Of a stretch of 64,000 nt of DNA, positions 1-64,000 are shown one piece after another. The notes beneath the pieces were generated by a model that was given only the letters and a program-made list of their open reading frames with translations, did no database searches and was not told where the DNA came from. Source of the stretch: Niabella soli DSM 19437. Lineage in GTDB: Bacteria > Bacteroidota > Bacteroidia > Chitinophagales > Chitinophagaceae. Position 1 is the stretch's first letter; each line of letters begins with the position of its first letter. The stretch spans positions 4,092,001 to 4,156,000 of the forward strand of contig NZ_CP007035.1 of NCBI RefSeq assembly GCF_000243115.2, read 5' to 3'. The translations under genes were made by a program, and so were the position numbers.

Positions 1-1111
1 GCTGTGCTTTTTTAAGATTTTGCGCATCGGCAACCGAGAGCTGCATATCTTTTGTTCCCTGTACAATCAACGCCGGGATCTTCAGTTTTTTGATGGCTGC
101 TTGTGGATCGTATTGCAGCCATGACGCCAGGTAGGGTTGTACACTGGGTCGCAGCAGCGCAAATAATTGGGGGCTCACCTGGTGTACCAAATGCCCGTTC
201 TTCAAGCTGTCTAATCCGCTGTAAGCCTCTTTGCGCAGCGAGTCCGGCAGGTTTGCCAGTTGTTTTTTTAGTACCTGATCTGCTGGCTCCCCTGCCCCGG
301 CAATTGAAATAAACTGATCGGCAAGGCCATTGGCGGCCTCCATGCCTATTAAGGATCCTTCACTGTGCCCGGCAACGATGATCTTTGAAAAGCGGTTATC
401 TTTTTTCAGTAATTCCAGCCATGCCTTTGCGTCATTGATATTGTCTTCAAATCTTCCATCTGCTTCCGGTTTACCCGCGTCCCTGCTTTCGGCAATACCT
501 CTTTTGTCGTAGCGTACCGAGGCAATGCCCGCGGCTGCCAGTGCCCGCGCTAATTGCAGGGTGCAATTGGTTTTTAAACCCGTATTGTTATTGCCATTGC
601 GGTCTGTAGGGCCGCTGCCGGCAATGAATAATACTACCGGGGCTTTTTCTTTTTTTTCGGGCAGGGTCAGGGTGCCCGCTATTTTTCCTGTGGAGGTGGT
701 TAAGGAAATTGGATGTTCCAGCGGGGATGCCTTCTCTGTAAACGGAAGGGTGGGAACGGGCTCTGCTTTCTTTCTTTTAAAAACAAGTGGCAAACTATTA
801 CTCATTTGTGTAAACCTGCCGCTGATGCTGTCGCCAGCGAGCATTCCTTTATAAACCGCATGGATATTCTTTAATTCTATTTGCAATTCATTATTGACGA
901 AAGAGGTCCTGGTTGCGGGCAGGCCACTTGCGCCCTGCGCCGGGCTATCCATCGTTGTTGTAAGACTATCGCCGGAGGCCTGAATGTGTAGTACCAGCGG
1001 CAGCTTCATGCCACTGTCAACATTCAGATCTCCCTGCCAGTCGCCGGTAACAGATTGACCATGTATTACCGCAGGCAAAATAAAGGTCAGTACTGTGAGT
1101 AAGTGTTTCAT
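1..1111 (-). CDS. alpha/beta serine hydrolase, secreted (3' end beyond window)
   Basis: I translated the minus strand from the ATG at 1109-1111 and found 370 uninterrupted codons to the window edge, so the C-terminus is missing. Residues 1-19 look like a signal peptide ending in HGQ. Residues 20-115 resemble the small beta-rich domain often found before this hydrolase type. The hydrolase fold starts near 135: an oxyanion-loop sequence GSGPTDRNG is at 165-173 and the nucleophile elbow GHSEGS at 248-253 (Ser250). A candidate acid Asp is near 355 (QGTKD). The catalytic His must lie outside the window. The gene starts 10 bp after the stop of the membrane protein gene and is probably the last gene of the DUF2089 operon. 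Substrate unknown; an esterase or peptidase of the broad family is likely. Confidence 0.85.
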   Translation of the reverse strand, partial: MKHLLTVLTFILPAVIHGQSVTGDWQGDLNVDSGMKLPLVLHIQASGDSLTTTMDSPAQGASGLPATRTSFVNNELQIELKNIHAVYKGMLAGDSISGRFTQMSNSLPLVFKRKKAEPVPTLPFTEKASPLEHPISLTTSTGKIAGTLTLPEKKEKAPVVLFIAGSGPTDRNGNNNTGLKTNCTLQLARALAAAGIASVRYDKRGIAESRDAGKPEADGRFEDNINDAKAWLELLKKDNRFSKIIVAGHSEGSLIGMEAANGLADQFISIAGAGEPADQVLKKQLANLPDSLRKEAYSGLDSLKNGHLVHQVSPQLFALLRPSVQPYLASWLQYDPQAAIKKLKIPALIVQGTKDMQLSVADAQNLKKAQ

Positions 1112-1120
1112 AAAAACTGT

Positions 1121-1723
1121 TTATAGTTTAATAAGTTGCGGATACAAAACCAAGCGGTATACGAGCTCCGACAGGACAAGCGCAATTACAAAAAAGACAT
1201 AATGCACGGGCCTCTTCGCATACATTGCCGTTTTAAAACCATTTATTAAAACGATAATGCTGTATACGATAAAAGGAAGTATAAGCAGGCCCGCTGTTTG
1301 TAATTGCAACAGCGCGTCTTTCCCCAATTGGTTCAGCGCCTGGGGGCCTTTTGTTTGAAGAAGGTTGGTTATTTCAGCAACATCAACAAAACAAAAAAAG
1401 ATTGCGTAGGTAATGATGACGGGCAGCCTGCTAAAAAGCATTGTATTGCACATGTCGATAAAACGCACCCCTTTGTTAAAGATCCGGCCGGCGATGAAAA
1501 GCAGCGCGGCAGGCAGCAATACAACAAGGGCATTTGATAATAATAAAAAAAGAAGGGTTTGCTGTTGGATAAAAGTTCCATGAAAAACGCCGTCATTCGC
1601 AACATGCAAAAAATAGCTAATGAGCAGCGAGCCTAAAAAGATGAGCAATGCCGCAAGTAATTGCCCCTTATCTGGAATAACGGCTACCGGATTGAAAATA
1701 TAGTTCCTTTTCTTTTCAGTCAT
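1121..1723 (-). CDS. Yip1-like integral membrane protein
   Basis: This is a 200-residue protein with about five hydrophobic helices (roughly 21-43, 62-86, 96-116, 143-167, 174-196) and a basic N-terminus, as expected for an inner-membrane protein. Size and helix layout resemble YIP1-family proteins of Bacteroidota, though I see no diagnostic motif. Its start codon overlaps the stop of the DUF2089 gene by four bases (ATGA), which implies translational coupling. The hydrolase gene follows 10 bp later. Function is not known. Confidence 0.75.
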   Translation of the reverse strand: MTEKKRNYIFNPVAVIPDKGQLLAALLIFLGSLLISYFLHVANDGVFHGTFIQQQTLLFLLLSNALVVLLPAALLFIAGRIFNKGVRFIDMCNTMLFSRLPVIITYAIFFCFVDVAEITNLLQTKGPQALNQLGKDALLQLQTAGLLILPFIVYSIIVLINGFKTAMYAKRPVHYVFFVIALVLSELVYRLVLYPQLIKL

Positions 1724-1986
1724 GGTTGCATTTTTTTTATTTTCTCGATCATATCGTCCATCCGGTTGCGCATGGTAGGGTAGCTGGTATTGGCCTGCCG
1801 GGCCATTTCTTTAATACTTCCGCTGGCAAGGAAAAAAGCCATGATAAAATCCTGTTCCTCGCGGCTCAGGTTCAGGTACAGGGGCAGCTCATAATCACCA
1901 TTTACTTCGGTAGGGCAGTTGCCACATTTTAATTGGCTCACTTTAAGCGGTTGCTCACAACTCGGGCAAAAAACGGGAAGCTTCAT
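1720..1986 (-). CDS. DUF2089 family zinc-ribbon protein
   Basis: The 88-residue protein has an N-terminal zinc ribbon with CPSC (7-10) and CGNC (21-24). A helical part follows that looks like a helix-turn-helix (about 50-85, SIKEMARQANTSYPTMRNR). This matches the DUF2089 family, small proteins thought to bind DNA and often encoded next to a small membrane protein, as here. It is the first gene of a three-gene minus-strand operon. The AT-rich sequence upstream (1987-2050) probably holds the promoter, but I cannot identify a clear -7 element. Confidence 0.8.
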   Translation of the reverse strand: MKLPVFCPSCEQPLKVSQLKCGNCPTEVNGDYELPLYLNLSREEQDFIMAFFLASGSIKEMARQANTSYPTMRNRMDDMIEKIKKMQP

Positions 1987-2190
1987 TTATTAAAAGTAAT
2001 ATTGTTTTTAATAAAAATAAAAAATATTTTAATTTTATTAAAATTTTGAGGTAAAGAGAAAAACCTGATATAAAAATATTTTTCGGCCGGTAAGGAGGTG
2101 AGGCGGCAAGGCTGAGGTAATGGGAGAACAAAAGCTTTCGTCTTTCTGGATTCCCGGCTAATCATTAATATGCCATGTTTTGGCAGGCTC

Positions 2191-2220
2191 AAAAAAAACA
2201 TCCCGACAAGGCCGGGATGT
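2191..2220 (-). terminator. intrinsic terminator downstream of the metallo-hydrolase
   Basis: ACATCCCG (2198-2205) pairs with CGGGATGT (2213-2220) around a 7-nt loop. On the minus strand the stem is followed by a run of seven or more T (2197 down to 2191). It lies about 75 bp after the stop of the gene at 2296-3075, in the right orientation to end it. The rest of the 1987-2295 gap is AT-rich sequence before the DUF2089 gene, with nothing else recognisable. Confidence 0.85.
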
Positions 2221-2295
2221 CCGTTCATTTTTAGTAAATTTTTTAAATCTGGCTGAGAGGAATCGTTGGACCAAATATAAAGTAGTTTTTTATTT

Positions 2296-3075
2296 CTATA
2301 AAGAAATTTTCAAACCATCATACGCCAGGTTGCGCCCGGGAGGAAGCGTCGCTTCAATTTCCTGGTGAAATCCCATCTGGTGCGAAAGATGGGTAAAATA
2401 AGTTTGAGGTATTTCCAGTTCACCGGCCAGGGCCAGCGCTTCTTTCAGTGAAAAATGGGACACATGCGGTTCATGACGTAACGCATTTAATACCAGTACT
2501 TTTGATCCACGCATCTTTGCTTTCGACCCTTCATCGATCCTGTTGGCATCGGTTATGTAAGTAAAATCGCCAAAGCGGAAACCCAGCACAGGCATGCGCA
2601 TATGCCAAACCGGGATGGGTTCTATGCGCAGCTCACCCACAACGAAAGAGGTATTTTCATCGATCCGGTTTAAATTAATAGAAGGAACGCCGGCAATCTT
2701 TATGGCGCTGAAAGCATAATCAAATTCCTGTTCCACCCGGCGTTGGGTGGCTTCCGTAGCATATACTTCCATAGCACGCTGCTGAAAATAATTATATGCG
2801 CGTACATCATCCAGTCCGGCTATATGATCTTTATGCGAATGCGTAAGTACCACCGCATCCAGCTTCTTTACGTCATGCGTCAGCATTTGCTGTCTGAAAT
2901 CAGGACCGGTATCCACTACTAAGGTTGTGGCAGGAGATTCTATTAAAATGCTTGTGCGCAAGCGTTTGTCTTTTGAATCCGACGACCTGCAAACGACGCA
3001 GTCACAGGCAATCATCGGTACGCCCGAACTGGTTCCGGTACCCAGGAATGTTATGGTAAGGGGAGGATAGTTCAT
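2296..3075 (-). CDS. PhnP-like metallo-beta-lactamase-fold hydrolase
   Basis: The 259-residue protein starts with GTGTSSGVP (12-20) and carries a Cys cluster CDCVVC (24-29). The metal motif HSHKDH is at 79-84 (H79, H81, D83, H84), and later His-containing segments (PVWHMRMP, THLSHQ) complete a two-metal site. The N-terminal Cys cluster plus the metallo-beta-lactamase core is typical of the PhnP group, which hydrolyses cyclic phosphodiesters. No phn genes are nearby, so the true substrate is open. There is no signal peptide, so it should be cytoplasmic. The start is followed upstream by a repeat array, so its promoter is unclear. Confidence 0.85.
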   Translation of the reverse strand: MNYPPLTITFLGTGTSSGVPMIACDCVVCRSSDSKDKRLRTSILIESPATTLVVDTGPDFRQQMLTHDVKKLDAVVLTHSHKDHIAGLDDVRAYNYFQQRAMEVYATEATQRRVEQEFDYAFSAIKIAGVPSINLNRIDENTSFVVGELRIEPIPVWHMRMPVLGFRFGDFTYITDANRIDEGSKAKMRGSKVLVLNALRHEPHVSHFSLKEALALAGELEIPQTYFTHLSHQMGFHQEIEATLPPGRNLAYDGLKISL

Positions 3076-3082
3076 GTTTTAT

Positions 3083-3163
3083 GCTTAATGCTGAACGCTT
3101 AATGCTGAACGCTTAATACGCAATGCTCGATGCGTTATGCGTTCGGCATTGAGCGTTGAGCGT
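3083..3163. repeat. tandem and inverted intergenic repeat (14-bp unit)
   Basis: GCTTAATGCTGAAC occurs twice in tandem (3083-3096, 3097-3110) followed by a partial third unit. The same words then return in inverted form (GCGTT..GCATTGAGCGTT) up to the end of the four-helix protein gene. Related words occur on the other side of that gene at 3595-3629. Confidence 0.8.
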
Positions 3164-3526
3164 TTAACGTTCCCTTCTGACAGCTTTTATCAAGTTAATC
3201 AATTTTGCTTTTACTTCTTCTAAAAATAAGCTTAGCTTACCGTATGTTTCTTTACTAAGATATTCCAGGTCAAATGCCAGGAGGCTGGTGTACTCTAATT
3301 CTTGCAGTGAACCAAAGGAATTGTCTAAAAAATGCGCAAAATCTTTATCAGTATTCCTGCCACAACCTTCAACAAAGTTCAGAGGAATAGAATAGGCTGC
3401 TCTTTTCACCTGGGATTTCAAATCGAATTGTTCGGATCCCGGAAAACATATCAAGACCTCCCTGTAAACAAATAAAGTAAGTTTGTGCGCTTTTTCCCAA
3501 ACATCGTAATTTTTGTAGTGTCTCAT
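3164..3526 (-). CDS. four-helix bundle protein of the 23S rRNA IVS type
   Basis: This 120-residue, helix-rich protein has the usual opening of the family (YKNYDVWEKAHKLTLFVY), a central SQVKRAAYSIPLNFVEG segment and an LQELEY segment. It matches the small four-helix bundle family first noticed as ORFs in 23S rRNA intervening sequences (TIGR02436). Length is normal. Members are common and scattered in Bacteroidota and often sit in repeats. Here the gene stands alone between related short repeats (3083-3163 and 3595-3629), unlike its neighbours. The molecular role is unknown; assembly into a pentamer and nucleic-acid binding have been suggested for the family. Confidence 0.85.
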   Translation of the reverse strand: MRHYKNYDVWEKAHKLTLFVYREVLICFPGSEQFDLKSQVKRAAYSIPLNFVEGCGRNTDKDFAHFLDNSFGSLQELEYTSLLAFDLEYLSKETYGKLSLFLEEVKAKLINLIKAVRRER

Positions 3527-3594
3527 TTATATAGGTTTAATAATTACATTGTGCTGAGAAATTACGCTGTCAATCCGGCATATAATACAAAACG

Positions 3595-3629
3595 CGGAAC
3601 GCATTAAGCATTATGCGTTTTGCGTTCCG
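3595..3629. repeat. inverted repeat overlapping the 3' end of a gene
   Basis: CGGAACGCA (3595-3603) and TGCGTTCCG (3621-3629) are perfect inverted arms around a spacer that again contains the word ATTAAGCATTATGCG. The words match those in the array at 3083-3163. The stop codon and last codons of the gene at 3611-3913 lie inside this repeat. Confidence 0.75.
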
Positions 3630-3913
3630 CCTTCCTCGCTTTCCTTCGCATCCATATTGGCAATGACCTCGGCGTACAATTTTTTCTGGTTTTCGTCCAG
3701 CAGCTCCTGGTTGATATCCAGTTGCGGTATAATTTCCACCAGGGCATTGATCCGGCCTTCCGTCTGTAAAAATTTGTTCAGCACCACTACTTTTTTATTG
3801 TCCAGAATGCAATAACCACTCTGAAAAGTACCCCGTTCATAACGCAATATATAACCGCATTGTTCCGGAATGGCTTCCAGCTTGTCTAAACCGTTTTGTG
3901 TGTATTTAATCAT
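3611..3913 (-). CDS. conserved hypothetical protein, 100 aa
   Basis: A soluble 100-residue protein without signal peptide or membrane helix. The segments YILRYERGTFQSGYCIL and VVVLNKFLQTEGRI look like conserved core sequence of a Bacteroidota family that I recognise only as hypothetical. The C-terminal tail (about residues 95-100 and the stop codon) is encoded by the inverted repeat 3595-3629 and so may not be ancestral. It is probably transcribed alone or with the four-helix gene 84 bp downstream. Confidence 0.7.
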   Translation of the reverse strand: MIKYTQNGLDKLEAIPEQCGYILRYERGTFQSGYCILDNKKVVVLNKFLQTEGRINALVEIIPQLDINQELLDENQKKLYAEVIANMDAKESEEGGTQNA

Positions 3914-3943
3914 TTTCAGCCTAAGAAGATAAGGTGCAAAGAT

Positions 3944-4100
3944 AATGGTGAATAGTCAATGGTGAATGGTGGGGGTATTCGTTTCGCTTGCAGGCAATGC
4001 ACCTTTCCAGATATTCCTGTGCAACGGAATCAATTCACAACTGCCTATTGACTATTCACCCCTCCCTGCCACTATGAACCATGAACTATAAGCTATGAAC
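3944..4100. repeat. phrase-like intergenic repeats (TGAATAGTCAATGG and CTATGAACCATGAAC types)
   Basis: GGTGAATAGTCAAT (3947-3960) has a perfect inverted partner ATTGACTATTCACC (4047-4060). A second repeat type, CTATGAACCATGAACTATAA, starts near 4074. The first type recurs at 42735-42770 and the second at 41040-41090. No gene is seen between 3914 and 4135. Confidence 0.75.
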
Positions 4101-4135
4101 AGGGTATTTCGCTATTTTTGCAATCATCTTTTCAA

Positions 4136-5362
4136 ATGAAGACTGTCCGAAAAATAATTAACGATCCTGTTTACGGTTTTATAACGATCGATCATCCGCT
4201 GCTTTTAGCTATTATTTCCCACCGGTATTATCAGCGTTTACGCAATATTCATCAGATGGCGTTTGCCCACCTGGTATACCCCGGAGCGGTGCATACCCGG
4301 CTGTTACACTCCCTGGGCGCTTACCACCTCATGTGCATCGCCTTGCAGGAGCTCAAAGGAAAAGGAGTGGTCATAACGGATGAAGAGGAACTGGGGGCAA
4401 AGATTGCCATATTGCTGCATGATGTGGGCCATGGCCCTTTTTCCCATGCGCTGGAGCACGAATTGATCCCGGGAGTCCATCACGAAAAGTTGTCGCTGGC
4501 TATAATGGAGGAATTAAACGAGGAGTTTAACAATAAGTTAGAAACGGCACTGGCTATATTTACAGATCAACATCCCAAGAAGTTCCTGCACCAGTTGGTG
4601 TCCGGGCAACTGGATGTGGACCGGATGGACTACCTGAACCGGGATAGTTTTTTTACCGGCGTGGCAGAAGGGGTAATTGGCTACGACCGGATTATAAAAA
4701 TGTTGTCGGTTTTGAACGGGAGCCTGGTAGTGGAGGAAAAAGCCATTTATTCTATTGAAAAATTCCTGTTAAGCAGGCGGTTAATGTACTGGCAGGTATA
4801 CCTGCATAAAACGGTGGTGGCGTCTGAGAAGATGCTGGTAATGATTATTCGCCGGGCAAAGGAATTGATCCGAAATGGCGTCCAAGTTACGGCCGCCACG
4901 AAGGCGCTGGAGCATTTTTTGCATAGGGGAGCGGTTCCGGGTATGGAGGATAAGCGTCAGTTGCTGCAGGACTTCTGCAATATGGATGATCATGATATGA
5001 TGGCTACTATAAAAAACTGGTGTTCGCATCCCGACAAAGTTTTGTCCCGGTTGAGCACGGACCTGGTTGAAAGGAGGATCATGCATATCAAATTACAATC
5101 CCATCCCTTTGAAGAAAGCTTCCTTTTGCAAAAAAGAAAAGAAGTGGCGGCAACATTAAAGGTGGATGAAGAGGAGGCGGCGTACTTTGTTTTTTGGGGG
5201 GAAGCCAGCAACAGGCTTTATAATCCGAAAAATGAAAATATTACGATCCAGTACAAAGATGGCAGCCTTAAAGATATTTCGGCGGTAGACAATGCGCTGA
5301 TTAACAGCAATACAAGCACGGCCGTTAAAAAATATTACATTTGTTCCTTAAGAATAAGCTAA
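4136..5362 (+). CDS. HD-domain phosphohydrolase (dNTPase/SAMHD1-like)
   Basis: I start at the ATG at 4136, giving 408 residues; the upstream in-frame TTG would fall on a promoter-like TATTTTTG (4113-4120). The HD domain shows HTRLLHS (53-59), the HD pair in LLHDVGHGPFSHALEH (H95, D96; H99, H104, H108) and a downstream DVDRMDYLNRDS segment. All are hallmarks of the COG1078 family of HD phosphohydrolases related to dGTPase and SAMHD1. Members hydrolyse (deoxy)nucleotides, but the exact substrate of this one is not known. It is cytoplasmic, and lpxD follows after 23 bp, so the two may be co-transcribed. Confidence 0.85.
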   Translation: MKTVRKIINDPVYGFITIDHPLLLAIISHRYYQRLRNIHQMAFAHLVYPGAVHTRLLHSLGAYHLMCIALQELKGKGVVITDEEELGAKIAILLHDVGHGPFSHALEHELIPGVHHEKLSLAIMEELNEEFNNKLETALAIFTDQHPKKFLHQLVSGQLDVDRMDYLNRDSFFTGVAEGVIGYDRIIKMLSVLNGSLVVEEKAIYSIEKFLLSRRLMYWQVYLHKTVVASEKMLVMIIRRAKELIRNGVQVTAATKALEHFLHRGAVPGMEDKRQLLQDFCNMDDHDMMATIKNWCSHPDKVLSRLSTDLVERRIMHIKLQSHPFEESFLLQKRKEVAATLKVDEEEAAYFVFWGEASNRLYNPKNENITIQYKDGSLKDISAVDNALINSNTSTAVKKYYICSLRIS

Positions 5363-5385
5363 ATAGGTATTTATAATAATAAAAT

Positions 5386-6432
5386 ATGACGTTTACAGCA
5401 GCGCAGATTGCGGCCATGATCAATGGCGGGGTAGAGGGAGACGAAAATACCTCGGTGGGGAATTTTGGTAAAATTGAAGAAGCCAAAGAAGGGCAGTTGA
5501 GTTTCCTGGCGAACCCCAAATACGAAGAATACCTCTATGAAACAAAGGCCAGTATTATCATTATTAATGATAACCTGGAGCTAAAGAAGCCCGTTGCGGC
5601 TACGCTTATTCGCGTAAAAGACGCTTATTCTGCGTTTGCGGTATTATTAAGCAAATACCAGGAATTGATGCAGCAACAATTGAAGGGCATCCAGGAACCT
5701 TCTTATATTGCAAAAACGGCCACTTGTGGAGCCGACATATTCGTTGGGGCATTTGCTTATATCGGCGAAAATGTATCCATCGGCAACGGGTCTAAAATAC
5801 ATCCGGGCGCTTATATTGGCAATAATGTAACCATTGGAAATAATACCACTATTAACCCGGGGGTAAAGATCCTGTATAATTGCCAGGTGGGTAACAATGT
5901 TACCATTCACGCGGGCACTGTTATTGGCAGTGATGGGTTTGGATTTGCGCCCCAGGCCGACGGCACTTTTTCAAAAGTGCCCCAGATCGGCAATGTAGTG
6001 ATCGAAGATAACGTCGAGATCGGGGCTAATGCTACCATTGACCGGGCTACCATCGGATCAACGATTATTCACGCCGGAGCCAAACTGGATAACCTGATAC
6101 AAATCGCCCATAACGTAGAAATTGGCAGCAGCACGGTGGTTGCGGCCCAGGCAGGCATCAGCGGCAGCACCAAGGTGGGTAAAGGAGTTATGATCGGCGG
6201 GCAGGTAGGTATTGTAGGCCACCTTCATATTGGGGACGGCGCCAAGATCAACGCGCAAAGCGGCGTAAGCAAAGATATCGATCCGGGCAAGGCCGTTACC
6301 GGTTCTCCCGCGTATGACTATACTTCTGCGTTGAGAAGCCAGGCCCTGAACCGTAAGCTTCCCGACCTCGAAAAACGGTTAAAAGAGATGGAACAGGAAC
6401 TGAATCAGCTAAAAAAAAGCCACGAGATATAG
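5386..6432 (+). CDS. lpxD: UDP-3-O-acylglucosamine N-acyltransferase LpxD
   Basis: The 348-residue enzyme adds the N-linked 3-hydroxyacyl chain to UDP-3-O-acyl-glucosamine, the third step of lipid A synthesis. An N-terminal uridine-binding domain (about 1-100) is followed by a left-handed beta-helix of hexapeptide repeats (about 105-310, many IGxNV units). The catalytic His is in AHNVEIG (H242). A C-terminal coiled helix (325-348, [14 protein letters not shown]) suits trimer formation. Length is normal. The gene lies directly before lpxC-fabZ, as in other Bacteroidota. Confidence 0.96.
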
Positions 6433-6455
6433 CTGTGGATTACTAGCGTTCATTA

Positions 6456-6486
6456 TTGCCCCCCAATAAATTTATAAATATATTTG
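6456..6486 (+). promoter_or_regulatory. Bacteroidota-type promoter of lpxC-fabZ
   Basis: TTG (6456-6458) and TATATTTG (6479-6486, fits TAnnTTTG) are separated by 20 bp, the arrangement of the Bacteroidota housekeeping promoter. The predicted transcript would begin a few bases later, shortly before the ATG at 6505. This argues that lpxC-fabZ has its own promoter in addition to any read-through from lpxD. Confidence 0.65.
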
Positions 6487-6504
6487 CGCCCACAATTCAG
6501 ACAG

Positions 6505-7908
6505 ATGGATAATAATTTCAACCCGGACAAACAACATACATTAAAGCAAACAATAAGCATCAGCGGCACCGGGTTACACACGGGTGTTTTGGCGGATCTT
6601 ACCCTGAAACCTGCCAACGCAGGATTTGGGGTTCAGTTTCAGCGGGTTGATCTTCCGAATAAACCGGTTATCAAGGCGGATTGCGACCTTGTAACGGATA
6701 CCAGCCGCGGAACTACCCTGGAAGCCAATGGTGCCAAAGTAAGCACGGTAGAGCACCTGCTGGCCGCCTTGGTAGGAATGGGGCTGGATAATGTGCTGAT
6801 TGAAATTAACGGACCGGAAATCCCGATCATCGATGGCAGCGCCATGCCTTTTATTGAGCTGATTGAAGAAGCGGGCGTGGAAGAGCAGGATGCTGCTAAA
6901 TTGTGGTATTCTATTGACGAGAACCTGTACCTTACCGATGAAGAAAAACGGGTGGAGATGGTGATCATGCCGGCCCGGGAATACCAGATCACCACGCTGA
7001 TCGATTTTAACTCTCCCGTACTGGGCACCCAGCACGCAGAGCTAAAGACCATGAAAAATTTTAAAGAAAAAATATCCACTTCGCGAACCTTTTGCTTCTT
7101 GCATGAACTGGAAATGTTATTGCAGCACAACCTGATAAAAGGGGGCGATGTAAATAATGCCATTGTAATTGTTGACAAGCCCATCGGAGATGAAGAGTTA
7201 GGGCGCCTGAAAAAGATCTTCAACAAGGATGATATCGAAGTAAAAAGCGGAGGCTATTTAAATAACCTGGAACTGCGTTTCCCGAATGAACCCGCCCGAC
7301 ATAAGCTGCTGGATATTGTGGGCGACCTGGCGTTGATCGGTTATCCCGTGAAAGGAAGAGTGATTGCCAACCGGCCGGGGCACAGTACTAATGTAGAATT
7401 TGCCCGCATCATTAAAAAGCATATCAAAGCGAACAAGCACCTGAAAGGAGTGCCCAATTATGATCCTAACGTGCCCCCGGTATACGACCTGAACTATATT
7501 GAAAAGACCCTGCCGCATCGCTTCCCGTTTTTGCTGGTGGACAAGATCACCGAACTGACCGATGAACGGATTGTAGGCGTGAAGAACGTAACATTTAATG
7601 AATGGTTTTTCCAGGGGCATTTTCCCCAGAACCCGGTAATGCCGGGCGTGCTGCAGATTGAAGCGCTGGCCCAGTGTGGCGGTATCCTGGCGATCAACCT
7701 GGCGGGAGAGGGCAAGTATGACACTTATTTTCTGAAAATCGACAACTGCAAATTCAAACAAATGGTGAGGCCGGGCGATACCATGATCCTTAAAATGGAA
7801 TTATCGGCCCCCATCCGCAGAGGTATTTGTGAGATGCGAGGCACCGTTTATGTGGGCAATAAAGTGGCCACGGAAGCAGACCTGGTGGCCCAGATCGTTA
7901 AGCGGTAA
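6505..7908 (+). CDS. lpxC-fabZ: bifunctional LpxC deacetylase / FabZ dehydratase
   Basis: I use the ATG at 6505 (467 residues); the in-frame TTG at 6484 lies inside the promoter. Residues 1-310 are LpxC, the committed zinc deacetylase of lipid A synthesis. Zinc ligands are H84 (TVEHLLAAL), H266 and D270 (PARHKLLDIVGD), and the general-acid His is H293 (PGHSTN). Residues about 328-467 are FabZ, the (3R)-hydroxyacyl-ACP dehydratase, with H372 in GHFPQNPVMPG and E386 in LQIEALAQ. The fusion is normal for Bacteroidota. In many relatives lpxA follows at once; here it does not. Confidence 0.96.
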   Translation: MDNNFNPDKQHTLKQTISISGTGLHTGVLADLTLKPANAGFGVQFQRVDLPNKPVIKADCDLVTDTSRGTTLEANGAKVSTVEHLLAALVGMGLDNVLIEINGPEIPIIDGSAMPFIELIEEAGVEEQDAAKLWYSIDENLYLTDEEKRVEMVIMPAREYQITTLIDFNSPVLGTQHAELKTMKNFKEKISTSRTFCFLHELEMLLQHNLIKGGDVNNAIVIVDKPIGDEELGRLKKIFNKDDIEVKSGGYLNNLELRFPNEPARHKLLDIVGDLALIGYPVKGRVIANRPGHSTNVEFARIIKKHIKANKHLKGVPNYDPNVPPVYDLNYIEKTLPHRFPFLLVDKITELTDERIVGVKNVTFNEWFFQGHFPQNPVMPGVLQIEALAQCGGILAINLAGEGKYDTYFLKIDNCKFKQMVRPGDTMILKMELSAPIRRGICEMRGTVYVGNKVATEADLVAQIVKR

Positions 7909-8244
7909 TGAATTTTAGGCGCGTTTTTTGGTCGGGTAAAGCGAGGAGACCATTAAAAACAAAGCCTTCCTGTGTCCCGCATCCCGATGGCAATCGGGAG
8001 CGGATCTTCACCTAGGTGAAGCGCGAATCACACTTTTTTCCTCTGCGAAAATCCGCGATGTTTATTTTTAAAATAAATTAATTCGCTAATCTGCGCAGAT
8101 CGTTTATACAGCGCTCGTCTGCGAAAATCTGCGGGAACTTTGTCGTAAACCGCCTTTTCAATTGTCGTTTTTACACAAGGATTCTGGAACTATGTTGTTG
8201 TAGGTTTGTATCGTTAAACAGATCATAAATCAAAAACAACAACA
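7909..8244. other. intergenic region with two palindromes and CTGCGAAAATC repeats
   Basis: No gene found. TCCCGAT (7982-7988) pairs with ATCGGGA (7993-7999). CTTCACCTAGGTGAAG (8006-8021) is a perfect 16-bp palindrome. CTGCGAAAATCCGCG (from about 8042) and CTGCGAAAATCTGCG (from about 8131) are near-identical direct repeats. TAGGTTTG (8201-8208) could be the -7 element for the DoxX gene, but no -33 TTG stands at the right distance. No T-tract follows the hairpins, so I do not call a terminator. Confidence 0.6.
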
Positions 8245-8658
8245 ATGAAAACTACAAAAATTCTTTACTGGACATTTACCGGTATCATCGTATTACTGGA
8301 CGGTGTGATGCCTGCACTTACCTCAAACACAGAATTGGCCAGGCAGGGGATCAGCCATCTGGGCTATCCTGATTATTTCAGGGTGTTGCTCACGGTCTTT
8401 AAAGTAACCGGCGCCTTAATTCTGATCCTGCCCTTCCTTAAAGGGCGTATAAAAGAATGGGCCTATGCGGGATTCACTTTTAATTTTATAAGCGCAGCGG
8501 TGTCCCACACAGTGGTTGACGGGTTCGGCGGGCAAGCGCTATTCCCGCTGGTGGCATTGGCTATTCTGGCGGCGTCTTACTTTTATTATCATAAATTACG
8601 CAGTACCCAAACCGGACGCAGCGAGCAAACATCCGCGCAATACAGCTTTGGCAGTTGA
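8245..8658 (+). CDS. DoxX-like membrane protein
   Basis: The 137-residue protein has four predicted membrane helices (about 7-25, 47-66, 72-92, 97-115). The pattern YWTFTGIIVLLDGVMP, GISHLGYPDYF and VFKVTGALILILP is typical of the DoxX-like family in Bacteroidota. These proteins are linked to redox or stress functions, but their activity is uncertain. The SRPBCC gene follows after 55 bp, so the two probably form an operon. Confidence 0.85.
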   Translation: MKTTKILYWTFTGIIVLLDGVMPALTSNTELARQGISHLGYPDYFRVLLTVFKVTGALILILPFLKGRIKEWAYAGFTFNFISAAVSHTVVDGFGGQALFPLVALAILAASYFYYHKLRSTQTGRSEQTSAQYSFGS

Positions 8659-8713
8659 TTTGCTGTTTTAAACCAGGAACCTTAAAAAATAATTTACTCA
8701 AAAACAAAGTACA

Positions 8714-9133
8714 ATGGAACCCACAAAAATTACAGTAGCTGCAACGATTAACGCGCCGGTAGCAAAAGTTTGGGAATACTGGACAGAGCCGGAACATATC
8801 AGGAAATGGAATAGTGCTTCTGATGACTGGCATACACCCCGCGCCGAAAATGATCTTCGGGTGGGAGGGGCTTTTTCCTCCAGGATGGAAGCACGGGATG
8901 GCAGCATGGGCTTCGACTTCGGCGGCATTTATGATGTTGTGCTCCTAAACAAAGAAATCGCTTATACTATGGGCGATGGTCGCAAAGTACAGATCCTTTT
9001 TGCCAGTGAAGGTAACCACACTTCCGTTACCGAAACCTTTGAGGCGGAAGCAACCAATCCCATAGAAATGCAGCAGGCCGGCTGGCAGGCCATTATGGAT
9101 AATTTTAAACGGTATACGGAGGAGCACCGGTAA
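8714..9133 (+). CDS. SRPBCC / AHSA1-type protein
   Basis: A 139-residue soluble protein with the START-like helix-grip fold signature of the AHSA1 (activator of Hsp90 ATPase homologue) family. It shows an initial strand ITVAATINAPVAKVWEYWTEPEHIRKWN, the GGAFSSRMEARDG turn, and the C-terminal helix GWQAIMDNFKRYTE. The fold binds hydrophobic ligands; no specific ligand can be inferred. It follows the DoxX gene, a pairing often seen in Bacteroidota. Confidence 0.85.
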   Translation: MEPTKITVAATINAPVAKVWEYWTEPEHIRKWNSASDDWHTPRAENDLRVGGAFSSRMEARDGSMGFDFGGIYDVVLLNKEIAYTMGDGRKVQILFASEGNHTSVTETFEAEATNPIEMQQAGWQAIMDNFKRYTEEHR

Positions 9134-9149
9134 TCAGGCGGAAGTAATT

Positions 9150-9257
9150 TTATTTTAACGCCGCGATGGCCAGAGCAGCGGTGCTCAATTCGGTGGTTTT
9201 GTTGCAGGCGATTGTCAGAAAAAGTACAATACAAATCAGCAGATGGGCTGTTTTCAT
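9150..9257 (-). CDS. candidate 35-aa lipoprotein or lipoprotein remnant
   Basis: On the minus strand an ATG at 9255-9257 opens 35 codons ending in TAA. The N-terminus (MKTAHLLICIVLFL) and lipobox LTIAC (Cys18) form a convincing type II signal peptide, but only 17 residues follow the Cys. It may be a real small lipoprotein or the 5' remnant of a larger gene lost between gyrB and the SRPBCC gene. I see no promoter element. The rest of the gap to gyrB (9258-9506) holds only TAAATTTG (9457-9464), a likely -7 element for gyrB. Confidence 0.35.
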   Translation of the reverse strand: MKTAHLLICIVLFLTIACNKTTELSTAALAIAALK

Positions 9258-9491
9258 ATGACATTGTTTTAAATTATAATGGCTGTTTTCAGTGAAAAAC
9301 AACAGTCGGTGAAGCGGCTCACCCGAAGCCTGTTTAAAAAGTTCGTTGAAGTATGGGTTCGATTCGTTGTAATAAGTTGATTATCAATATATATTTTATG
9401 ACAAAGTGATTGATAAACAAGCAGGTTTCTGATGCAAAAAAACCAGCTTTTTTCCGTAAATTTGTAAGCTACATCGATTAGGATATATTAA

Positions 9492-11486
<1,995 letters not shown>

Positions 11487-11589
11487 ACAGGGCTGCGCTA
11501 ATAACCGGGAAGCCGGAAAAATCGGAAAGGTTTTGTTTTTCCATTACAACTGACTTCCCGCCTCACCGCTTCCCGGCGATGCCAGGTTT

Positions 11590-14217
11590 TCAGAAATCGA
11601 AAGAAGTCATTAGTGAAATCGTTCTGGGCCGGAGATGATAACTGATAGTATTAATGCTATTGGTGCCGACATCAATCATTTCATAGGAACGCACATTTGC
11701 AATGTTCGTACAGGCCAGGCGTATCAAAAGGCTTTTTTTCTCAAATTTATATTGGAGATAACTGTCAAGAAAAAGACTGCGGACGGCGGAGCTGCCTCTA
11801 TGTAAGGATTGGTAATAATTGTTGGTAAAATTAAAGCTGAACCGGTTGAGGGGATAAAGCGTCAGCCCGGAATGCAGGTTCCATTGCCGCACTTCCTGTT
11901 GCAGAAAGCCTGTTTGCTCAGATGCCGTGGTGTATTGCATATACTTGCCGTTTATAGTGAATTGCAGCCATTTCAGAACCGTTGGGGTTACCTGCAACCC
12001 GGTGGTTTTTACAACGGAAACAACGCGGAATAATTGTTCATTCTGTAATAGCTGCGTTTTAGTTGCAGACAGTGCAGCGTCTACTGCAACAGTTGTATTC
12101 AACGCAAAAATATATTTGCTGACCCGGGCCGTTGTGCCTGCAGCCTGACTGTAATTAATAATGGGCAATGCTTTTACCAGGGTCATATTGTTTTGCAGCG
12201 TAGTGCTGTACAAAAAATAATTTTTGGTTGGCGCAAAGGTCAGATTAATGGTCGCAAAAAATGCTTCGATCACCCGTTTATAGTCAAAGCCGCCGGAAAA
12301 GGTATGCGCGCGGCTCATGAGGTAGGGTGTTTCATAAGAGGCAAAACTCCGGTATCCGGAAATAATAGCGCCCCCATAAATTTGTTGTACCCCCGCGGTT
12401 TTGTTGGCAAGCGTATAGTCCAGATAGACTGTATTTTCTTTTCCCGTTTTATATTCCCAATGAAGCGAGGGCTGGAAAACCAGCCGGGTGCCTTTATCCT
12501 GATTCGTAGCTACGAAATCATTATAATATCGATAATGCTGCCAGCTTACCGGCACGCCCAGGATCAATTTACTTTTATATCCGTTATATGTAAGCGTGGC
12601 TTGCGCAAATAGTTCGTTTTTCCTCCAGTTAACAGCGTTTTCAAACCCTTCAGGAACCGTGGTCTGAGCGCTTTGCTGCGTCAATGTTGCAGCGGATTGC
12701 AATTGTTGCGACTGAAGGAACAATCCGGTAGTCAGACCCAATACCCAGTTTTGAAAAACCCGGTTGTAAGCCACCTGGCTGGTGTTGCTGAGGTTTTTCA
12801 GTTGTTGATACTGGTTTGTTTGCAGATACGGAATGCTGTCATTCAATACATTTTGCAGAATGCCCGGAGTAAGAATAAGCAACTGCGGGTTAACGGAATA
12901 GGCAAAACTATTTTCGTAATTAATAATATGCATTTTCCGGATCATAAGGTATCCGCTGAGTGTGTTACTGAAACGGGTAGTGGTTGCGCTGCTGTTTTGA
13001 GTAATGGGCGAATTGCCGGTATAGGTGCTGCCTGAATTGGTGTTATTGTTCCGCGAAAAGTTGGTTGCGGAGCTGAGATAATTTTTTGGGCTATTGATGT
13101 CCAGGGCGATATTCAAGTTGAGCGAACCTGCGTTGTACTGCTCCTGGTTCAGTTCTTTGTAAAAGATGCTATCGCTGCCGGGAAGATAATAAGTGGATGT
13201 CAGTTGGTGGTTGGTTTGCTGATTTTCTTTGTTGTACGTGGCGTTTATTTTTATTGCTGTGTAGGGAGTTACTTTCAAGAGGTTATTGGCGGAAAATAGT
13301 TTGCTCCGGTTATAAAGCACCCTGTCTTTGCTGATGCCCTCCGGCCCCTGTAGTCCGGACACACCGGTTTCGAGTGAATAATCCGACCCCGAATTGTTGA
13401 GCTTCGCAGTATTGATCGCCTTATATTTCGTTTTAAAAGCCATGCTTTTAGCTTCCAGGTTATAGGTAGCGGGCAATCCACCACTGGCTTCAATAGTATT
13501 CAGAAATTTCAGCTTGCTTTTGTTTTTAAGAAGGATATTAATTGCAGCCCGGTCCGAAGGAACAATTCCATTCAGCATTTTCACATGCTGGTTGTGCTCA
13601 ATAACCTGAACCTTGTCTACATCGGCAACGTTTATATTTTCTGTAGCGATCGTATACCGGTCATCGAGTAAATTATCTCCTTCGATATAAAACTTATTGA
13701 TCGCTTTTCCCTGGTATTTTATAACGCCGTTCTCCCCTACTTCTATGCCAGGCAATTTTTGGATGATATCTTTCAGGTGACGATCGTTTCTGTCTGTAAA
13801 ATGTGCGGCGTCATAACTGAGCGTATCGCCCTTTTGTACAATGGGGCGCTGTTTACCCGTAACAATAACACCAGGGAGGGTATGGACATCTGCAACAGAT
13901 AGCATCCTGAATTTCAATTGTGCCATTGATGCTGTCAGGATCGTTTGTTGTTTCAAAAAGCCCGCCGCGTTTACTTTGATGGCCAGTGTTTGCGGCCGGA
14001 ACAGTTCTTTGCTATCGACCAGGAAGTTTCCGTGCAGGTCGGTAGCCGTAAACAGGAGACCGGCATTGTCGCGGAGTCGTACCAGGCTCACGATGGCATC
14101 AGGAATGGCCTTGCCCAAGCTGTCCGTTACCGTTCCGGAAATATGCAGGTCATTTTGCTGCGCAACTGCACGAAGCAACAACAAAAGCAGTGGCAGCAGG
14201 AACAGGGCTTTTTTCAT
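11590..14217 (-). CDS. TonB-receptor-like outer membrane beta-barrel protein
   Basis: This 875-residue outer membrane protein starts with a signal peptide (about 1-19), then a carboxypeptidase regulatory-like beta-sandwich (about 24-105, ISGTVTDSLGKAIPDA). A plug-like domain follows (about 115-230, with KLPGIEVGENGVIKYQGKAI), then a long barrel region ending in SLMTSFDF with an aromatic C-terminus. It lacks the extended SusC features and is not next to a susD. It is encoded directly after a GLPGLI gene, sharing one base (TAATG), a pairing common in Bacteroidota. Cargo unknown; a role in peptide or metal uptake is only a guess. Confidence 0.85.
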   Translation of the reverse strand: MKKALFLLPLLLLLLRAVAQQNDLHISGTVTDSLGKAIPDAIVSLVRLRDNAGLLFTATDLHGNFLVDSKELFRPQTLAIKVNAAGFLKQQTILTASMAQLKFRMLSVADVHTLPGVIVTGKQRPIVQKGDTLSYDAAHFTDRNDRHLKDIIQKLPGIEVGENGVIKYQGKAINKFYIEGDNLLDDRYTIATENINVADVDKVQVIEHNQHVKMLNGIVPSDRAAINILLKNKSKLKFLNTIEASGGLPATYNLEAKSMAFKTKYKAINTAKLNNSGSDYSLETGVSGLQGPEGISKDRVLYNRSKLFSANNLLKVTPYTAIKINATYNKENQQTNHQLTSTYYLPGSDSIFYKELNQEQYNAGSLNLNIALDINSPKNYLSSATNFSRNNNTNSGSTYTGNSPITQNSSATTTRFSNTLSGYLMIRKMHIINYENSFAYSVNPQLLILTPGILQNVLNDSIPYLQTNQYQQLKNLSNTSQVAYNRVFQNWVLGLTTGLFLQSQQLQSAATLTQQSAQTTVPEGFENAVNWRKNELFAQATLTYNGYKSKLILGVPVSWQHYRYYNDFVATNQDKGTRLVFQPSLHWEYKTGKENTVYLDYTLANKTAGVQQIYGGAIISGYRSFASYETPYLMSRAHTFSGGFDYKRVIEAFFATINLTFAPTKNYFLYSTTLQNNMTLVKALPIINYSQAAGTTARVSKYIFALNTTVAVDAALSATKTQLLQNEQLFRVVSVVKTTGLQVTPTVLKWLQFTINGKYMQYTTASEQTGFLQQEVRQWNLHSGLTLYPLNRFSFNFTNNYYQSLHRGSSAVRSLFLDSYLQYKFEKKSLLIRLACTNIANVRSYEMIDVGTNSINTISYHLRPRTISLMTSFDF

Positions 14218-15134
14218 TAATCGTTTCGCAGATCGATCGGGTTATTTAGTGTAATATCCGATGGATCAGTTTTGCTTTTTCTGACGGACACACTTTTGAT
14301 CTTAGAAACATCAAAACCATCCAGCGGGCTGCTTTTGGGTTTGGGAATGCCGCTCATTTTCTTTCGATTGGCATCGATAAATGCCTGCGGGTTGCGTTCA
14401 TAGGCTTCTTCCGCTTTTGCAAAAGCCTCGGAGGTTACGGTTTCGGCATTTGCAGGAAGTCCGAATGGAGGGATCCCCGCATTAAAATCTTCCACCCGGT
14501 TTAAGGTATATACAATCTCTCTTTTTTCATCATAGGCTTCCAGGATCAGGCCCGGCAGACCGTTGAGCCGCCGGGGACCAAAACGATAAGGCAGGTCGGC
14601 ACAGAACCAGGCCGTATAACGCCGCCCGTAACTTTCGCCCGTGGCTTTCTGGCAGATAAAGCCCTGGATCGTTTTTGTAGAATCGGTGACCGACCAATGG
14701 ATAGCCGGGCGCTTGGCCGGGATAATGAATGCTGTGCCGGCCAGGTTGCGTAGTTCGTCAACGCTGGTTTTGCCGCTTCTTTCTGTAAAAAACTGATTAT
14801 TTGTGGTTGTTTTTCCTGTAAGCACAACGTCCACATGATCGGGATCGGGCGCCTCCTTAAAGGCTTTTGCCACCTGGCTGTAAGTGGCGGAATCGCTTTC
14901 CTTTTTTGTATAGCTTGAGTAAAGACTGCTGCTTTTATCATAATCCAGCTCAAATGTTTCGGTATAAAAATAACTCCGGTGCGCCGTATCTTTCATATAG
15001 CTAAAATTATAAATTACCCTGCCCAGTGCGGTTTTAAACGGGGCGCCGGCTTTAGTTTGTGCCGAAAGGGCCGTATGAAGTAACAGCACCGGGGCCACCA
15101 AAAAGGTTTTGTTGAATCTTACAGTTTGCCTCAT
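14217..15134 (-). CDS. GLPGLI family protein
   Basis: A 305-residue exported protein: signal peptide about 1-25 (ending ALSAQ), then a beta-rich domain with the family signature LNGLPGLIL near residues 188-196. GLPGLI proteins are Bacteroidota-specific and usually sit beside a TonB-receptor-like barrel, as here, where the stop and the next start overlap in TAATG. Function is unknown. The promoter region upstream contains a 15-bp palindrome at 15160-15174. Confidence 0.9.
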   Translation of the reverse strand: MRQTVRFNKTFLVAPVLLLHTALSAQTKAGAPFKTALGRVIYNFSYMKDTAHRSYFYTETFELDYDKSSSLYSSYTKKESDSATYSQVAKAFKEAPDPDHVDVVLTGKTTTNNQFFTERSGKTSVDELRNLAGTAFIIPAKRPAIHWSVTDSTKTIQGFICQKATGESYGRRYTAWFCADLPYRFGPRRLNGLPGLILEAYDEKREIVYTLNRVEDFNAGIPPFGLPANAETVTSEAFAKAEEAYERNPQAFIDANRKKMSGIPKPKSSPLDGFDVSKIKSVSVRKSKTDPSDITLNNPIDLRND

Positions 15135-15159
15135 AGTTTTTACTTATTTATCGCAATTA

Positions 15160-15174
15160 TACGAATAATTCGTA
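15160..15174 (-). promoter_or_regulatory. 15-bp palindrome before the GLPGLI operon (possible operator)
   Basis: TACGAAT-A-ATTCGTA is a perfect 7+1+7 palindrome centred 33 bp upstream of the GLPGLI start codon. That places it where a regulator would act on the GLPGLI/barrel operon. The rest of the 15135-15440 gap is AT-rich near the start and otherwise shows nothing recognisable. Confidence 0.45.
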
Positions 15175-15440
15175 ATTCTATGAAATTGTATTAGTGTATT
15201 AAACCGTTACTAAGTATAAACTTTTATGCACGTGTTTTTATAAAAATGTTGTGCCGTTTTTTTTATAAGCGCAGCTTTTTAGAGCGCATCATTTTACAAA
15301 ATTCTGTTGGGTCAGATTGATGTGGTACTGCCGGGCAAACTGCTGTTGTGCCCGTAAAAATCTCTTATCCAGGGCCACCCTGTGTTTCCGACTTTCAACT
15401 AATATTGATTGGGCTGTTTGCTGGTCGGCCGGGGAGGGGT

Positions 15441-16592
15441 TTATCTTTTCCGGGGAGGCAAAAATTCCTTAATGTATTGGGTAATGGCTACCTCATCGGG
15501 GTCGGAAGGCCGGGGGCACACCACCCGGAACTTCTGGTAGTATACCGCTGCCTTTGCGGGATCATGAAGGTGTTTATCGTATACCTTCCCTGCAAAAAAC
15601 AGATCGATCGGATCATGGAAAAGATAATAAGCGGTATCATAAAAAGCTACCGCCTGTTTATAGTTCTTCAGAGCAGTGGCGTTATTACTCATTGCCCGCA
15701 GGTAGGTGACCGCCGTCTCCTGTATATTTAATTTTAAACATTCGGAAAGCAAAGAATCGCTGGCCTTATAATTCTTCCTGGTGGCATAGGCAAGAGCGGC
15801 GCCGTATGCAATACTTTCCGCCATCATATTTTTTAACCCCAGCCATTTATACAGGCTGATGACGCTGTCCGGATTATTGGTATTAAGATAACTGTATAGA
15901 AGGCTTATATACGGGAGTGGAGCATCTGCCTCCCTTCGCCGGTATAGTTCCCCCCATTGTATAGCCTCTTTGTACCGTTTTGCATCAAAGCAGAGGGTTA
16001 TTTTCTGTCCAATGACCGGGTCATAAGTAGTGTCCTGCTTAAGAAAGAGATCAATAAGTTTTTCCGCTTCTGTTTTTCGCTTCTGCACTTTTAAATAAGC
16101 GGCCAGGTCGTACACCACCCTGCCTGATGCAGGACTTAGCCTGTAACTTTTTTGTGCATAAGAAACAGCCGAGTCTGTTTGATTCAGACGCGACCACTGC
16201 CGGGCGCCGGCCAGCCAGTATTTATAACTGTTGGGCAAAAGCAGCGTTAGGTTTTTATAATAAAATAAAGCACTGTCATAGTTCCGTTGCTGCTCAAAGA
16301 GCATTGCCAGGTATAGTTGCGGAACAGGTAGCGCGCGGTCTTTGTGATAGAGCGCAGTAAAAATTGCCCCGGCTTCTTTTGTCTGACCATTGATATAATT
16401 AGCATAACCCAGGTCAAAGAGGTATTCTGCGTCGGTATTTGGCGGAATGCTTTTTAAATAGGCTAACGCCTGCTCATTGTCCAGGTCCTGGTAAAAGCGC
16501 TGCAATTTCGACCGGTCATAAGAGGTCTGTCCAGGGCAATAAATGTCAAACAGTATGATAATCAATAAAATAAATATGGCATGTAGTTTCAT
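15441..16592 (-). CDS. exported TPR-repeat protein
   Basis: A 383-residue protein with a hydrophobic N-terminal signal (about 1-22, ending CPGQ). Helical tetratricopeptide repeats follow through most of its length, for example DLGYANYINGQTKEAGAIF, LYLAMLFEQQRNYDSALFYY and YLRAMSNNATALKNYKQAV. TPR arrays serve as protein-binding scaffolds. No catalytic domain is visible. It is probably transcribed alone, about 300 bp upstream of the GLPGLI operon and in the same direction. Confidence 0.8.
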   Translation of the reverse strand: MKLHAIFILLIIILFDIYCPGQTSYDRSKLQRFYQDLDNEQALAYLKSIPPNTDAEYLFDLGYANYINGQTKEAGAIFTALYHKDRALPVPQLYLAMLFEQQRNYDSALFYYKNLTLLLPNSYKYWLAGARQWSRLNQTDSAVSYAQKSYRLSPASGRVVYDLAAYLKVQKRKTEAEKLIDLFLKQDTTYDPVIGQKITLCFDAKRYKEAIQWGELYRRREADAPLPYISLLYSYLNTNNPDSVISLYKWLGLKNMMAESIAYGAALAYATRKNYKASDSLLSECLKLNIQETAVTYLRAMSNNATALKNYKQAVAFYDTAYYLFHDPIDLFFAGKVYDKHLHDPAKAAVYYQKFRVVCPRPSDPDEVAITQYIKEFLPPRKR

Positions 16593-16618
16593 AAATAATA
16601 GCTTTTCCAGGTAAATAT

Positions 16619-16634
16619 AACTAAAAAATTAGTT
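16619..16634. promoter_or_regulatory. short dyad between divergent genes
   Basis: AACTAA-AAAA-TTAGTT is a 6+4+6 dyad in the 127-bp gap between the TPR gene (minus) and the 67-residue protein gene (plus). On the minus strand a TATATTTA follows, one base away from the TAnnTTTG -7 consensus for the TPR gene. The dyad could be an operator or chance in AT-rich sequence. Confidence 0.25.
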
Positions 16635-16719
16635 GTACTATTGTTTTCCCGCAGATATTTAAAGGATTCTTTAGATAAAAACCCGTAATTTCATTTTTTT
16701 AAATCAAAAATTATTAATT

Positions 16720-16923
16720 ATGGCAGATGCAACTCTTACAGCTTACAATGTGAAAACAAAAGAAAAGAATGTTCCTATCCAGGATGCTGTAATTTCCCGC
16801 ACGGCTAAAGGCGGATACATCGCAAAAGGACATGATGGTAAAGGAAATAAACTGACTTCTCTTTTAGGTGAGGAAAAAGCGCTGGCCGCAATAAAAGCGG
16901 GCAACGCAAAACAAGACTGGTAA
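16720..16923 (+). CDS. small conserved hypothetical protein, 67 aa
   Basis: A soluble, basic, 67-residue protein without signal peptide: the middle reads VISRTAKGGYIAKGHDGKG. It resembles small uncharacterised proteins found across Bacteroidota. It is a stand-alone unit with an AT-rich leader and an unusually strong terminator 19 bp after its stop, which suggests high expression. Function unknown. Confidence 0.75.
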   Translation: MADATLTAYNVKTKEKNVPIQDAVISRTAKGGYIAKGHDGKGNKLTSLLGEEKALAAIKAGNAKQDW

Positions 16924-16941
16924 AGAATAAATGAATCGATA

Positions 16942-16982
16942 AAAACCCGCTTCCGGATTAGTCCGGAAGCGGGTTTTCTTTT
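16942..16982 (+). terminator. strong intrinsic terminator after the 67-aa gene
   Basis: A perfect 16-bp stem (16942-16957 with 16962-16977, core CCCGCTTCCGGA) has a TTAG loop and is followed by TTTTCTTTT. The A-tract on the other arm makes it usable in both directions, but no minus-strand gene ends here. Confidence 0.92.
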
Positions 16983-17148
16983 ACACCCAGGCACCCGCCG
17001 GCTCCCGTTTTATCATTCTTTGTATGGCAACGATTGCGTAGATTTTTGAGGCGGAGCTATCAATTTATTTTATTTTAGCCGGGATTGCTGCTGGATAATC
17101 AGGTGTATAAATCAAACCCGAAGAGTTTATTGCTTAAGCGATTGCCGT

Positions 17149-18306
17149 ATGAAAGGAAAATTGTTTACATTTTTTTGTTTGCTGCTGGCGGGCAGCGTTT
17201 ATGGTCAGACCGTACAAATCGATCCTGAGCCTTTTGGCGATAATGCGCGGCACTGGTACGGTATTGCCGATAAAAAGAACGTGATCAACGCCAGTCCGGG
17301 GAAACCGGCCTATAAGCCCACTGATGTAGCTGCTATTGCCGACAATATATTATTGTTTCAAAAGGATAATGGCGGCTGGCCCAAAAACTATGACATGTTT
17401 GCGATACTAACTGATGCGCAGCAAAAAACAGTTGCCGCAGCCAGGCATATCCTGAACACCACTTTTGATAACGGAACGGGTTATACACAGATAAGGGCAT
17501 TGGCCATAGCGTATGGTGCCACAAAAGAGGGAAAATATAAGGCAGGAGCAGCAAAAGGGTTGCAGTACATCCTGTCGGCCCAATATAATAACGGCGGTTG
17601 GCCGCAATATTATCCGCTCGAAAATAATTACAGCCGGTGCATTACCTATAATGACGGCGCTATGGAAGGGATTATGCGCCTGCTGAAAGCGATCAATGAT
17701 AATGACCCGCTCTATGCGTTTGTTGAAGGAAACCTGCGTGCACGGCTGGCAACGGCTTATGAGAAAGGGATCGATTGTATCCTTAAAACACAAATTGTTG
17801 ACGGCGGGGTGTTAACCGGCTGGTGCCAGCAATACAATGAGGTAACGCTGCAGCCCGCCTGGGCGCGCAAGTTTGAGCCACCCAGTATCTGTAACGGGGA
17901 AAGCGTGGGCCTTACACTTTTTTTAATGAGCATCGATCATCCCGATCAGCGGGTGGTGCATGCCGTGCAAAACGCGGTGCAATGGTTTGAGGCGTCCAAA
18001 ATATACAATACGCGGGTGCAAACGGTCCGGGCGGAAACAATGAATACGCCCTTCCGGGTTTCAAAAACGGATAGGGTTGTAGTTGTGGACAGCGCGGCGC
18101 CGCCCATCTGGACGCGTTATTATGAGTTAAAAACACACCGGCCGTTGTTTTGTAACCGGGATAGTAAAGTGGTGTACAGCCTTGCTGAAGTAGAGCGGGA
18201 GCGTCGCGATGGCTATGCCTGGTATACTTATGGGCCCCAAAAGGCATTGGAGCAATATCCTAAATGGCAAAGGAAATGGATGCCAGCGGAAGTTAAAAAG
18301 AAATAA
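17149..18306 (+). CDS. pectate lyase, family PL10
   Basis: A 385-residue exported enzyme: signal peptide about 1-19 (ending VYGQ). The alpha-toroid fold of polysaccharide lyase family 10 follows, marked by NGGWPKNYD, FDNGTGYTQIRALA, NNGGWPQYYP, the conserved ITYNDGAM segment and GWCQQYNEVTLQPAWARKFE. PL10 cleaves de-esterified polygalacturonate by beta-elimination, giving 4,5-unsaturated oligomers that feed the KdgF/KduI/KduD branch encoded downstream. It is the first gene of the pectin locus. 134 bp separate it from susC, so it may have its own transcript. Confidence 0.93.
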   Translation: MKGKLFTFFCLLLAGSVYGQTVQIDPEPFGDNARHWYGIADKKNVINASPGKPAYKPTDVAAIADNILLFQKDNGGWPKNYDMFAILTDAQQKTVAAARHILNTTFDNGTGYTQIRALAIAYGATKEGKYKAGAAKGLQYILSAQYNNGGWPQYYPLENNYSRCITYNDGAMEGIMRLLKAINDNDPLYAFVEGNLRARLATAYEKGIDCILKTQIVDGGVLTGWCQQYNEVTLQPAWARKFEPPSICNGESVGLTLFLMSIDHPDQRVVHAVQNAVQWFEASKIYNTRVQTVRAETMNTPFRVSKTDRVVVVDSAAPPIWTRYYELKTHRPLFCNRDSKVVYSLAEVERERRDGYAWYTYGPQKALEQYPKWQRKWMPAEVKKK

Positions 18307-18362
18307 ACGGAATGACCAAAACCGGCTAATGGCCTTATTTAACGACGATTGCGGGAACAATC

Positions 18363-18376
18363 CTACTATGCAGTAG
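18363..18376 (+). promoter_or_regulatory. dyad in the susC upstream region
   Basis: CTACT-ATGC-AGTAG is a 5+4+5 dyad 65 bp before the susC start codon, in the only sizeable non-coding gap at the head of the susC operon. It could be a regulator site, but its arms are short. I find no TAnnTTTG element nearby with confidence. Confidence 0.25.
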
Positions 18377-18440
18377 TTAAAATTTTTAGACTTGTTTTAT
18401 GAAACCGATTGCATTATTAAATGGATAAAATAGATGTCAT

Positions 18441-21400
18441 ATGAATAAAAATTTCTTATTGCTTTTTATGCTTTTCTTTTTGTGCAGCGGAGCTTTTGCG
18501 CAGACGAAAAGTATTAATGGAACGGTGCTGGATGAAACCGGGCAGCCGCTTCAGGGAGTGACCGTTTCGCTGGTAAACTCTTCTGTTGCCACGCAAACGG
18601 ACGCCAACGGTAAGTTCAAGATCAAGGTACCGGACCCGGGAACTCCCGAACTACGCTTTAGCTCTACAGGATACGTATCCCAAACGGCAATTGCTGTCGG
18701 GAACATGACAATCGGTCTCATTAAAGATATTATTGCCGGCGATGAGGTGGTTGTAATCGGTTACGGAACAGCAAAGCGAAAATCATTGGCAGGAGCGATC
18801 AGTTCAATTAAAGGCAGTGAATTGGAAAAAGCCCCTGTTGTAAATGTGGCTGAAGCGTTAACAGGGCGCCTGCCGGGCGTAATGGTGACAACCGTTGACG
18901 GCGCTCCAGGCGCTGAAATTGTAATCCGGGTACGGGGCGGTGGTTCCATTACACAGGATAATTCACCCCTTTATATTGTGGATGGATTTATTGTTGATAA
19001 TCTGAATGATATTGCGGCTTCCGACATTGAATCGATTGATGTGTTAAAAGATGCTTCTGCCACGGCTATCTATGGTTCCAGGGGGGCTAATGGTGTTATT
19101 ATTGTAACAACCAAAAAACCCAAGGCGGGCAGAACGACTATCAATTACAATAATTTTTTCCAGAGCAAGTATATGCCCAGGGAATTAAAAGTACTTTCTC
19201 CATATGAATTTGCCTTAATGCAATATGAATACGGGATGGTTAGGGGTACCAGCTCTGATGAGTATAAGAATTTTACGAAATATTTTGGGGAGTATGATGA
19301 TCTGGAGCTTTATAAATACCAGGCCGGAACCAACTGGCAGCAAAAGTTGTTCGGTGGAGCGATCAGATCCTCTCAACATAATATTTCAATATCCGGCGGC
19401 TCAGAAAAAACAAAAGTAAGTTTGGGTGGAACCTATAATAATGATGAAGGGCTGATGTTGAATTCAGGTCAGAAAAGGCTTTATTTTAACTTTAAGCTGA
19501 ACCATGAATTATATAAAAATCTGAAACTCGACCTGTCTGCCCGCTTCACCAATACCGTAATTGATGGCGCCGGTACCTCGGGTTCTTCCAGTGTGCGCAT
19601 TTCGGATGGTATTCAAACAAGACCAATAAACGGTTTGGCGGATCAGATCGTGCTTGATCCGATATCGGCATCAGACGGCGAAGATGATTATGATAATTTC
19701 CTGAGGAGTATGATAAACCCGGTGGACCTTGCCAAGCAGGATTACCGGCAGCGCGCCAGCCGCGATTTGAGCCTTGGAGCGGCATTAACCTACAATCCGT
19801 TAAAGGTGCTGAACCTGCGCTCTGAACTGGCGGCTACGCTGCGCACCGGCAGAAACCTCCGGTACTGGGGGCCACTCACGGGTGAATCGCGCAATATTGG
19901 AAATGCACTGCCGTTGGGGGAAATCAGTACGGCCAATTCTGATGCATACCGCTGGGTAAATACGGCTAATTTAAATATTATCAAAAATAAAAAACATGAG
20001 TTAACGGCGCTTTTAGGCCAGGAGCTCAACTTTGCCACCGGCCGCAGTTCCACTAACAAGTCAACAAATTTTGAATTAGGCACCTCGCCGGATGTATTAT
20101 TTGCCAATATGGCGCTTGGAACCCCCTACCTGGTAGAAACCCGGGAACTAAGGGGAGAGAATATGCTTTCGTTTTTTACCCGGGCTAACTATACCTTCAT
20201 GGGTAAGTACATCTTATTCGCCACCTTAAGGGCCGATGGTTCCAGTAAGTTCGCTCCCGAGAACCGCTGGGGATATTTTCCTTCCGCTGCAGTGGCCTGG
20301 AGGGTGATCGATGAGAAATTTATGAAGGACGTGTCTTTTGTAAATGATCTGAAGTTGAGACTGAGCTACGGCCAGTCCGGTAATAACCGTATTACCAATG
20401 ATGTTTGGCGTTTTTTATTCGGGCCCAGCCAAAACAGAACTTATGGAGTTGGAAATGTGTCTTCACCTTATTACAATTTCATCAATACCTCATTGCCTAA
20501 TCCAAAACTGCAATGGGAAACCACCGTTTCAAGAAATGCGGGACTGGATTTTTCCCTTTTTAATAATAAACTGAGCGGAACGATTGATGTGTATAAAAAC
20601 ACCATAAAGGGATTGATCATTGATAATGCCATTCCGAAAGATGCCGGTTTTTCCACCCAGTTGATTAACCTGGGGCAAACTTCTAATAAAGGATTTGAAA
20701 TCGGGTTAAATGCTCCGGTTATTACAAAGAAAGATTTTACCCTGAGCGCCTCCTTTAATATCGGGCGTAATATACCCCGGATCGATAAACTGGATGGTAA
20801 CGATACCCGGTTCTTTGCCTCTAACTGGGCGGGAACGGATTTAAAAACACAACAGGATTATTTATTGAAAGTAGGAGGTACCATAGGCCAGATTTATGGT
20901 TATGTAGCAGATGGATTTTATACTACGGATGATTTTGAATCTTATGATCCGGCAACCAGACAGTATAAGTTAAAAAAAGGTATTCCGGCTGCAACCATTT
21001 TAGGCGGCACTATCGGCGTGCGCCCGGGTACCATGAAGCTAAAAGACCTGGATGGTGATGGACAAATTACAGCCGATAAAGACCGACAGGTGATCGGTAA
21101 TGCCATTGCTAAACACTCCGGCGGCTTCGGATTAAATGCACAATACAAAAATTTTGATCTGAGCACCTTTTTCAATTGGGTATATGGAAATGATATTTAC
21201 AACACCGGGCGCATCCAGTACAATATGTTGTATCGTACCACTTTGGGCAATATCTCTGACCGGATGAATTCTGACAACCGGTATAAATACATTAATGACC
21301 AGGGCCAACTGGTAAGCTCACTGGAGGACCTTGCGGCCCTGAACAAAAATGCAAAAGTATGGTCGCCATTTTCAATGGGCACGGCTTCCCCCGTTATTAC

Positions 21401-21677
21401 AACCGATGCTATTGAAGATGGTTCTTTTCTGCGCCTGACTTTTGTAACGGTGGGTTATACCCTGCCCAGGAAGCTGACCTCCAAAGTGGGTATCTCCACG
21501 CTTCGCTTCTTTGGGACCGTTTACAATGCCTTTGTGTTTACCAGTTATACAGGTTACGATCCGGAAGTGTCTACAACCCGTAGCAGCGCATATGCTGCTT
21601 TAACACCCGGGGTCGACTATTCGGCCTATCCCAAGAGCAGGACCTTCACTTTCGGTTTAAATCTAAACTTTAAATAA
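18441..21677 (+). CDS. SusC/RagA-family TonB-linked outer membrane transporter
   Basis: 1078 residues, the normal SusC length. It has a signal peptide (about 1-21, ending AFAQ), a carboxypeptidase regulatory-like domain (about 25-100), a TonB-box-like DEVVVIGYG near 97-105, and a plug domain with LTGRLPGVMV, VRGGGS, YIVDGF and the SusC hallmark LKDASATAIYGSRGANGVIIV. A 22-strand barrel region ends in FGLNLNFK. With SusD encoded 8 bp later it should form the import complex for oligosaccharides. The surrounding genes indicate pectin fragments. No anti-sigma-interacting N-terminal extension is present, which agrees with the absence of ECF sigma genes. Confidence 0.97.
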   Translation: MNKNFLLLFMLFFLCSGAFAQTKSINGTVLDETGQPLQGVTVSLVNSSVATQTDANGKFKIKVPDPGTPELRFSSTGYVSQTAIAVGNMTIGLIKDIIAGDEVVVIGYGTAKRKSLAGAISSIKGSELEKAPVVNVAEALTGRLPGVMVTTVDGAPGAEIVIRVRGGGSITQDNSPLYIVDGFIVDNLNDIAASDIESIDVLKDASATAIYGSRGANGVIIVTTKKPKAGRTTINYNNFFQSKYMPRELKVLSPYEFALMQYEYGMVRGTSSDEYKNFTKYFGEYDDLELYKYQAGTNWQQKLFGGAIRSSQHNISISGGSEKTKVSLGGTYNNDEGLMLNSGQKRLYFNFKLNHELYKNLKLDLSARFTNTVIDGAGTSGSSSVRISDGIQTRPINGLADQIVLDPISASDGEDDYDNFLRSMINPVDLAKQDYRQRASRDLSLGAALTYNPLKVLNLRSELAATLRTGRNLRYWGPLTGESRNIGNALPLGEISTANSDAYRWVNTANLNIIKNKKHELTALLGQELNFATGRSSTNKSTNFELGTSPDVLFANMALGTPYLVETRELRGENMLSFFTRANYTFMGKYILFATLRADGSSKFAPENRWGYFPSAAVAWRVIDEKFMKDVSFVNDLKLRLSYGQSGNNRITNDVWRFLFGPSQNRTYGVGNVSSPYYNFINTSLPNPKLQWETTVSRNAGLDFSLFNNKLSGTIDVYKNTIKGLIIDNAIPKDAGFSTQLINLGQTSNKGFEIGLNAPVITKKDFTLSASFNIGRNIPRIDKLDGNDTRFFASNWAGTDLKTQQDYLLKVGGTIGQIYGYVADGFYTTDDFESYDPATRQYKLKKGIPAATILGGTIGVRPGTMKLKDLDGDGQITADKDRQVIGNAIAKHSGGFGLNAQYKNFDLSTFFNWVYGNDIYNTGRIQYNMLYRTTLGNISDRMNSDNRYKYINDQGQLVSSLEDLAALNKNAKVWSPFSMGTASPVITTDAIEDGSFLRLTFVTVGYTLPRKLTSKVGISTLRFFGTVYNAFVFTSYTGYDPEVSTTRSSAYAALTPGVDYSAYPKSRTFTFGLNLNFK

Positions 21678-21685
21678 TAGCAGCT

Positions 21686-23533
21686 ATGAACAATAAATTA
21701 CTCATATATACGCTGGCAGTTTTTTGTATTGCCACTGCAGCCAGCTCCTGCAAGAAATTTTTAGATACAGATTCACCTTCGAATTTTACCCAGGAATATA
21801 TTTATGCCAACCCACAGGAGGCCGTAAAAGGAGTGTATGCAAGCTATGCCTTGTTTAACCAGGATGCCTTCACTTCCCGTTTGTCCGATTCATTTATACC
21901 CAATACGGATGTGGAAGTAGGCGGTGTGGGCGCCGCTCCGGATAATTCCCGCCGGGATATCTGGGCGATGGAAACCACCGATGCCAACGGGGATTTGTCA
22001 ACCGTTTGGGGAAACGGGTATAATGCCATTAACAAAGCAAATATTGCAATTGAAGGGATCGGGCAATCGCCCATGGCTAATGACCCCGATATGAAACAGT
22101 TGCTGGGAGAAGCCAAAGCGCTGCGGGCACTATGGTATTACTGGCTGATAAATTATTGGGGCGATATTCCTTTTCGTATAGTACCCAGCCGTGGCGGAGA
22201 CGATTCAAAGATCTATTTACCCCGTACCGGCCGGGATTCTATTTTAACCTATTTGATCAAAGATCTGATCGGTGTGGAAGGCGGAATGAAGCCGGCGGCA
22301 GAATTGCCTTTTGGTGTGGAGCGGATCAGCCGGGAATTTGTTCAGGGCCTTATTGCCCGTTTGGCGTTGTGCCGCGGAGGTTACTGGTTGTACCCCGATA
22401 TGGTCATGCGCAGAAAAGATGATTATAAAGAATATTATCAGATTGCCCGCGATTATGCCTACAAAGTGGTGCATGATTGGGGCCGTACCCTGAATCCATC
22501 CTTTGCTGCGGTGTTTGACAATGAGAGCAAATGGGTGGTGGATAGTAAGTCCGATATATTATATGAAGTGGCCTTTCCGCAAGGGTTTGGAGATGTGGGC
22601 TGGAATATAGGGGTAGCGGTGGATGCCGGCGACCATGTTTACGGGTCGGGGTCCACTTATAAACCGTTGAACCCGGCCTATGCGTATAGCTTTGATACGC
22701 TGGATACCCGGCTGACCAAAATAGTATCCTTTGTTAAATATGATAAAACATTGACTCAGACGCCTATTGCTGTTACTGCCCTGGGAATAGGAAACTGGAG
22801 CCGGCTTTTAATACCCGCCCCTTCGGGCCCTACATCAGCAAAAGGCACCGGGATCAACTGGCCCATTATGCGTCTGTCTGATGTAATGCTGATGCTGGCG
22901 GAAGCCGAGAACGAATTGAACGGCGGCCCAACCGGTGAAGCTATTGAAATGCTGAAGACGGTGCGTAAAAGGGCTTTTAACAGTGCCTACTGGCCGGAAA
23001 AAGTTGATGCTTATGTGGCGGGCGTTTCTACTGGCAAAGATGCTTTCTTTAATGCACTGGTCAATGAAAGAGCCTGGGAGCTTGGCGGGGAATGTATTCG
23101 CCATTATGACCTCATCCGCTGGAATCTTTTTGGTAAGAAGATTGCAGAAACGAAACGGCAACTGGCACAGATGGGAGAGAATACTTTTAACGGGGCCGGC
23201 CCCTATGATTATTTGCCCGATTACCTTTATTACCGGGTAAGGGCCGATAAAACCATTGAATGGTATGGGGGTATTTTTAGAAAGGTTGCTGCACCGCCCC
23301 CTTTAAAGGATAGCCCGGCTAAAGGGGATAACCCCAATGGCTATACCCGCGTTACCTGGATGCGGGGGTTGTATAATGCCACAACCGCCGGTCCTGCCGA
23401 CTATATCCTGCGGTCCTGGAGAGGCTATAAGGATGATGCCGGCAATGCCCCTGTACCCTATATCCTGCCGCTGCACAGCTCCACGGTCAGTGATAGCAGA
23501 GGAATGTTGAAAAATGAAGGTTATAACTTCTAA
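21686..23533 (+). CDS. SusD/RagB-family glycan-binding lipoprotein
   Basis: A 615-residue outer-surface lipoprotein: type II signal with lipobox ASSC (Cys22). The SusD opening FLDTDSPSNFTQEY, TPR-type helices (LGEAKALRALWYYWLINYWGDIP) and the C-terminal segments MLMLAEAENEL and NERAWELGGECIRHYDLIRWN are diagnostic. It caps the SusC barrel and binds the incoming glycan. Translation is probably coupled to susC (8-bp gap). Confidence 0.97.
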   Translation: MNNKLLIYTLAVFCIATAASSCKKFLDTDSPSNFTQEYIYANPQEAVKGVYASYALFNQDAFTSRLSDSFIPNTDVEVGGVGAAPDNSRRDIWAMETTDANGDLSTVWGNGYNAINKANIAIEGIGQSPMANDPDMKQLLGEAKALRALWYYWLINYWGDIPFRIVPSRGGDDSKIYLPRTGRDSILTYLIKDLIGVEGGMKPAAELPFGVERISREFVQGLIARLALCRGGYWLYPDMVMRRKDDYKEYYQIARDYAYKVVHDWGRTLNPSFAAVFDNESKWVVDSKSDILYEVAFPQGFGDVGWNIGVAVDAGDHVYGSGSTYKPLNPAYAYSFDTLDTRLTKIVSFVKYDKTLTQTPIAVTALGIGNWSRLLIPAPSGPTSAKGTGINWPIMRLSDVMLMLAEAENELNGGPTGEAIEMLKTVRKRAFNSAYWPEKVDAYVAGVSTGKDAFFNALVNERAWELGGECIRHYDLIRWNLFGKKIAETKRQLAQMGENTFNGAGPYDYLPDYLYYRVRADKTIEWYGGIFRKVAAPPPLKDSPAKGDNPNGYTRVTWMRGLYNATTAGPADYILRSWRGYKDDAGNAPVPYILPLHSSTVSDSRGMLKNEGYNF

Positions 23534-23550
23534 CCCTAAAATTGTATGAA

Positions 23551-25176
23551 ATGAGAGAAAGATCATTTATTAAATATGTATTGATTTCTACAGCATTCGC
23601 CGCAATACTGGTGGCTTCCTGCAATAAAGAATGGAAACCCGAGCTGGCGGGGGACGCCCCCCGGCTGTTCAGGCCTGTTATAAAAGGCAGCCTGGCGGCT
23701 CTTGGAAATTATATTGATGTGGCCTGGCAGCAAAGCAAGGAAACAAATAAATACAAGGTAGAGTTAAGTATTGATTCATTTAAGACCGTTGCCAATACTT
23801 TAGACGTTACAGATACTACGGCGGCAACGATCGACAGTCTTTTATGGGAACAGCTTTACGAGGTTCGGGTAACAGCCCTGCATCCGACAGATCCTTCCAA
23901 AGATTCGCGCCCGGCCGATTTTGGGCAGATCAAAACACCCCGGTTTCCAACAATTGTGGAAACCCCGGCTTCTTCCGATGTGGGCTGGACCAGTATTTTA
24001 TTTAAATGGAGGAACGAAGGAGACCCGGTAACCACCGTAAAAGTGATCAACCCGGATAATAAGAGCGTTATTAGCACCGTAACATTGTCCGCAACGGATA
24101 TATCCAACGCGTATCTGTTAATTGATGGATTGAAGCCGGCGACTTCTTATACGGTTGAATTGTATAGCGGAACCAAATTCAGAGGCGGCAACAATTACAC
24201 AACCAAAGAGCAGCTATCCGGAATAATCCTGGATCTGCAGCGCGTGGATCCGGCTACCGTTAATTTAGGTTCAATTGTGGATACGGTAGCTGCCGGCACT
24301 ACCATTATTCTGAAAAGGGGCGCCACCTATGAGCTGCCTTCGGCGCTGACGTTTTCAAAATCGCTGGGTATAATGAGCGGATCAGATCCGTTGGTTTCAG
24401 CCAAAGCTAAGATTGGAATTACGGGGATCAGCAATTTTAATATAGCAGCGAATGCAAATATTGCAAAGCTGGCATTTACCGACCTGGAACTATATTCAAA
24501 CGATGCGGCGGGAAAATACCTCTTTAACCCAAGCGGCACAACCGTTAATATTGATGAATTGCTGTTTGATAACTGTATTATTCGCGATGTACGCGGGGTA
24601 GGGCGTTTCAGAGGGGCAATTGTAGTTGGCAAGTATACGATTGAGAATTCAATAGTTTACAATATTGGCGGTTACGGTGTAATGACGGTAGATGATGCCA
24701 CTGCAGCCGTAAACAACTTTACTTTCAATAATTCAACGATCTATAATGCAGATAAATTTGTTGTCAGTAAAAATAATTCCCCGGGAAAAATAATTATAAG
24801 TAACAGCACTTTCTATAATGCAGTATTAGCAGGCGCATATATTGTAGATTATAATGGCACAACCCTTTACCCGAAAAGTGGTATCGAATTCAATAATGTT
24901 ATTTTGGGAAGGGCAAAAGGCAGTACGGCAACACCTCCCGCTTATGATATTTACGGATTCCGTGTTAATACCGCTACGGTTATTTTGTCTTCAGGAAATT
25001 ATACCACATCCGATTTTGTGTGGAAAACGAGTACATCGGCCATGACGCCCAGCTACACTCCTTATACTAAAACAAGCGCAGATATTTTTACTGCCCCGGA
25101 TGCGGCAAATTTTCTTATAAAGGATAACGGTTTTCCCGGTAAACAAACTTCCGGAGATCCGCGCTGGAGGCAATAA
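23551..25176 (+). CDS. surface lipoprotein with fibronectin-type and DUF4957/DUF5123-like domains
   Basis: I start at the ATG at 23551 (541 residues). The lipobox VASC gives Cys24. Fibronectin-III-like beta domains (about 40-225) are followed by a right-handed beta-helix-like C-terminal region (about 225-541) with repeated asparagine-rich turns such as FNNSTIYNADKF. This matches DUF4957 plus DUF5123 proteins encoded after susD in pectin loci. It most likely binds pectin at the cell surface (inference from position). A catalytic role for the beta-helix cannot be excluded. Confidence 0.8.
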   Translation: MRERSFIKYVLISTAFAAILVASCNKEWKPELAGDAPRLFRPVIKGSLAALGNYIDVAWQQSKETNKYKVELSIDSFKTVANTLDVTDTTAATIDSLLWEQLYEVRVTALHPTDPSKDSRPADFGQIKTPRFPTIVETPASSDVGWTSILFKWRNEGDPVTTVKVINPDNKSVISTVTLSATDISNAYLLIDGLKPATSYTVELYSGTKFRGGNNYTTKEQLSGIILDLQRVDPATVNLGSIVDTVAAGTTIILKRGATYELPSALTFSKSLGIMSGSDPLVSAKAKIGITGISNFNIAANANIAKLAFTDLELYSNDAAGKYLFNPSGTTVNIDELLFDNCIIRDVRGVGRFRGAIVVGKYTIENSIVYNIGGYGVMTVDDATAAVNNFTFNNSTIYNADKFVVSKNNSPGKIIISNSTFYNAVLAGAYIVDYNGTTLYPKSGIEFNNVILGRAKGSTATPPAYDIYGFRVNTATVILSSGNYTTSDFVWKTSTSAMTPSYTPYTKTSADIFTAPDAANFLIKDNGFPGKQTSGDPRWRQ

Positions 25177-25259
25177 GCGTGCGCTTTTGTAAGAAACAAT
25201 TAGCCTTGCAACGACGATAACCGGCAATCAAAAAAAGTAGTATTAGATTTGTAAATAAA

Positions 25260-26012
25260 ATGAATAAAAAAATACGGACAATTCTTATCGCCATTCCGCT
25301 GTTGTCATTTTTATTGCCCCCTAAAAAGATAAAGATCTTCCTGGCAGGGGATTCAACAATGTCAGTAAAAGAAACAAAAGCCTACCCTGAAACGGGCTGG
25401 GGCATGCCCTTTGTATATTTCTGGGACAGCACGGTGCAGGTGGTGAATCTTGCCAGGAACGGACGGAGCACGTCCTCGTTCCGTAAAGAAGGCTTATGGG
25501 ATCAGATCATGAAAGACTGCAGTGCGGGCGATTATGTGCTGATCCAGTTTGGGCATAATGATGAAGTGCCTACAAAAAAAACGTATACAACGGAGGCTGA
25601 ATTTAAAAATAACCTGGAGCGATTTGTGGCTGAAGTGCGGGCAAAAAAAGGACAACCGGTTTTGATCACGCCTGTGGCCAGAAGAAAATTTAATGCGGCA
25701 GGGAAAATTGAGGGAACGCATGAAGTGTACTCGGCTATTGTGCGCAGCGTTGCCACTGCGTTAAAGGTGCCGCTGATAGACCTGGATCACCAGGCGCAGG
25801 AATTGTATCAGCAATTGGGAGTCGAAAATTCGAAGCTCCTGTTTAACCATTTGCAACCAGGCGAACATCCCAATTATCCCGGGGGGAAAGCGGATGATAC
25901 GCACTTCAATGAACTGGGGGCCCGCAAAATTGCGGAACGGGTATTGGCAGATATTCGCACCCTGCTGCCGGGCCTGGCGGAGCACATCATAAAACCGGTA
26001 ACGAAGAAATAG
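25260..26012 (+). CDS. rhamnogalacturonan acetylesterase, family CE12 (SGNH hydrolase)
   Basis: The 250-residue protein has the four SGNH blocks: GDST (30-33, Ser32), NGRS (67-70), GHND (98-101) and DDTHF (212-216, Asp and His215). This matches CE12 rhamnogalacturonan acetylesterases such as YesT/RhgT. It removes acetyl groups from galacturonate in rhamnogalacturonan so that lyases and hydrolases can act. A hydrophobic N-terminus suggests export, though the signal (about 1-20) lacks an obvious cleavage site. TAGATTTG at 25244-25251, just before the ATG, looks like a -7 element, but no -33 TTG is in place. Confidence 0.9.
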   Translation: MNKKIRTILIAIPLLSFLLPPKKIKIFLAGDSTMSVKETKAYPETGWGMPFVYFWDSTVQVVNLARNGRSTSSFRKEGLWDQIMKDCSAGDYVLIQFGHNDEVPTKKTYTTEAEFKNNLERFVAEVRAKKGQPVLITPVARRKFNAAGKIEGTHEVYSAIVRSVATALKVPLIDLDHQAQELYQQLGVENSKLLFNHLQPGEHPNYPGGKADDTHFNELGARKIAERVLADIRTLLPGLAEHIIKPVTKK

Positions 26013-26030
26013 CAATAAAAAATCTGTATC

Positions 26031-27344
26031 ATGAAAACAGGCTGGTGTATCCTCTCTTTTCTTTTCAGTAGTTTCTTTTTTAACCAACTGTATGGCCAGG
26101 CAAATTTTTCAGCGCCGGAGCTGCCGCATATCTCCGGTAAAAAATTTAGTATAAAGGATTTTGGCGCAATTGCCAATAACAGTACAGATAATACCGGCGT
26201 AATACAACAGGCCATCGATGCGGCTGACAAAGCCGGCGGAGGAACGGTTATCATTCCGCCCGGCATTTATTTATGCGGTCCTTTGCAGTTTAAAAGTAGT
26301 CTCAATTTCCGGATTGATTCAGGCGCCGTACTTCGGTTATTGCCTATGGACAGGTACCCTGGCGGCACTAAATCAGGAACGGATTTTATCAGCGGTTCAA
26401 AGCTGCACGATGTGGCCATCACCGGCAGCGGCACTATCGATGGGCAGGGCGCTCCGTGGTGGCCGGCCTATAAAGATAAAGGCGTAAAACGTCCCCGGAT
26501 GATCGCCCTGCAAAATTGTGAGCGGTTATTGATCCGGGGGGTAACCCTTATGAATGCGCCCATGTTTCATATTGCGATCAGCGGAAAAGCTACGAATAAT
26601 GTTACCGTAGATAAAGTAACGGTTCGGGCACCGGCTTCAGACGATCCGCTGAACCCAAGCCATAATACAGATGCATGTGATGTGTCAGGAAATAAAATAC
26701 TGATCAAAGATTGCGATATCAGTACCGGGGATGATAACTTCACCTGTGGTGGCGGCACCTCCAACGTGCATATTCAAAATTGTAAATATGGCTATGGTCA
26801 TGGATTGTCGATAGGCAGTTATACCAAAGGCGGCGTTAGTAATTTTTTGATCGAGGATTGCAGCTTCACCAATACCGAATGCGGCATCCGCATAAAATCG
26901 GACCGCGACCGCGGCGGCGTGGTGCAAAACCTTACTTACCGGAATATTAAAATGGAGAATGTGGGGATGCCTATATTGATATACGGCGCTTATATGGCAA
27001 AGGAAAAGGAATTCAGGAACCTGCAAAAGATCACACCCGAAATAGCGGCTGGTTATGCCAGGGAACCATTGACGGATTTAACACCCGTATATAAGGATAT
27101 TACCTTCGAGAATATAACCGCCACCACGCAAAACGGAAAACGTGCGGGGCTCATTTGGGGACTGCCGGAAGCGCCCGCATCCAATATTGTTTTTAAGAAG
27201 GTGACCATCACGGCAAGCGCCCCGTTTGGTGTTTTCTTTGCAAACAAGGTGCGGTTTGATGACTGTGCGCTCACCACCAAAGAAGGATTAAACAAAATAG
27301 CCACTACCAACGCGGCCGTGGTATTCGAGAGCAGAAAGAGATAA
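26031..27344 (+). CDS. polygalacturonase, family GH28
   Basis: A 437-residue exported beta-helix enzyme: signal peptide about 1-23, then the GH28 opening ISGKKFSIKDFGAIANNSTDNT. All four GH28 motifs are present: NTD (212-214), DD (234-235), GHG (256-258) and RIK (287-289). It hydrolyses alpha-1,4-galacturonan, releasing saturated galacturonate or oligomers. It lies 18 bp after the CE12 gene and 8 bp before the DUF1593 gene, so one transcript is likely. Confidence 0.95.
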   Translation: MKTGWCILSFLFSSFFFNQLYGQANFSAPELPHISGKKFSIKDFGAIANNSTDNTGVIQQAIDAADKAGGGTVIIPPGIYLCGPLQFKSSLNFRIDSGAVLRLLPMDRYPGGTKSGTDFISGSKLHDVAITGSGTIDGQGAPWWPAYKDKGVKRPRMIALQNCERLLIRGVTLMNAPMFHIAISGKATNNVTVDKVTVRAPASDDPLNPSHNTDACDVSGNKILIKDCDISTGDDNFTCGGGTSNVHIQNCKYGYGHGLSIGSYTKGGVSNFLIEDCSFTNTECGIRIKSDRDRGGVVQNLTYRNIKMENVGMPILIYGAYMAKEKEFRNLQKITPEIAAGYAREPLTDLTPVYKDITFENITATTQNGKRAGLIWGLPEAPASNIVFKKVTITASAPFGVFFANKVRFDDCALTTKEGLNKIATTNAAVVFESRKR

Positions 27345-27352
27345 AGGAGTTT

Positions 27353-28699
27353 ATGACAAAACATAAAATATTTTGGACCACGCCAGTTGCTAACGGGCCG
27401 GGAACCAGTATCAGGAGATGGGTACTGGCGGGCATTATGGTGTTGTTGGGTGGTCCGGCGCCGGCACAACAGCCTGTTCCTGAAAAACCGCGCCTCCTCA
27501 TAAGCACAGACATTGGCGGTACCGACCCCGATGATAACCAGTCGATGGCCCATTTCCTGATGTATAGTAATCGGTTTACTACCGAAGGGCTGGTTTCCTC
27601 CCCATCCTACGGAAAGGGAAGCAAGCAGGAATTGTTACGTATGATCGATTTGTACGAAAAGGATCTGCCTGCCTTGCAGAAAAATGAAAAGGGATATCCC
27701 TCGCCTGCGGCATTGAGAACGGTTTGCAAGCAGGGCAGGCAGGGGCCTGCTCCTTATGCAGGCTATCGTACGGCCACCGAAGGCTCTGACTGGATCATAC
27801 AGTGCGCCCGGAAGAAAAGCCCGCGATCCTTATGGATACTGGTTTGGGGCGGATTGGATGATTTGGCACAGGCATTACACGACGCCCCGGATATCCGGAC
27901 AAAAATTAAAGTATACTGGATCGGCGGTCCCAATAAAAAATGGAGCGCCAACAGCTATGCCTATATCGCTGCTAATTTTCCGGATCTGTGGTTTATTGAA
28001 TGTAACGGATCCTACAATGGCTTTTTTTCCCGTAACAATACGGTTGAAAAATTAACCAATACCAATTATTATGATAATTACATAAAGGGGGCCGGTGCCC
28101 TGGGAAAAGATTTTAAAAATTATTATAAAGGACACATAAAAATGGGCGATACCCCTTCCCTGCTGTACCTGATGGATGGTGCGCCCGGTAACCCGTTTAA
28201 GGAAAGCTGGGGTGGCAGCTTTACAAAAATTATGCATAGCCCCAGAACGATCTTTAACCGGAATACCACTATCGCTGATACCGTAACGATCTATTCAGTG
28301 CTTGAGTTTCATTTCAAAGGGCCGAAAACGAATGTGGGGAGCAACAAGCCTTGTTTTACGATGACGGTTCAGGCGGGTATTGGCGAACAGCAATGGGAAG
28401 GTTTTTATCTGGGTGATGGGGCTTATGTTGTCCGGTATTGTCCCAAGCAATCGGAGGTGCTGACCTATAAGATAACTTCCGCTATTCCGGAATTTCCGGA
28501 GCAAAGCGGACAATTGGTGGTAGATAACACCTGGCCGGGGAAAGGCGGTCCGGCTGATTACCGGCTGGGGGATAACTGGTATTCGGACCGTGCCGGTTCG
28601 AACTTGTTTGATGAGGGCTGGCAGGGGGCTAAAACGGTAAGTAAATGGCGCAACGACGCGCTGCTGGACTGGGCGAAGCGCTGGGCCCGACTTCAATAA
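27353..28699 (+). CDS. DUF1593 family protein, nucleoside-hydrolase-like
   Basis: A 448-residue exported protein. A basic stretch and hydrophobic segment (about 21-38, ending APAQQ) form a late signal peptide. The mature start LLISTDIGGTDPDDNQS (D53, D58, D60, D61) closely resembles the calcium-binding Asp cluster of nucleoside hydrolases. WGGLDDLAQAL and VYWIGG follow, and a C-terminal beta-sandwich region (about 310-445) ends the protein. DUF1593 proteins recur in pectin and rhamnogalacturonan loci, but I know of no established activity. Its position between GH28 and pectin methylesterases suggests a glycosidic bond in pectin side chains as substrate (inference). Confidence 0.85.
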   Translation: MTKHKIFWTTPVANGPGTSIRRWVLAGIMVLLGGPAPAQQPVPEKPRLLISTDIGGTDPDDNQSMAHFLMYSNRFTTEGLVSSPSYGKGSKQELLRMIDLYEKDLPALQKNEKGYPSPAALRTVCKQGRQGPAPYAGYRTATEGSDWIIQCARKKSPRSLWILVWGGLDDLAQALHDAPDIRTKIKVYWIGGPNKKWSANSYAYIAANFPDLWFIECNGSYNGFFSRNNTVEKLTNTNYYDNYIKGAGALGKDFKNYYKGHIKMGDTPSLLYLMDGAPGNPFKESWGGSFTKIMHSPRTIFNRNTTIADTVTIYSVLEFHFKGPKTNVGSNKPCFTMTVQAGIGEQQWEGFYLGDGAYVVRYCPKQSEVLTYKITSAIPEFPEQSGQLVVDNTWPGKGGPADYRLGDNWYSDRAGSNLFDEGWQGAKTVSKWRNDALLDWAKRWARLQ

Positions 28700-28725
28700 A
28701 ATAGGACCAAAAAATATAAGTAAAA

Positions 28726-29844
28726 ATGACCCATAAAGGAAATTGTTTAACAACACCACGGCAAAAAGCCCGGATATGTACTGCTGTACAAGTGTGCGAC
28801 GCAAGAAAAAACAATAGGACCATTGCTGCCGGGCTCATACTATTTATGATACTGGCTATAGTGCCGTTTTATAATTTGAAAGCGCAAACCGCAAACCCGC
28901 ATCAATACAAGTACACGTTTACCGTTGCCAAAGATGGCAGCGGTGATTTTAAATATATACAGGATGCTATTGATGCCATGCGTGTTTACCCGCTGGCGCC
29001 GATTACCTTGTATATAAAAAACGGAGTGTATAATGAAAAGATTGAACTGCCTGCCAATAACACGGACGTAACGTTTATTGGCGAAAGCGTGGATAAAACA
29101 ATCATTTCTTTTGGCGATTATTCCGGGCGGGGGAAGCTGACCACTTTTACTTCTTATACGGCTAAAATATCCGGCAATCGCTTTACAGCGATGAACATTA
29201 CGTTTGAAAACAATGCCGGGCGGGTAGGGCAGGCAGTGGCATTGTATGTGGATGCAGATAAAGCATTGTTCCTGAACTGTAAATTCCTGGGGAACCAGGA
29301 TACGATTTTTACAGCCGGTGAAACAGCGCGCCAGCTTTTCCGGAACTGCTATATCGAAGGAACAACGGATTTTATTTTTGGCCCCGCTACTGCAGTGTTC
29401 CAGCATTGTACCATTAAAGAAAAATCCAACTCTTATCTTACTGCAGCCAGCACCACACCGGGCAATCGATTCGGTTATATACTGCTGGATTGCAAAGTGA
29501 TTGCCGACAACGGGGTTAGTAAAATATACCTGGGCCGTCCCTGGCGCGCGCATGCCAAAACCGTATGGATCCGGTGCGAACTCCCTGCAGCCATTGCACC
29601 CGCCGGCTGGGAAAACTGGGGGAACCCCGAAAATGAGAAAACGGCCTTCTATGCAGAATATAAGAACACAGGCCCGGGGGCAGTTGCCACCAAACGCGCG
29701 GCCTGGAGCAAACAGCTAAGCGATAAGGAAGCCAAAGAGTACAATCTGGAAACAATTTTTGCCGGCTGCAACCCGGCTTTGCCGGGGGAAAAGGATTGGT
29801 ACCTGCAGCAATTAAAACCATTTACCTGGCCCGCAAAAAACTGA
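28726..29844 (+). CDS. pectin methylesterase, family CE8 (first copy)
   Basis: 372 residues. The CE8 motifs are intact: GQAVAL (168-173), QDT (191-193, Asp192), DFIFG (215-219, Asp215) and LGRPW (269-273, Arg271). The enzyme removes methyl esters from homogalacturonan, producing substrate for PL10 and GH28. The N-terminus is odd: about 32 polar residues precede the hydrophobic signal (33-54). A GTG at codon 23 would give a normal signal peptide, so the start is uncertain. A C-terminal tail of about 25 residues is absent from the second copy. Confidence 0.93.
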   Translation: MTHKGNCLTTPRQKARICTAVQVCDARKNNRTIAAGLILFMILAIVPFYNLKAQTANPHQYKYTFTVAKDGSGDFKYIQDAIDAMRVYPLAPITLYIKNGVYNEKIELPANNTDVTFIGESVDKTIISFGDYSGRGKLTTFTSYTAKISGNRFTAMNITFENNAGRVGQAVALYVDADKALFLNCKFLGNQDTIFTAGETARQLFRNCYIEGTTDFIFGPATAVFQHCTIKEKSNSYLTAASTTPGNRFGYILLDCKVIADNGVSKIYLGRPWRAHAKTVWIRCELPAAIAPAGWENWGNPENEKTAFYAEYKNTGPGAVATKRAAWSKQLSDKEAKEYNLETIFAGCNPALPGEKDWYLQQLKPFTWPAKN

Positions 29845-29881
29845 GAAAAAGAATTTTTAAGGCCCTTACCATTTATATAAG

Positions 29882-30844
29882 ATGTTTCGAAAATTACTGT
29901 TGATTATTATTGGCTTGTTGATTACCGCCATCAGTTTTGCGTCGAAGCCTGATTTTACAGTGGCCGCGGATGGCAGCGGTGATTTTAAAACCGTGCAGGA
30001 GGCAATCAACGCCATCCCTGATCTCAGAAGAACGCAAACAGTTGTATACATTAAAAATGGGGTGTATAAAGAAAAACTTACACTGCCCCCTAATAAAATA
30101 AATGTAAAGTTTATGGGCGAGGATGTAGCAAAAGTGATCCTGACCTTTGACGATTATGCCAGCAAGAAGAACCGGTTTGGTGAAGAGATCGGCACCAGTG
30201 GTTCGGCATCGTTTTTTATTTATGCGGATAATTTTACGGCGGAGCAGATCACCTTTCAAAATAGCGCAGGCCCGGTAGGGCAGGCAGTTGCGGTGCGGGT
30301 GGCGTCTGACAGGGTCCGCTTCATCAACTGCAAATTCCTCGGTTTCCAGGATACATTATATACTTATGGTAATGGAGCGGCAAGCCGGCAATACTATAGA
30401 GATTGCTATATAGAAGGAACGACCGATTTTATTTTTGGCGCCGCCACGGCCGTGTTTGACCGCTGCCGGATCTATGGTAAAAAAGGCGGGCAGTATCTTA
30501 CCGCTGCCAGCACGCCGGATACGTCGAAGTACGGTTATGTGTTTATCGGGTGCGATATTTCCGGTGACGCAGGGAAGGCGTCCTACTACCTGGGCCGCCC
30601 CTGGAAACCCTCGGCCCGTACGGTTTTTATAGGGTGCCATCTATCGGATATCATAAAACCGGAAGGTTGGCATAACTGGGGTAAACCGGATGCGGAGCAA
30701 ACCACGTTCTATGCGGAATATAATAACCGCGGCGCCGGAGCCAACACAGCTAAACGGGTGCAATGGGCGCACCAGCTTACGGAAGCAGCCGCAACGGCTT
30801 ACCAGGTACAAAATATTTTAGGTGGGTGGGTCGTGGGAGATTAA
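29882..30844 (+). CDS. pectin methylesterase, family CE8 (second copy)
   Basis: 320 residues, signal peptide about 1-20, then TVAADGSGDFKTVQEAINAI. CE8 catalytic residues are present: QDT (Asp157), DFIFG (Asp182) and LGRPW (Arg239). It is paralogous to the gene just upstream but differs in the loop after residue 88, where an insertion (ASKKNRFGEEIGTSGS) lies near the substrate groove. That suggests a different methyl-ester pattern or chain-length preference (inference). Confidence 0.94.
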   Translation: MFRKLLLIIIGLLITAISFASKPDFTVAADGSGDFKTVQEAINAIPDLRRTQTVVYIKNGVYKEKLTLPPNKINVKFMGEDVAKVILTFDDYASKKNRFGEEIGTSGSASFFIYADNFTAEQITFQNSAGPVGQAVAVRVASDRVRFINCKFLGFQDTLYTYGNGAASRQYYRDCYIEGTTDFIFGAATAVFDRCRIYGKKGGQYLTAASTPDTSKYGYVFIGCDISGDAGKASYYLGRPWKPSARTVFIGCHLSDIIKPEGWHNWGKPDAEQTTFYAEYNNRGAGANTAKRVQWAHQLTEAAATAYQVQNILGGWVVGD

Positions 30845-30895
30845 CCGCCCGCCGTACAGGCATTTTTAGGATGATTAAAAAAAGAAGTAGTCGGA

Positions 30896-32518
30896 ATGAA
30901 AAAAAATACCCTGATCGTTTGTTGCCTGCTGGCATCGTTATGCTTACGTGCACAGCAACCCTATGTATCGAAAGTATGGGCGCCGGATAACGGGAATGGC
31001 ACTTATACGAACCCCGTCATTAATGCGGATTATTCGGATCCTGATGCCATACGCGTGGGGGATGACTTTTATTTGATCGCCTCCAGTTTTGATGCGGTGC
31101 CGGGCCTGCCGGTATTGCATTCCAAAGACCTGGTGAACTGGACGATCATCGGGCATGCCTTAAAACGTCAGCCTCCTTTTGATGTGTTTGACAAAAATCA
31201 GCATGGTAACGGGGTATGGGCACCGGCGATCCGGTATCATAACAATGAGTTTTACATTTATTACCCCGATCCTGATTTTGGTATTTATGTAACCAGGGCG
31301 AAAAATATCATGGGCCCCTGGAGTGACCCGGTATTGGTGGAAGGGGGCGCGGGACTTATTGATCCCTGCCCGCTTTGGGATGATGATGGTAAAGCCTACC
31401 TGGTGCATGGTTATGCCGGCAGCCGCGCGGGCATCAAAAGCGTTATTGTGGTAAAGGAAATGAATGCTGAAGGAACCAAAACTATTGATGCGGGCGCCAT
31501 CGTTTTTGATGGGCACCCGCAGGATCCTACAGTAGAAGGCCCCAAGTTTTATAAAAGGAATGGCTATTACTACATTTTTGCTCCTGCCGGCGGAGTGGCT
31601 ACGGGCTGGCAACTGGTGTTGCGCAGTAAAAACGTGTACGGACCCTATGAGCGGCGTGTGGTGATGGCCCAGGGCAAATCAACAGTGAACGGTCCGCACC
31701 AGGGAGCCTGGGTAACCACGCCAACCGGCGAAGATTGGTTTCTGCATTTCCAGGATAAGGGCGCCATTGGCCGTGTGGTGCATTTACAGCCCATGCACTG
31801 GAGCAACGATTGGCCGGTGATTGGCAGGGATATAGATAAAGATGGTATTGGCGAGCCGATTGCCACCTTTAAAAAACCGAATGTTGGTAAAACATACCCG
31901 GTGCAAACCCCGGCAGAATCGGATGAGTTCAACGACAAAAAAATGGGATTTCAATGGCAATGGCAGGCAAATCCAAAGGCCACCTGGAGTTTCCTGAACC
32001 CGGAGGCAGGCGTATTGCGCATGTACGCGCAGGTATTGGCCCCCGAAGCCAAAAGTCTTTGGAACGTCCCGGCTGTTTTATTGCAGAAATTCCCGGGCGA
32101 TGCGTTTACAGCCACCACTAAAATCCATTTTACACCTAATGAAAAAGTAGTGGGGGAAAAGGCCGGCCTTACCACAATGGCACTGAGTTATAATAACATC
32201 GCCATTAAGAAAAAAAAGGACGGGTTATATATTGTATATGGAAAATGTAAGGGAGCTGATAAAGATAATCCCGAAATAGAAACAGAAATTGCCAAAGTAA
32301 GCACCGGGGACGTTTATTTCCGGCTGGAATTTAACCGGGATACCACCTGTCGGTTCAGCTATAGCCTGGATGGCGAGCACTTCAAAAAAGCGGGCGACGC
32401 CCTGAAGGCGGTTCCCGGCAAATGGATCGGGATCAAGATGGGATTATTCATAACCAGCCCCACAAAAATAAATGACAGCGGCTTTATGGATGTGGATTGG
32501 TTCCGGGTAGCGAAATAG
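30896..32518 (+). CDS. glycoside hydrolase family 43 with C-terminal lectin-like domain
   Basis: 540 residues, signal peptide about 1-19. The five-bladed propeller of GH43 begins with TNPVINADYSDPDAIRV, where Asp48 is the likely base. DPCPLWDDDGKAYLVHG supplies the pKa-tuning Asp and VEGPKFYKRNGYYYIF the general acid Glu. Residues about 330-540 form a concanavalin-like beta-sandwich, as in beta-xylosidase/arabinosidase members. It should remove arabinose, xylose or galactose side chains from pectin. Exact specificity cannot be read from the sequence. Confidence 0.92.
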   Translation: MKKNTLIVCCLLASLCLRAQQPYVSKVWAPDNGNGTYTNPVINADYSDPDAIRVGDDFYLIASSFDAVPGLPVLHSKDLVNWTIIGHALKRQPPFDVFDKNQHGNGVWAPAIRYHNNEFYIYYPDPDFGIYVTRAKNIMGPWSDPVLVEGGAGLIDPCPLWDDDGKAYLVHGYAGSRAGIKSVIVVKEMNAEGTKTIDAGAIVFDGHPQDPTVEGPKFYKRNGYYYIFAPAGGVATGWQLVLRSKNVYGPYERRVVMAQGKSTVNGPHQGAWVTTPTGEDWFLHFQDKGAIGRVVHLQPMHWSNDWPVIGRDIDKDGIGEPIATFKKPNVGKTYPVQTPAESDEFNDKKMGFQWQWQANPKATWSFLNPEAGVLRMYAQVLAPEAKSLWNVPAVLLQKFPGDAFTATTKIHFTPNEKVVGEKAGLTTMALSYNNIAIKKKKDGLYIVYGKCKGADKDNPEIETEIAKVSTGDVYFRLEFNRDTTCRFSYSLDGEHFKKAGDALKAVPGKWIGIKMGLFITSPTKINDSGFMDVDWFRVAK

Positions 32519-32531
32519 TGAAAGATAAGAA

Positions 32532-32653
32532 GTGAAAAGTACGCGCCTGTCGCTTATTGCTCACGTTTACTTTTCACCTTTAACGGCTCCCGTTCAAGCC
32601 CCGGATGGAATATTTTCCTGCGTTGCTGTACTTTCCTATAATGATAACGTTTG
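32532..32653 (+). promoter_or_regulatory. inverted repeat and probable promoter before the second GH28 gene
   Basis: GTGAAAAGTA (32532-32541) has a perfect inverted partner TACTTTTCAC (32568-32577) around a 26-nt loop, without a T-tract. Further on, TTG (32623-32625), 19 bp, then TAACGTTTG (32645-32653) approaches the Bacteroidota promoter consensus with one extra base in the -7 element. A new transcript for GH28/GH105/uxaBA could start here, with a leader of about 85 nt. Confidence 0.4.
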
Positions 32654-32748
32654 CGTAAATAAATCGCTATAATCCGTTCCCTACCATAGTATTTAACGTT
32701 AACTTGAGCCACTATCGAAGCTTGTAACTATTGAATAAAAAGTGCCGG

Positions 32749-34392
32749 ATGTTAAAATATTGTCTTTTCTCTTTTTTGTTATTGACCGCATTGAATGCCC
32801 GGAGTCAGGCTGTATGGAAGCTTCCGGAGGTTGCTCAGACTAAATTTAGCGGATCGGTTTACCCCATAACCAAATTTGGCGCAGTTCCGGACGGTTATAC
32901 CTTAAATACCAAAAGCATTCAGGCGGCTATTGATGCCTGTACGGCTAAAGGCGGTGGAGTGGTTGCGGTTCCCCCGGGGTTATGGCTAACGGGGCCTTTG
33001 ACGTTAAAATCAAATGTAAACCTGAACCTTGCTGCGGGGGCTACCTTATTGTTCACAAAAGATAAAACACAGTATCCCCTGGTAAAGGCCAACTGGGAGG
33101 GCTTTGAACAAATGAGGAATCAATCGCCCATTTCTGCGAAAAATGCGGTGAATATCGCCATCACCGGCAACGGGATCATCGATGGGAACGGGGATGCCTG
33201 GAGGATGGTGAAAAAAGATAAATTAACCGAATCGCAATGGAAGAACCTGGTGGCTTCCGGCGGGGTGCTGGCTGAAGGCGGCAAAACCTGGATGCCCTCA
33301 GAAAGCTATGCAAAAGGGAATGCGATGAAAGACCCGGGCCGCCTGTCGCCTGATAAGGATGCGGCCTTCTATCAATCCGTAAAAGATTTTTTCAGACCCA
33401 ACCTCGTGGTGCTTACCTCCTGTGATAAAGTGTTGCTGGAAGGCGTCACTTTTCAAAATTCTCCCGCCTGGTGCCTGCATCCGCTGATGAGCAAAAATAT
33501 TACGGTGCGCAATGTGTTTGTGAAAAACCCCTGGTATGCGCAGAATGGCGATGGCATTGACCTGGAAAGCTGCAGCAATGTGCTGATTGAGAATAGTAAA
33601 TTTGATGTGGGTGACGACGGGTTATGTATGAAGAGCGGACGTGATGCAGACGGACGGAAGCGGGCTATGCCAACAAAAGATGTAATTATAAGAGGATGTA
33701 CCGTATATGCGGCGCACGGCGGCTTTGTGGTAGGAAGTGAAATGAGCGGCGGAGTGAATAATGTATATGTAAGCAATTGTACTTTTATCGGATCAGATAT
33801 CGGGCTGCGTTTTAAAACAACCCGCGGCCGGGGCGGTATTGTTGAGAATATTTTTATAAAAGACATTTTCATGAAGGATATCCCGGGGGATGCGGTGCTG
33901 TTCGATATGTACTATATGGCAAAAGACCCGATAGCGCTGGCGGGGGAAAAGCGGGAATTGCCAAAAGTGGAAAAATTGGCGGTTGATGAAACAACGCCTC
34001 AATTCAGGAATATTCAAATAAGTAATATTTATGTGAACGGAGCGCAGCGGGCGGTTTTCCTAAGAGGATTGCCGGAAATGGCAGTAAAGAATATCAGCAT
34101 CAGTAATGCGGTATTCCAGTCGAAGCAGGGTATCGAGATCCAGGAATCCGCTGGCATTCAATTTAAAAATGTGCAGGTATATTCCGGCAATACTAACCCC
34201 GTGGTGGATATTATCAACAGCCGGGACATCCGGTTTGATCAGTTTAAGTATAGCAATAACGCCAAAACCCTGTTGCGCCTGAGCGGAAGTGGGGTTGGTA
34301 ATATTGGATTTCAAAATACCGATTATAAAAACGTAACGAATAAAGTAGAGGCTACCCTGGGAGCATCAGCGGCCGCCGTTTCTTTTAAATAG
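32749..34392 (+). CDS. GH28 family glycosidase (exo-polygalacturonase-like)
   Basis: I start at the ATG at 32749 (547 residues), giving a clean signal peptide (about 1-20). The beta-helix shows the exo-type GH28 motifs NGDGIDLES, VGDDGLCMKSG, HGGFVVGSEMSGG and GLRFKTTRGRGG, instead of the NTD/GHG/RIK set of the first GH28. A 60-residue insertion (about 150-220) is typical of larger exo-acting members. It probably releases galacturonate from chain ends or acts on rhamnogalacturonan (inference). GH105 follows after 6 bp. Confidence 0.92.
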   Translation: MLKYCLFSFLLLTALNARSQAVWKLPEVAQTKFSGSVYPITKFGAVPDGYTLNTKSIQAAIDACTAKGGGVVAVPPGLWLTGPLTLKSNVNLNLAAGATLLFTKDKTQYPLVKANWEGFEQMRNQSPISAKNAVNIAITGNGIIDGNGDAWRMVKKDKLTESQWKNLVASGGVLAEGGKTWMPSESYAKGNAMKDPGRLSPDKDAAFYQSVKDFFRPNLVVLTSCDKVLLEGVTFQNSPAWCLHPLMSKNITVRNVFVKNPWYAQNGDGIDLESCSNVLIENSKFDVGDDGLCMKSGRDADGRKRAMPTKDVIIRGCTVYAAHGGFVVGSEMSGGVNNVYVSNCTFIGSDIGLRFKTTRGRGGIVENIFIKDIFMKDIPGDAVLFDMYYMAKDPIALAGEKRELPKVEKLAVDETTPQFRNIQISNIYVNGAQRAVFLRGLPEMAVKNISISNAVFQSKQGIEIQESAGIQFKNVQVYSGNTNPVVDIINSRDIRFDQFKYSNNAKTLLRLSGSGVGNIGFQNTDYKNVTNKVEATLGASAAAVSFK

Positions 34393-34398
34393 ATCCCT

Positions 34399-36315
34399 AT
34401 GCGAAAGTTATTTTTCATTGTATTGATCCTTGTGGCACAGCAACTGCAGGCCCAGGAACCGTCTTATGCGCAGCGTATGGCGCTGACGGCGATGCACCTG
34501 TGGCCCGACTCTTTCTCCGTAACACCGGGCAAACCCTCCCGTTGGAGTTATGACCAGGGTGTGATCCTGAAAGGCATTGAAGGCATCTGGTTGCAAACCG
34601 GCGATCCTAAATGGTTCAGCTACATTCAGCGTTCCATGGATCATTTTGTAAGCGAGGACGGCGCTATTAAAGATTATAACCCGGAAGCGCATAATATTGA
34701 TTTTATTAATAACGGTAAATTATTGCTGACGCTATACCGGGTTACGGGAAAGGAAAAATATAAAAAAGCAGTGATGCTGCTGAGAGACCAGTTGCGGACA
34801 CAGCCCCGTACAAAGGAAGGTGGCTTCTGGCATAAGAAAATATATCCCTGGCAAATGTGGCTGGACGGGCTGTATATGGGACAACCCTTTTACGCGGAGT
34901 ACGCAAGCGTGTTTGGTGAAGATTCGATTTTTAATGACGTTACCCGCCAGTTTGTGTTAATGGAAAAAAATGCCCGTGATCCTAAAACCGGTCTTTTATA
35001 TCATGGTTACGATGAATCCCGCAGCCAGCAATGGGCCGACAAGAAAACAGGATTATCGCCCAACTTCTGGGGACGGGCCATGGGCTGGTATGGTATGGCC
35101 CTGGTGGATGCCCTGGATTATTTTCCTGAGAACCATCCGGGTAAACAACAGCTCATCGATATATTAAAAAGATTGGCTACCGCTGTTGTAAAAGTACAGG
35201 ATCCTAAAACCGGGTTGTGGTATGATATTGTGAACCTGCCGGATAAAAAACCGAACTATACGGAATCTTCAGCCTCTGCAATGCTGGTATATACGCTGGC
35301 AAAGGGTGTGCGCAAAGGCTACCTTTCTTCTGCTTACCTGGCAAATGCAAAAAAAGGCTTTGAGGGCCTGGTAAAAAATAAACTCAGTGTGGATAATAAT
35401 GGTTACACCAACCTGGAAGGAACGGTTTCCGTTTCGGGATTGGGCGGTAAACCTTACAGAGATGGTAGCTTTAATTATTACATGAGCGAAAAAGTAGTGC
35501 AGAATGATCCTAAAGGCATGGGCGCTTTTATCCTGGCGGCAGATGAGGCAGCCTTAATAAATAATATACCCCTTGGCGCCGGCAAAACAATACTGCTGGA
35601 TAATTATTTTAATAACGAATGGAAGAAAGGCCCCTTGGGAAAACCCGAATCCTGGCATTATACCTGGAACGACCGTTCTAACGGTGGTTATTCATTTTTA
35701 GGCAACATTTTTGAACAATACGGAGCTGAGCTGGCCACGCTAAAAGCCGCGCCTACGGCGGAAAAGTTGAAAAACGCATCGGTATATATTATTGTAGACC
35801 CGGACACAGATAAGGAAACCGAACACCCCAACTATATGAACGAAACGGACGCCGGAGCCATAGCGCATTGGGTAGAAGGCGGGGGCGTTCTGGCACTGCT
35901 GGCCAATGATGCGGGCAATTGCGATCTGCAGCATTTTAATATTCTCGCAAAGAAGTTCGGAATACAGTTTAATGAGGATAACCAGCTCATGGTTAAGAAT
36001 AACGACTATGAAATGGGCAGGGTAAATGTACAACAGGGTAATATTATTTTTAAGAATGCTAAAAATGTGTATTTAAAAGAGATTTCTTCTTTGAATCTTT
36101 ACAAAAATGCTTCGCCAGTGCTGAAATCAGGGAATATGAATATAATGGCCGTTGCCCCCTACGGCAAAGGAATGGTTTTCGCCCTGGGCGATCCCTGGAT
36201 CTACAATGAATACGTAGACGGAAAGAAGCTGCCCCTTAAATACGAAAATTATAAAGCCGCACAGGATTGGGTGCGCTTCCTTTTAAACAAAGCAAAAATT
36301 AAAACTAAGAATTGA
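34399..36315 (+). CDS. GH105 unsaturated glucuronyl/rhamnogalacturonyl hydrolase fused to a C-terminal DUF4350-like domain
   Basis: 638 residues, signal peptide about 1-19. Residues about 20-430 form the (alpha/alpha)6 barrel of GH105, with the catalytic Asp in WLDGLYMGQPF (D156) and the conserved GRAMGWYGMALVDALDY. Such enzymes remove the 4,5-unsaturated uronate from the end of lyase products, yielding the substrate of KdgF. Residues about 445-635 are an extra alpha/beta domain (VYIIVDPDTDKETE, WVEGGGVLALLANDAGN, FALGDPWIYNEY) that resembles DUF4350 and glutamine-amidotransferase-like folds. Its role is unknown. The stop lies 2 bp before uxaB. Confidence 0.93.
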   Translation: MRKLFFIVLILVAQQLQAQEPSYAQRMALTAMHLWPDSFSVTPGKPSRWSYDQGVILKGIEGIWLQTGDPKWFSYIQRSMDHFVSEDGAIKDYNPEAHNIDFINNGKLLLTLYRVTGKEKYKKAVMLLRDQLRTQPRTKEGGFWHKKIYPWQMWLDGLYMGQPFYAEYASVFGEDSIFNDVTRQFVLMEKNARDPKTGLLYHGYDESRSQQWADKKTGLSPNFWGRAMGWYGMALVDALDYFPENHPGKQQLIDILKRLATAVVKVQDPKTGLWYDIVNLPDKKPNYTESSASAMLVYTLAKGVRKGYLSSAYLANAKKGFEGLVKNKLSVDNNGYTNLEGTVSVSGLGGKPYRDGSFNYYMSEKVVQNDPKGMGAFILAADEAALINNIPLGAGKTILLDNYFNNEWKKGPLGKPESWHYTWNDRSNGGYSFLGNIFEQYGAELATLKAAPTAEKLKNASVYIIVDPDTDKETEHPNYMNETDAGAIAHWVEGGGVLALLANDAGNCDLQHFNILAKKFGIQFNEDNQLMVKNNDYEMGRVNVQQGNIIFKNAKNVYLKEISSLNLYKNASPVLKSGNMNIMAVAPYGKGMVFALGDPWIYNEYVDGKKLPLKYENYKAAQDWVRFLLNKAKIKTKN

Positions 36316-36317
36316 TA

Positions 36318-37838
36318 ATGCAGCTTTCCAAAACCAGTTTATCAGCAATAAATTCCCAAACCCCAATGGTAATCCCCGGCGAAGAGCTGTTTGGGCTTCC
36401 GGAGAAAGTGTTACAGTTTGGAACCGGCGTTTTGCTCAGAGGCTTACCTGATTATTTTATAGACAAGGCAAATAAACAAGGAGTTTTCAATGGCCGGATC
36501 GTGATCGTAAAATCGACAGACTCCGGCGGTACTGATGCTTTTGCCACACAGGATGGGCTGTATACACAATGTGTACGGGGCCTGGAAGATGGAAAAGTGG
36601 TTGAAGAGTATGTGATCAATGCTGCCGTTAGCCGGGTGCTTTCCGCGAAAACAGAATGGAATAAGATCCTGGAAGTAGCCATTAATCCGGACCTGCAATT
36701 GGTGATATCAAACACTACGGAACTGGGCATCGTTTCCAGCAACGATAAGGTAACGGATGCGCCACCGGCATCGTTCCCCGGCAAATTGCTCGTTGTTTTA
36801 TATGAACGTTTTAAAGCGCTGGGCGGAACGGAGGCCCCCGGACTTGTTATTGTTCCTACGGAACTGATCGTGGATAATGGCAAAAAATTAAAAGCGATCC
36901 TGCTGGAGCTGGCGCAGCAAAATAACCTGGGCAATGATTTTATAACCTGGATCGAAAACAAAAATGAATGCTGTAGCTCATTGGTCGATCGTATTGTACC
37001 GGGCAAACTGGAAGCGGCCGATGAAAAGGCCACTACTGAACTGTTGGGTTACCAGGACGACCTGAAATTTATGAGCGAAGTCTTTCGCCTCTGGGCAATA
37101 GAATCCGGAAGTGAAAAAGCAAAAGAAGTACTATCCTTTGCCCGCGTGGATGAGGGTGTGGTGATCGCTCCTGATATTGAAAAGTTCCGGGAACTGAAAC
37201 TGCGCTTATTAAACGGTACGCATACCTTGTCCTGCGGCCTGGCCATACTGGCGGGCTTTGAGACCGTTAAAGAAGCCATGGCCGATGAAGCGTTTGAAAA
37301 TTATATTCAGGAATTAACCAAAAAAGAGATAGCTGTCGTTCTGGAGCAAAAAGGGATCCCCCTGGAGGAATCCTTTGCCTTTGCTGATAAAGTGATCGAA
37401 CGGTTTAAAAACCCCTATCTCGATCATAAATGGATCAGCATCAGCTTTGCGTTTACGTCAAAAATGAAGATGCGTAACCTGCCGTTGATTCAATCGTTCT
37501 ATACCAAAAATGCACAGGAAGCAACGGCAATGGCATTGGGCTTTGCCGCTTATCTGTTATTTATGAGAACAGATAAGGAAGGCGATCATTTTGTACATAA
37601 CAACAACGGAAAGGCGCTTACACTTAATGACGATAAGGCAGCGGTGCTGGCGGCTTTATGGCAGGAAAATGATCCCGAAGCGCTGGTAAGCGCTGCGCTG
37701 GCCCAAACGGGGCTGTGGGGTGCGGATCTTAACACGATTCCCGGTTTTGCGGAACAAACTAAATACTGGTTATTAACGTTAATTAAAGATGGGGCTGGCG
37801 CCACATTAAATAAATTTGCAGCAATGGAGGTAAAATAA
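36318..37838 (+). CDS. uxaB: tagaturonate reductase (altronate oxidoreductase)
   Basis: The start is the ATG at 36318 (506 residues). UxaB reduces D-tagaturonate to D-altronate with NADH. The N-terminal Rossmann motif VLQFGTGVLLRG is near residue 30. The C-terminal mannitol-dehydrogenase-type helical domain contains the catalytic region LDHKWISISFAFTSKMKMRN. It is cytoplasmic, placed between GH105 and uxaA with gaps of 2 and 1 bp, so polycistronic expression is almost certain. Confidence 0.95.
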   Translation: MQLSKTSLSAINSQTPMVIPGEELFGLPEKVLQFGTGVLLRGLPDYFIDKANKQGVFNGRIVIVKSTDSGGTDAFATQDGLYTQCVRGLEDGKVVEEYVINAAVSRVLSAKTEWNKILEVAINPDLQLVISNTTELGIVSSNDKVTDAPPASFPGKLLVVLYERFKALGGTEAPGLVIVPTELIVDNGKKLKAILLELAQQNNLGNDFITWIENKNECCSSLVDRIVPGKLEAADEKATTELLGYQDDLKFMSEVFRLWAIESGSEKAKEVLSFARVDEGVVIAPDIEKFRELKLRLLNGTHTLSCGLAILAGFETVKEAMADEAFENYIQELTKKEIAVVLEQKGIPLEESFAFADKVIERFKNPYLDHKWISISFAFTSKMKMRNLPLIQSFYTKNAQEATAMALGFAAYLLFMRTDKEGDHFVHNNNGKALTLNDDKAAVLAALWQENDPEALVSAALAQTGLWGADLNTIPGFAEQTKYWLLTLIKDGAGATLNKFAAMEVK

Positions 37839-37839
37839 A

Positions 37840-39489
37840 ATGCAAAGAATAGTTTTAAAAGTTCACCCGAAAGATAATGTTATTGTAGCCCTGCAGGACC
37901 TTGAGAAAGGCCAGGAGGTTACTTACGATGGTAAATCATACGTTTTGGTTGAGGATATCCCCGCAAAGCATAAGTTTTTTATGAACGACATGCAGGCCGG
38001 CGATGAAATCATTATGTATGGCGTGTTGGTTGGCAAAGCCCAGGAGTTCATACCTGCGGGCGGGCGTATGACCACTGCCAATACCAAACATGCCGCCGAT
38101 CCTTTTGAATACCGGCCCTATCATTACACCTGGACGCCCCCGGATGTTTCCCGGTTCAAAGACCGAACGTTTAACGGCTATCACCGTGCCGACGGAAAGG
38201 TAGGAACGGCTAACTACTGGCTGTTCATGCCTACTGTTTTCTGCGAGAACCGGAACCTGGATGTCATCCGCGAAGCGTTGCACAATGAATTAGGCTATGC
38301 CGTAACAAGCAAGTATAAAAAATATACCCACCATTTGGTTGAGGCCTTTAAAAATAACGAGGATCTTTCCAACCTGACACTCAATGCACTTCCTGCCGGA
38401 GCAGGTAATGATGGAGGGCGTTTATTTAAAAATATAGATGGTATTAAATTCCTGAATCACCAGGGAGGTTGCGGCGGTACCCGCCAGGATGCCGGAACCT
38501 TGAGTAAATTACTGGCCGCTTATGCGGATCATCCCAACGTGGCGGGGGTTACGATCCTGAGCCTGGGTTGTCAGAACCTGCAGACCAAACAATTACTGGA
38601 AGATATTAAATTAAGAAACCCTTCTTTTGATAAACCGTTGCTGGTTTTTGAACAACAGCAATCACAAAGCGAAGAGCAGTTGGTAAGTGACGCTATTCGC
38701 AAAACATTTGAAGGGTTGATTGAAGCAAATAAAATAGAGCGGCAACCCGCTCCGCTGACGGCATTGACAGTAGGTGTTAAATGTGGCGGCAGCGATGGGT
38801 TCAGTGGTATCAGCGCCAACCCGGCGGTAGGTTATACCAGCGATCTTTTGGCTGCACTGGGCGCAAAAGTATTGCTGGCGGAATTCCCGGAATTATGCGG
38901 GGCAGAACAACAACTGATCGACCGCACCATTGATGAAGCGGCGGCACGTAAATTCATTCACTTAATGACCACTTACAACGACCAGGCCATAAGCGTGGGA
39001 TCGGGATTTTTCATGAATCCTTCCCCCGGTAATATAAAAGACGGACTGATTACGGATGCTATTAAGAGTACAGGGGCTGCAAAAAAAGGCGGCACCTCAC
39101 CCGTAGTGGACGTGTTGGATTACACGGAACCGGCTTCCAAACCGGGTTTGAGCCTGGTGTGCACACCGGGTAATGATGTGGAAGCCACCACCGGGAAAGC
39201 AGCATCCGGCGCCACACTCATTTTGTTTACAACAGGATTGGGTACGCCTACCGGCAACCCGGTTTGCCCAACCATTAAATTGGCCACTAATTCGTCTCTT
39301 GCGCGCAGGATGAGTGATATCATAGATATCAACACCGGAGGTATCATTGATGGAGAAAAAACAATTGAAGAAATGGGCGAAGAAATACTGGAGTATTGCA
39401 TCAAAGCCGCCAGTGGTGAAGTAATTCCCAAAGCAGTATTATTAAATCAGGATGACTTTATCCCCTGGAAAAGAGGCGTAAGTCTGTAG
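37840..39489 (+). CDS. uxaA: altronate dehydratase
   Basis: The 549-residue enzyme dehydrates D-altronate to 2-keto-3-deoxygluconate (KDG). An N-terminal SAF domain (about 1-75, VKVHP-like start, EDIPAKHKF) is followed by the large UxaA/GarD core with VGTANYW, NHQGGCGGT and the Cys-containing SLGCQN and GVKCGGSDGFSG segments that suit an iron site. Length is slightly above E. coli UxaA, owing to a linker of about 40 residues after the SAF domain. Start codon 1 bp after the uxaB stop. Confidence 0.95.
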   Translation: MQRIVLKVHPKDNVIVALQDLEKGQEVTYDGKSYVLVEDIPAKHKFFMNDMQAGDEIIMYGVLVGKAQEFIPAGGRMTTANTKHAADPFEYRPYHYTWTPPDVSRFKDRTFNGYHRADGKVGTANYWLFMPTVFCENRNLDVIREALHNELGYAVTSKYKKYTHHLVEAFKNNEDLSNLTLNALPAGAGNDGGRLFKNIDGIKFLNHQGGCGGTRQDAGTLSKLLAAYADHPNVAGVTILSLGCQNLQTKQLLEDIKLRNPSFDKPLLVFEQQQSQSEEQLVSDAIRKTFEGLIEANKIERQPAPLTALTVGVKCGGSDGFSGISANPAVGYTSDLLAALGAKVLLAEFPELCGAEQQLIDRTIDEAAARKFIHLMTTYNDQAISVGSGFFMNPSPGNIKDGLITDAIKSTGAAKKGGTSPVVDVLDYTEPASKPGLSLVCTPGNDVEATTGKAASGATLILFTTGLGTPTGNPVCPTIKLATNSSLARRMSDIIDINTGGIIDGEKTIEEMGEEILEYCIKAASGEVIPKAVLLNQDDFIPWKRGVSL

Positions 39490-39506
39490 AAATTTTTATT
39501 GAACCG

Positions 39507-39591
39507 GCTGTAGTGCCGCTAATTGCTCTGTTGGAGCTTGTCCCGCTGAAAGCGGGATCGCACTCCGATAGCTATCGGAATCAGCTACAGC
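39507..39591 (+). other. multi-hairpin intergenic element between uxaA and uxaC
   Basis: GCTGTAG (39507-39513) pairs with CTACAGC (39585-39591), enclosing two inner structures: TCCCGCT-GAA-AGCGGGA (39541-39557) and the perfect palindrome TCCGATAGCTATCGGA (39563-39578). GGAG/CTCC can extend the first. It could act as a processing site or an attenuator in the uxa transcript, or be a REP-like repeat. There is no T-tract, so a simple terminator is unlikely. Confidence 0.55.
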
Positions 39592-39612
39592 ATATAAACC
39601 AGTCAGCAGGAA

Positions 39613-41028
39613 ATGAAACAGTTTTTAGACGACAACTTCTTATTGGAAACAAAAACAGCGGAGCGCCTCTTTCACGATTATGCCAAACAGATGCCCATAA
39701 TCGATTATCACTGCCACCTCCCGCCGCAGCAGATAGCGGAGGACGCGCAATTTAAAAATATTACCCAGGCATGGCTCTATGGCGATCACTATAAGTGGCG
39801 GGCTATGCGCACGCATGGAGTTAACGAGCGTTATGTCACCGGCGATGCAACGGATGAAGAGAAATTTCTGAAATGGGCGGAAACGGTTCCGTACACCATG
39901 CGGAATCCGCTGTACCATTGGACGCACCTGGAATTGAAACGCTATTTTGGCATTGACGAAATTTTAAACGGAAATACCGGCGCGGCTGTTTACAAAGAAG
40001 TTTCTGATAAGATCAGTAGCAAGGAATACAGCGTACGCAACCTGCTGCGCAACATGAATGTGAAAGTGGTTTGTACCACAGATGATCCGGCAGATACACT
40101 GGAGTTTCACCAACAGATCAAAGCGGATGGTTTTGAGATACCCGTTTACCCCGCCTTTCGCCCGGATAATGCCATGAATGTTTCGGCACCGGAAACCTTC
40201 GCCGCTTATGTTAAAAAGTTAGAAGCAGTGGCGAATGTTTCCATCAGCGATCTGGATACCTACCTCCAGGCTTTAAAGAGCCGCCATGATTTCTTTGCGG
40301 AAATGGGTGGTTCGGTATCGGATCACGGACTGGAATATATTGATGCGGCGGATTATACGGAAGCGGAGATCCGAGCTATATTTAGTAAGATCTTTAGCGG
40401 TAAGGCGCTGAATGCAGAAGAACAAGTGCAATTCAGATCGGCTATGCTGGTGTGGTTTGCCGAATGGGATCATGAGAAAGGATGGGTACAGCAATACCAC
40501 GTTGGAGCCTTGCGCAACAACAATTCGCGCCTGCTGGCAAAATTAGGTCCGGATACCGGCTGGGATTCTATCGGGGACTTCCCGCAGGGCAGGGCCTTGT
40601 CAAAATTCCTGAACGGACTGGAAAAGAACAACCGTTTGGCAAAAACCATCCTGTATAATCTGAACCCTGCCGACAATGAGTTGTTTGCAACGATGGCGGG
40701 TAACTTTAATGATGGTACCGTTGCAGGAAAAGTGCAGTGGGGCTCCGGATGGTGGTTCCTGGATCAGAAGAACGGTATGATCGATCAGATGAACGCTTTA
40801 TCCAATATGGGACTGATCAGCCATTTTGTGGGGATGCTCACCGATTCCAGGAGCTTTCTTTCGTTCCCGCGGCATGAATATTTCAGAAGAATATTGTGTA
40901 ATTTGTTTGGAAACGATATCGAAAATGGCGAACTTCCGGGCGATATAGAATGGACGGGAAAAATTGTCCGGGATATCTGTTTTAACAATGCCAACGAATA
41001 TTTTGGATTTGGGGCAGCGAACAGTTAA
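39613..41028 (+). CDS. uxaC: uronate isomerase
   Basis: The 471-residue cytoplasmic enzyme interconverts D-galacturonate and D-tagaturonate (and D-glucuronate and D-fructuronate). It belongs to the amidohydrolase superfamily: metal-ligand His pair in DYHCHLPP (H33, H35), MNVKVVCTTDDPAD, and the late GMLTDSRSFLSFPRHEYFRR segment typical of UxaC. Length matches E. coli UxaC. It is the entry step for saturated galacturonate released by the GH28 enzymes. Confidence 0.96.
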   Translation: MKQFLDDNFLLETKTAERLFHDYAKQMPIIDYHCHLPPQQIAEDAQFKNITQAWLYGDHYKWRAMRTHGVNERYVTGDATDEEKFLKWAETVPYTMRNPLYHWTHLELKRYFGIDEILNGNTGAAVYKEVSDKISSKEYSVRNLLRNMNVKVVCTTDDPADTLEFHQQIKADGFEIPVYPAFRPDNAMNVSAPETFAAYVKKLEAVANVSISDLDTYLQALKSRHDFFAEMGGSVSDHGLEYIDAADYTEAEIRAIFSKIFSGKALNAEEQVQFRSAMLVWFAEWDHEKGWVQQYHVGALRNNNSRLLAKLGPDTGWDSIGDFPQGRALSKFLNGLEKNNRLAKTILYNLNPADNELFATMAGNFNDGTVAGKVQWGSGWWFLDQKNGMIDQMNALSNMGLISHFVGMLTDSRSFLSFPRHEYFRRILCNLFGNDIENGELPGDIEWTGKIVRDICFNNANEYFGFGAANS

Positions 41029-41035
41029 TAGATAA

Positions 41036-41090
41036 TAGCTCATAGTTCATGGGCTATGAACCATGAACTATAAACAATGAACTATAAATA
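41036..41090. repeat. phrase-like repeats before kduD
   Basis: The gap between uxaC and kduD is made of variations on ATGAACTATAA, including CTATGAACCATGAACTATAA, also found near 4074-4093. No hairpin with a T-tract is visible. The gap after kduD (41853-41903) is similar low-complexity sequence (AATTAGAAATAAGAAAT). Confidence 0.7.
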
Positions 41091-41099
41091 AAAGAAAGG

Positions 41100-41852
41100 A
41101 TGTTTGATCTTACAGGAAAAACGGCTTTGGTTACCGGCGGCAACAAAGGGATTGGAAAGGGAATGGCGCTGGGACTGGCCCGGGCAGGTGCAGATATTAT
41201 CGTAGCGGCACGCAGTGTAGAAGCGGGTTCTGAAATTGAAACCGAAGTAAAAAAACTGGGCAGAAATTTTAAATACTATAAAATGGACGCTTCGGACCGG
41301 GAAAATGTATATGCTTTTATAAAGCAGGTACTGGCGGAAAATGAACGGATCGATATCCTGATCAATAACGCGGGTACCATTATGCGGAAACCGGCGGCCG
41401 AGCACCCCGATGCATATTGGGATAGCGTGCTTTCCATTAACCTGGATACGCCTTTTATTTTAGCGCGGGAATTGGGCAGGCACATGATTGGCAATGGGTC
41501 GGGCAAGATCATTTTTACCTGCTCCCTGTTAAGTTTCCAGGGCGGTATTAATGTACCCGGCTATGCAGCCAGCAAGGGTGCGTTGAGCAGCCTGGTAAAG
41601 GCGTTGGCCAATGAATGGGCATCAAAAGGGGTAAATGTGAACGGCATTGCTCCGGGGTACATTGCTACGGACAATACGCAGGCCCTGCGGGATGATCCCG
41701 ACCGTAGCAAATCGATCCTGGACCGCATTCCGGCAGCCCGCTGGGGCACCCCGGAAGATTTTGCGGGTCCCGCTGTGTTTTTGGCATCGGATGCCGGCAG
41801 TTATGTGCACGGAACGATCCTGACGGTGGACGGTGGATGGATGGGGCGGTAG
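41100..41852 (+). CDS. kduD: 2-dehydro-3-deoxy-D-gluconate 5-dehydrogenase
   Basis: A 250-residue short-chain dehydrogenase: cofactor motif TGGNKGIGKG (12-21), NNAG (89-92), catalytic Ser142, Tyr155 and Lys159 (YAASK). The sequence has the KduD-type start MFDLTGKTALVTG and a C-terminal LTVDGGWMGR. KduD reduces 2,5-diketo-3-deoxygluconate to KDG, the last step for unsaturated uronates. kduI next door supports the call. Confidence 0.93.
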   Translation: MFDLTGKTALVTGGNKGIGKGMALGLARAGADIIVAARSVEAGSEIETEVKKLGRNFKYYKMDASDRENVYAFIKQVLAENERIDILINNAGTIMRKPAAEHPDAYWDSVLSINLDTPFILARELGRHMIGNGSGKIIFTCSLLSFQGGINVPGYAASKGALSSLVKALANEWASKGVNVNGIAPGYIATDNTQALRDDPDRSKSILDRIPAARWGTPEDFAGPAVFLASDAGSYVHGTILTVDGGWMGR

Positions 41853-41903
41853 GAATGTAAAATGTAGCATAAAGAATTAGAAATAATAAATTAGAAATAA
41901 GAA

Positions 41904-42734
41904 ATGGAACTACGTTATGAGCACAGTCCGGCGGAAACAAAAACAATGACCACGGAACAGTTGCGCGAAAGTTTTTTAGTAGAGAACCTGATGCAACAGG
42001 ATAAACTGACATTAGTGTACAGCATTTACGACCGCCTGATCGTGGGAGGCGTAAAACCCGTTGCAAAGGCAGTTGTATTAAAAAATGAAGAGGAATTAAA
42101 GTCGGAATTTTTCCTGCAGCGCAGGGAAATGGGGGTGATCAATGTGGGGGGCAATGGCGTTATAACGGTTGATGGTAAAAAATATGCCCTGGGTAAAAAA
42201 GATTGCCTGTATATAGGACGGGGTGCAAAAAAAGTAAGCTTTAGCAGCGCCGGGAAAAAAGCTCCCGCGTTGTTTTATATTTTATCCGCGCCGGCTCATA
42301 AAGAATATCCCACTACAAAATATACCAAGGAGCAGGCAACGCCGGTGAGCCTGGGCGATATTACAACATCGAACAAAAGAACCATATATAAGTATATTCA
42401 CGAAGATGGAGTCCAGAGCTGCCAGTTGGTGATGGGACTTACCGTTTTGGAAACAGGTTGCGTATGGAATTCTGTGCCGCCGCATACTCATACCCGTAGA
42501 ACGGAAATTTATTATTATTTTGACTTGCCGGAAGACCAGCGCCTGTTTCACATGATGGGTGAACCGCAGCAAACGCGCCATATTATCATGAAGAATAACG
42601 AAGCGGTTATTTCTCCGCCCTGGAGCATGCACTTCGGTTGCGGCACCTCCAACTATGGATTTATCTGGGGTATGGCAGGAGAGAATAAGCAGTATACGGA
42701 TATGGATCCCGCGCCGGTACCAACATTGCAATAG
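41904..42734 (+). CDS. kduI: 5-dehydro-4-deoxy-D-glucuronate isomerase
   Basis: The 276-residue cupin-fold enzyme converts 5-keto-4-deoxyuronate to 2,5-diketo-3-deoxygluconate. Zinc ligands are visible: H194 and H196 (PPHTHTRR), E201 (TEIYYYF) and H243 (WSMHFG), matching E. coli KduI spacing. Length is normal. The TAG stop codon sits inside the first unit of the ATAGTCA repeat that fills the next gap. Confidence 0.96.
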   Translation: MELRYEHSPAETKTMTTEQLRESFLVENLMQQDKLTLVYSIYDRLIVGGVKPVAKAVVLKNEEELKSEFFLQRREMGVINVGGNGVITVDGKKYALGKKDCLYIGRGAKKVSFSSAGKKAPALFYILSAPAHKEYPTTKYTKEQATPVSLGDITTSNKRTIYKYIHEDGVQSCQLVMGLTVLETGCVWNSVPPHTHTRRTEIYYYFDLPEDQRLFHMMGEPQQTRHIIMKNNEAVISPPWSMHFGCGTSNYGFIWGMAGENKQYTDMDPAPVPTLQ

Positions 42735-42835
42735 TCAATAGTCAATGGTGAATAGTCAATGGTGAATGAAAAACCATTGATTCAAGAACTATTGATTTTC
42801 AAATTTTCAAATTATCGAATTTTCAAATTAATTAA
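42735..42835. repeat. phrase-like repeats between kduI and kdgK
   Basis: AATAGTCAATGGTGAAT-type units occur about three times (42731-42768), followed by TTTTCAAATTTTCAAATTA-type units. The first type matches 3944-3969. The repeats reach into the kduI stop codon. No promoter or terminator recognised. Confidence 0.75.
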
Positions 42836-43861
42836 ATGTCTAAAAAGATTGTTACACTCGGAGAAATAATGTTACGCCTGTCTACTCCCGGCTTTGAACG
42901 TTTTGTTCAGGCCGACTCTTTTGATGTTACCTATGGTGGCGGAGAAGCGAACGTGGCGGTGGCGCTTTGCAATTATGGGTTGAACGGATCGTTTGTTTCA
43001 AAAGTACCGGACAATGCAATTGGCCAGGCCGCCATCAATCATTTAAGACGCTATGGCGTAAATACCGATTTTGTAGCACGCGGCGGCGAACGTTTGGGGA
43101 TCTACTTCCTGGAAACCGGTGCTTCCATGCGCGCTTCACAGGTGATCTACGACCGCGCAGGTGCGGCCATTGCGGAAGCGGATGCCGGTGAATTTGATTT
43201 TGATAAAATACTGGAAGGGGCAGATTGGTTTCATACTACCGGTATTACACCAGCGCTGAGTGATAAAGCAGCCGCATTAACCGAAGCAGCGTTGAAAGCG
43301 GCAAAGGCGAAGGGGATTACCACCAGCATCGATCTGAACTACCGTAAAAAATTATGGAGCAAGGAAAAAGCCCGCGAAGTGATGAGCGAGCTGTGTAAAT
43401 ATGTAGACGTATGCATCGGGAACGAAGAAGATGCGGAAACCACATTGGGTTTTAAGGCAAAAGATACGGATATCACCAAAGGAGAACTGAACCTGGAAGG
43501 GTATAAAGATGTGATCCGGCAGATGAAAGAAAAATTCAATTTTAAATACATCGCCTCTTCTTTACGCGAAAGTTATAGCGCCAGTGATAATGGCTGGAGC
43601 GCCCTGGTATCGGATGGTTCCGAGTTCTACCATACCAAAAAATATAATGTGCGTATTGTAGACCGTGTAGGCAGTGGCGACAGCTTTGCCAGCGGGTTGA
43701 TTTATGGCCTGGTTACCGGTATGAGCATGGCGGACGCCGCAGAATTCGGTGTAGCGGCCTCTGCATTAAAGCATACCATACCCGGCGATTTAAATCATGC
43801 CACTTTAAGCGATGTAAAAGGACTGATGAAAGGGGATGCCAGCGGACGCGTACAACGCTAA
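42836..43861 (+). CDS. kdgK: 2-keto-3-deoxygluconate kinase
   Basis: A 341-residue PfkB-family sugar kinase: substrate-binding motif VTYGGGEANVAVAL (31-44) and the catalytic DRVGSGDSFASGLIYG (Asp282). In this context it phosphorylates KDG to KDPG, joining the UxaABC and KduID branches. Family alone would allow other sugar-acid substrates; the neighbours make KDG very likely. Confidence 0.93.
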   Translation: MSKKIVTLGEIMLRLSTPGFERFVQADSFDVTYGGGEANVAVALCNYGLNGSFVSKVPDNAIGQAAINHLRRYGVNTDFVARGGERLGIYFLETGASMRASQVIYDRAGAAIAEADAGEFDFDKILEGADWFHTTGITPALSDKAAALTEAALKAAKAKGITTSIDLNYRKKLWSKEKAREVMSELCKYVDVCIGNEEDAETTLGFKAKDTDITKGELNLEGYKDVIRQMKEKFNFKYIASSLRESYSASDNGWSALVSDGSEFYHTKKYNVRIVDRVGSGDSFASGLIYGLVTGMSMADAAEFGVAASALKHTIPGDLNHATLSDVKGLMKGDASGRVQR

Positions 43862-43906
43862 CGAATCTTAAATTCCACATTCCTTATTTTACATTTTACA
43901 TTCCCC

Positions 43907-44359
43907 ATGGTAATAGATACTTTACATAACGCAGCCCGCTACGAAAGCCTGCACCCCTTGTTTAAAAAGGCGTTGGACTATATGCGTCAGACAGACCTTT
44001 TAAACACGGCAGCCGGCACTTACAGCGTAGAGGAAAATACGATCAAAGCAATTATATCCGAAGCGCCCGGCAAAAAGCAGGAAACAGCCCTGGAAAAGTT
44101 TGAATGCCACAACCGGTTTATTGATATCCAGTATGTGATCAGCGGCACCGAACAGATGGGCTGGAAGCCCCGTCCCGATTGCAAAACACCCAACGGTGAT
44201 TATAACCCTGAAAAGGATGTGCAGTTTTTTAAAGAGATGCCGGATCTATATTTTACACTGCATCCGGGGCAGTTTGTCATCTTCTTTCCCGAGGATGTGC
44301 ACGCGCCTATGATTGGCGATGGGATCATTAAAAAATTAGTAATGAAAATAGCTTTATAA
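43907..44359 (+). CDS. YhcH/YjgK/YiaL family protein
   Basis: A 150-residue cupin-like protein with the family segments KKQETALEKFECHNRFIDIQYVISG, EKDVQFF and PGQFVIFFPEDVHAPMI. His and Glu residues in these segments would bind a metal. Relatives include NanQ-type anomerases and EbgC. The gene is 1 bp before the KDPG aldolase gene, so it takes part in this pathway, perhaps as an anomerase or ring-opening helper for uronates (inference). Confidence 0.9.
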   Translation: MVIDTLHNAARYESLHPLFKKALDYMRQTDLLNTAAGTYSVEENTIKAIISEAPGKKQETALEKFECHNRFIDIQYVISGTEQMGWKPRPDCKTPNGDYNPEKDVQFFKEMPDLYFTLHPGQFVIFFPEDVHAPMIGDGIIKKLVMKIAL

Positions 44360-44360
44360 G

Positions 44361-45023
44361 ATGGCTGTACAACAAACAATAGATACGATTATTGAACAGG
44401 GGATGTTGCCCCTGTATTTTAACGCTGATGAAACCGTAAGCGTGGAGGTATTGCGCGCTTTATATAAAGCAGGCGTAAAAGCGGTTGAATATACCAACAG
44501 GGGCGAAGCTGCTTTTTCAAATTTTAAAAGGCTGGTAGAAGTCCGCAATAGCGAAATGAAAGGGTTATTGCTGGGTATCGGAACGGTTAAAAACCGCCAG
44601 GATGCCGACAATTATTTTAACGCTGGTGCGGATTTTTTTGTAAGCCCGGGATTTGTTCCGGAAATTGCAGCCTTTGCCATAGAAAAAAATATTTTTTATG
44701 CACCAGGTTGCATGACCCCTTCTGAAATAATCGCCGCTGAAAATGCAGGCGTTAAATTCATTAAACTGTTTCCCGGCGATATGCTGGGGCCAAAATACCT
44801 GACCACTATTAAAGATATTTTCCCTAAACTGTTATTTATGCCAACAGGCGGTGTTGATACTACAAAGGAAAGTATTGAAAGTTGGTTTAAAGCAGGAGTA
44901 TGCGCCGTGGGAATGGGAAGCAAACTGGTTAGTAAGCAATTGATGGCAGATAAAAATTATGGGGCTATTGAAACCGCTACCAGTGCTGTTTTGAAAACGA
45001 TTCACGAAATCAAAAATAATTAA
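44361..45023 (+). CDS. eda: KDPG/KHG aldolase
   Basis: A 220-residue class I aldolase that splits KDPG into pyruvate and glyceraldehyde-3-phosphate. The catalytic Glu43 (VEYTNRGE) with Arg47, and the Schiff-base Lys135 in FIKLFPGD, are present, and LLGIGTVKN matches the family's phosphate-binding loop region. Length is normal. It is the final step of the pectin pathway encoded here. Confidence 0.95.
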   Translation: MAVQQTIDTIIEQGMLPLYFNADETVSVEVLRALYKAGVKAVEYTNRGEAAFSNFKRLVEVRNSEMKGLLLGIGTVKNRQDADNYFNAGADFFVSPGFVPEIAAFAIEKNIFYAPGCMTPSEIIAAENAGVKFIKLFPGDMLGPKYLTTIKDIFPKLLFMPTGGVDTTKESIESWFKAGVCAVGMGSKLVSKQLMADKNYGAIETATSAVLKTIHEIKNN

Positions 45024-45029
45024 TAAAAA

Positions 45030-46400
45030 ATGCAGCAAGCCATAGGAAAATACAGGTGGACCATTTGCGCCTTATTGTTTTTTGCGACAACAGTAAATTA
45101 TTTGGACCGGCAGGTGTTAAGTTTATTAGCGCCACAGCTATCGCATGAGTTTGGATGGTCCAACAGTGATTATGGAGATATTACAGCGGTTTTCCAGTTT
45201 GTATATGCTATTTCAATGCTGTTTGCGGGAAGGCTGGTGGATAAACTCGGCACAAAATGGGGCTATGCATGGGCGCTGATCATATGGTCTATCGGCGCTA
45301 TTATGCATGCGGAATCTATAAATGTTGGTACAGGGTTGCAATCGATGCTGGGATGGGCAGGCCTGGCTGCGGTACCAGTATCGATCATTGGTTTTATGGC
45401 CGCACGTGCCGTATTAGGATTCGGGGAGTCCGGTAACTTTCCCGCCGCTATTAAAGCCACCGCAGAATACTTTCCAAAGAAGGAGCGTTCCCTGGCTACC
45501 GGTATTTTTAATTCCGGCTCCAATGTGGGTGCTATTTTAGCGCCGTTGACGGTGCCCTGGATTGCAAAGAACTGGGGTTGGTACACTGCTTTCTTATTTA
45601 TCGGTGCAATCGGCTTTATCTGGTTACTTTTTTGGTTTTATTTTTATGATACGCCGGCAAAGCAAAAAAGACTTTCTCCGGAAGAACTGGCCTATATCCA
45701 AAGTGATGAAGACGTAAAAGTAGACCAGAACGAAAGTTCGCAGGAAGCAACCAAAGTTCCCTGGTTTAAATTGCTGGGATACAAGCAAACCTGGTCTTTC
45801 GCCGTGGGCAAATTTCTTACAGACGGGGTATGGTGGTTTTATTTATTCTGGTTGCCTAAATACCTGGAAGCGCAGTATAATATTAAAGGCACCGAACTGG
45901 CATTGCCGCTGTTTGTTCTGTACAGCATGACTATGGTAGGCAGCATAGGGGGCGGATGGTTCCCGGTGTATTTTATACGCAAAGGATATCAGGCCTATGA
46001 TGGCCGTATGAAGGCGATGTTGCTCATTGCGGTCTTCCCATTAGTGGTATTGCTGGCGCAACCCCTGGGGCATATGGGCAGCTACTGGATGCCGGTATTG
46101 CTGATCGGCATCGGAGCTTCAGCGCACCAGGCCTGGAGCGCCAATATCTTTACTACGGTTTCTGATATGTTCCCTAAAAAAAGCGTGGCATCCGTTACCG
46201 GCATTGGCGGTATGGCTGGTGGCATGGGCGGCGTGTTGATTTCGCTAATAGCCGGAAAATTATTTGATTACTACCATGCGCTGGGTCATATAGAAACCGG
46301 ATACTCTATCCTGTTTACCTTTTGTGCATTGGCTTATCTGATAGCCTGGGTCATTATGAAAGCGCTGGTGCCAAAGTATAAGCCCATTACTGATTTGTAA
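45030..46400 (+). CDS. exuT: MFS hexuronate transporter (ExuT-like)
   Basis: A 456-residue major facilitator with about 12 membrane helices. The anion:cation symporter subfamily signatures are RWTICALLFFATTVNYLDRQVLSLLAPQL, LGFGESGNFPAAIKATAEYFPKKERSLATGIFNSGS and the C-terminal half GIGGMAGGMGG. This is the ExuT/GudP type that brings galacturonate or glucuronate across the inner membrane. It follows the aldolase gene after 6 bp and is followed by an intrinsic terminator. Confidence 0.93.
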   Translation: MQQAIGKYRWTICALLFFATTVNYLDRQVLSLLAPQLSHEFGWSNSDYGDITAVFQFVYAISMLFAGRLVDKLGTKWGYAWALIIWSIGAIMHAESINVGTGLQSMLGWAGLAAVPVSIIGFMAARAVLGFGESGNFPAAIKATAEYFPKKERSLATGIFNSGSNVGAILAPLTVPWIAKNWGWYTAFLFIGAIGFIWLLFWFYFYDTPAKQKRLSPEELAYIQSDEDVKVDQNESSQEATKVPWFKLLGYKQTWSFAVGKFLTDGVWWFYLFWLPKYLEAQYNIKGTELALPLFVLYSMTMVGSIGGGWFPVYFIRKGYQAYDGRMKAMLLIAVFPLVVLLAQPLGHMGSYWMPVLLIGIGASAHQAWSANIFTTVSDMFPKKSVASVTGIGGMAGGMGGVLISLIAGKLFDYYHALGHIETGYSILFTFCALAYLIAWVIMKALVPKYKPITDL

Positions 46401-46420
46401 TACGAATTTGAAATTAATTT

Positions 46421-46447
46421 ATCCCGGTACCTGCCGGGATCTTTTTT
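46421..46447 (+). terminator. intrinsic terminator after exuT
   Basis: ATCCCGG (46421-46427) pairs with CCGGGAT (46434-46440) around TACCTG, followed by C and six T. It would end the uxaC-kdu-exuT transcript, yet kdgF starts only 11 bp further, so kdgF depends on partial read-through or a promoter overlapping this site. Confidence 0.85.
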
Positions 46448-46457
46448 AATACTTATT

Positions 46458-46796
46458 ATGACACAACCTGTTTTTTGTAACGACGCATTAATAGAATGGA
46501 CCGATTTAGGCGAAGGCGTGAAAAGAAAAATAATGACCTGGGATGAACGCATTATGATCGTGAAAGTAGCATTTGAAAAGGGGAGTATCGGAACGGTACA
46601 TCAGCACATCCACACCCAGATGACCTTTATTGAAAGTGGGCGTTTTGAAGTGGAAATTGACGGGCAGAAACAGTTGCTTTCAAAGGGCGATGTATTCCGT
46701 ATTCCCGCCAATGCCCTGCACGGCGTGGTTTGTATGGAAGCCGGTGTTTTAATTGATGCGTTCAGTCCCATCCGGGAGGACTTTTTGACCTCCTAG
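46458..46796 (+). CDS. kdgF: KdgF-type cupin (unsaturated uronate ring opening)
   Basis: A 112-residue single-domain cupin. The metal-site residues of KdgF are present at the usual spacing: H48, H50 (TVHQHIH), Q54 and H88 (NALHGV). KdgF converts 4,5-unsaturated galacturonate to the linear 5-keto-4-deoxyuronate, feeding KduI. It fits the lyase/GH105 products made by this locus. Cytoplasmic; no signal peptide. Confidence 0.9.
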   Translation: MTQPVFCNDALIEWTDLGEGVKRKIMTWDERIMIVKVAFEKGSIGTVHQHIHTQMTFIESGRFEVEIDGQKQLLSKGDVFRIPANALHGVVCMEAGVLIDAFSPIREDFLTS

Positions 46797-46836
46797 AATA
46801 TTTTACCGGACGACCGTTTTGTTTTAATTTGCTGTA

Positions 46837-49467
46837 ATGAAACAGCGTTTTTTACTGCTTTACCTTGCCTGCCTGATTGGTTATTATGGAACGGGCCAGG
46901 ATGTATATGAATTAAATAGCGGATGGAAATGTTATCAAGCCTCCGAACTTGCTGCAACACCCGAACAACTATCTCAAAACTCCTACGCTATCGATTCCTG
47001 GATGCCTGCTGTTGTTCCGGGAACGGTGCTCACCACTTTGCTGGAAAACAAAAAGATCCCCGACCCTTTTTACGGGATGAACAATAATAAAATTCCGGAT
47101 ATCTATAATGTAGGGAAGGCCCGGTATACTTATTGGTTCTGTAAAGATTTTAAGGAAGCGATTCCTTCTGGTGACGGACAGGTGTGGTTGAATTTCCGGG
47201 GGATCAATTATAGTTGTGAAATTTACCTCAATGGAAAAAAAGTAAACAAGCAAACCTTTAAAGGCATGTTCCTGCGGCAGCGTTATAATATCACAAGGCT
47301 TTTAAATAAATCCGGGAACAACCGCCTGGCCGTGATCGTATATCCGCCGGATGCTGTGGGCAATCCTAATGGGGGCCAGGGAGGTGATGGCACGATTGCC
47401 AAAAATGTAACGCATCAATATGTTGCCGGGTGGGATTGGATCCAGCCCGTCCGTGACCGGAATACCGGTATCTGGGATAAGGTAACCATTGAGAAAACAA
47501 AGGCAGTTATTATTGTCGATCCTTTTGTAAGAACAGAAGTACCCGGCATCCGGAAGCCGGCAGGCGCGCAGGCTCCCGCCTTCATACATACGAGTGCCAC
47601 CCTTGAAAATGCCAGCGCTGCAACCGTTTCCGGCATTTTAAAATATGAGATCAATCATCAGCAGGTGCGTCAGCGCGTTACCTTAAAGCCCTTTGAAAAA
47701 AAGGAAATGCAGCTTCCGGTGATCGAAATTAAAAATCCCAGACTCTGGTGGCCGAATACATATGGCCCTCAAAATCTTTATCCGGCAGCTTTTTCATTTA
47801 TCAAATCCAATAATGAAATTTCAGATAGCCGCAATGTAGCAGTGGGTATCCGGGAAGTGAAGAATATATGGAACAATCACACACGCAGTATGGAAGTGCG
47901 GGTAAATGGTCAGCCGGTTTTTATAAGAGGAGGCAACTGGATCGTATCCGACGAACTGCTGCGGTTTAGTAAGGAGCGATACGATGCCGAGATCCGGTTG
48001 CACCGGGATATGGGGCTGAACCTGATCCGGGTTTGGGGCGGCGCCTTAACCGAACGCCCGGAGTTTTATGAAGCCTGTGATCGCTATGGCTTTTTGGTAA
48101 TGCAGGACTTTTGGGGCTCGGGTGATTGTAATGGCCGTTGGATGGACCCCAAAAAACTGGAGGACCAATGGACACGGCGTAATTACCCCGATGATCATTC
48201 GCTGTTTATTGAATCCGCAGCGGACATGATCAGGATGATCCGCAATCATCCTTCACTGGCCATTTGGTGCGGAGGCAATGAAATAGTGCTGGCTCCGGAT
48301 CTTTTTCATGCGTTGAAGGATTCTTTAATGCCCAAACTGGACGGCACCCGCTGGTTTATCGATTACTCCAACTCCGACAGCATGTCGTACAACGCCATCG
48401 GCAATAATGGCGACGGACCTTACGGGATACAGACGCTGCCTTATTTCTGGAACTATCGCACCTGGCCGTTTAATTCCGAAATCGGCTCTGTGGGAATGGG
48501 TGATTTTGCTTCTTTAAAAAGATTTATTCCTGAGAACAACCTCGTGATACCTTCCGAAAAAACAGGATCGGAAACCGTAAATGATTCGGTATGGACCTAT
48601 CATAAATACATTGGCTATGGCAAATTTATTGAAGCCTATGGCGCGCCAAAAAACCTGGAAGATTTTGCCAATAAAGCGCAGTTGGTCAATTATGATCAGT
48701 ACCGCACGCTGATGGAAGGGTTTATCGGTCATCAGTGGGATTGGTATACCGGTCTCATCATCTGGAAAACACAAAACCCCTGGACGGCCTTGCGGGGGCA
48801 GATGTATGATTATTACCTGGATCCCAATGCCTGCCTGTATGGATTGCATACCGCGAACCAGCCGCTGCACGGTATGTTCAGCTTTGGCGATAGCTCCATT
48901 TACATCGCCAATAATACCTGGGAGAAAAAAGATAACCTGATGCTGGTGGTAAAAGCATTCAGCATGGAGGGAAAAGAACATTTGATCACACAGGTCTTTT
49001 GCGAGGCCATTCCGCAAAATACAAAACGGATCCTATCTGTAAAAGCAGCCATTAAAGCAATGGGTAAAAATGAGGGAATGTTCCTGACGATTCAGTTGCT
49101 GGATATGAGCAAGACGATTATTGATGAGAACACCTACTGGCTGCCTGACCAGAGTGGTAACTACTCCGGGCTTAATAAAATGCCTGCGGCGCCCTTAAAT
49201 ATTCAGTGTAAGAAAGCCGGAGCGGGTAAGCTTGAGGTACAGCTTCAAAATCCTGAGAACGCGCCCCTGGCTTTTTTCAATCGGCTTTCAGTTGTTGATC
49301 CCAAAACGGGTAAGCGGTTACTGCCTTCGTTTTATAGCGATAATTATGTAACGGTGTTGCCGGGCGCCCGGAAGCTGATTCATATTGATTATCCGAAAGG
49401 CCCCCAAGCAGTAGCGGTATCCGTAGCGGGATGGAATGTAAAGGAGCAGTTGATCAGTATAAACTGA
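46837..49467 (+). CDS. GH2 family exo-glycosidase (mannosidase/glucosaminidase-like clade)
   Basis: An 876-residue exported protein, signal peptide about 1-20. It has the GH2 domain order: N-terminal jelly roll, immunoglobulin-like domain and TIM barrel. The general acid is Glu482 in WCGGNEIVLAPD and the nucleophile Glu548 in NSEIGSVGMG. The sequence is closest in style to beta-mannosidase and exo-beta-glucosaminidase members rather than beta-galactosidase. It probably trims a sugar from pectin side chains, as last gene of the locus, 40 bp after kdgF. Confidence 0.88.
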   Translation: MKQRFLLLYLACLIGYYGTGQDVYELNSGWKCYQASELAATPEQLSQNSYAIDSWMPAVVPGTVLTTLLENKKIPDPFYGMNNNKIPDIYNVGKARYTYWFCKDFKEAIPSGDGQVWLNFRGINYSCEIYLNGKKVNKQTFKGMFLRQRYNITRLLNKSGNNRLAVIVYPPDAVGNPNGGQGGDGTIAKNVTHQYVAGWDWIQPVRDRNTGIWDKVTIEKTKAVIIVDPFVRTEVPGIRKPAGAQAPAFIHTSATLENASAATVSGILKYEINHQQVRQRVTLKPFEKKEMQLPVIEIKNPRLWWPNTYGPQNLYPAAFSFIKSNNEISDSRNVAVGIREVKNIWNNHTRSMEVRVNGQPVFIRGGNWIVSDELLRFSKERYDAEIRLHRDMGLNLIRVWGGALTERPEFYEACDRYGFLVMQDFWGSGDCNGRWMDPKKLEDQWTRRNYPDDHSLFIESAADMIRMIRNHPSLAIWCGGNEIVLAPDLFHALKDSLMPKLDGTRWFIDYSNSDSMSYNAIGNNGDGPYGIQTLPYFWNYRTWPFNSEIGSVGMGDFASLKRFIPENNLVIPSEKTGSETVNDSVWTYHKYIGYGKFIEAYGAPKNLEDFANKAQLVNYDQYRTLMEGFIGHQWDWYTGLIIWKTQNPWTALRGQMYDYYLDPNACLYGLHTANQPLHGMFSFGDSSIYIANNTWEKKDNLMLVVKAFSMEGKEHLITQVFCEAIPQNTKRILSVKAAIKAMGKNEGMFLTIQLLDMSKTIIDENTYWLPDQSGNYSGLNKMPAAPLNIQCKKAGAGKLEVQLQNPENAPLAFFNRLSVVDPKTGKRLLPSFYSDNYVTVLPGARKLIHIDYPKGPQAVAVSVAGWNVKEQLISIN

Positions 49468-49570
49468 TGGTAGCACCTGCTCGACATTAAAAAAAACGTA
49501 TTACTATGTTATTTCACCATCTTTTTATTCAGTCTGTTTGTCAATTCTAAAAACTCCAGAAACGCATATT

Positions 49571-50052
49571 ATAATAACCCGCCATCCATTTTATTAAATA
49601 CCCACGGGCATGTTGATTGCAAAGGATAGTATTGCCGGAACGATTTATAAGCCGGGCCCGCCCGGATAAACCGGTCGGACGGGCCTGTGGCTCTCTGGTT
49701 CTGCTTACGCACAGGTTAACAAGGAACTGAAGTCCCTTGTTAACCTATTAAACCGAGGCTACGCCTCTTGTATGTTCGTGGGTTGGGTGAGTTCTGATCC
49801 GGTACAATGACATTCCTTGCGCCACGGAAAGTCAGGGGCTTGTTCATCAGCTCTTCAATCCGGAATTTATTCCGGATTGAAGAGCTGAGCCGAGAATTAA
49901 GTACCATCGGCACGCCCCATTTGAATTTGAAAATAATGCCGGGCTGCAGGAACCCTGCCTCTTTTCTCAATTGTCTGCCACCATGCCCAATTGATAGCAA
50001 TGGGAGCGGGACGCCTAAGCTTATTATGATAATTTTGATGCCGGTTCATTAT
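49571..50052 (+). repeat. structured dispersed element, copy A
   Basis: A 482-bp element related to 56752-57190. Left end ATAATAACCCGCCATC and right end GATGCCGGTTCATTAT are imperfect inverted repeats (13/16). In order it holds stem-loops at 49681-49693, 49714-49745 (11-bp stem), 49755-49767 (GAGGCTACGCCTC), 49829-49841, 49848-49887 (perfect 19-bp arms) and 49901-49913. It covers most of the gap after GH2; 49468-49570 shows nothing else. The right end touches the stop codon of the oxidoreductase gene. A MITE-like mobile element or structured RNA are the main options. Confidence 0.8.
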
Positions 50053-50642
50053 TAATTTAAAACGGAAAAGCGCTTTTCCAGTTGGATCAGCCATTGTTTT
50101 CTTTTCTTATCAGAAGTGGATTTTACCATGCTTAAGTTGATCCACTTCCTGTTTTTATACCCCATTTTCCAAAAGGTACCGGTAATGACGGCTTTGCGGA
50201 TGGCATTTCCGAAAACGAGCCGGTATAATAAGCCGGGCGTATTCATGGTAGTAATCACCGTAACGCTTTTTATTTTTTTGAAAAGCGGAAGCATCCGGTA
50301 GCCGCCTGCACTATATTCATAAGCCACTCCCGGGAAAATGACTTTGTCAATAAACCCTTTTGTCAAGGCAGGCATCAGCTCCCACCATATCGGAAAGATA
50401 AAGATCAGATGATCTGCCTGGTCCAGCCTTTTTTTGTATCCGATGACCTGGGAGTCAACAGGCTGCCGCTGTTTAAATGCCCGAAGGTCGTCTGCCGTCA
50501 TAACAGGGTTAAACCCTTCCTTATCCAGGTGGATCAGGTCGGTTGTGCATTGGGCGCGGGCCAGTCCTTTTATAACTGCTTTCAGAACGGCGTTGCAATA
50601 ACTGCCTTCATAAGGGTGGTTGAAAATAATGGCTGCGTGCAT
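50052..50642 (-). CDS. NAD(P)H-dependent oxidoreductase, flavodoxin-like fold
   Basis: The 196-residue protein has the KefF/MdaB-type flavodoxin-2 pattern: AAIIFNHPYEGSYCNAVLK at the start, a central FPIWWELMPALTKGFIDKV FMN-binding segment and VITTMNTPG. Such enzymes reduce quinones or other electrophiles with NAD(P)H. It lies 74 bp after the Crp/Fnr gene on the same strand and may be its target. The TAA stop codon coincides with the end of element A. Confidence 0.88.
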   Translation of the reverse strand: MHAAIIFNHPYEGSYCNAVLKAVIKGLARAQCTTDLIHLDKEGFNPVMTADDLRAFKQRQPVDSQVIGYKKRLDQADHLIFIFPIWWELMPALTKGFIDKVIFPGVAYEYSAGGYRMLPLFKKIKSVTVITTMNTPGLLYRLVFGNAIRKAVITGTFWKMGYKNRKWINLSMVKSTSDKKRKQWLIQLEKRFSVLN

Positions 50643-50716
50643 ACTTGTATTTTTTTAATAAGCACAAAGGTGCGCAGGCCGGAACGGCCATACGATAACA
50701 ATTGTAAAGAAATGCT

Positions 50717-51250
50717 TCAGCGCCGGTTGCGGATCCTGCTAAGCGATACGGGCGTGATGCCCAGGTAGGAGGCAATATAATGCTGCGGAACACGCTGCAG
50801 GATCTCCGGCTGCTGTCGGATCAGTTCTTCGTAGCGTTTTTGAGGATTGTCTTTAATGCGCGAAAGAAACAACTGCTGGTAAAAAATCAATCGGAGAAAG
50901 GTATGCTCCTGCACTTCATTCCTTAACACGGAAGAATTGTCTAAAATAAATTGAAAATCCTTTTTTGATATACTGTGGATGACAGAAGGCTCAATGCTTT
51001 CCAGGTTAAACAGGCTGGGTTGATTGGTCCGGAAGCTTTCTACAGAAGAAACACCTGCTCCTTCAAAGAAAAATTGGAAGGTAACATCCTTGCCATTATT
51101 GTTAAACCATAACCGCAAACAACCCTTTTCAATGTAGTAGGCTGTTTTTGAGAGCTGACCTTCCCGCAATAGCAGGGTTTTTGCCGGGATCTCCCGCCGC
51201 TTAAAAAGATGACGGAACGGCTCCCACGCACCATTGATGGCTTTGTTCAT
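50717..51250 (-). CDS. Crp/Fnr family transcription regulator
   Basis: 177 residues: an N-terminal cyclic-nucleotide-binding-like jelly roll (about 20-125, with LLLREGQLSKTAYYIEKGCLRLW) and a compact C-terminal helix-turn-helix ending YIASYLGITPVSLSRIRNR. This short Crp/Fnr type is very frequent in Bacteroidota and often controls an adjacent enzyme gene, here the flavin oxidoreductase. There is no Fnr-type Cys cluster. It lies just after the pectin locus on the other strand, but nothing ties it to pectin control. Confidence 0.9.
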   Translation of the reverse strand: MNKAINGAWEPFRHLFKRREIPAKTLLLREGQLSKTAYYIEKGCLRLWFNNNGKDVTFQFFFEGAGVSSVESFRTNQPSLFNLESIEPSVIHSISKKDFQFILDNSSVLRNEVQEHTFLRLIFYQQLFLSRIKDNPQKRYEELIRQQPEILQRVPQHYIASYLGITPVSLSRIRNRR

Positions 51251-51324
51251 AGAAAAAAATTTAAGGATTGCTGACAGGCTAAAACGGGCATATTCTTATG
51301 CTGCAGGAACCCGGCGGAAGCCAA

Positions 51325-53103
51325 TTAATCGTATAACTCATCAATTTCTTTCCTGAATTTTTCCAGGATTACTTTTCGTTTCAAACTGAGCTTGGGTGTC
51401 ATTTCCCCGGTTTCTACGCGCCATTCATCCGGTAACAAATGAAATTTCTTTATTTGTTCCACATGGTTAAAGCCGGTATTATGATAATCGATCACCGACC
51501 GGAACAACGCGTGTACCTGATCATTTTTTACGATTTCCTCCTTGGTGCCGATATCAAGCTTTTGCTCCCGCATCCAGTCCATTACTGCCGGAAAGGAAGG
51601 GACGATCAGGGCGCTTACAAATTTTTTATCATTGCCAATGACCATGATCTGTTCAATAAATTTGCTTTCCTTCATTTTGTTCTCTATCGGCTGCGGGGCT
51701 ACATACTTTCCGCCACTGGTTTTCAACAATTCTTTTTTCCGATCGGTGATTTTCAGGTACCGGCCTTCAATCCATTCTCCGATATCGCCGGTGCACAGCC
51801 ACCCATCCCGTATTACTTCAGCCGTAAGCTCCGGGCGCTTATAATAGCCTTGCATTACACAGGGACTTTTTACCAGTATTTCACCATCTTCGGCGATCAT
51901 GGTTTCTATACCCTCAATAGCGGGCCCCACCGTGCCTATATAATTGTCTGCCTTCCGGTTAATACAAATCACCGGGCTATGCTCGGTAGGACCGTATCCT
52001 TCAAAAACGGGAATACCCGCCGCATTAAAAATGCGCAATATTTTTTCGGGCGCCGCAGCGCCACCGGTGATAATAAACTGGACATTGCCGCCCAGCGCTG
52101 CGCGCCATTTGCTGAACACCAGCCTGCGGGCGATGCTCAGCTTTTTATTATACAGCCAGCTCTTGTTCACACGGTTATCATATTGGGTACCCAGGTTCAC
52201 GCTCCAATAAAACAATGCTCTTTTTATGCCCCGTAATTCTTTGCCCTTGGTCATTATTTTTTCATACACTTTTTCCAGCAAACGCGGTACGGTAGCAAAA
52301 CCATCGGGTTGCACTTCTCTCAAATTGTCGGCGATGGTATCCATACTTTCTGCGTAATAAATACCAATACCGCTAAACAGATAGATATAAGTAACCGTCT
52401 TTTCAAAAATGTGGTTAAGCGGCAGAAAGCTCAGGGCCTTTGTTTGGGGTTGATCCGGAAAAGGAAAACTTTCTTTTGAAAAAAATATATTACTGATAAT
52501 ATTAGCGTGGCTCAGCATCACTCCTTTGGGTGTGCCGGTAGTACCAGAGGTGTAGATGATGGTGGCCGTATGCGTTGGCGTGATAGTTTGTTTTATGGCG
52601 GTCAGTTCCTGTTGCTCCGTTTCGCTGAGTGGCGCTATCAATTCCGAATAATGCGTGGCACCATCAATAGGGTCAAACGTGTAAATACCCTGGAGAAAAT
52701 CATTTTTTACAGACCGCACTTTCTCCAGGAGCTCTTTATTGCTTACAAAAATAAATTTCGCACGGGATTCATTTAAAATAAACTCCAGTTCAAGCGGGTT
52801 GGTTGTGGGATAAATGGGAATCAAAATGGCGCCTGTCTGCTGCACTGCCAGGTCAGTAAAGATCCATTCAGGTCTGTTTTGGCTGATGATAGCGATCTTA
52901 TCGCTACCCTCGGTTGACAGATCATTTCCTGAAACTCCTTTTTTGATCAGGCCTGAAGACAGTTGATCTACAACGATGCTCACCTCCGCCGTTGAATAGG
53001 CCCGCCATTGTCCGTTTATTTTGGCATTGAGCATATTCGGTTTCGGAAATTGCTGAAGTTGGTTCTCAATAGCGTCAAATAAACGGAAAGCAGGAAACGT
53101 CAT
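51325..53103 (-). CDS. long-chain acyl-CoA synthetase, AMP-forming
   Basis: A 592-residue adenylate-forming enzyme: P-loop-like IIYTSGTTGTPKGVMLSH, the A5 motif GYGPTEHSPVICIN, ATP-binding Asp and Arg in WLCTGDIGEW and YLKITDRKKE, and the acceptor region TSGGKYVAPQPIEN. It matches the bacterial FadD15/long-chain group that activates fatty acids to acyl-CoA. It is cytosolic or membrane-peripheral. The gap of 74 bp to the Crp/Fnr gene leaves open whether they share a transcript. Confidence 0.93.
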   Translation of the reverse strand: MTFPAFRLFDAIENQLQQFPKPNMLNAKINGQWRAYSTAEVSIVVDQLSSGLIKKGVSGNDLSTEGSDKIAIISQNRPEWIFTDLAVQQTGAILIPIYPTTNPLELEFILNESRAKFIFVSNKELLEKVRSVKNDFLQGIYTFDPIDGATHYSELIAPLSETEQQELTAIKQTITPTHTATIIYTSGTTGTPKGVMLSHANIISNIFFSKESFPFPDQPQTKALSFLPLNHIFEKTVTYIYLFSGIGIYYAESMDTIADNLREVQPDGFATVPRLLEKVYEKIMTKGKELRGIKRALFYWSVNLGTQYDNRVNKSWLYNKKLSIARRLVFSKWRAALGGNVQFIITGGAAAPEKILRIFNAAGIPVFEGYGPTEHSPVICINRKADNYIGTVGPAIEGIETMIAEDGEILVKSPCVMQGYYKRPELTAEVIRDGWLCTGDIGEWIEGRYLKITDRKKELLKTSGGKYVAPQPIENKMKESKFIEQIMVIGNDKKFVSALIVPSFPAVMDWMREQKLDIGTKEEIVKNDQVHALFRSVIDYHNTGFNHVEQIKKFHLLPDEWRVETGEMTPKLSLKRKVILEKFRKEIDELYD

Positions 53104-53436
53104 TGTTATTCATTTAATGATTCTATAAACAATATAAGCAAAATATCTCTTAAGAACTTTCTAAACTTGTTTTTAACCAAAAGCTGCCCCGCACAGTAGC
53201 GAACGAAAAACCCTGTACCGGCATTCCGGTCGGTCGGGCGTTAAGGGTAAAGGCGTTTTCTTAAAGAGCTTAATTCTTAATGGTTCAAAAAACTTTCGAT
53301 GTGAGGCTTTTTAAAGAACTTTAAAATAAAAAACCACTTCGGGATAGAAGTGGTTCAAAAAATTGATAAATGCAAGGGTTATTATTGAAAAACGCGCTCA
53401 GTACTTTGCGCCAGAGACGACATTGATTAGGCCGCC
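53104..53436. other. intergenic region with a minus-strand terminator
   Basis: No gene seen. Apart from the terminator at 53321-53355, the region is AT-rich upstream of the acyl-CoA ligase gene, and contains a GC-rich patch (CCGGCATTCCGGTCGG near 53218). No clear TAnnTTTG element was found on the minus strand. Confidence 0.5.
53321..53355 (-). terminator. intrinsic terminator of the TPR gene
   Basis: AACCACTTC (53332-53340) pairs with GAAGTGGTT (53347-53355) around GGGATA. On the minus strand it is followed by a T-rich tract (53331 down to 53321), about 80 bp after the stop of the TPR gene. Confidence 0.85.
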
Positions 53437-54450
53437 CTATTTATTGGAATATACCTGGCCCGCAGGCATCTTAAATATACGCGAGGTATGAAAGGCGGTG
53501 AACTTGTCGTATTCATCCTTATGTGCTGCAGCCCATGCTTCAAAGTTGGGTTGACTGGCAACGGGTCCAAACATCCATTGATTATACGAATCGAAGATGC
53601 CGTCCTTCATCAGTTGTTGATGCATTTCAAATAAACGGAAAGGATATTGTTTCGCAAAATTGTTCATCCAGTCCAATACAAACCGGGTGCGGATCATAGC
53701 CAGCGTTTCGGGTGTTAACCCCTGGGCGCTGATACCGGATTGCCGGGCAAAGGTTTCCAAAACCGCCTTGGCAAACGGGTTTTTTTCACGCGAAGCCGCT
53801 TGCGACAGATCAGAACTGAATAGCTGTTTATAAGAATCCAGCACCATCTGTTTGATACTATTGGATTTGGGATTAAGGCTTTGCATATTCGCATAAATCT
53901 CGCCATATAATGCCGCCCAAAGTTTTCCTTCCGGTTGTTTGTAATAGTAAATGGACGCGTTATAATAATTGTCGGCGTAAGAGGGAGCAATCTCCATCCC
54001 TTTTTCCCATTGGGAAATGGCAGCCGACCCGTTCTTCATCGCATCCAGTACCTCGCCGTATTCACTATAAAGCGGACCCGCCTTCGGAAATTTGGAGATC
54101 CCGGCTTTGTAAACCTTTTCGGCTTCTTTGGCATTTTCTGTTCCGCGATAAAGGGTTCCGGCTAGCTGATAGACTGCTACATCCGCGCTATCCGAATTCA
54201 GTACCGGTTTTATTACTTCCAATCCCTTGGCATAATCTTTCTTGTAATAATAAGCAAGCGCCAGGTCTTTTTGAAGGTCGGTGTTGTTTTGATCGGTTTG
54301 TACCGCTTTATTTAATACCATAATGGCATTGTCCATATCCCCGGACATCATAAATTTTCGGGCATTTTCACGTACGGTTGCCACATCTTCCTGGCCAAAA
54401 GCTATAACGGATCCCATTAGAAAAAGGACCGCAGTAAATACTTGTTTCAT
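53437..54450 (-). CDS. exported TPR-repeat protein
   Basis: 337 residues, signal peptide about 1-19 (ending AFGQ). Tetratricopeptide repeats follow (about 25-210), such as MMSGDMDNAIMVLNKAVQ, DLALAYYYKKDYAKGLEVI and YSEYGEVLDAMKNGSAAISQW. The last third is helical without clear repeats. It is probably periplasmic and a binding scaffold; partner unknown. Transcribed alone, with its own terminator. Confidence 0.85.
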   Translation of the reverse strand: MKQVFTAVLFLMGSVIAFGQEDVATVRENARKFMMSGDMDNAIMVLNKAVQTDQNNTDLQKDLALAYYYKKDYAKGLEVIKPVLNSDSADVAVYQLAGTLYRGTENAKEAEKVYKAGISKFPKAGPLYSEYGEVLDAMKNGSAAISQWEKGMEIAPSYADNYYNASIYYYKQPEGKLWAALYGEIYANMQSLNPKSNSIKQMVLDSYKQLFSSDLSQAASREKNPFAKAVLETFARQSGISAQGLTPETLAMIRTRFVLDWMNNFAKQYPFRLFEMHQQLMKDGIFDSYNQWMFGPVASQPNFEAWAAAHKDEYDKFTAFHTSRIFKMPAGQVYSNK

Positions 54451-54773
54451 CTAGTGTAATTTTAAGTAACTGATTACCAATTTATTCTGACAATATATGA
54501 GCTGTTAAGCAAAAAGTGAGCCGAACAGTTGTTTAAAGGACGCAAAATTAAAATAAAGGGTGGTAGCATAACGATTTTTATTTTTTATAACAAAAAATTA
54601 CCGGGCGGCCGGGGGCATTAATTTCGTTGTTCAGTGCTGCAGTATGATTGAATTTTGAAGTTTTTAACCACATAAGATAGGGTTGACAGATAACAGGAAC
54701 ATAAAGCGCATTAACACTGAGGCCGGCTTGCAAAACAAGCCTTTCCGTCTTCCGGATTCCGGGCCGTCATAAC
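54451..54773. other. intergenic region with a hairpin
   Basis: No gene found. GGCTTG (54725-54730) pairs with CAAGCC (54736-54741) around CAAAA, about 40 bp after the DUF1015 stop. The minus strand lacks a T-tract after it, so a terminator role is doubtful. The part next to 54450 is AT-rich and should hold the TPR gene's promoter. Confidence 0.45.
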
Positions 54774-55994
54774 TCAAAACAAATGCGTCAATAACCCGTC
54801 CCTTAATTTGGGTTCAAACCAGGTGCTTTTTGGTGGCATTACGGCGCCCCTGTCAGCAATGGCAAATAGTTGCTGAATGCTTACTGGATACAGGCTAAAA
54901 GCGACCTGCATTTCACCGTTGTTTACCCGCCGTTCCAGTTCCCCCATTCCCCGGATGCCACCCACAAAGTCAATACGTGTATCTGTTCGCTGGTCTTGAA
55001 TAGCCAATAGCTTTTTCAGTATATTTTCGGAAAGGATCGATACATCTAACACACCCACCGGATCTTCGGAATAACTGCCGCCGCGGCTTTTAAGCGTGTA
55101 CCAGTTCCCTTCCAGGTACATGCCAAATTCGTGCGGTGCTTCGGGGGTAACAGCAACAGCACTGGCGGCAACTTCAAAGTCTTCCTGTAAAGCTTTTATG
55201 AATGTTGCTGCAGCATAGCCGTTCAGATCTTTCACCACACGGTTATAATCCATAATGGCAAGTTCACTTGCAGGAAAAATGACGGTGAGAAAAAAAGCTG
55301 CTTCAGGATGATCCGGCAGCGCTTTGCTTACTTTGGCCGCAGAAGCTGCGCGATGATGGCCGTCTGCAATATAGGTGGCGGGAACCTTGTCTTTAAACAG
55401 GCGGGTAATAGTAGTTATAATTTCCGCGGCGTTAACAACCCAAACCGTATGTTGCACACCGTCTGTTGCGGTAAAATCATACGCCGGCTGGTGGTTGGTT
55501 TTCCAATCGCTGACCAATAGATCCAGCGCCGCTACATTCTTATAAGCCAGGAACACCTTGCCGGTTTGCGCCCCGATCGTTCGCATATGATCAATGCGGT
55601 CCTGTTCCTTTTCCGGCCGGGTAAATTCATGTTTTTTGATCAGCCCGTTTTCATAGTCGGCCACAGAGGAGGCTGCCACCAGACCTGTTTGGCTTCTGCC
55701 GTTCCAGGTCAGCCGGTAAATATAATAGCAAGGTTGCGCTTCCTGGAAAAGGCGTCCCTGTTTGATAAAAGCATCCAGGTTTTCCCTGGCTTTTTCATAA
55801 ACTGCTTTGCTGTGCACCGGCGTGTCTGCGGGCAGGTCTATTTCCGCTTTCGTAATGTGCAGAAATGAGACCGGGTTGTTTTTTGCCAAAGCCCTCGCTT
55901 CCCCGCTGCTTAAAACATCATAGGGGGGTGAAGCAAGCTGAGCGGCAATTGCTTTGTCTGGCCGCAGGGCCGAAAACGGTTTGATCGTTATCAT
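54774..55994 (-). CDS. DUF1015 family protein
   Basis: The 406-residue soluble protein shows the DUF1015 hallmarks: IKPFSALRPDKAIAAQLASPPYDVLSS at the start, YADGHHRAASA-like ATYIADGHHRAAS in the middle and FVGGIRGMGELE near the end. This widespread family has no established activity; the conserved GHHR suggests a catalytic or nucleotide site. In many bacteria it lies near serA/serC; here no serine genes are in view. DUF502 is encoded 13 bp upstream, so the two share an operon. Confidence 0.9.
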   Translation of the reverse strand: MITIKPFSALRPDKAIAAQLASPPYDVLSSGEARALAKNNPVSFLHITKAEIDLPADTPVHSKAVYEKARENLDAFIKQGRLFQEAQPCYYIYRLTWNGRSQTGLVAASSVADYENGLIKKHEFTRPEKEQDRIDHMRTIGAQTGKVFLAYKNVAALDLLVSDWKTNHQPAYDFTATDGVQHTVWVVNAAEIITTITRLFKDKVPATYIADGHHRAASAAKVSKALPDHPEAAFFLTVIFPASELAIMDYNRVVKDLNGYAAATFIKALQEDFEVAASAVAVTPEAPHEFGMYLEGNWYTLKSRGGSYSEDPVGVLDVSILSENILKKLLAIQDQRTDTRIDFVGGIRGMGELERRVNNGEMQVAFSLYPVSIQQLFAIADRGAVMPPKSTWFEPKLRDGLLTHLF

Positions 55995-56007
55995 AATTCA
56001 ATTGTAG

Positions 56008-56610
56008 TTATGCTTTCTTTGTATCCATCTCCACAACACCGCCGGTAACGGTGTATTTCATGGCGTCGCCGGCACTGATATTGTCTATGATTTTTACTTT
56101 TGCTCTGGGTAAAATATATAACTGACCCGAAAAAGCGTAAGAATGGGGCACATAAACGCCGATCATATCATCGCCTAAATGAAACTTCTCCATCATTTCG
56201 TCGGTAACAAATCCCAACACCCACACATCGCTCCCAAATATATTGGCCAGTACCGGTTGCGTAAATTTTTTCTTATCGCCGGCAAAGGCGCGGAAAAAAT
56301 CTTTAGCCGAAGTGTAAAGGATCTTAATGCCGGGGGTACGCTCCAGCCAGTGATCCAGAAAATTGAGCAGGGCCTCCATTATGATGGAGCTGCTGACCCA
56401 TCCGATAAAAAAGATAAAGGCAATAATAATAATAAAGCCCAGACCGGGAATGCCGATAAAAGGCCGCAGGAAATTATCCACCCAGTTAAAAAACAGGTAC
56501 AGGATGTAAATAGTGAGGGCGATGGGCGCCAGTATAATAAGCCCCTGTATAAAATAACGGAAAAGCTTTTTTACGAAACCATCGTCGTCGCTGTTTTCAA
56601 TTGATGCCAT
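56008..56610 (-). CDS. DUF502 family membrane protein
   Basis: The 200-residue protein has two long membrane segments (about 17-40 and 52-80) and then a soluble beta-rich domain with GVYVPHSYAFSGQLYILPRAKV, which is the DUF502 signature region. It is an inner-membrane protein of unknown function. First gene of a two-gene minus-strand operon with DUF1015. Confidence 0.88.
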   Translation of the reverse strand: MASIENSDDDGFVKKLFRYFIQGLIILAPIALTIYILYLFFNWVDNFLRPFIGIPGLGFIIIIAFIFFIGWVSSSIIMEALLNFLDHWLERTPGIKILYTSAKDFFRAFAGDKKKFTQPVLANIFGSDVWVLGFVTDEMMEKFHLGDDMIGVYVPHSYAFSGQLYILPRAKVKIIDNISAGDAMKYTVTGGVVEMDTKKA

Positions 56611-56682
56611 AGTGGAACAAAAATAAATGGTTTTACTTGCAAACCGGGTTTTCAGGTATTAGGATATTCCCGGGTTCTCACA

Positions 56683-56746
56683 GATTGCTCAGATTTACAC
56701 AGATTTTTGAAAGCCCCCGCTGCGTCGTTGCTCCGTTGCGTCGCTG
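56683..56746. repeat. 64-bp direct repeat, left copy
   Basis: Begins ATTGCTCAGATTTACACAGA and ends TTGCGTCGCTGC. It matches 57212-57275 with 61 of 64 bases and stands a few bases before element B. A looser match extends about 6 bp further out (CTCACA). Confidence 0.9.
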
Positions 56747-56751
56747 CTGCT

Positions 56752-57190
56752 AATAATAAACCGGTGTCAATTTTATTAAAATACTTGTGATGCTGATTGA
56801 CGGATGGGGTATCGCTGCAGGATCAACTTATAGGCCGAGCCGATGGCTCTCTACTTTTAGTTGCGCGCTTTTAACAAGAAACTAAAGTTCCTTGTTAACC
56901 CATTAAACCGAGGCTACGCCTCTTCGACGTTTACTGACTGGAGGTTTCAACTAGTTTAATCATATGCTCAATGTGACAGAAAGCCAGAGGCTTGCGTTCT
57001 TCAGGTTACTTCGGAATTTATTCCGAAGTAATGAGCCAAATATAGGGGATTGAGTGCCATCGGCACGACCCATTTCGAAAGCAACCCCAGGCCTGCTATT
57101 GCTCTTAGCTAACGAGCACCCCACTTGCTTTGATCACAATGAAGGAGAATCCATAAGTCCATTATGATAATTTTGATACCGGTTTATCAT
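56752..57190 (+). repeat. structured dispersed element, copy B
   Basis: A 439-bp element related to 49571-50052. Ends ATAATAAACCCGGTGTCAA and TTGATACCGGTTTATCAT are inverted repeats with two substitutions and one extra base. The same ordered stem-loops occur at 56837-56849 (GAGCC-GAT-GGCTC), 56871-56898, 56910-56922 (GAGGC-TAC-GCCTC), 56981-56993 (AAGCC-AGA-GGCTT), 57006-57031 (12-bp stem) and 57054-57066 (GTGCC-ATC-GGCAC). No open frame is shared with copy A. It fills most of the 56611-57498 gap. Confidence 0.82.
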
Positions 57191-57211
57191 AAAAACTAAG
57201 CAACTCACAAA

Positions 57212-57275
57212 ATTGCTCAGGTTTACACAGATTTTTGAAAGCCCCCGCTGCGCCGTTGCTCCCTTGCGTCGCTGC
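57212..57275. repeat. 64-bp direct repeat, right copy
   Basis: Same orientation as 56683-56746 with three substitutions. It lies 21 bp after the right end of element B. The following 57276-57453 stretch shows no gene and no other clear structure. Confidence 0.9.
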
Positions 57276-57453
57276 GAGAAACCCTTAGCACTTTTGCGTG
57301 GAATCAGTGCGCTTTATACCCCATCTCGCACGAAATACATAAAAAAGTAAATACCCGGCTTTCACCGGCAAAATTATGCCGTTCACCGGTATCGATGGGG
57401 GCGTCAGGAAGGATCGGGATAACTTCGGTTAAGTTTTTTGAAAATTCCACTCA

Positions 57454-57490
57454 GGAAACTTTGATTGTGCTAAAAGTTTCCATAGTTTCG
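57454..57490 (+). promoter_or_regulatory. promoter and inverted-repeat operator of the efflux operon
   Basis: GGAAACTTT (57454-57462) and AAAGTTTCC (57473-57481) are perfect 9-bp inverted arms with a 10-bp spacer. They overlap a Bacteroidota-type promoter: TTTG ending at 57463, 19 bp, then TAGTTTCG (57483-57490; one mismatch to TAnnTTTG). Transcription would start almost at the TetR ATG (57499). A TetR dimer bound here would block the promoter, so autorepression is the natural reading. Confidence 0.7.
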
Positions 57491-57498
57491 CCGCGCAA

Positions 57499-58143
57499 AT
57501 GGAAGAAATAAGCGAGCATAAATTACGGATACGGGAACAGGCCCTCCAACTGTTTTTTCAATACGGTACCCGCAGTGTTAGTATGGACGACATTGCGGGG
57601 GCTGTGGGCAGCAGTAAAAAAACCATCTACCAGTATTATACAGATAAGGACGACCTGGTGAGCGATGCGATTGAAAACGTACTGCTTGATAATTGCCGGG
57701 AATGTGAGTCGGTGATAGCCATTGCTGATAATGCCATTCATGAAGGGTTTCTGGCTATTGATCAAACCTCGCAATTGTTCCGGAGCATGAACCCGGTGCT
57801 GATGAATGATCTGAAGAAGTACCATGCTGCGGCCTATAAAAAGTTTATAAACTATAAGGGCGAGTTCATTTATCAGATCATTGTCAATAATATGAAACGG
57901 GGGATTGCAGAGGGGCTGTACCGGGAGGATCTGAATATTGAAGTGATGGCGCGCTTTAGAGTGGAAAGTATTATCATACCCTTTCTCCCGGATTTTTATG
58001 GCAAAGTGCCCACCGGTCTTTTTGAAGTGCAGCGGGAACTGTTTTATTTCTTCCTCCACGGAATGGCCACCATCAAAGGACAAAAGTTAATAGAAAAATA
58101 TAAAAAACGTAAACCAAAAAACAGTTCAGATGCAAAAGATTAG
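57499..58143 (+). CDS. TetR/AcrR family regulator
   Basis: 214 residues: N-terminal helix-turn-helix (about 8-55) with QALQLFFQYGTRSVSMDDIAGAVGSSKKTIYQYYTDKDDLV, then a helical ligand-binding domain without recognisable motif. It heads a tolC-adaptor-RND operon and very likely represses it until an inducer binds. The 3' end overlaps tolC by 14 bp. The operator candidate lies just upstream. Confidence 0.93.
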   Translation: MEEISEHKLRIREQALQLFFQYGTRSVSMDDIAGAVGSSKKTIYQYYTDKDDLVSDAIENVLLDNCRECESVIAIADNAIHEGFLAIDQTSQLFRSMNPVLMNDLKKYHAAAYKKFINYKGEFIYQIIVNNMKRGIAEGLYREDLNIEVMARFRVESIIIPFLPDFYGKVPTGLFEVQRELFYFFLHGMATIKGQKLIEKYKKRKPKNSSDAKD

Positions 58144-59503
58144 GTTGATCGTATTAGCGGCTGCAGGACTGTTTGCACTATACCATGCAAACGCCCAGGA
58201 CAGCAGTCATTATTTTAGTTTACAGCAGGCATTGGAGTATGGCCGGCAGCATAATGCACAGGTGAAAAATGCTTTGCTGGATATCCAGTTACAGGAGCAG
58301 GTAAACCGGGAAGTAACCGGGAGCGCTTATCCGCAGATAAGCGGCCGGGCCGGCATTACTGATAACGTAAAAATTTCCAAGATATTTCTTCCCGCAGGCT
58401 CACCCAATTTTTTTGAAGGCAGCAGCACGCCCTTAACTAAAGATACGTACGTTTCGGCAGCGCTTTTTTCTGCACCATGGAGCGGGGTTGCAGGGGTTAC
58501 GCTTACGCAACTCTTGTTTGACGGACAAGTATTTACCGGCCTTCAGGCGAGAAAAACATTGATCAATTATAAAGAAAAAGCGGCCGATGTAACATTTGAA
58601 CAAATAAGACTGAACATCGCCAAGATCTATTACCAATTGGTTGTGAGCAAAACGCAATTAGCCCTGATTGACAGCAATCTTTCTTTTGTGCAAAAGAACA
58701 TTCACGATACCAAAATTATGTATGATAACGGTTTTGCGGAGAATGTGGATATAGATAAGCTGACCGTTACGCAGGCCAACCTGCTATCGCAAAAAAAACA
58801 GGTAACCAATGCCACTGCAAATGGTTATTTGGCATTAAAAATGTTAATGGGGATGCCCATGAAGGAGGAGCTGGTACTTACCGATGAGCTTACTGATGAC
58901 AAATTAAAGGAAGGGATAATTGAAAGTGTTACAGCGTTTGATTATAGCCAGCGAAAAGATTTTCAGGCGGCCGTATTGGGCAGAAAACTGAACGAGTTGG
59001 AAATACAACGATATAAATATAGTAAGATTCCTTCCGTTGCGCTGAATGGCTCCTGGGATTATATGACGCAGACCAACAGGATGCCTAAAATGTTTAATGG
59101 CACCGCAGAATGGTATCCTGTTAGCTCGTTATCCCTTAATATCAACATCCCTATTTTTAACGGGTTTGCTACGAATGCGAGAATCGCACAGGCAAAAATC
59201 AAACTGCAGCAAACGGAAAATCAGATCGATGCGCTTAAATTAACTATTGATCAGGAGCGGGAATCTGCAGTAAATACTTTTAAATCAGCCATCACTGACA
59301 TGGATTACCAAAAGCAAAACATGCAATTGGCTGAAAAAGTATACAACCAAACTAAAAAGAAGTATGAAACAGGAACGGGGAGCCAGTTGGAGATTGACAA
59401 CGCACGGGTACAATTGCAGGCTGCTCAAACCAATTACTACACTGCATTGTATAATGCGATCATTGCCAAAGTAGATTTCTTAAAAGCAACAGGTAAACTA
59501 TAA
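58130..59503 (+). CDS. TolC-family outer membrane efflux channel
   Basis: 457 residues, signal peptide about 1-22 (ending ANAQ). Two OEP repeats follow, each with long coiled helices: LQQALEYGRQHNAQVKNALLDIQLQEQ in the first, and IAQAKIKLQQTENQIDALKLTIDQE and KYETGTGSQLEIDNARVQLQAAQ in the second. It forms the outer membrane tunnel of the tripartite pump. Starts inside the tetR gene. Confidence 0.93.
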   Translation: MQKIRLIVLAAAGLFALYHANAQDSSHYFSLQQALEYGRQHNAQVKNALLDIQLQEQVNREVTGSAYPQISGRAGITDNVKISKIFLPAGSPNFFEGSSTPLTKDTYVSAALFSAPWSGVAGVTLTQLLFDGQVFTGLQARKTLINYKEKAADVTFEQIRLNIAKIYYQLVVSKTQLALIDSNLSFVQKNIHDTKIMYDNGFAENVDIDKLTVTQANLLSQKKQVTNATANGYLALKMLMGMPMKEELVLTDELTDDKLKEGIIESVTAFDYSQRKDFQAAVLGRKLNELEIQRYKYSKIPSVALNGSWDYMTQTNRMPKMFNGTAEWYPVSSLSLNINIPIFNGFATNARIAQAKIKLQQTENQIDALKLTIDQERESAVNTFKSAITDMDYQKQNMQLAEKVYNQTKKKYETGTGSQLEIDNARVQLQAAQTNYYTALYNAIIAKVDFLKATGKL

Positions 59504-59532
59504 CCGACAAACTAAACAATAAAATAAGTTTT

Positions 59533-60735
59533 ATGAAAAATGTATTGCGCTATTCGCTGCCGTTTATGCTAATCGTTTCATTGGCCGCTTGCGGTGGTGG
59601 AAAGGAAAAAGGAAAAGTGGGCGACCTGAAGGCGAAGATCGAAAAGCTGAAAGGAGAGCAGAAAAAAACGAACGATGAATTAGCCTCATTAGAAGCACAA
59701 TTGGAAAAATTAGAACCCTCTGCTGTAAAAGCAAAGTTCATATCCGTGGCAACCATTGGCAGTGGCAATTTTGATCACTATATAGATCTGCAGGGAAAAA
59801 TTGATGCAAAGAACAGCGGCTATGTGGCTCCTAAAGGGCAACCGGGCGTAGTAAGGGCGCTTTATGTAAAGCAGGGCGATCGCGTTAGCAAAGGACAACG
59901 GCTGGCCAAACTGGATGATGCTGTACAACGCCAGGCGGTAGTGGCTGCAGAAGAGCAGTCAGGCGTTGTAAAAGCGCAGTTGGGTCTTGCGAAAACAACT
60001 TACGAGCGATACAAAAATCTTTGGGCAAATAATATTGGCAGTGAAATGAATGTAATAAATGCCAAATCCCAGGTAGATGCTTTAACCAGCCAGTTGCGTG
60101 CGGCGGAAGCACAAATACAGCAGGCAAAAGAAGCGCTGAGCTTTACAAATGTGACGGCTGATATCAGCGGTACGATTGACCAGGTGAATGTGCGGGTAGG
60201 CGAGATTTTCGCGGGCATGGCCGGAACCGTTCCCCAGATATCTATCGTAAACACGGGTGTTTTAAAACTGGTGGTTAATGTTCCGGAAACCTATATCGAT
60301 CGGGTAAAACTGGGCACTCCTTTAAAGATCACCCTGCCGGATGCGAATAATAAAGAATTTCCCGGTAAGGCAAGTGTGGTAAGTAAATTGATTGATCCTA
60401 CCACACGTTCTTTTTATGTAGAAGCAACCGTGCCGCAGGACCCCGCCATCCGCGCCAATCAGTTGGCTAAAGTTCAAATACGGGATTACGCTACTTCCAA
60501 TGCTATTACCATTCCGGTAAGTACACTGCAAACAGACAACGAGGGCAAATTTGTTTTGGTGGCCGTTAAAGAGGGCAATAACCTGGTGGCACGGAAAAAA
60601 CGGGTGGTGGTTGGAGAATTGTATCGCGATCAGTTGGAAGTAAAATCCGGTTTAGCCAATGGAGACCAGTTAATCACTGAAGGATTTCAGAGCCTGCATG
60701 AAGGGCAGGTGGTGACCACCCAGGCTTCAAATTAA
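59533..60735 (+). CDS. RND efflux periplasmic adaptor (HlyD/AcrA family), lipoprotein
   Basis: 400 residues; lipobox LAAC gives Cys20. A short Lys/Glu-rich coiled coil follows (about 29-63), then the split biotinyl-lipoyl domain (VVRALYVKQGDRVSKGQRLAKL), a helical hairpin and the beta-barrel domain (LVVNVPETYIDRVKLGTPLKI). It links the inner-membrane pump to TolC. It follows tolC after 29 bp and precedes the RND gene by 45 bp. Confidence 0.94.
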   Translation: MKNVLRYSLPFMLIVSLAACGGGKEKGKVGDLKAKIEKLKGEQKKTNDELASLEAQLEKLEPSAVKAKFISVATIGSGNFDHYIDLQGKIDAKNSGYVAPKGQPGVVRALYVKQGDRVSKGQRLAKLDDAVQRQAVVAAEEQSGVVKAQLGLAKTTYERYKNLWANNIGSEMNVINAKSQVDALTSQLRAAEAQIQQAKEALSFTNVTADISGTIDQVNVRVGEIFAGMAGTVPQISIVNTGVLKLVVNVPETYIDRVKLGTPLKITLPDANNKEFPGKASVVSKLIDPTTRSFYVEATVPQDPAIRANQLAKVQIRDYATSNAITIPVSTLQTDNEGKFVLVAVKEGNNLVARKKRVVVGELYRDQLEVKSGLANGDQLITEGFQSLHEGQVVTTQASN

Positions 60736-60780
60736 AATTCAATAAGCGGCACGCGAGTGCCTGGCAAATAAAATAACTTT

Positions 60781-63700
60781 ATGAGTGCTTTAGAAAATTT
60801 TACTGGAAAGTTTAAGGAGTTCTTCCTTACCAGTTGGGCGGTGAAGAACCGTACCACGGTATACCTGATGATCCTGATGGTTTCCCTTTTTGGCGTGTAT
60901 AAATTTGTAACCACACCAAAAGAAAGCTTTCCTGATATTGTAATACCGAATGTTTATATATCCACCATCTACGTCGGTAACTCCCCAAAAGATATTGAGA
61001 ACCTGGTTACCCAACCCATCGAAAAGCAATTGAAGGGGATGACGGGCATAAAGGTTTCCAAAATTACCAGCAGCTCCTTCCAGGATTATTCCATGATATT
61101 AGTGGAATTTGGTTCCGATGAAAAAGTAGATGTGGCCGTTCAGAAAGTAAAAGATGCGATCGATAAGGCCAAACAGGACCTGCCTACGGACCTTACCCAG
61201 GAACCTACGGCATTGGAAGTAAGTATGTCCGAAATGCCGATCATGTATGTAAACCTGAGCGGGGATATCGATAAGATCCGGCTGAAGGAATATGCAGATA
61301 AAATGAAGGACCGCATTGAGGAACTGTCGCAGATCACAAGAGTAGACCTGGTGGGTGCGCCCGAGCGGGAATTTCAGATCAACGTCGATAATGCAAAAAT
61401 GCAGGCGGCCGGCGTCACTTTTGATGATATTTCCAATGCGGTAAAAGCGGAGAACAATGATATATCCGGCGGCTTGCTGGAGGTAGGGAATATGCGCCGC
61501 AACCTGCAGTTAAAAGGACAGTTTAAAACAGCCGGTGATATTGAACAGGTGATCGTCCGGAATAATACCGGTAACCCTATTTATCTGAAAAATATTGCAA
61601 ACATTAAAGACACTATCAAGGAAACAGATAGTTATGCCCGCCTGGATGGCAAAACGGTACTAACCTTAAATATTATCAAACGAAGCGGGGAGAACCTGAT
61701 TGAAACCGTTGACGCCGTTAAGGCCATCAGCGAGGATATGAAAAAGACGGTGTTCCCGCAGAATTTGAATGTAACGGTTACCGGTGACCAGAGTATTTCC
61801 ACAAAAACCTCGTTTAACGACCTGGTGAACTCCATTGTTATCGGCTTTGTGCTGGTGCTAATTATCCTGATGTTCTTTATGGGATTAACCAATGCCTTCT
61901 TTGTGGCATTAAGCGTGCCGCTGAGTATGTTTGTGGCATTTGTATTTCTGCCATTGGGTGAATTGTTTATTGGCGGCCATATTACGCTGAACTTTATGGT
62001 GCTGTTCGCCTTATTGTTTGGCCTGGGAATCATCGTGGATGACGCCATCGTGGTAATTGAGAACACGCACCGGATCTTTACGGAGGCCAAAGGAAAGCTC
62101 GATTCGCAACGTTCGGCCATGGCCGCAGCAGGCGAGGTATTTGTTCCGGTGCTGGCCGGTACCTTAACCACACTGGCCCCCTTCTTCCCGCTATTATTCT
62201 GGCCGGGGATCATCGGTAAGTTTATGATCTACCTGCCATTGATGCTGATCTTTACGTTAGCTGCATCCCTGATCGTAGCCTTTTTAATGAACCCGGTATT
62301 TGCGGTTGATTTTATGAATCACGCAGAGAACCCGGAACATAAAAAGAAATCCGACGTGTTCCGGTCCCGGCCGTTCATCACGATGGTGATCATCGGTATT
62401 TTCTTTGATCTGATCGGATTGGCGTTTTTCAAAAAAGGAAGCACGGCTTTCTTTATAGGCAACCTTAGCTTGTTTTTGGCGTTGCTCACTGTTTTGTACA
62501 CCTATTTTATTGAAGATTGGATCCATAATTTTCAAAACCGGGCCTTGCCCTGGATCATGGGGCATTATGAAACCTTGCTACGCTGGGCATTGAAGGGCTG
62601 GCGGCCGGTATGGCTTTTATTGGGCGCCTTTGGATTGTTGGTCTTTTCATTTATGCTCTTTGGCGCCTCGGCAGGGGCCGGAAGAACCAAAGTGGTATTC
62701 TTCCCGTCCTCCGATCCTAATTTTATTTATGTGTACCTGAAATTGCCCAGTGGAACGGATGTGAAATACACAGATTCAATCACCCGCACCCTGGAAGCCA
62801 AGGTAAATCAGGCGTTGGATCAGGATCCGTTAAAAGGGAAAAAGAACCACGTGGTAGAAAGCGTTATTGCCAACGTGGCGGTTGGCGCTGCCGATCCCAA
62901 CAGCGGCGATCGCAGTACGCGTAGCAACCTGGGGCGTATACAGGTGTCGTTTGTGGAGTTTGAGAAGCGGCATGGAGTAGGTACAGCACAGTACCTTACA
63001 AAAGTGCGCCAGGCCATTAAAAATATCCCCGGCGCTGAAATATCGGTGGAGCAGGAAAAGAATGGACCTCCTACCGACCCGCCGATCAATATTGAGGTGG
63101 CGAGTGAGCAATTTGATAACCTGATTCCTACGGCCGTAAATCTGAAAAATTACCTGGATAGTTTGCAAATACCCGGGGTAGAGGAATTGAAAATGGATGT
63201 GGACCTTACCAGTCCGGAAGTAGCGCTGAAAGTGAACCGTGAACGGGCTTTGAGCGAGGGGGTTTCTTCTTACCAGATCGGCATGCAGATACGGACCGCA
63301 CTCTTTGGAAATGAGGCCAGCAAAATAAAGAACGGGAAAGATGAGTATAAGATCTATGTGCGTAATACGGAGCTGCAAAGAAAGAACCTGACCGACCTGC
63401 TCAATATGAACGTGGTATTCCGCGACATGGCTACCGGCAAGGTAAAAAGCGTACCGATCAGTTCCGTTGTGGATGTGGATTATACCAATACATTGGGAAG
63501 CGTACAGCGTAAGAACCAAAAGCGGATGATCACGCTGCGCAGTAACGTTCTGGAATCGGAAGGCTATACGCCTACGGCAGTGAACGCGCAGATTAAATCG
63601 GCAATCGATAACTTCCATCCAACGGGAGAGGATGTAACGATCAAACAGACCGGTGAAGGCGCACAGCAGGCAGAAACGGGGGCCTTCCTTGGGAACGCAT

Positions 63701-64000
63701 TGCTCATCGCCCTTGGGCTGATCTTATTGATCCTTGTAGCCCAGTTTAACTCCATGAGCAAATCGGTGATCATCCTTACCGAGATCATATTTAGTATCAT
63801 TGGGGTGCTGTTGGGCTTTACATTCACCGGAATGGCCGTGTCAGTGGTAATGACGGGTGTGGGTATTCTTGGCCTGGCCGGTATCGTAATCAAGAACGGG
63901 ATCCTCGTAATTGAGTTTGCCGATGAGTTGCGGGCCCGTGGATTAAGAACCCGTGAAGCCGTGATACAGGCCGGTAAAACACGGATCATCCCGGTATTGC
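60781..64000 (+). CDS. RND efflux permease (AcrB/HAE-1 family), 3' end beyond window
   Basis: The frame from the ATG at 60781 stays open for 1073 codons to the window edge, so little of the protein is missing. Features: first membrane helix (about 20-42), porter-domain segments, and TM4 with GLGIIVDDAIVVIENTHR, containing the paired Asp of the proton relay. A second porter domain follows, then the C-terminal helix set beginning ALLIALGLILLILVAQFNS, and GVGILGLAGIVIKNGILVIEF. It exports substrates using the proton motive force. Substrates cannot be inferred. Confidence 0.95.
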   Translation, partial: MSALENFTGKFKEFFLTSWAVKNRTTVYLMILMVSLFGVYKFVTTPKESFPDIVIPNVYISTIYVGNSPKDIENLVTQPIEKQLKGMTGIKVSKITSSSFQDYSMILVEFGSDEKVDVAVQKVKDAIDKAKQDLPTDLTQEPTALEVSMSEMPIMYVNLSGDIDKIRLKEYADKMKDRIEELSQITRVDLVGAPEREFQINVDNAKMQAAGVTFDDISNAVKAENNDISGGLLEVGNMRRNLQLKGQFKTAGDIEQVIVRNNTGNPIYLKNIANIKDTIKETDSYARLDGKTVLTLNIIKRSGENLIETVDAVKAISEDMKKTVFPQNLNVTVTGDQSISTKTSFNDLVNSIVIGFVLVLIILMFFMGLTNAFFVALSVPLSMFVAFVFLPLGELFIGGHITLNFMVLFALLFGLGIIVDDAIVVIENTHRIFTEAKGKLDSQRSAMAAAGEVFVPVLAGTLTTLAPFFPLLFWPGIIGKFMIYLPLMLIFTLAASLIVAFLMNPVFAVDFMNHAENPEHKKKSDVFRSRPFITMVIIGIFFDLIGLAFFKKGSTAFFIGNLSLFLALLTVLYTYFIEDWIHNFQNRALPWIMGHYETLLRWALKGWRPVWLLLGAFGLLVFSFMLFGASAGAGRTKVVFFPSSDPNFIYVYLKLPSGTDVKYTDSITRTLEAKVNQALDQDPLKGKKNHVVESVIANVAVGAADPNSGDRSTRSNLGRIQVSFVEFEKRHGVGTAQYLTKVRQAIKNIPGAEISVEQEKNGPPTDPPINIEVASEQFDNLIPTAVNLKNYLDSLQIPGVEELKMDVDLTSPEVALKVNRERALSEGVSSYQIGMQIRTALFGNEASKIKNGKDEYKIYVRNTELQRKNLTDLLNMNVVFRDMATGKVKSVPISSVVDVDYTNTLGSVQRKNQKRMITLRSNVLESEGYTPTAVNAQIKSAIDNFHPTGEDVTIKQTGEGAQQAETGAFLGNALLIALGLILLILVAQFNSMSKSVIILTEIIFSIIGVLLGFTFTGMAVSVVMTGVGILGLAGIVIKNGILVIEFADELRARGLRTREAVIQAGKTRIIPVL

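Follow-up and report, generated by a model that had tools for sequence, protein, structure and literature searches.

Two complete copies of a MITE, here named A and B, are located between genes in the window, i.e., the whole 64,000-nt stretch of the Niabella soli DSM 19437 genome that was analysed (NZ_CP007035.1, positions 4,092,001 to 4,156,000 of the forward strand; Table 1). Sequence comparison bore out several points of the initial annotation, namely the existence of both copies, the imperfect terminal inverted repeats (TIRs) of each, the stem-loop order short-long-short-short-long-short in both, and the lack of a reading frame common to A and B; the open reading frames are short and unshared, and the MITE has no coding capacity. 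The element had also been considered to be two-copy, which is refuted by 41 own-genome blastn matches to B, 18 of them with both ends (L001-L012, L014, L015, L016, L020, L021, which is copy A, and L023). The family ends are inverted repeats of ~30 bp, and the complete copies are bordered by a 3-bp target duplication of the form TNA, which had the same left and right letters in 15 of 18 copies according to our script and in 16 of 18 once the right boundary of L012, 2 bases off in the script, had been corrected by eye. Another eight copies share 95-97% identity with B, which suggests that the family was amplified recently. The same TIR is also present in relatives from the genus Niabella, and plasmids gave no blastn matches to B; a short TIR pattern was too noisy to be useful as a query (426 and 495 matches compared to 165 and 163 in controls). 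With its TIRs, TNA duplications, non-coding sequence and many copies, the family of A and B is a MITE, and the earlier suggestion of a non-autonomous mobile element is supported by these same features and by one copy that is nested in another MITE (see below). Copy B is further bracketed by a 72-bp direct repeat, 93% identical, at 56677-56747 and 57204-57275, beyond the target duplications, and sequence related to this repeat adjoins copy L004.

The six stem-loops consist of two short-long-short units in mirror order, a feature missed in the initial annotation, so that outer corresponds to outer, long to long and inner to inner hairpin, inverted. Unit I is composed of GAGCC.nnn.GGCTC, then a long hairpin, then GAGGC.nnn.GCCTC, and unit II, which is reversed in the element, of GTGCC.nnn.GGCAC, followed by a long hairpin and then by AAGCC or AGGCC paired with its partner. 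A GC-rich hairpin insertion of ~27 nt is present in or beside a short stem-loop of some copies, the first one in A (window 49649-49685), L023 and L026, and the third one in L010 and L011.

Table 1. Positions in the window of MITE copies A and B, their ends and their hairpin units.
Feature	Position	Strand	Basis
Copy B, complete 436-bp MITE	56754..57189	+	TIRs, TAA duplications; best own-genome blastn match
TAA, left target duplication of B	56751..56753	.	Sequence letters
TAA, right target duplication of B	57190..57192	.	Sequence letters
Left TIR of B	56754..56782	+	80% complementary over 30 nt with right end
Right TIR of B	57161..57189	-	Inverted-repeat pairing with left end
Unit I of B	56829..56928	+	95.8 bits, model R1 (B's sequence part of model)
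Unit I of B, hairpins	short 56837-56849, long 56871-56898, short 56910-56922	+	
Unit II of B, reversed	56975..57074	-	99.5 bits, model R2 (B's sequence part of model)
Unit II of B, hairpins	short 56981-56993, long 57006-57031, short 57054-57066	-	
Copy A, complete 480-bp MITE	49572..50051	+	TIRs; TTA duplications at 49569-49571 and 50052-50054
Unit I of A	49673..49773	+	75.7 bits, R1 built without A
Unit I of A, hairpins	short 49681-49693 (wobble), long 49713-49746, short 49755-49767	+	
Unit II of A, reversed	49823..49921	-	67.7 bits, R2 built without A
Unit II of A, hairpins	short 49829-49841 (wobble), long 49847-49888, short 49901-49913 (mismatch)	-	

The units are not confined to the MITE. 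A Y1/HUH transposase gene of the same genome (G000:C1:4492661-4493119) is flanked by them on both sides: the upstream side has four unit II matches and a single unit I in reverse, the downstream side two unit II matches and likewise a single unit I in reverse. Relatives of this gene in three other species are flanked by the same units, and in three orthologues, as in the own genome, the unit II match begins 4-13 nt beyond the protein match. When models of unit I (R1) and unit II (R2) were run on 17 Niabella genomes, with a ceiling of 150 scored candidates in any one genome, each model matched 11 of the 17; R1 and R2 gave, respectively, 57 and 48 matches in the own genome, 88 and 76 in G015, 92 and 47 in G010, 55 and 40 in G005, and 21 and 21 in G011, with 7 or fewer (R1) or 12 or fewer (R2) in six genomes and none in six for either model, and since each model matches the other's unit at ~50 bits, these counts overlap and must not be summed. 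All four genomes with an orthologue at least 75% identical (the own genome, G005, G015, and G004) carry units, and so do 7 of the 13 Niabella genomes without a close orthologue. The G004 orthologue is in two overlapping pieces and apparently frame-broken, and this genome has one R2 and two R1 matches; among the matches listed, unit I at 4272589-4272688 and unit II at 4271987-4272083 flank the orthologue, and R1 scoring the unit II there at 48.9 bits would account for the third match. Genome G010 has many units and a best transposase match of only 45% identity, which disfavours a strict dependence of the units on the transposase. In G015, extended tandem arrays of both units were observed at G015:C1:939900-949300 and 966300-968700 (L204, L205), near the Y1 gene.

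The 153-aa protein encoded by the own Y1 gene passes the IS200/IS605 model NCBIfam NF033573 (76 bits, cut-off 55) and remains below the cut-off of the REP-associated model (30.6 bits, cut-off 80). Among proteins of solved structure, it is closest to ISHp608-type transposases. In the available text of a 2018 survey of Y1 transposases, subclass 1.2 of TnpA_Y1 has the motifs DH[IV]H, WQ and Y---Q--HH as well as a C-terminal domain and a place in the tree of its own, and Table 1 of that survey has 'no' under REP for this subclass (PMC6006769). The own transposase carries DHMH and YxxxQxxxH, the last of which departs from the motif. Motifs were counted in 71 of the 88 loci described below (17 were dropped as not full-length or with fewer than two hairpins, here as in the Mantel analysis), and WQ and YxxxQ were found in all 71, YxxxQxxHH in 70, DHxH in 66, and NHxH in 5. 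Judged by its motifs, the own Y1 enzyme fits subclass 1.2.

Short hairpins of this kind are also enriched beside such genes across Bacteroidota. Our sample comprised the 88 best-matching loci (30 from the genus, 29 from the order, and 29 from the phylum), in which hairpins with a 3-nt loop and a perfect 5-bp stem containing three or more G or C, hereafter mini-hairpins, were counted within 600 bp on each side of the gene. The genus, order and phylum groups contained 156, 139, and 129 mini-hairpins, compared to 12.2, 8.4, and 7.5 in shuffled sequence, giving 424 vs. ~28 overall, and loops of 2, 4, 5 or 6 nt gave 10-67 hairpins per group. The number exceeded all 50 of the locus's own shuffles at 65 of the 88 loci and did not do so at 23, and 3 of the 88 loci had no mini-hairpin at all. 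The commonest spacing was 45-54 nt. Among 84 full-length genes (4 of the 88 loci were dropped), a hairpin lies no more than 90 nt from the gene downstream in 46, upstream in 38, and on both sides in 21, and when read outwards, a TC foot together with a T tail was present in 23 of the 46 downstream and 20 of the 38 upstream hairpins. The mini-hairpins are thus in inverted orientation around the gene, which is clear from foot and tail and weak from the loop letters alone (46 up and 55 down vs. 60 up and 43 down).

These observations have to be weighed against the explanation that the mini-hairpins are ordinary repeats of gene-poor places, unrelated to the enzyme. Repeats do gather between genes, the three loci without any mini-hairpin agree with this explanation, and so do units far from a close orthologue, as in G010. 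However, density falls from 3.7-4.4 mini-hairpins per kb near the gene to 0.2-0.8 per kb ~1 kb off, orientation is inverted around the gene, and each gene has its own stems, which track protein relatedness: in the 71 loci, stems were shared by 0-12% of pairs at 25-45% protein identity, by 69% at 60-80%, and by 96% above 80% (Mantel r 0.48 and 0.47; reached by 0 of 2000 permutations). This correlation fits coevolution without proving it, since close relatives share flanks by descent. Moreover, a control IS in G007, 26% identical to the query, had 0, 1, and 0 mini-hairpins in 2 kb at its three copies. We consequently regard an origin as ordinary repeats as improbable. Two class-2-like Y1 genes of the own genome were also inspected, one of which had no mini-hairpins and the other three.

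The initial annotation had proposed that pairing is usually kept where A and B differ. This holds for the long hairpins, which show two-sided changes, whereas the short-stem changes that had been cited are one-sided. Two short stems of A, GGGCC/GGCTC and AAGTC/GGCTT, each contain a G.T wobble (A.C on the opposite strand), and its last short stem, GTACC/GGCAC, contains an A.C mismatch, so that decay explains the short stems of A no less well than selection does. There are additional copies with compensatory changes, whose absence would have refuted the initial annotation, and no frame of a decayed protein-coding transposon that would account for the conserved blocks was seen. In alignments of 11 of 11 unit I and 22 of 23 non-redundant unit II sequences, the long hairpin of unit I had two-sided changes in 9 of 12 pairs (16 cells), with a covariation score reached by 0 of 500 shuffles and a number of pair types reached by 34 of 500; that of unit II had two-sided changes in 4 of 8 pairs (11 cells), with the score reached by 0 of 500, the pair count by 14 of 500, and the pair types by 106 of 500. 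Slid controls were lower than the long stems for both units; kinship of the aligned rows can inflate such counts. The units were picked by their short stems, hence the constancy of these stems in the alignments (A1, A2) is largely a matter of construction and is not evidence.

Covarying long hairpins in copies located between genes would also be expected if the MITE carried a structured RNA, a terminator or a stabiliser, with hairpins kept for transcript folding, and pair counts cannot separate RNA from folded single-stranded DNA. On the other hand, the window contains no Rfam match at gathering scores, the units are tied to the gene of a single-strand DNA transposase, on both sides and in inverted orientation, and the short stems of A hold A.C mismatches on one or the other strand. 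The reading as a structured RNA family is accordingly unsupported and in our view quite improbable, and an RNA role is not needed to explain anything we found.

Units of this type recur in other MITEs. In G010, unit I is present within a different TIR MITE (TIR GAAGCTGTTTAAA), and among 20 copies of this MITE a TIR pair was detected by script in 15, with an equal 3-bp duplication in 8 of these 15; two of the TIR pairs (L198, L200) belong to shortened copies. Copy L007 of the B-type family is nested in another TIR MITE, of a type of ~260 bp, and the joined flanks of L007 have nearly full-length matches of 75-82% identity at five loci of the own genome and at three of G016. In an alignment of six of these eight, the sequence at the junction is variable and contains a small gap; what is demonstrated is therefore that the host MITE has relatives lacking the interruption, rather than an empty site exact to the base. 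This ~260-bp type also includes pieces of 39-76 nt that resemble, at 75-82% identity, the flanks of another subclass 1.2 gene of the own genome (L104, G000:C1:1063865-1064314). The B-type family, the G010 MITE and the host of L007 thus represent three combinations of two unit sets and two TIR families.

An autonomous parent of the A and B family was sought in several ways. The one DDE family searched in the own genome, PF01609, was absent; a 135-base MITE query in nine genomes gave MITE copies and fragments among the matches listed; and when genome contigs were scanned for exact TIRs in search of a parent sharing these ends, 31 stretches emerged, of which 19 had paired TIRs and measured 136-441 bp, the other 12 being unpaired. 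The IS1031 group of the IS5 family generates a 3-bp TNA target duplication, and as duplications of this type are present here, the MITE is possibly of IS5/IS1031 type. It resembles bacterial MITEs in its TIRs, short target duplication, absence of coding capacity and many copies, and differs from them in that its cargo is a pair of REP-like units and in that our searches yielded no parent IS. A composite MITE carrying a minisatellite has reportedly been found in Porphyromonas gingivalis (PMC4596501). In G014 (L050, L062-L068) there are many MITEs of 131-136 bp that share these TIRs and contain two different hairpins; in some copies a hairpin is interrupted by other sequence, and some G014 contigs end within such a MITE because of an insertion of this kind.

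Elements of IS200/IS605 have end hairpins on one strand and are not known to have direct target duplications or TIRs. That the Y1 enzyme by itself mobilises the complete MITE, as a miniature IS200/IS605-like element with incidental terminal repeats and TNA, is very improbable, since although its units are those of the Y1 gene, it has direct 3-bp duplications and ~30-bp TIRs, the same TIRs bound the G014 MITEs with other contents, and no family TIR (up to 6 mismatches) was found at the 18 Y1-gene loci scanned.

We favour, with a probability of roughly 0.78, the interpretation that A and B are non-autonomous TIR MITEs carrying a BIME-like pair of REPtron-like units of a subclass 1.2 Y1 enzyme. 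The MITEs would be moved by a putative TIR transposase that duplicates 3 bp at TNA, and inside each of them unit I forward and unit II reversed would form the BIME-like pair. The chromosomal Y1 enzyme most likely binds the mini-hairpins in single-stranded DNA, presumably with a choice of strand, and nicks nearby, and the units probably spread and multiplied in tandem via this enzyme and, within active MITEs, were probably copied further by hitchhiking. TnpA_REP enzymes recognise the hairpin together with a 5' tetranucleotide, according to the available text of a paper on these enzymes (PMC8266576), and one would analogously expect the TC foot to belong to the guide. Because the short stems are imperfect in some copies, A among them, MITE-borne units may be passive cargo. 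A wider proposal, which we put forward tentatively and at somewhat less than even odds, is that subclass 1.2 enzymes run a previously undescribed class of REPtrons throughout the phylum, each reading its own mini-hairpins of 5-bp stem, 3-nt loop and TC-type foot, and that the units ride double-strand TIR MITEs, so that two unrelated systems would meet on one element.

The closest known systems are the REPtrons, in which REPs or BIMEs accompany a TnpA_REP (RAYT) gene. As far as the available text of the sources goes (PMC8266576, PMC6006769), both have short palindromes with a 5' foot, in inverse pairs and in tandem, that flank a low-copy Y1 gene and are dispersed; here, likewise, the units flank the Y1 gene and recur elsewhere in the genome. 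REPs are bound and cut by their enzyme, and the present units are putative substrates of theirs. In contrast to the GTAG or GTGG foot of REPs, TC before and T after the hairpin are commonest here, the enriched geometry is a perfect 5-bp stem with a 3-nt loop rather than a basal stem of 7-20 nt, the enzyme is of subclass 1.2, and the units are also found inside TIR MITEs. TIRtrons (TIRYT) similarly have Y1 genes between inverted repeats, which also occur as dispersed families; in the available description (PMC3733652) long TIRs flank the Y1 gene, whereas here the TIRs border the MITE and were absent from the Y1 loci scanned. IS200/IS605 elements share a related Y1/HUH transposase and hairpins near the ends, but the present hairpins are inverted around the gene instead of lying at the ends on one strand, genes of one and the same genome are very unlike each other, and TIRs and target duplications are present in the carrier.

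MITEs, REPs and Y1 enzymes are already known. As far as our literature searches go, mostly at the level of titles and listings, no prior description of these mini-hairpins was found, and the mini-hairpin units beside subclass 1.2 genes, as well as their pairing inside MITEs, are new. According to its available text, the search in the 2018 survey required a foot of GTAG or GTGG and a basal stem of 7-20 nt (PMC6006769), which would leave these mini-hairpins out; that survey thus seems to have missed a class of REP-like repeats, and very short hairpins would in general escape searches demanding long stems and a GTAG foot. The mini-hairpins are a candidate substrate for a transposase subclass recorded in that survey as having none, and coevolution of REP and enzyme becomes testable through swaps of 5-bp stems between paralogues. 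In addition, units of a single-strand system are repeatedly carried by double-strand MITEs, by which REP-like sequences could possibly spread without their own enzyme. At L161, six GCTCC.TAC mini-hairpins are located upstream of the Y1 gene, exactly 25 nt apart.
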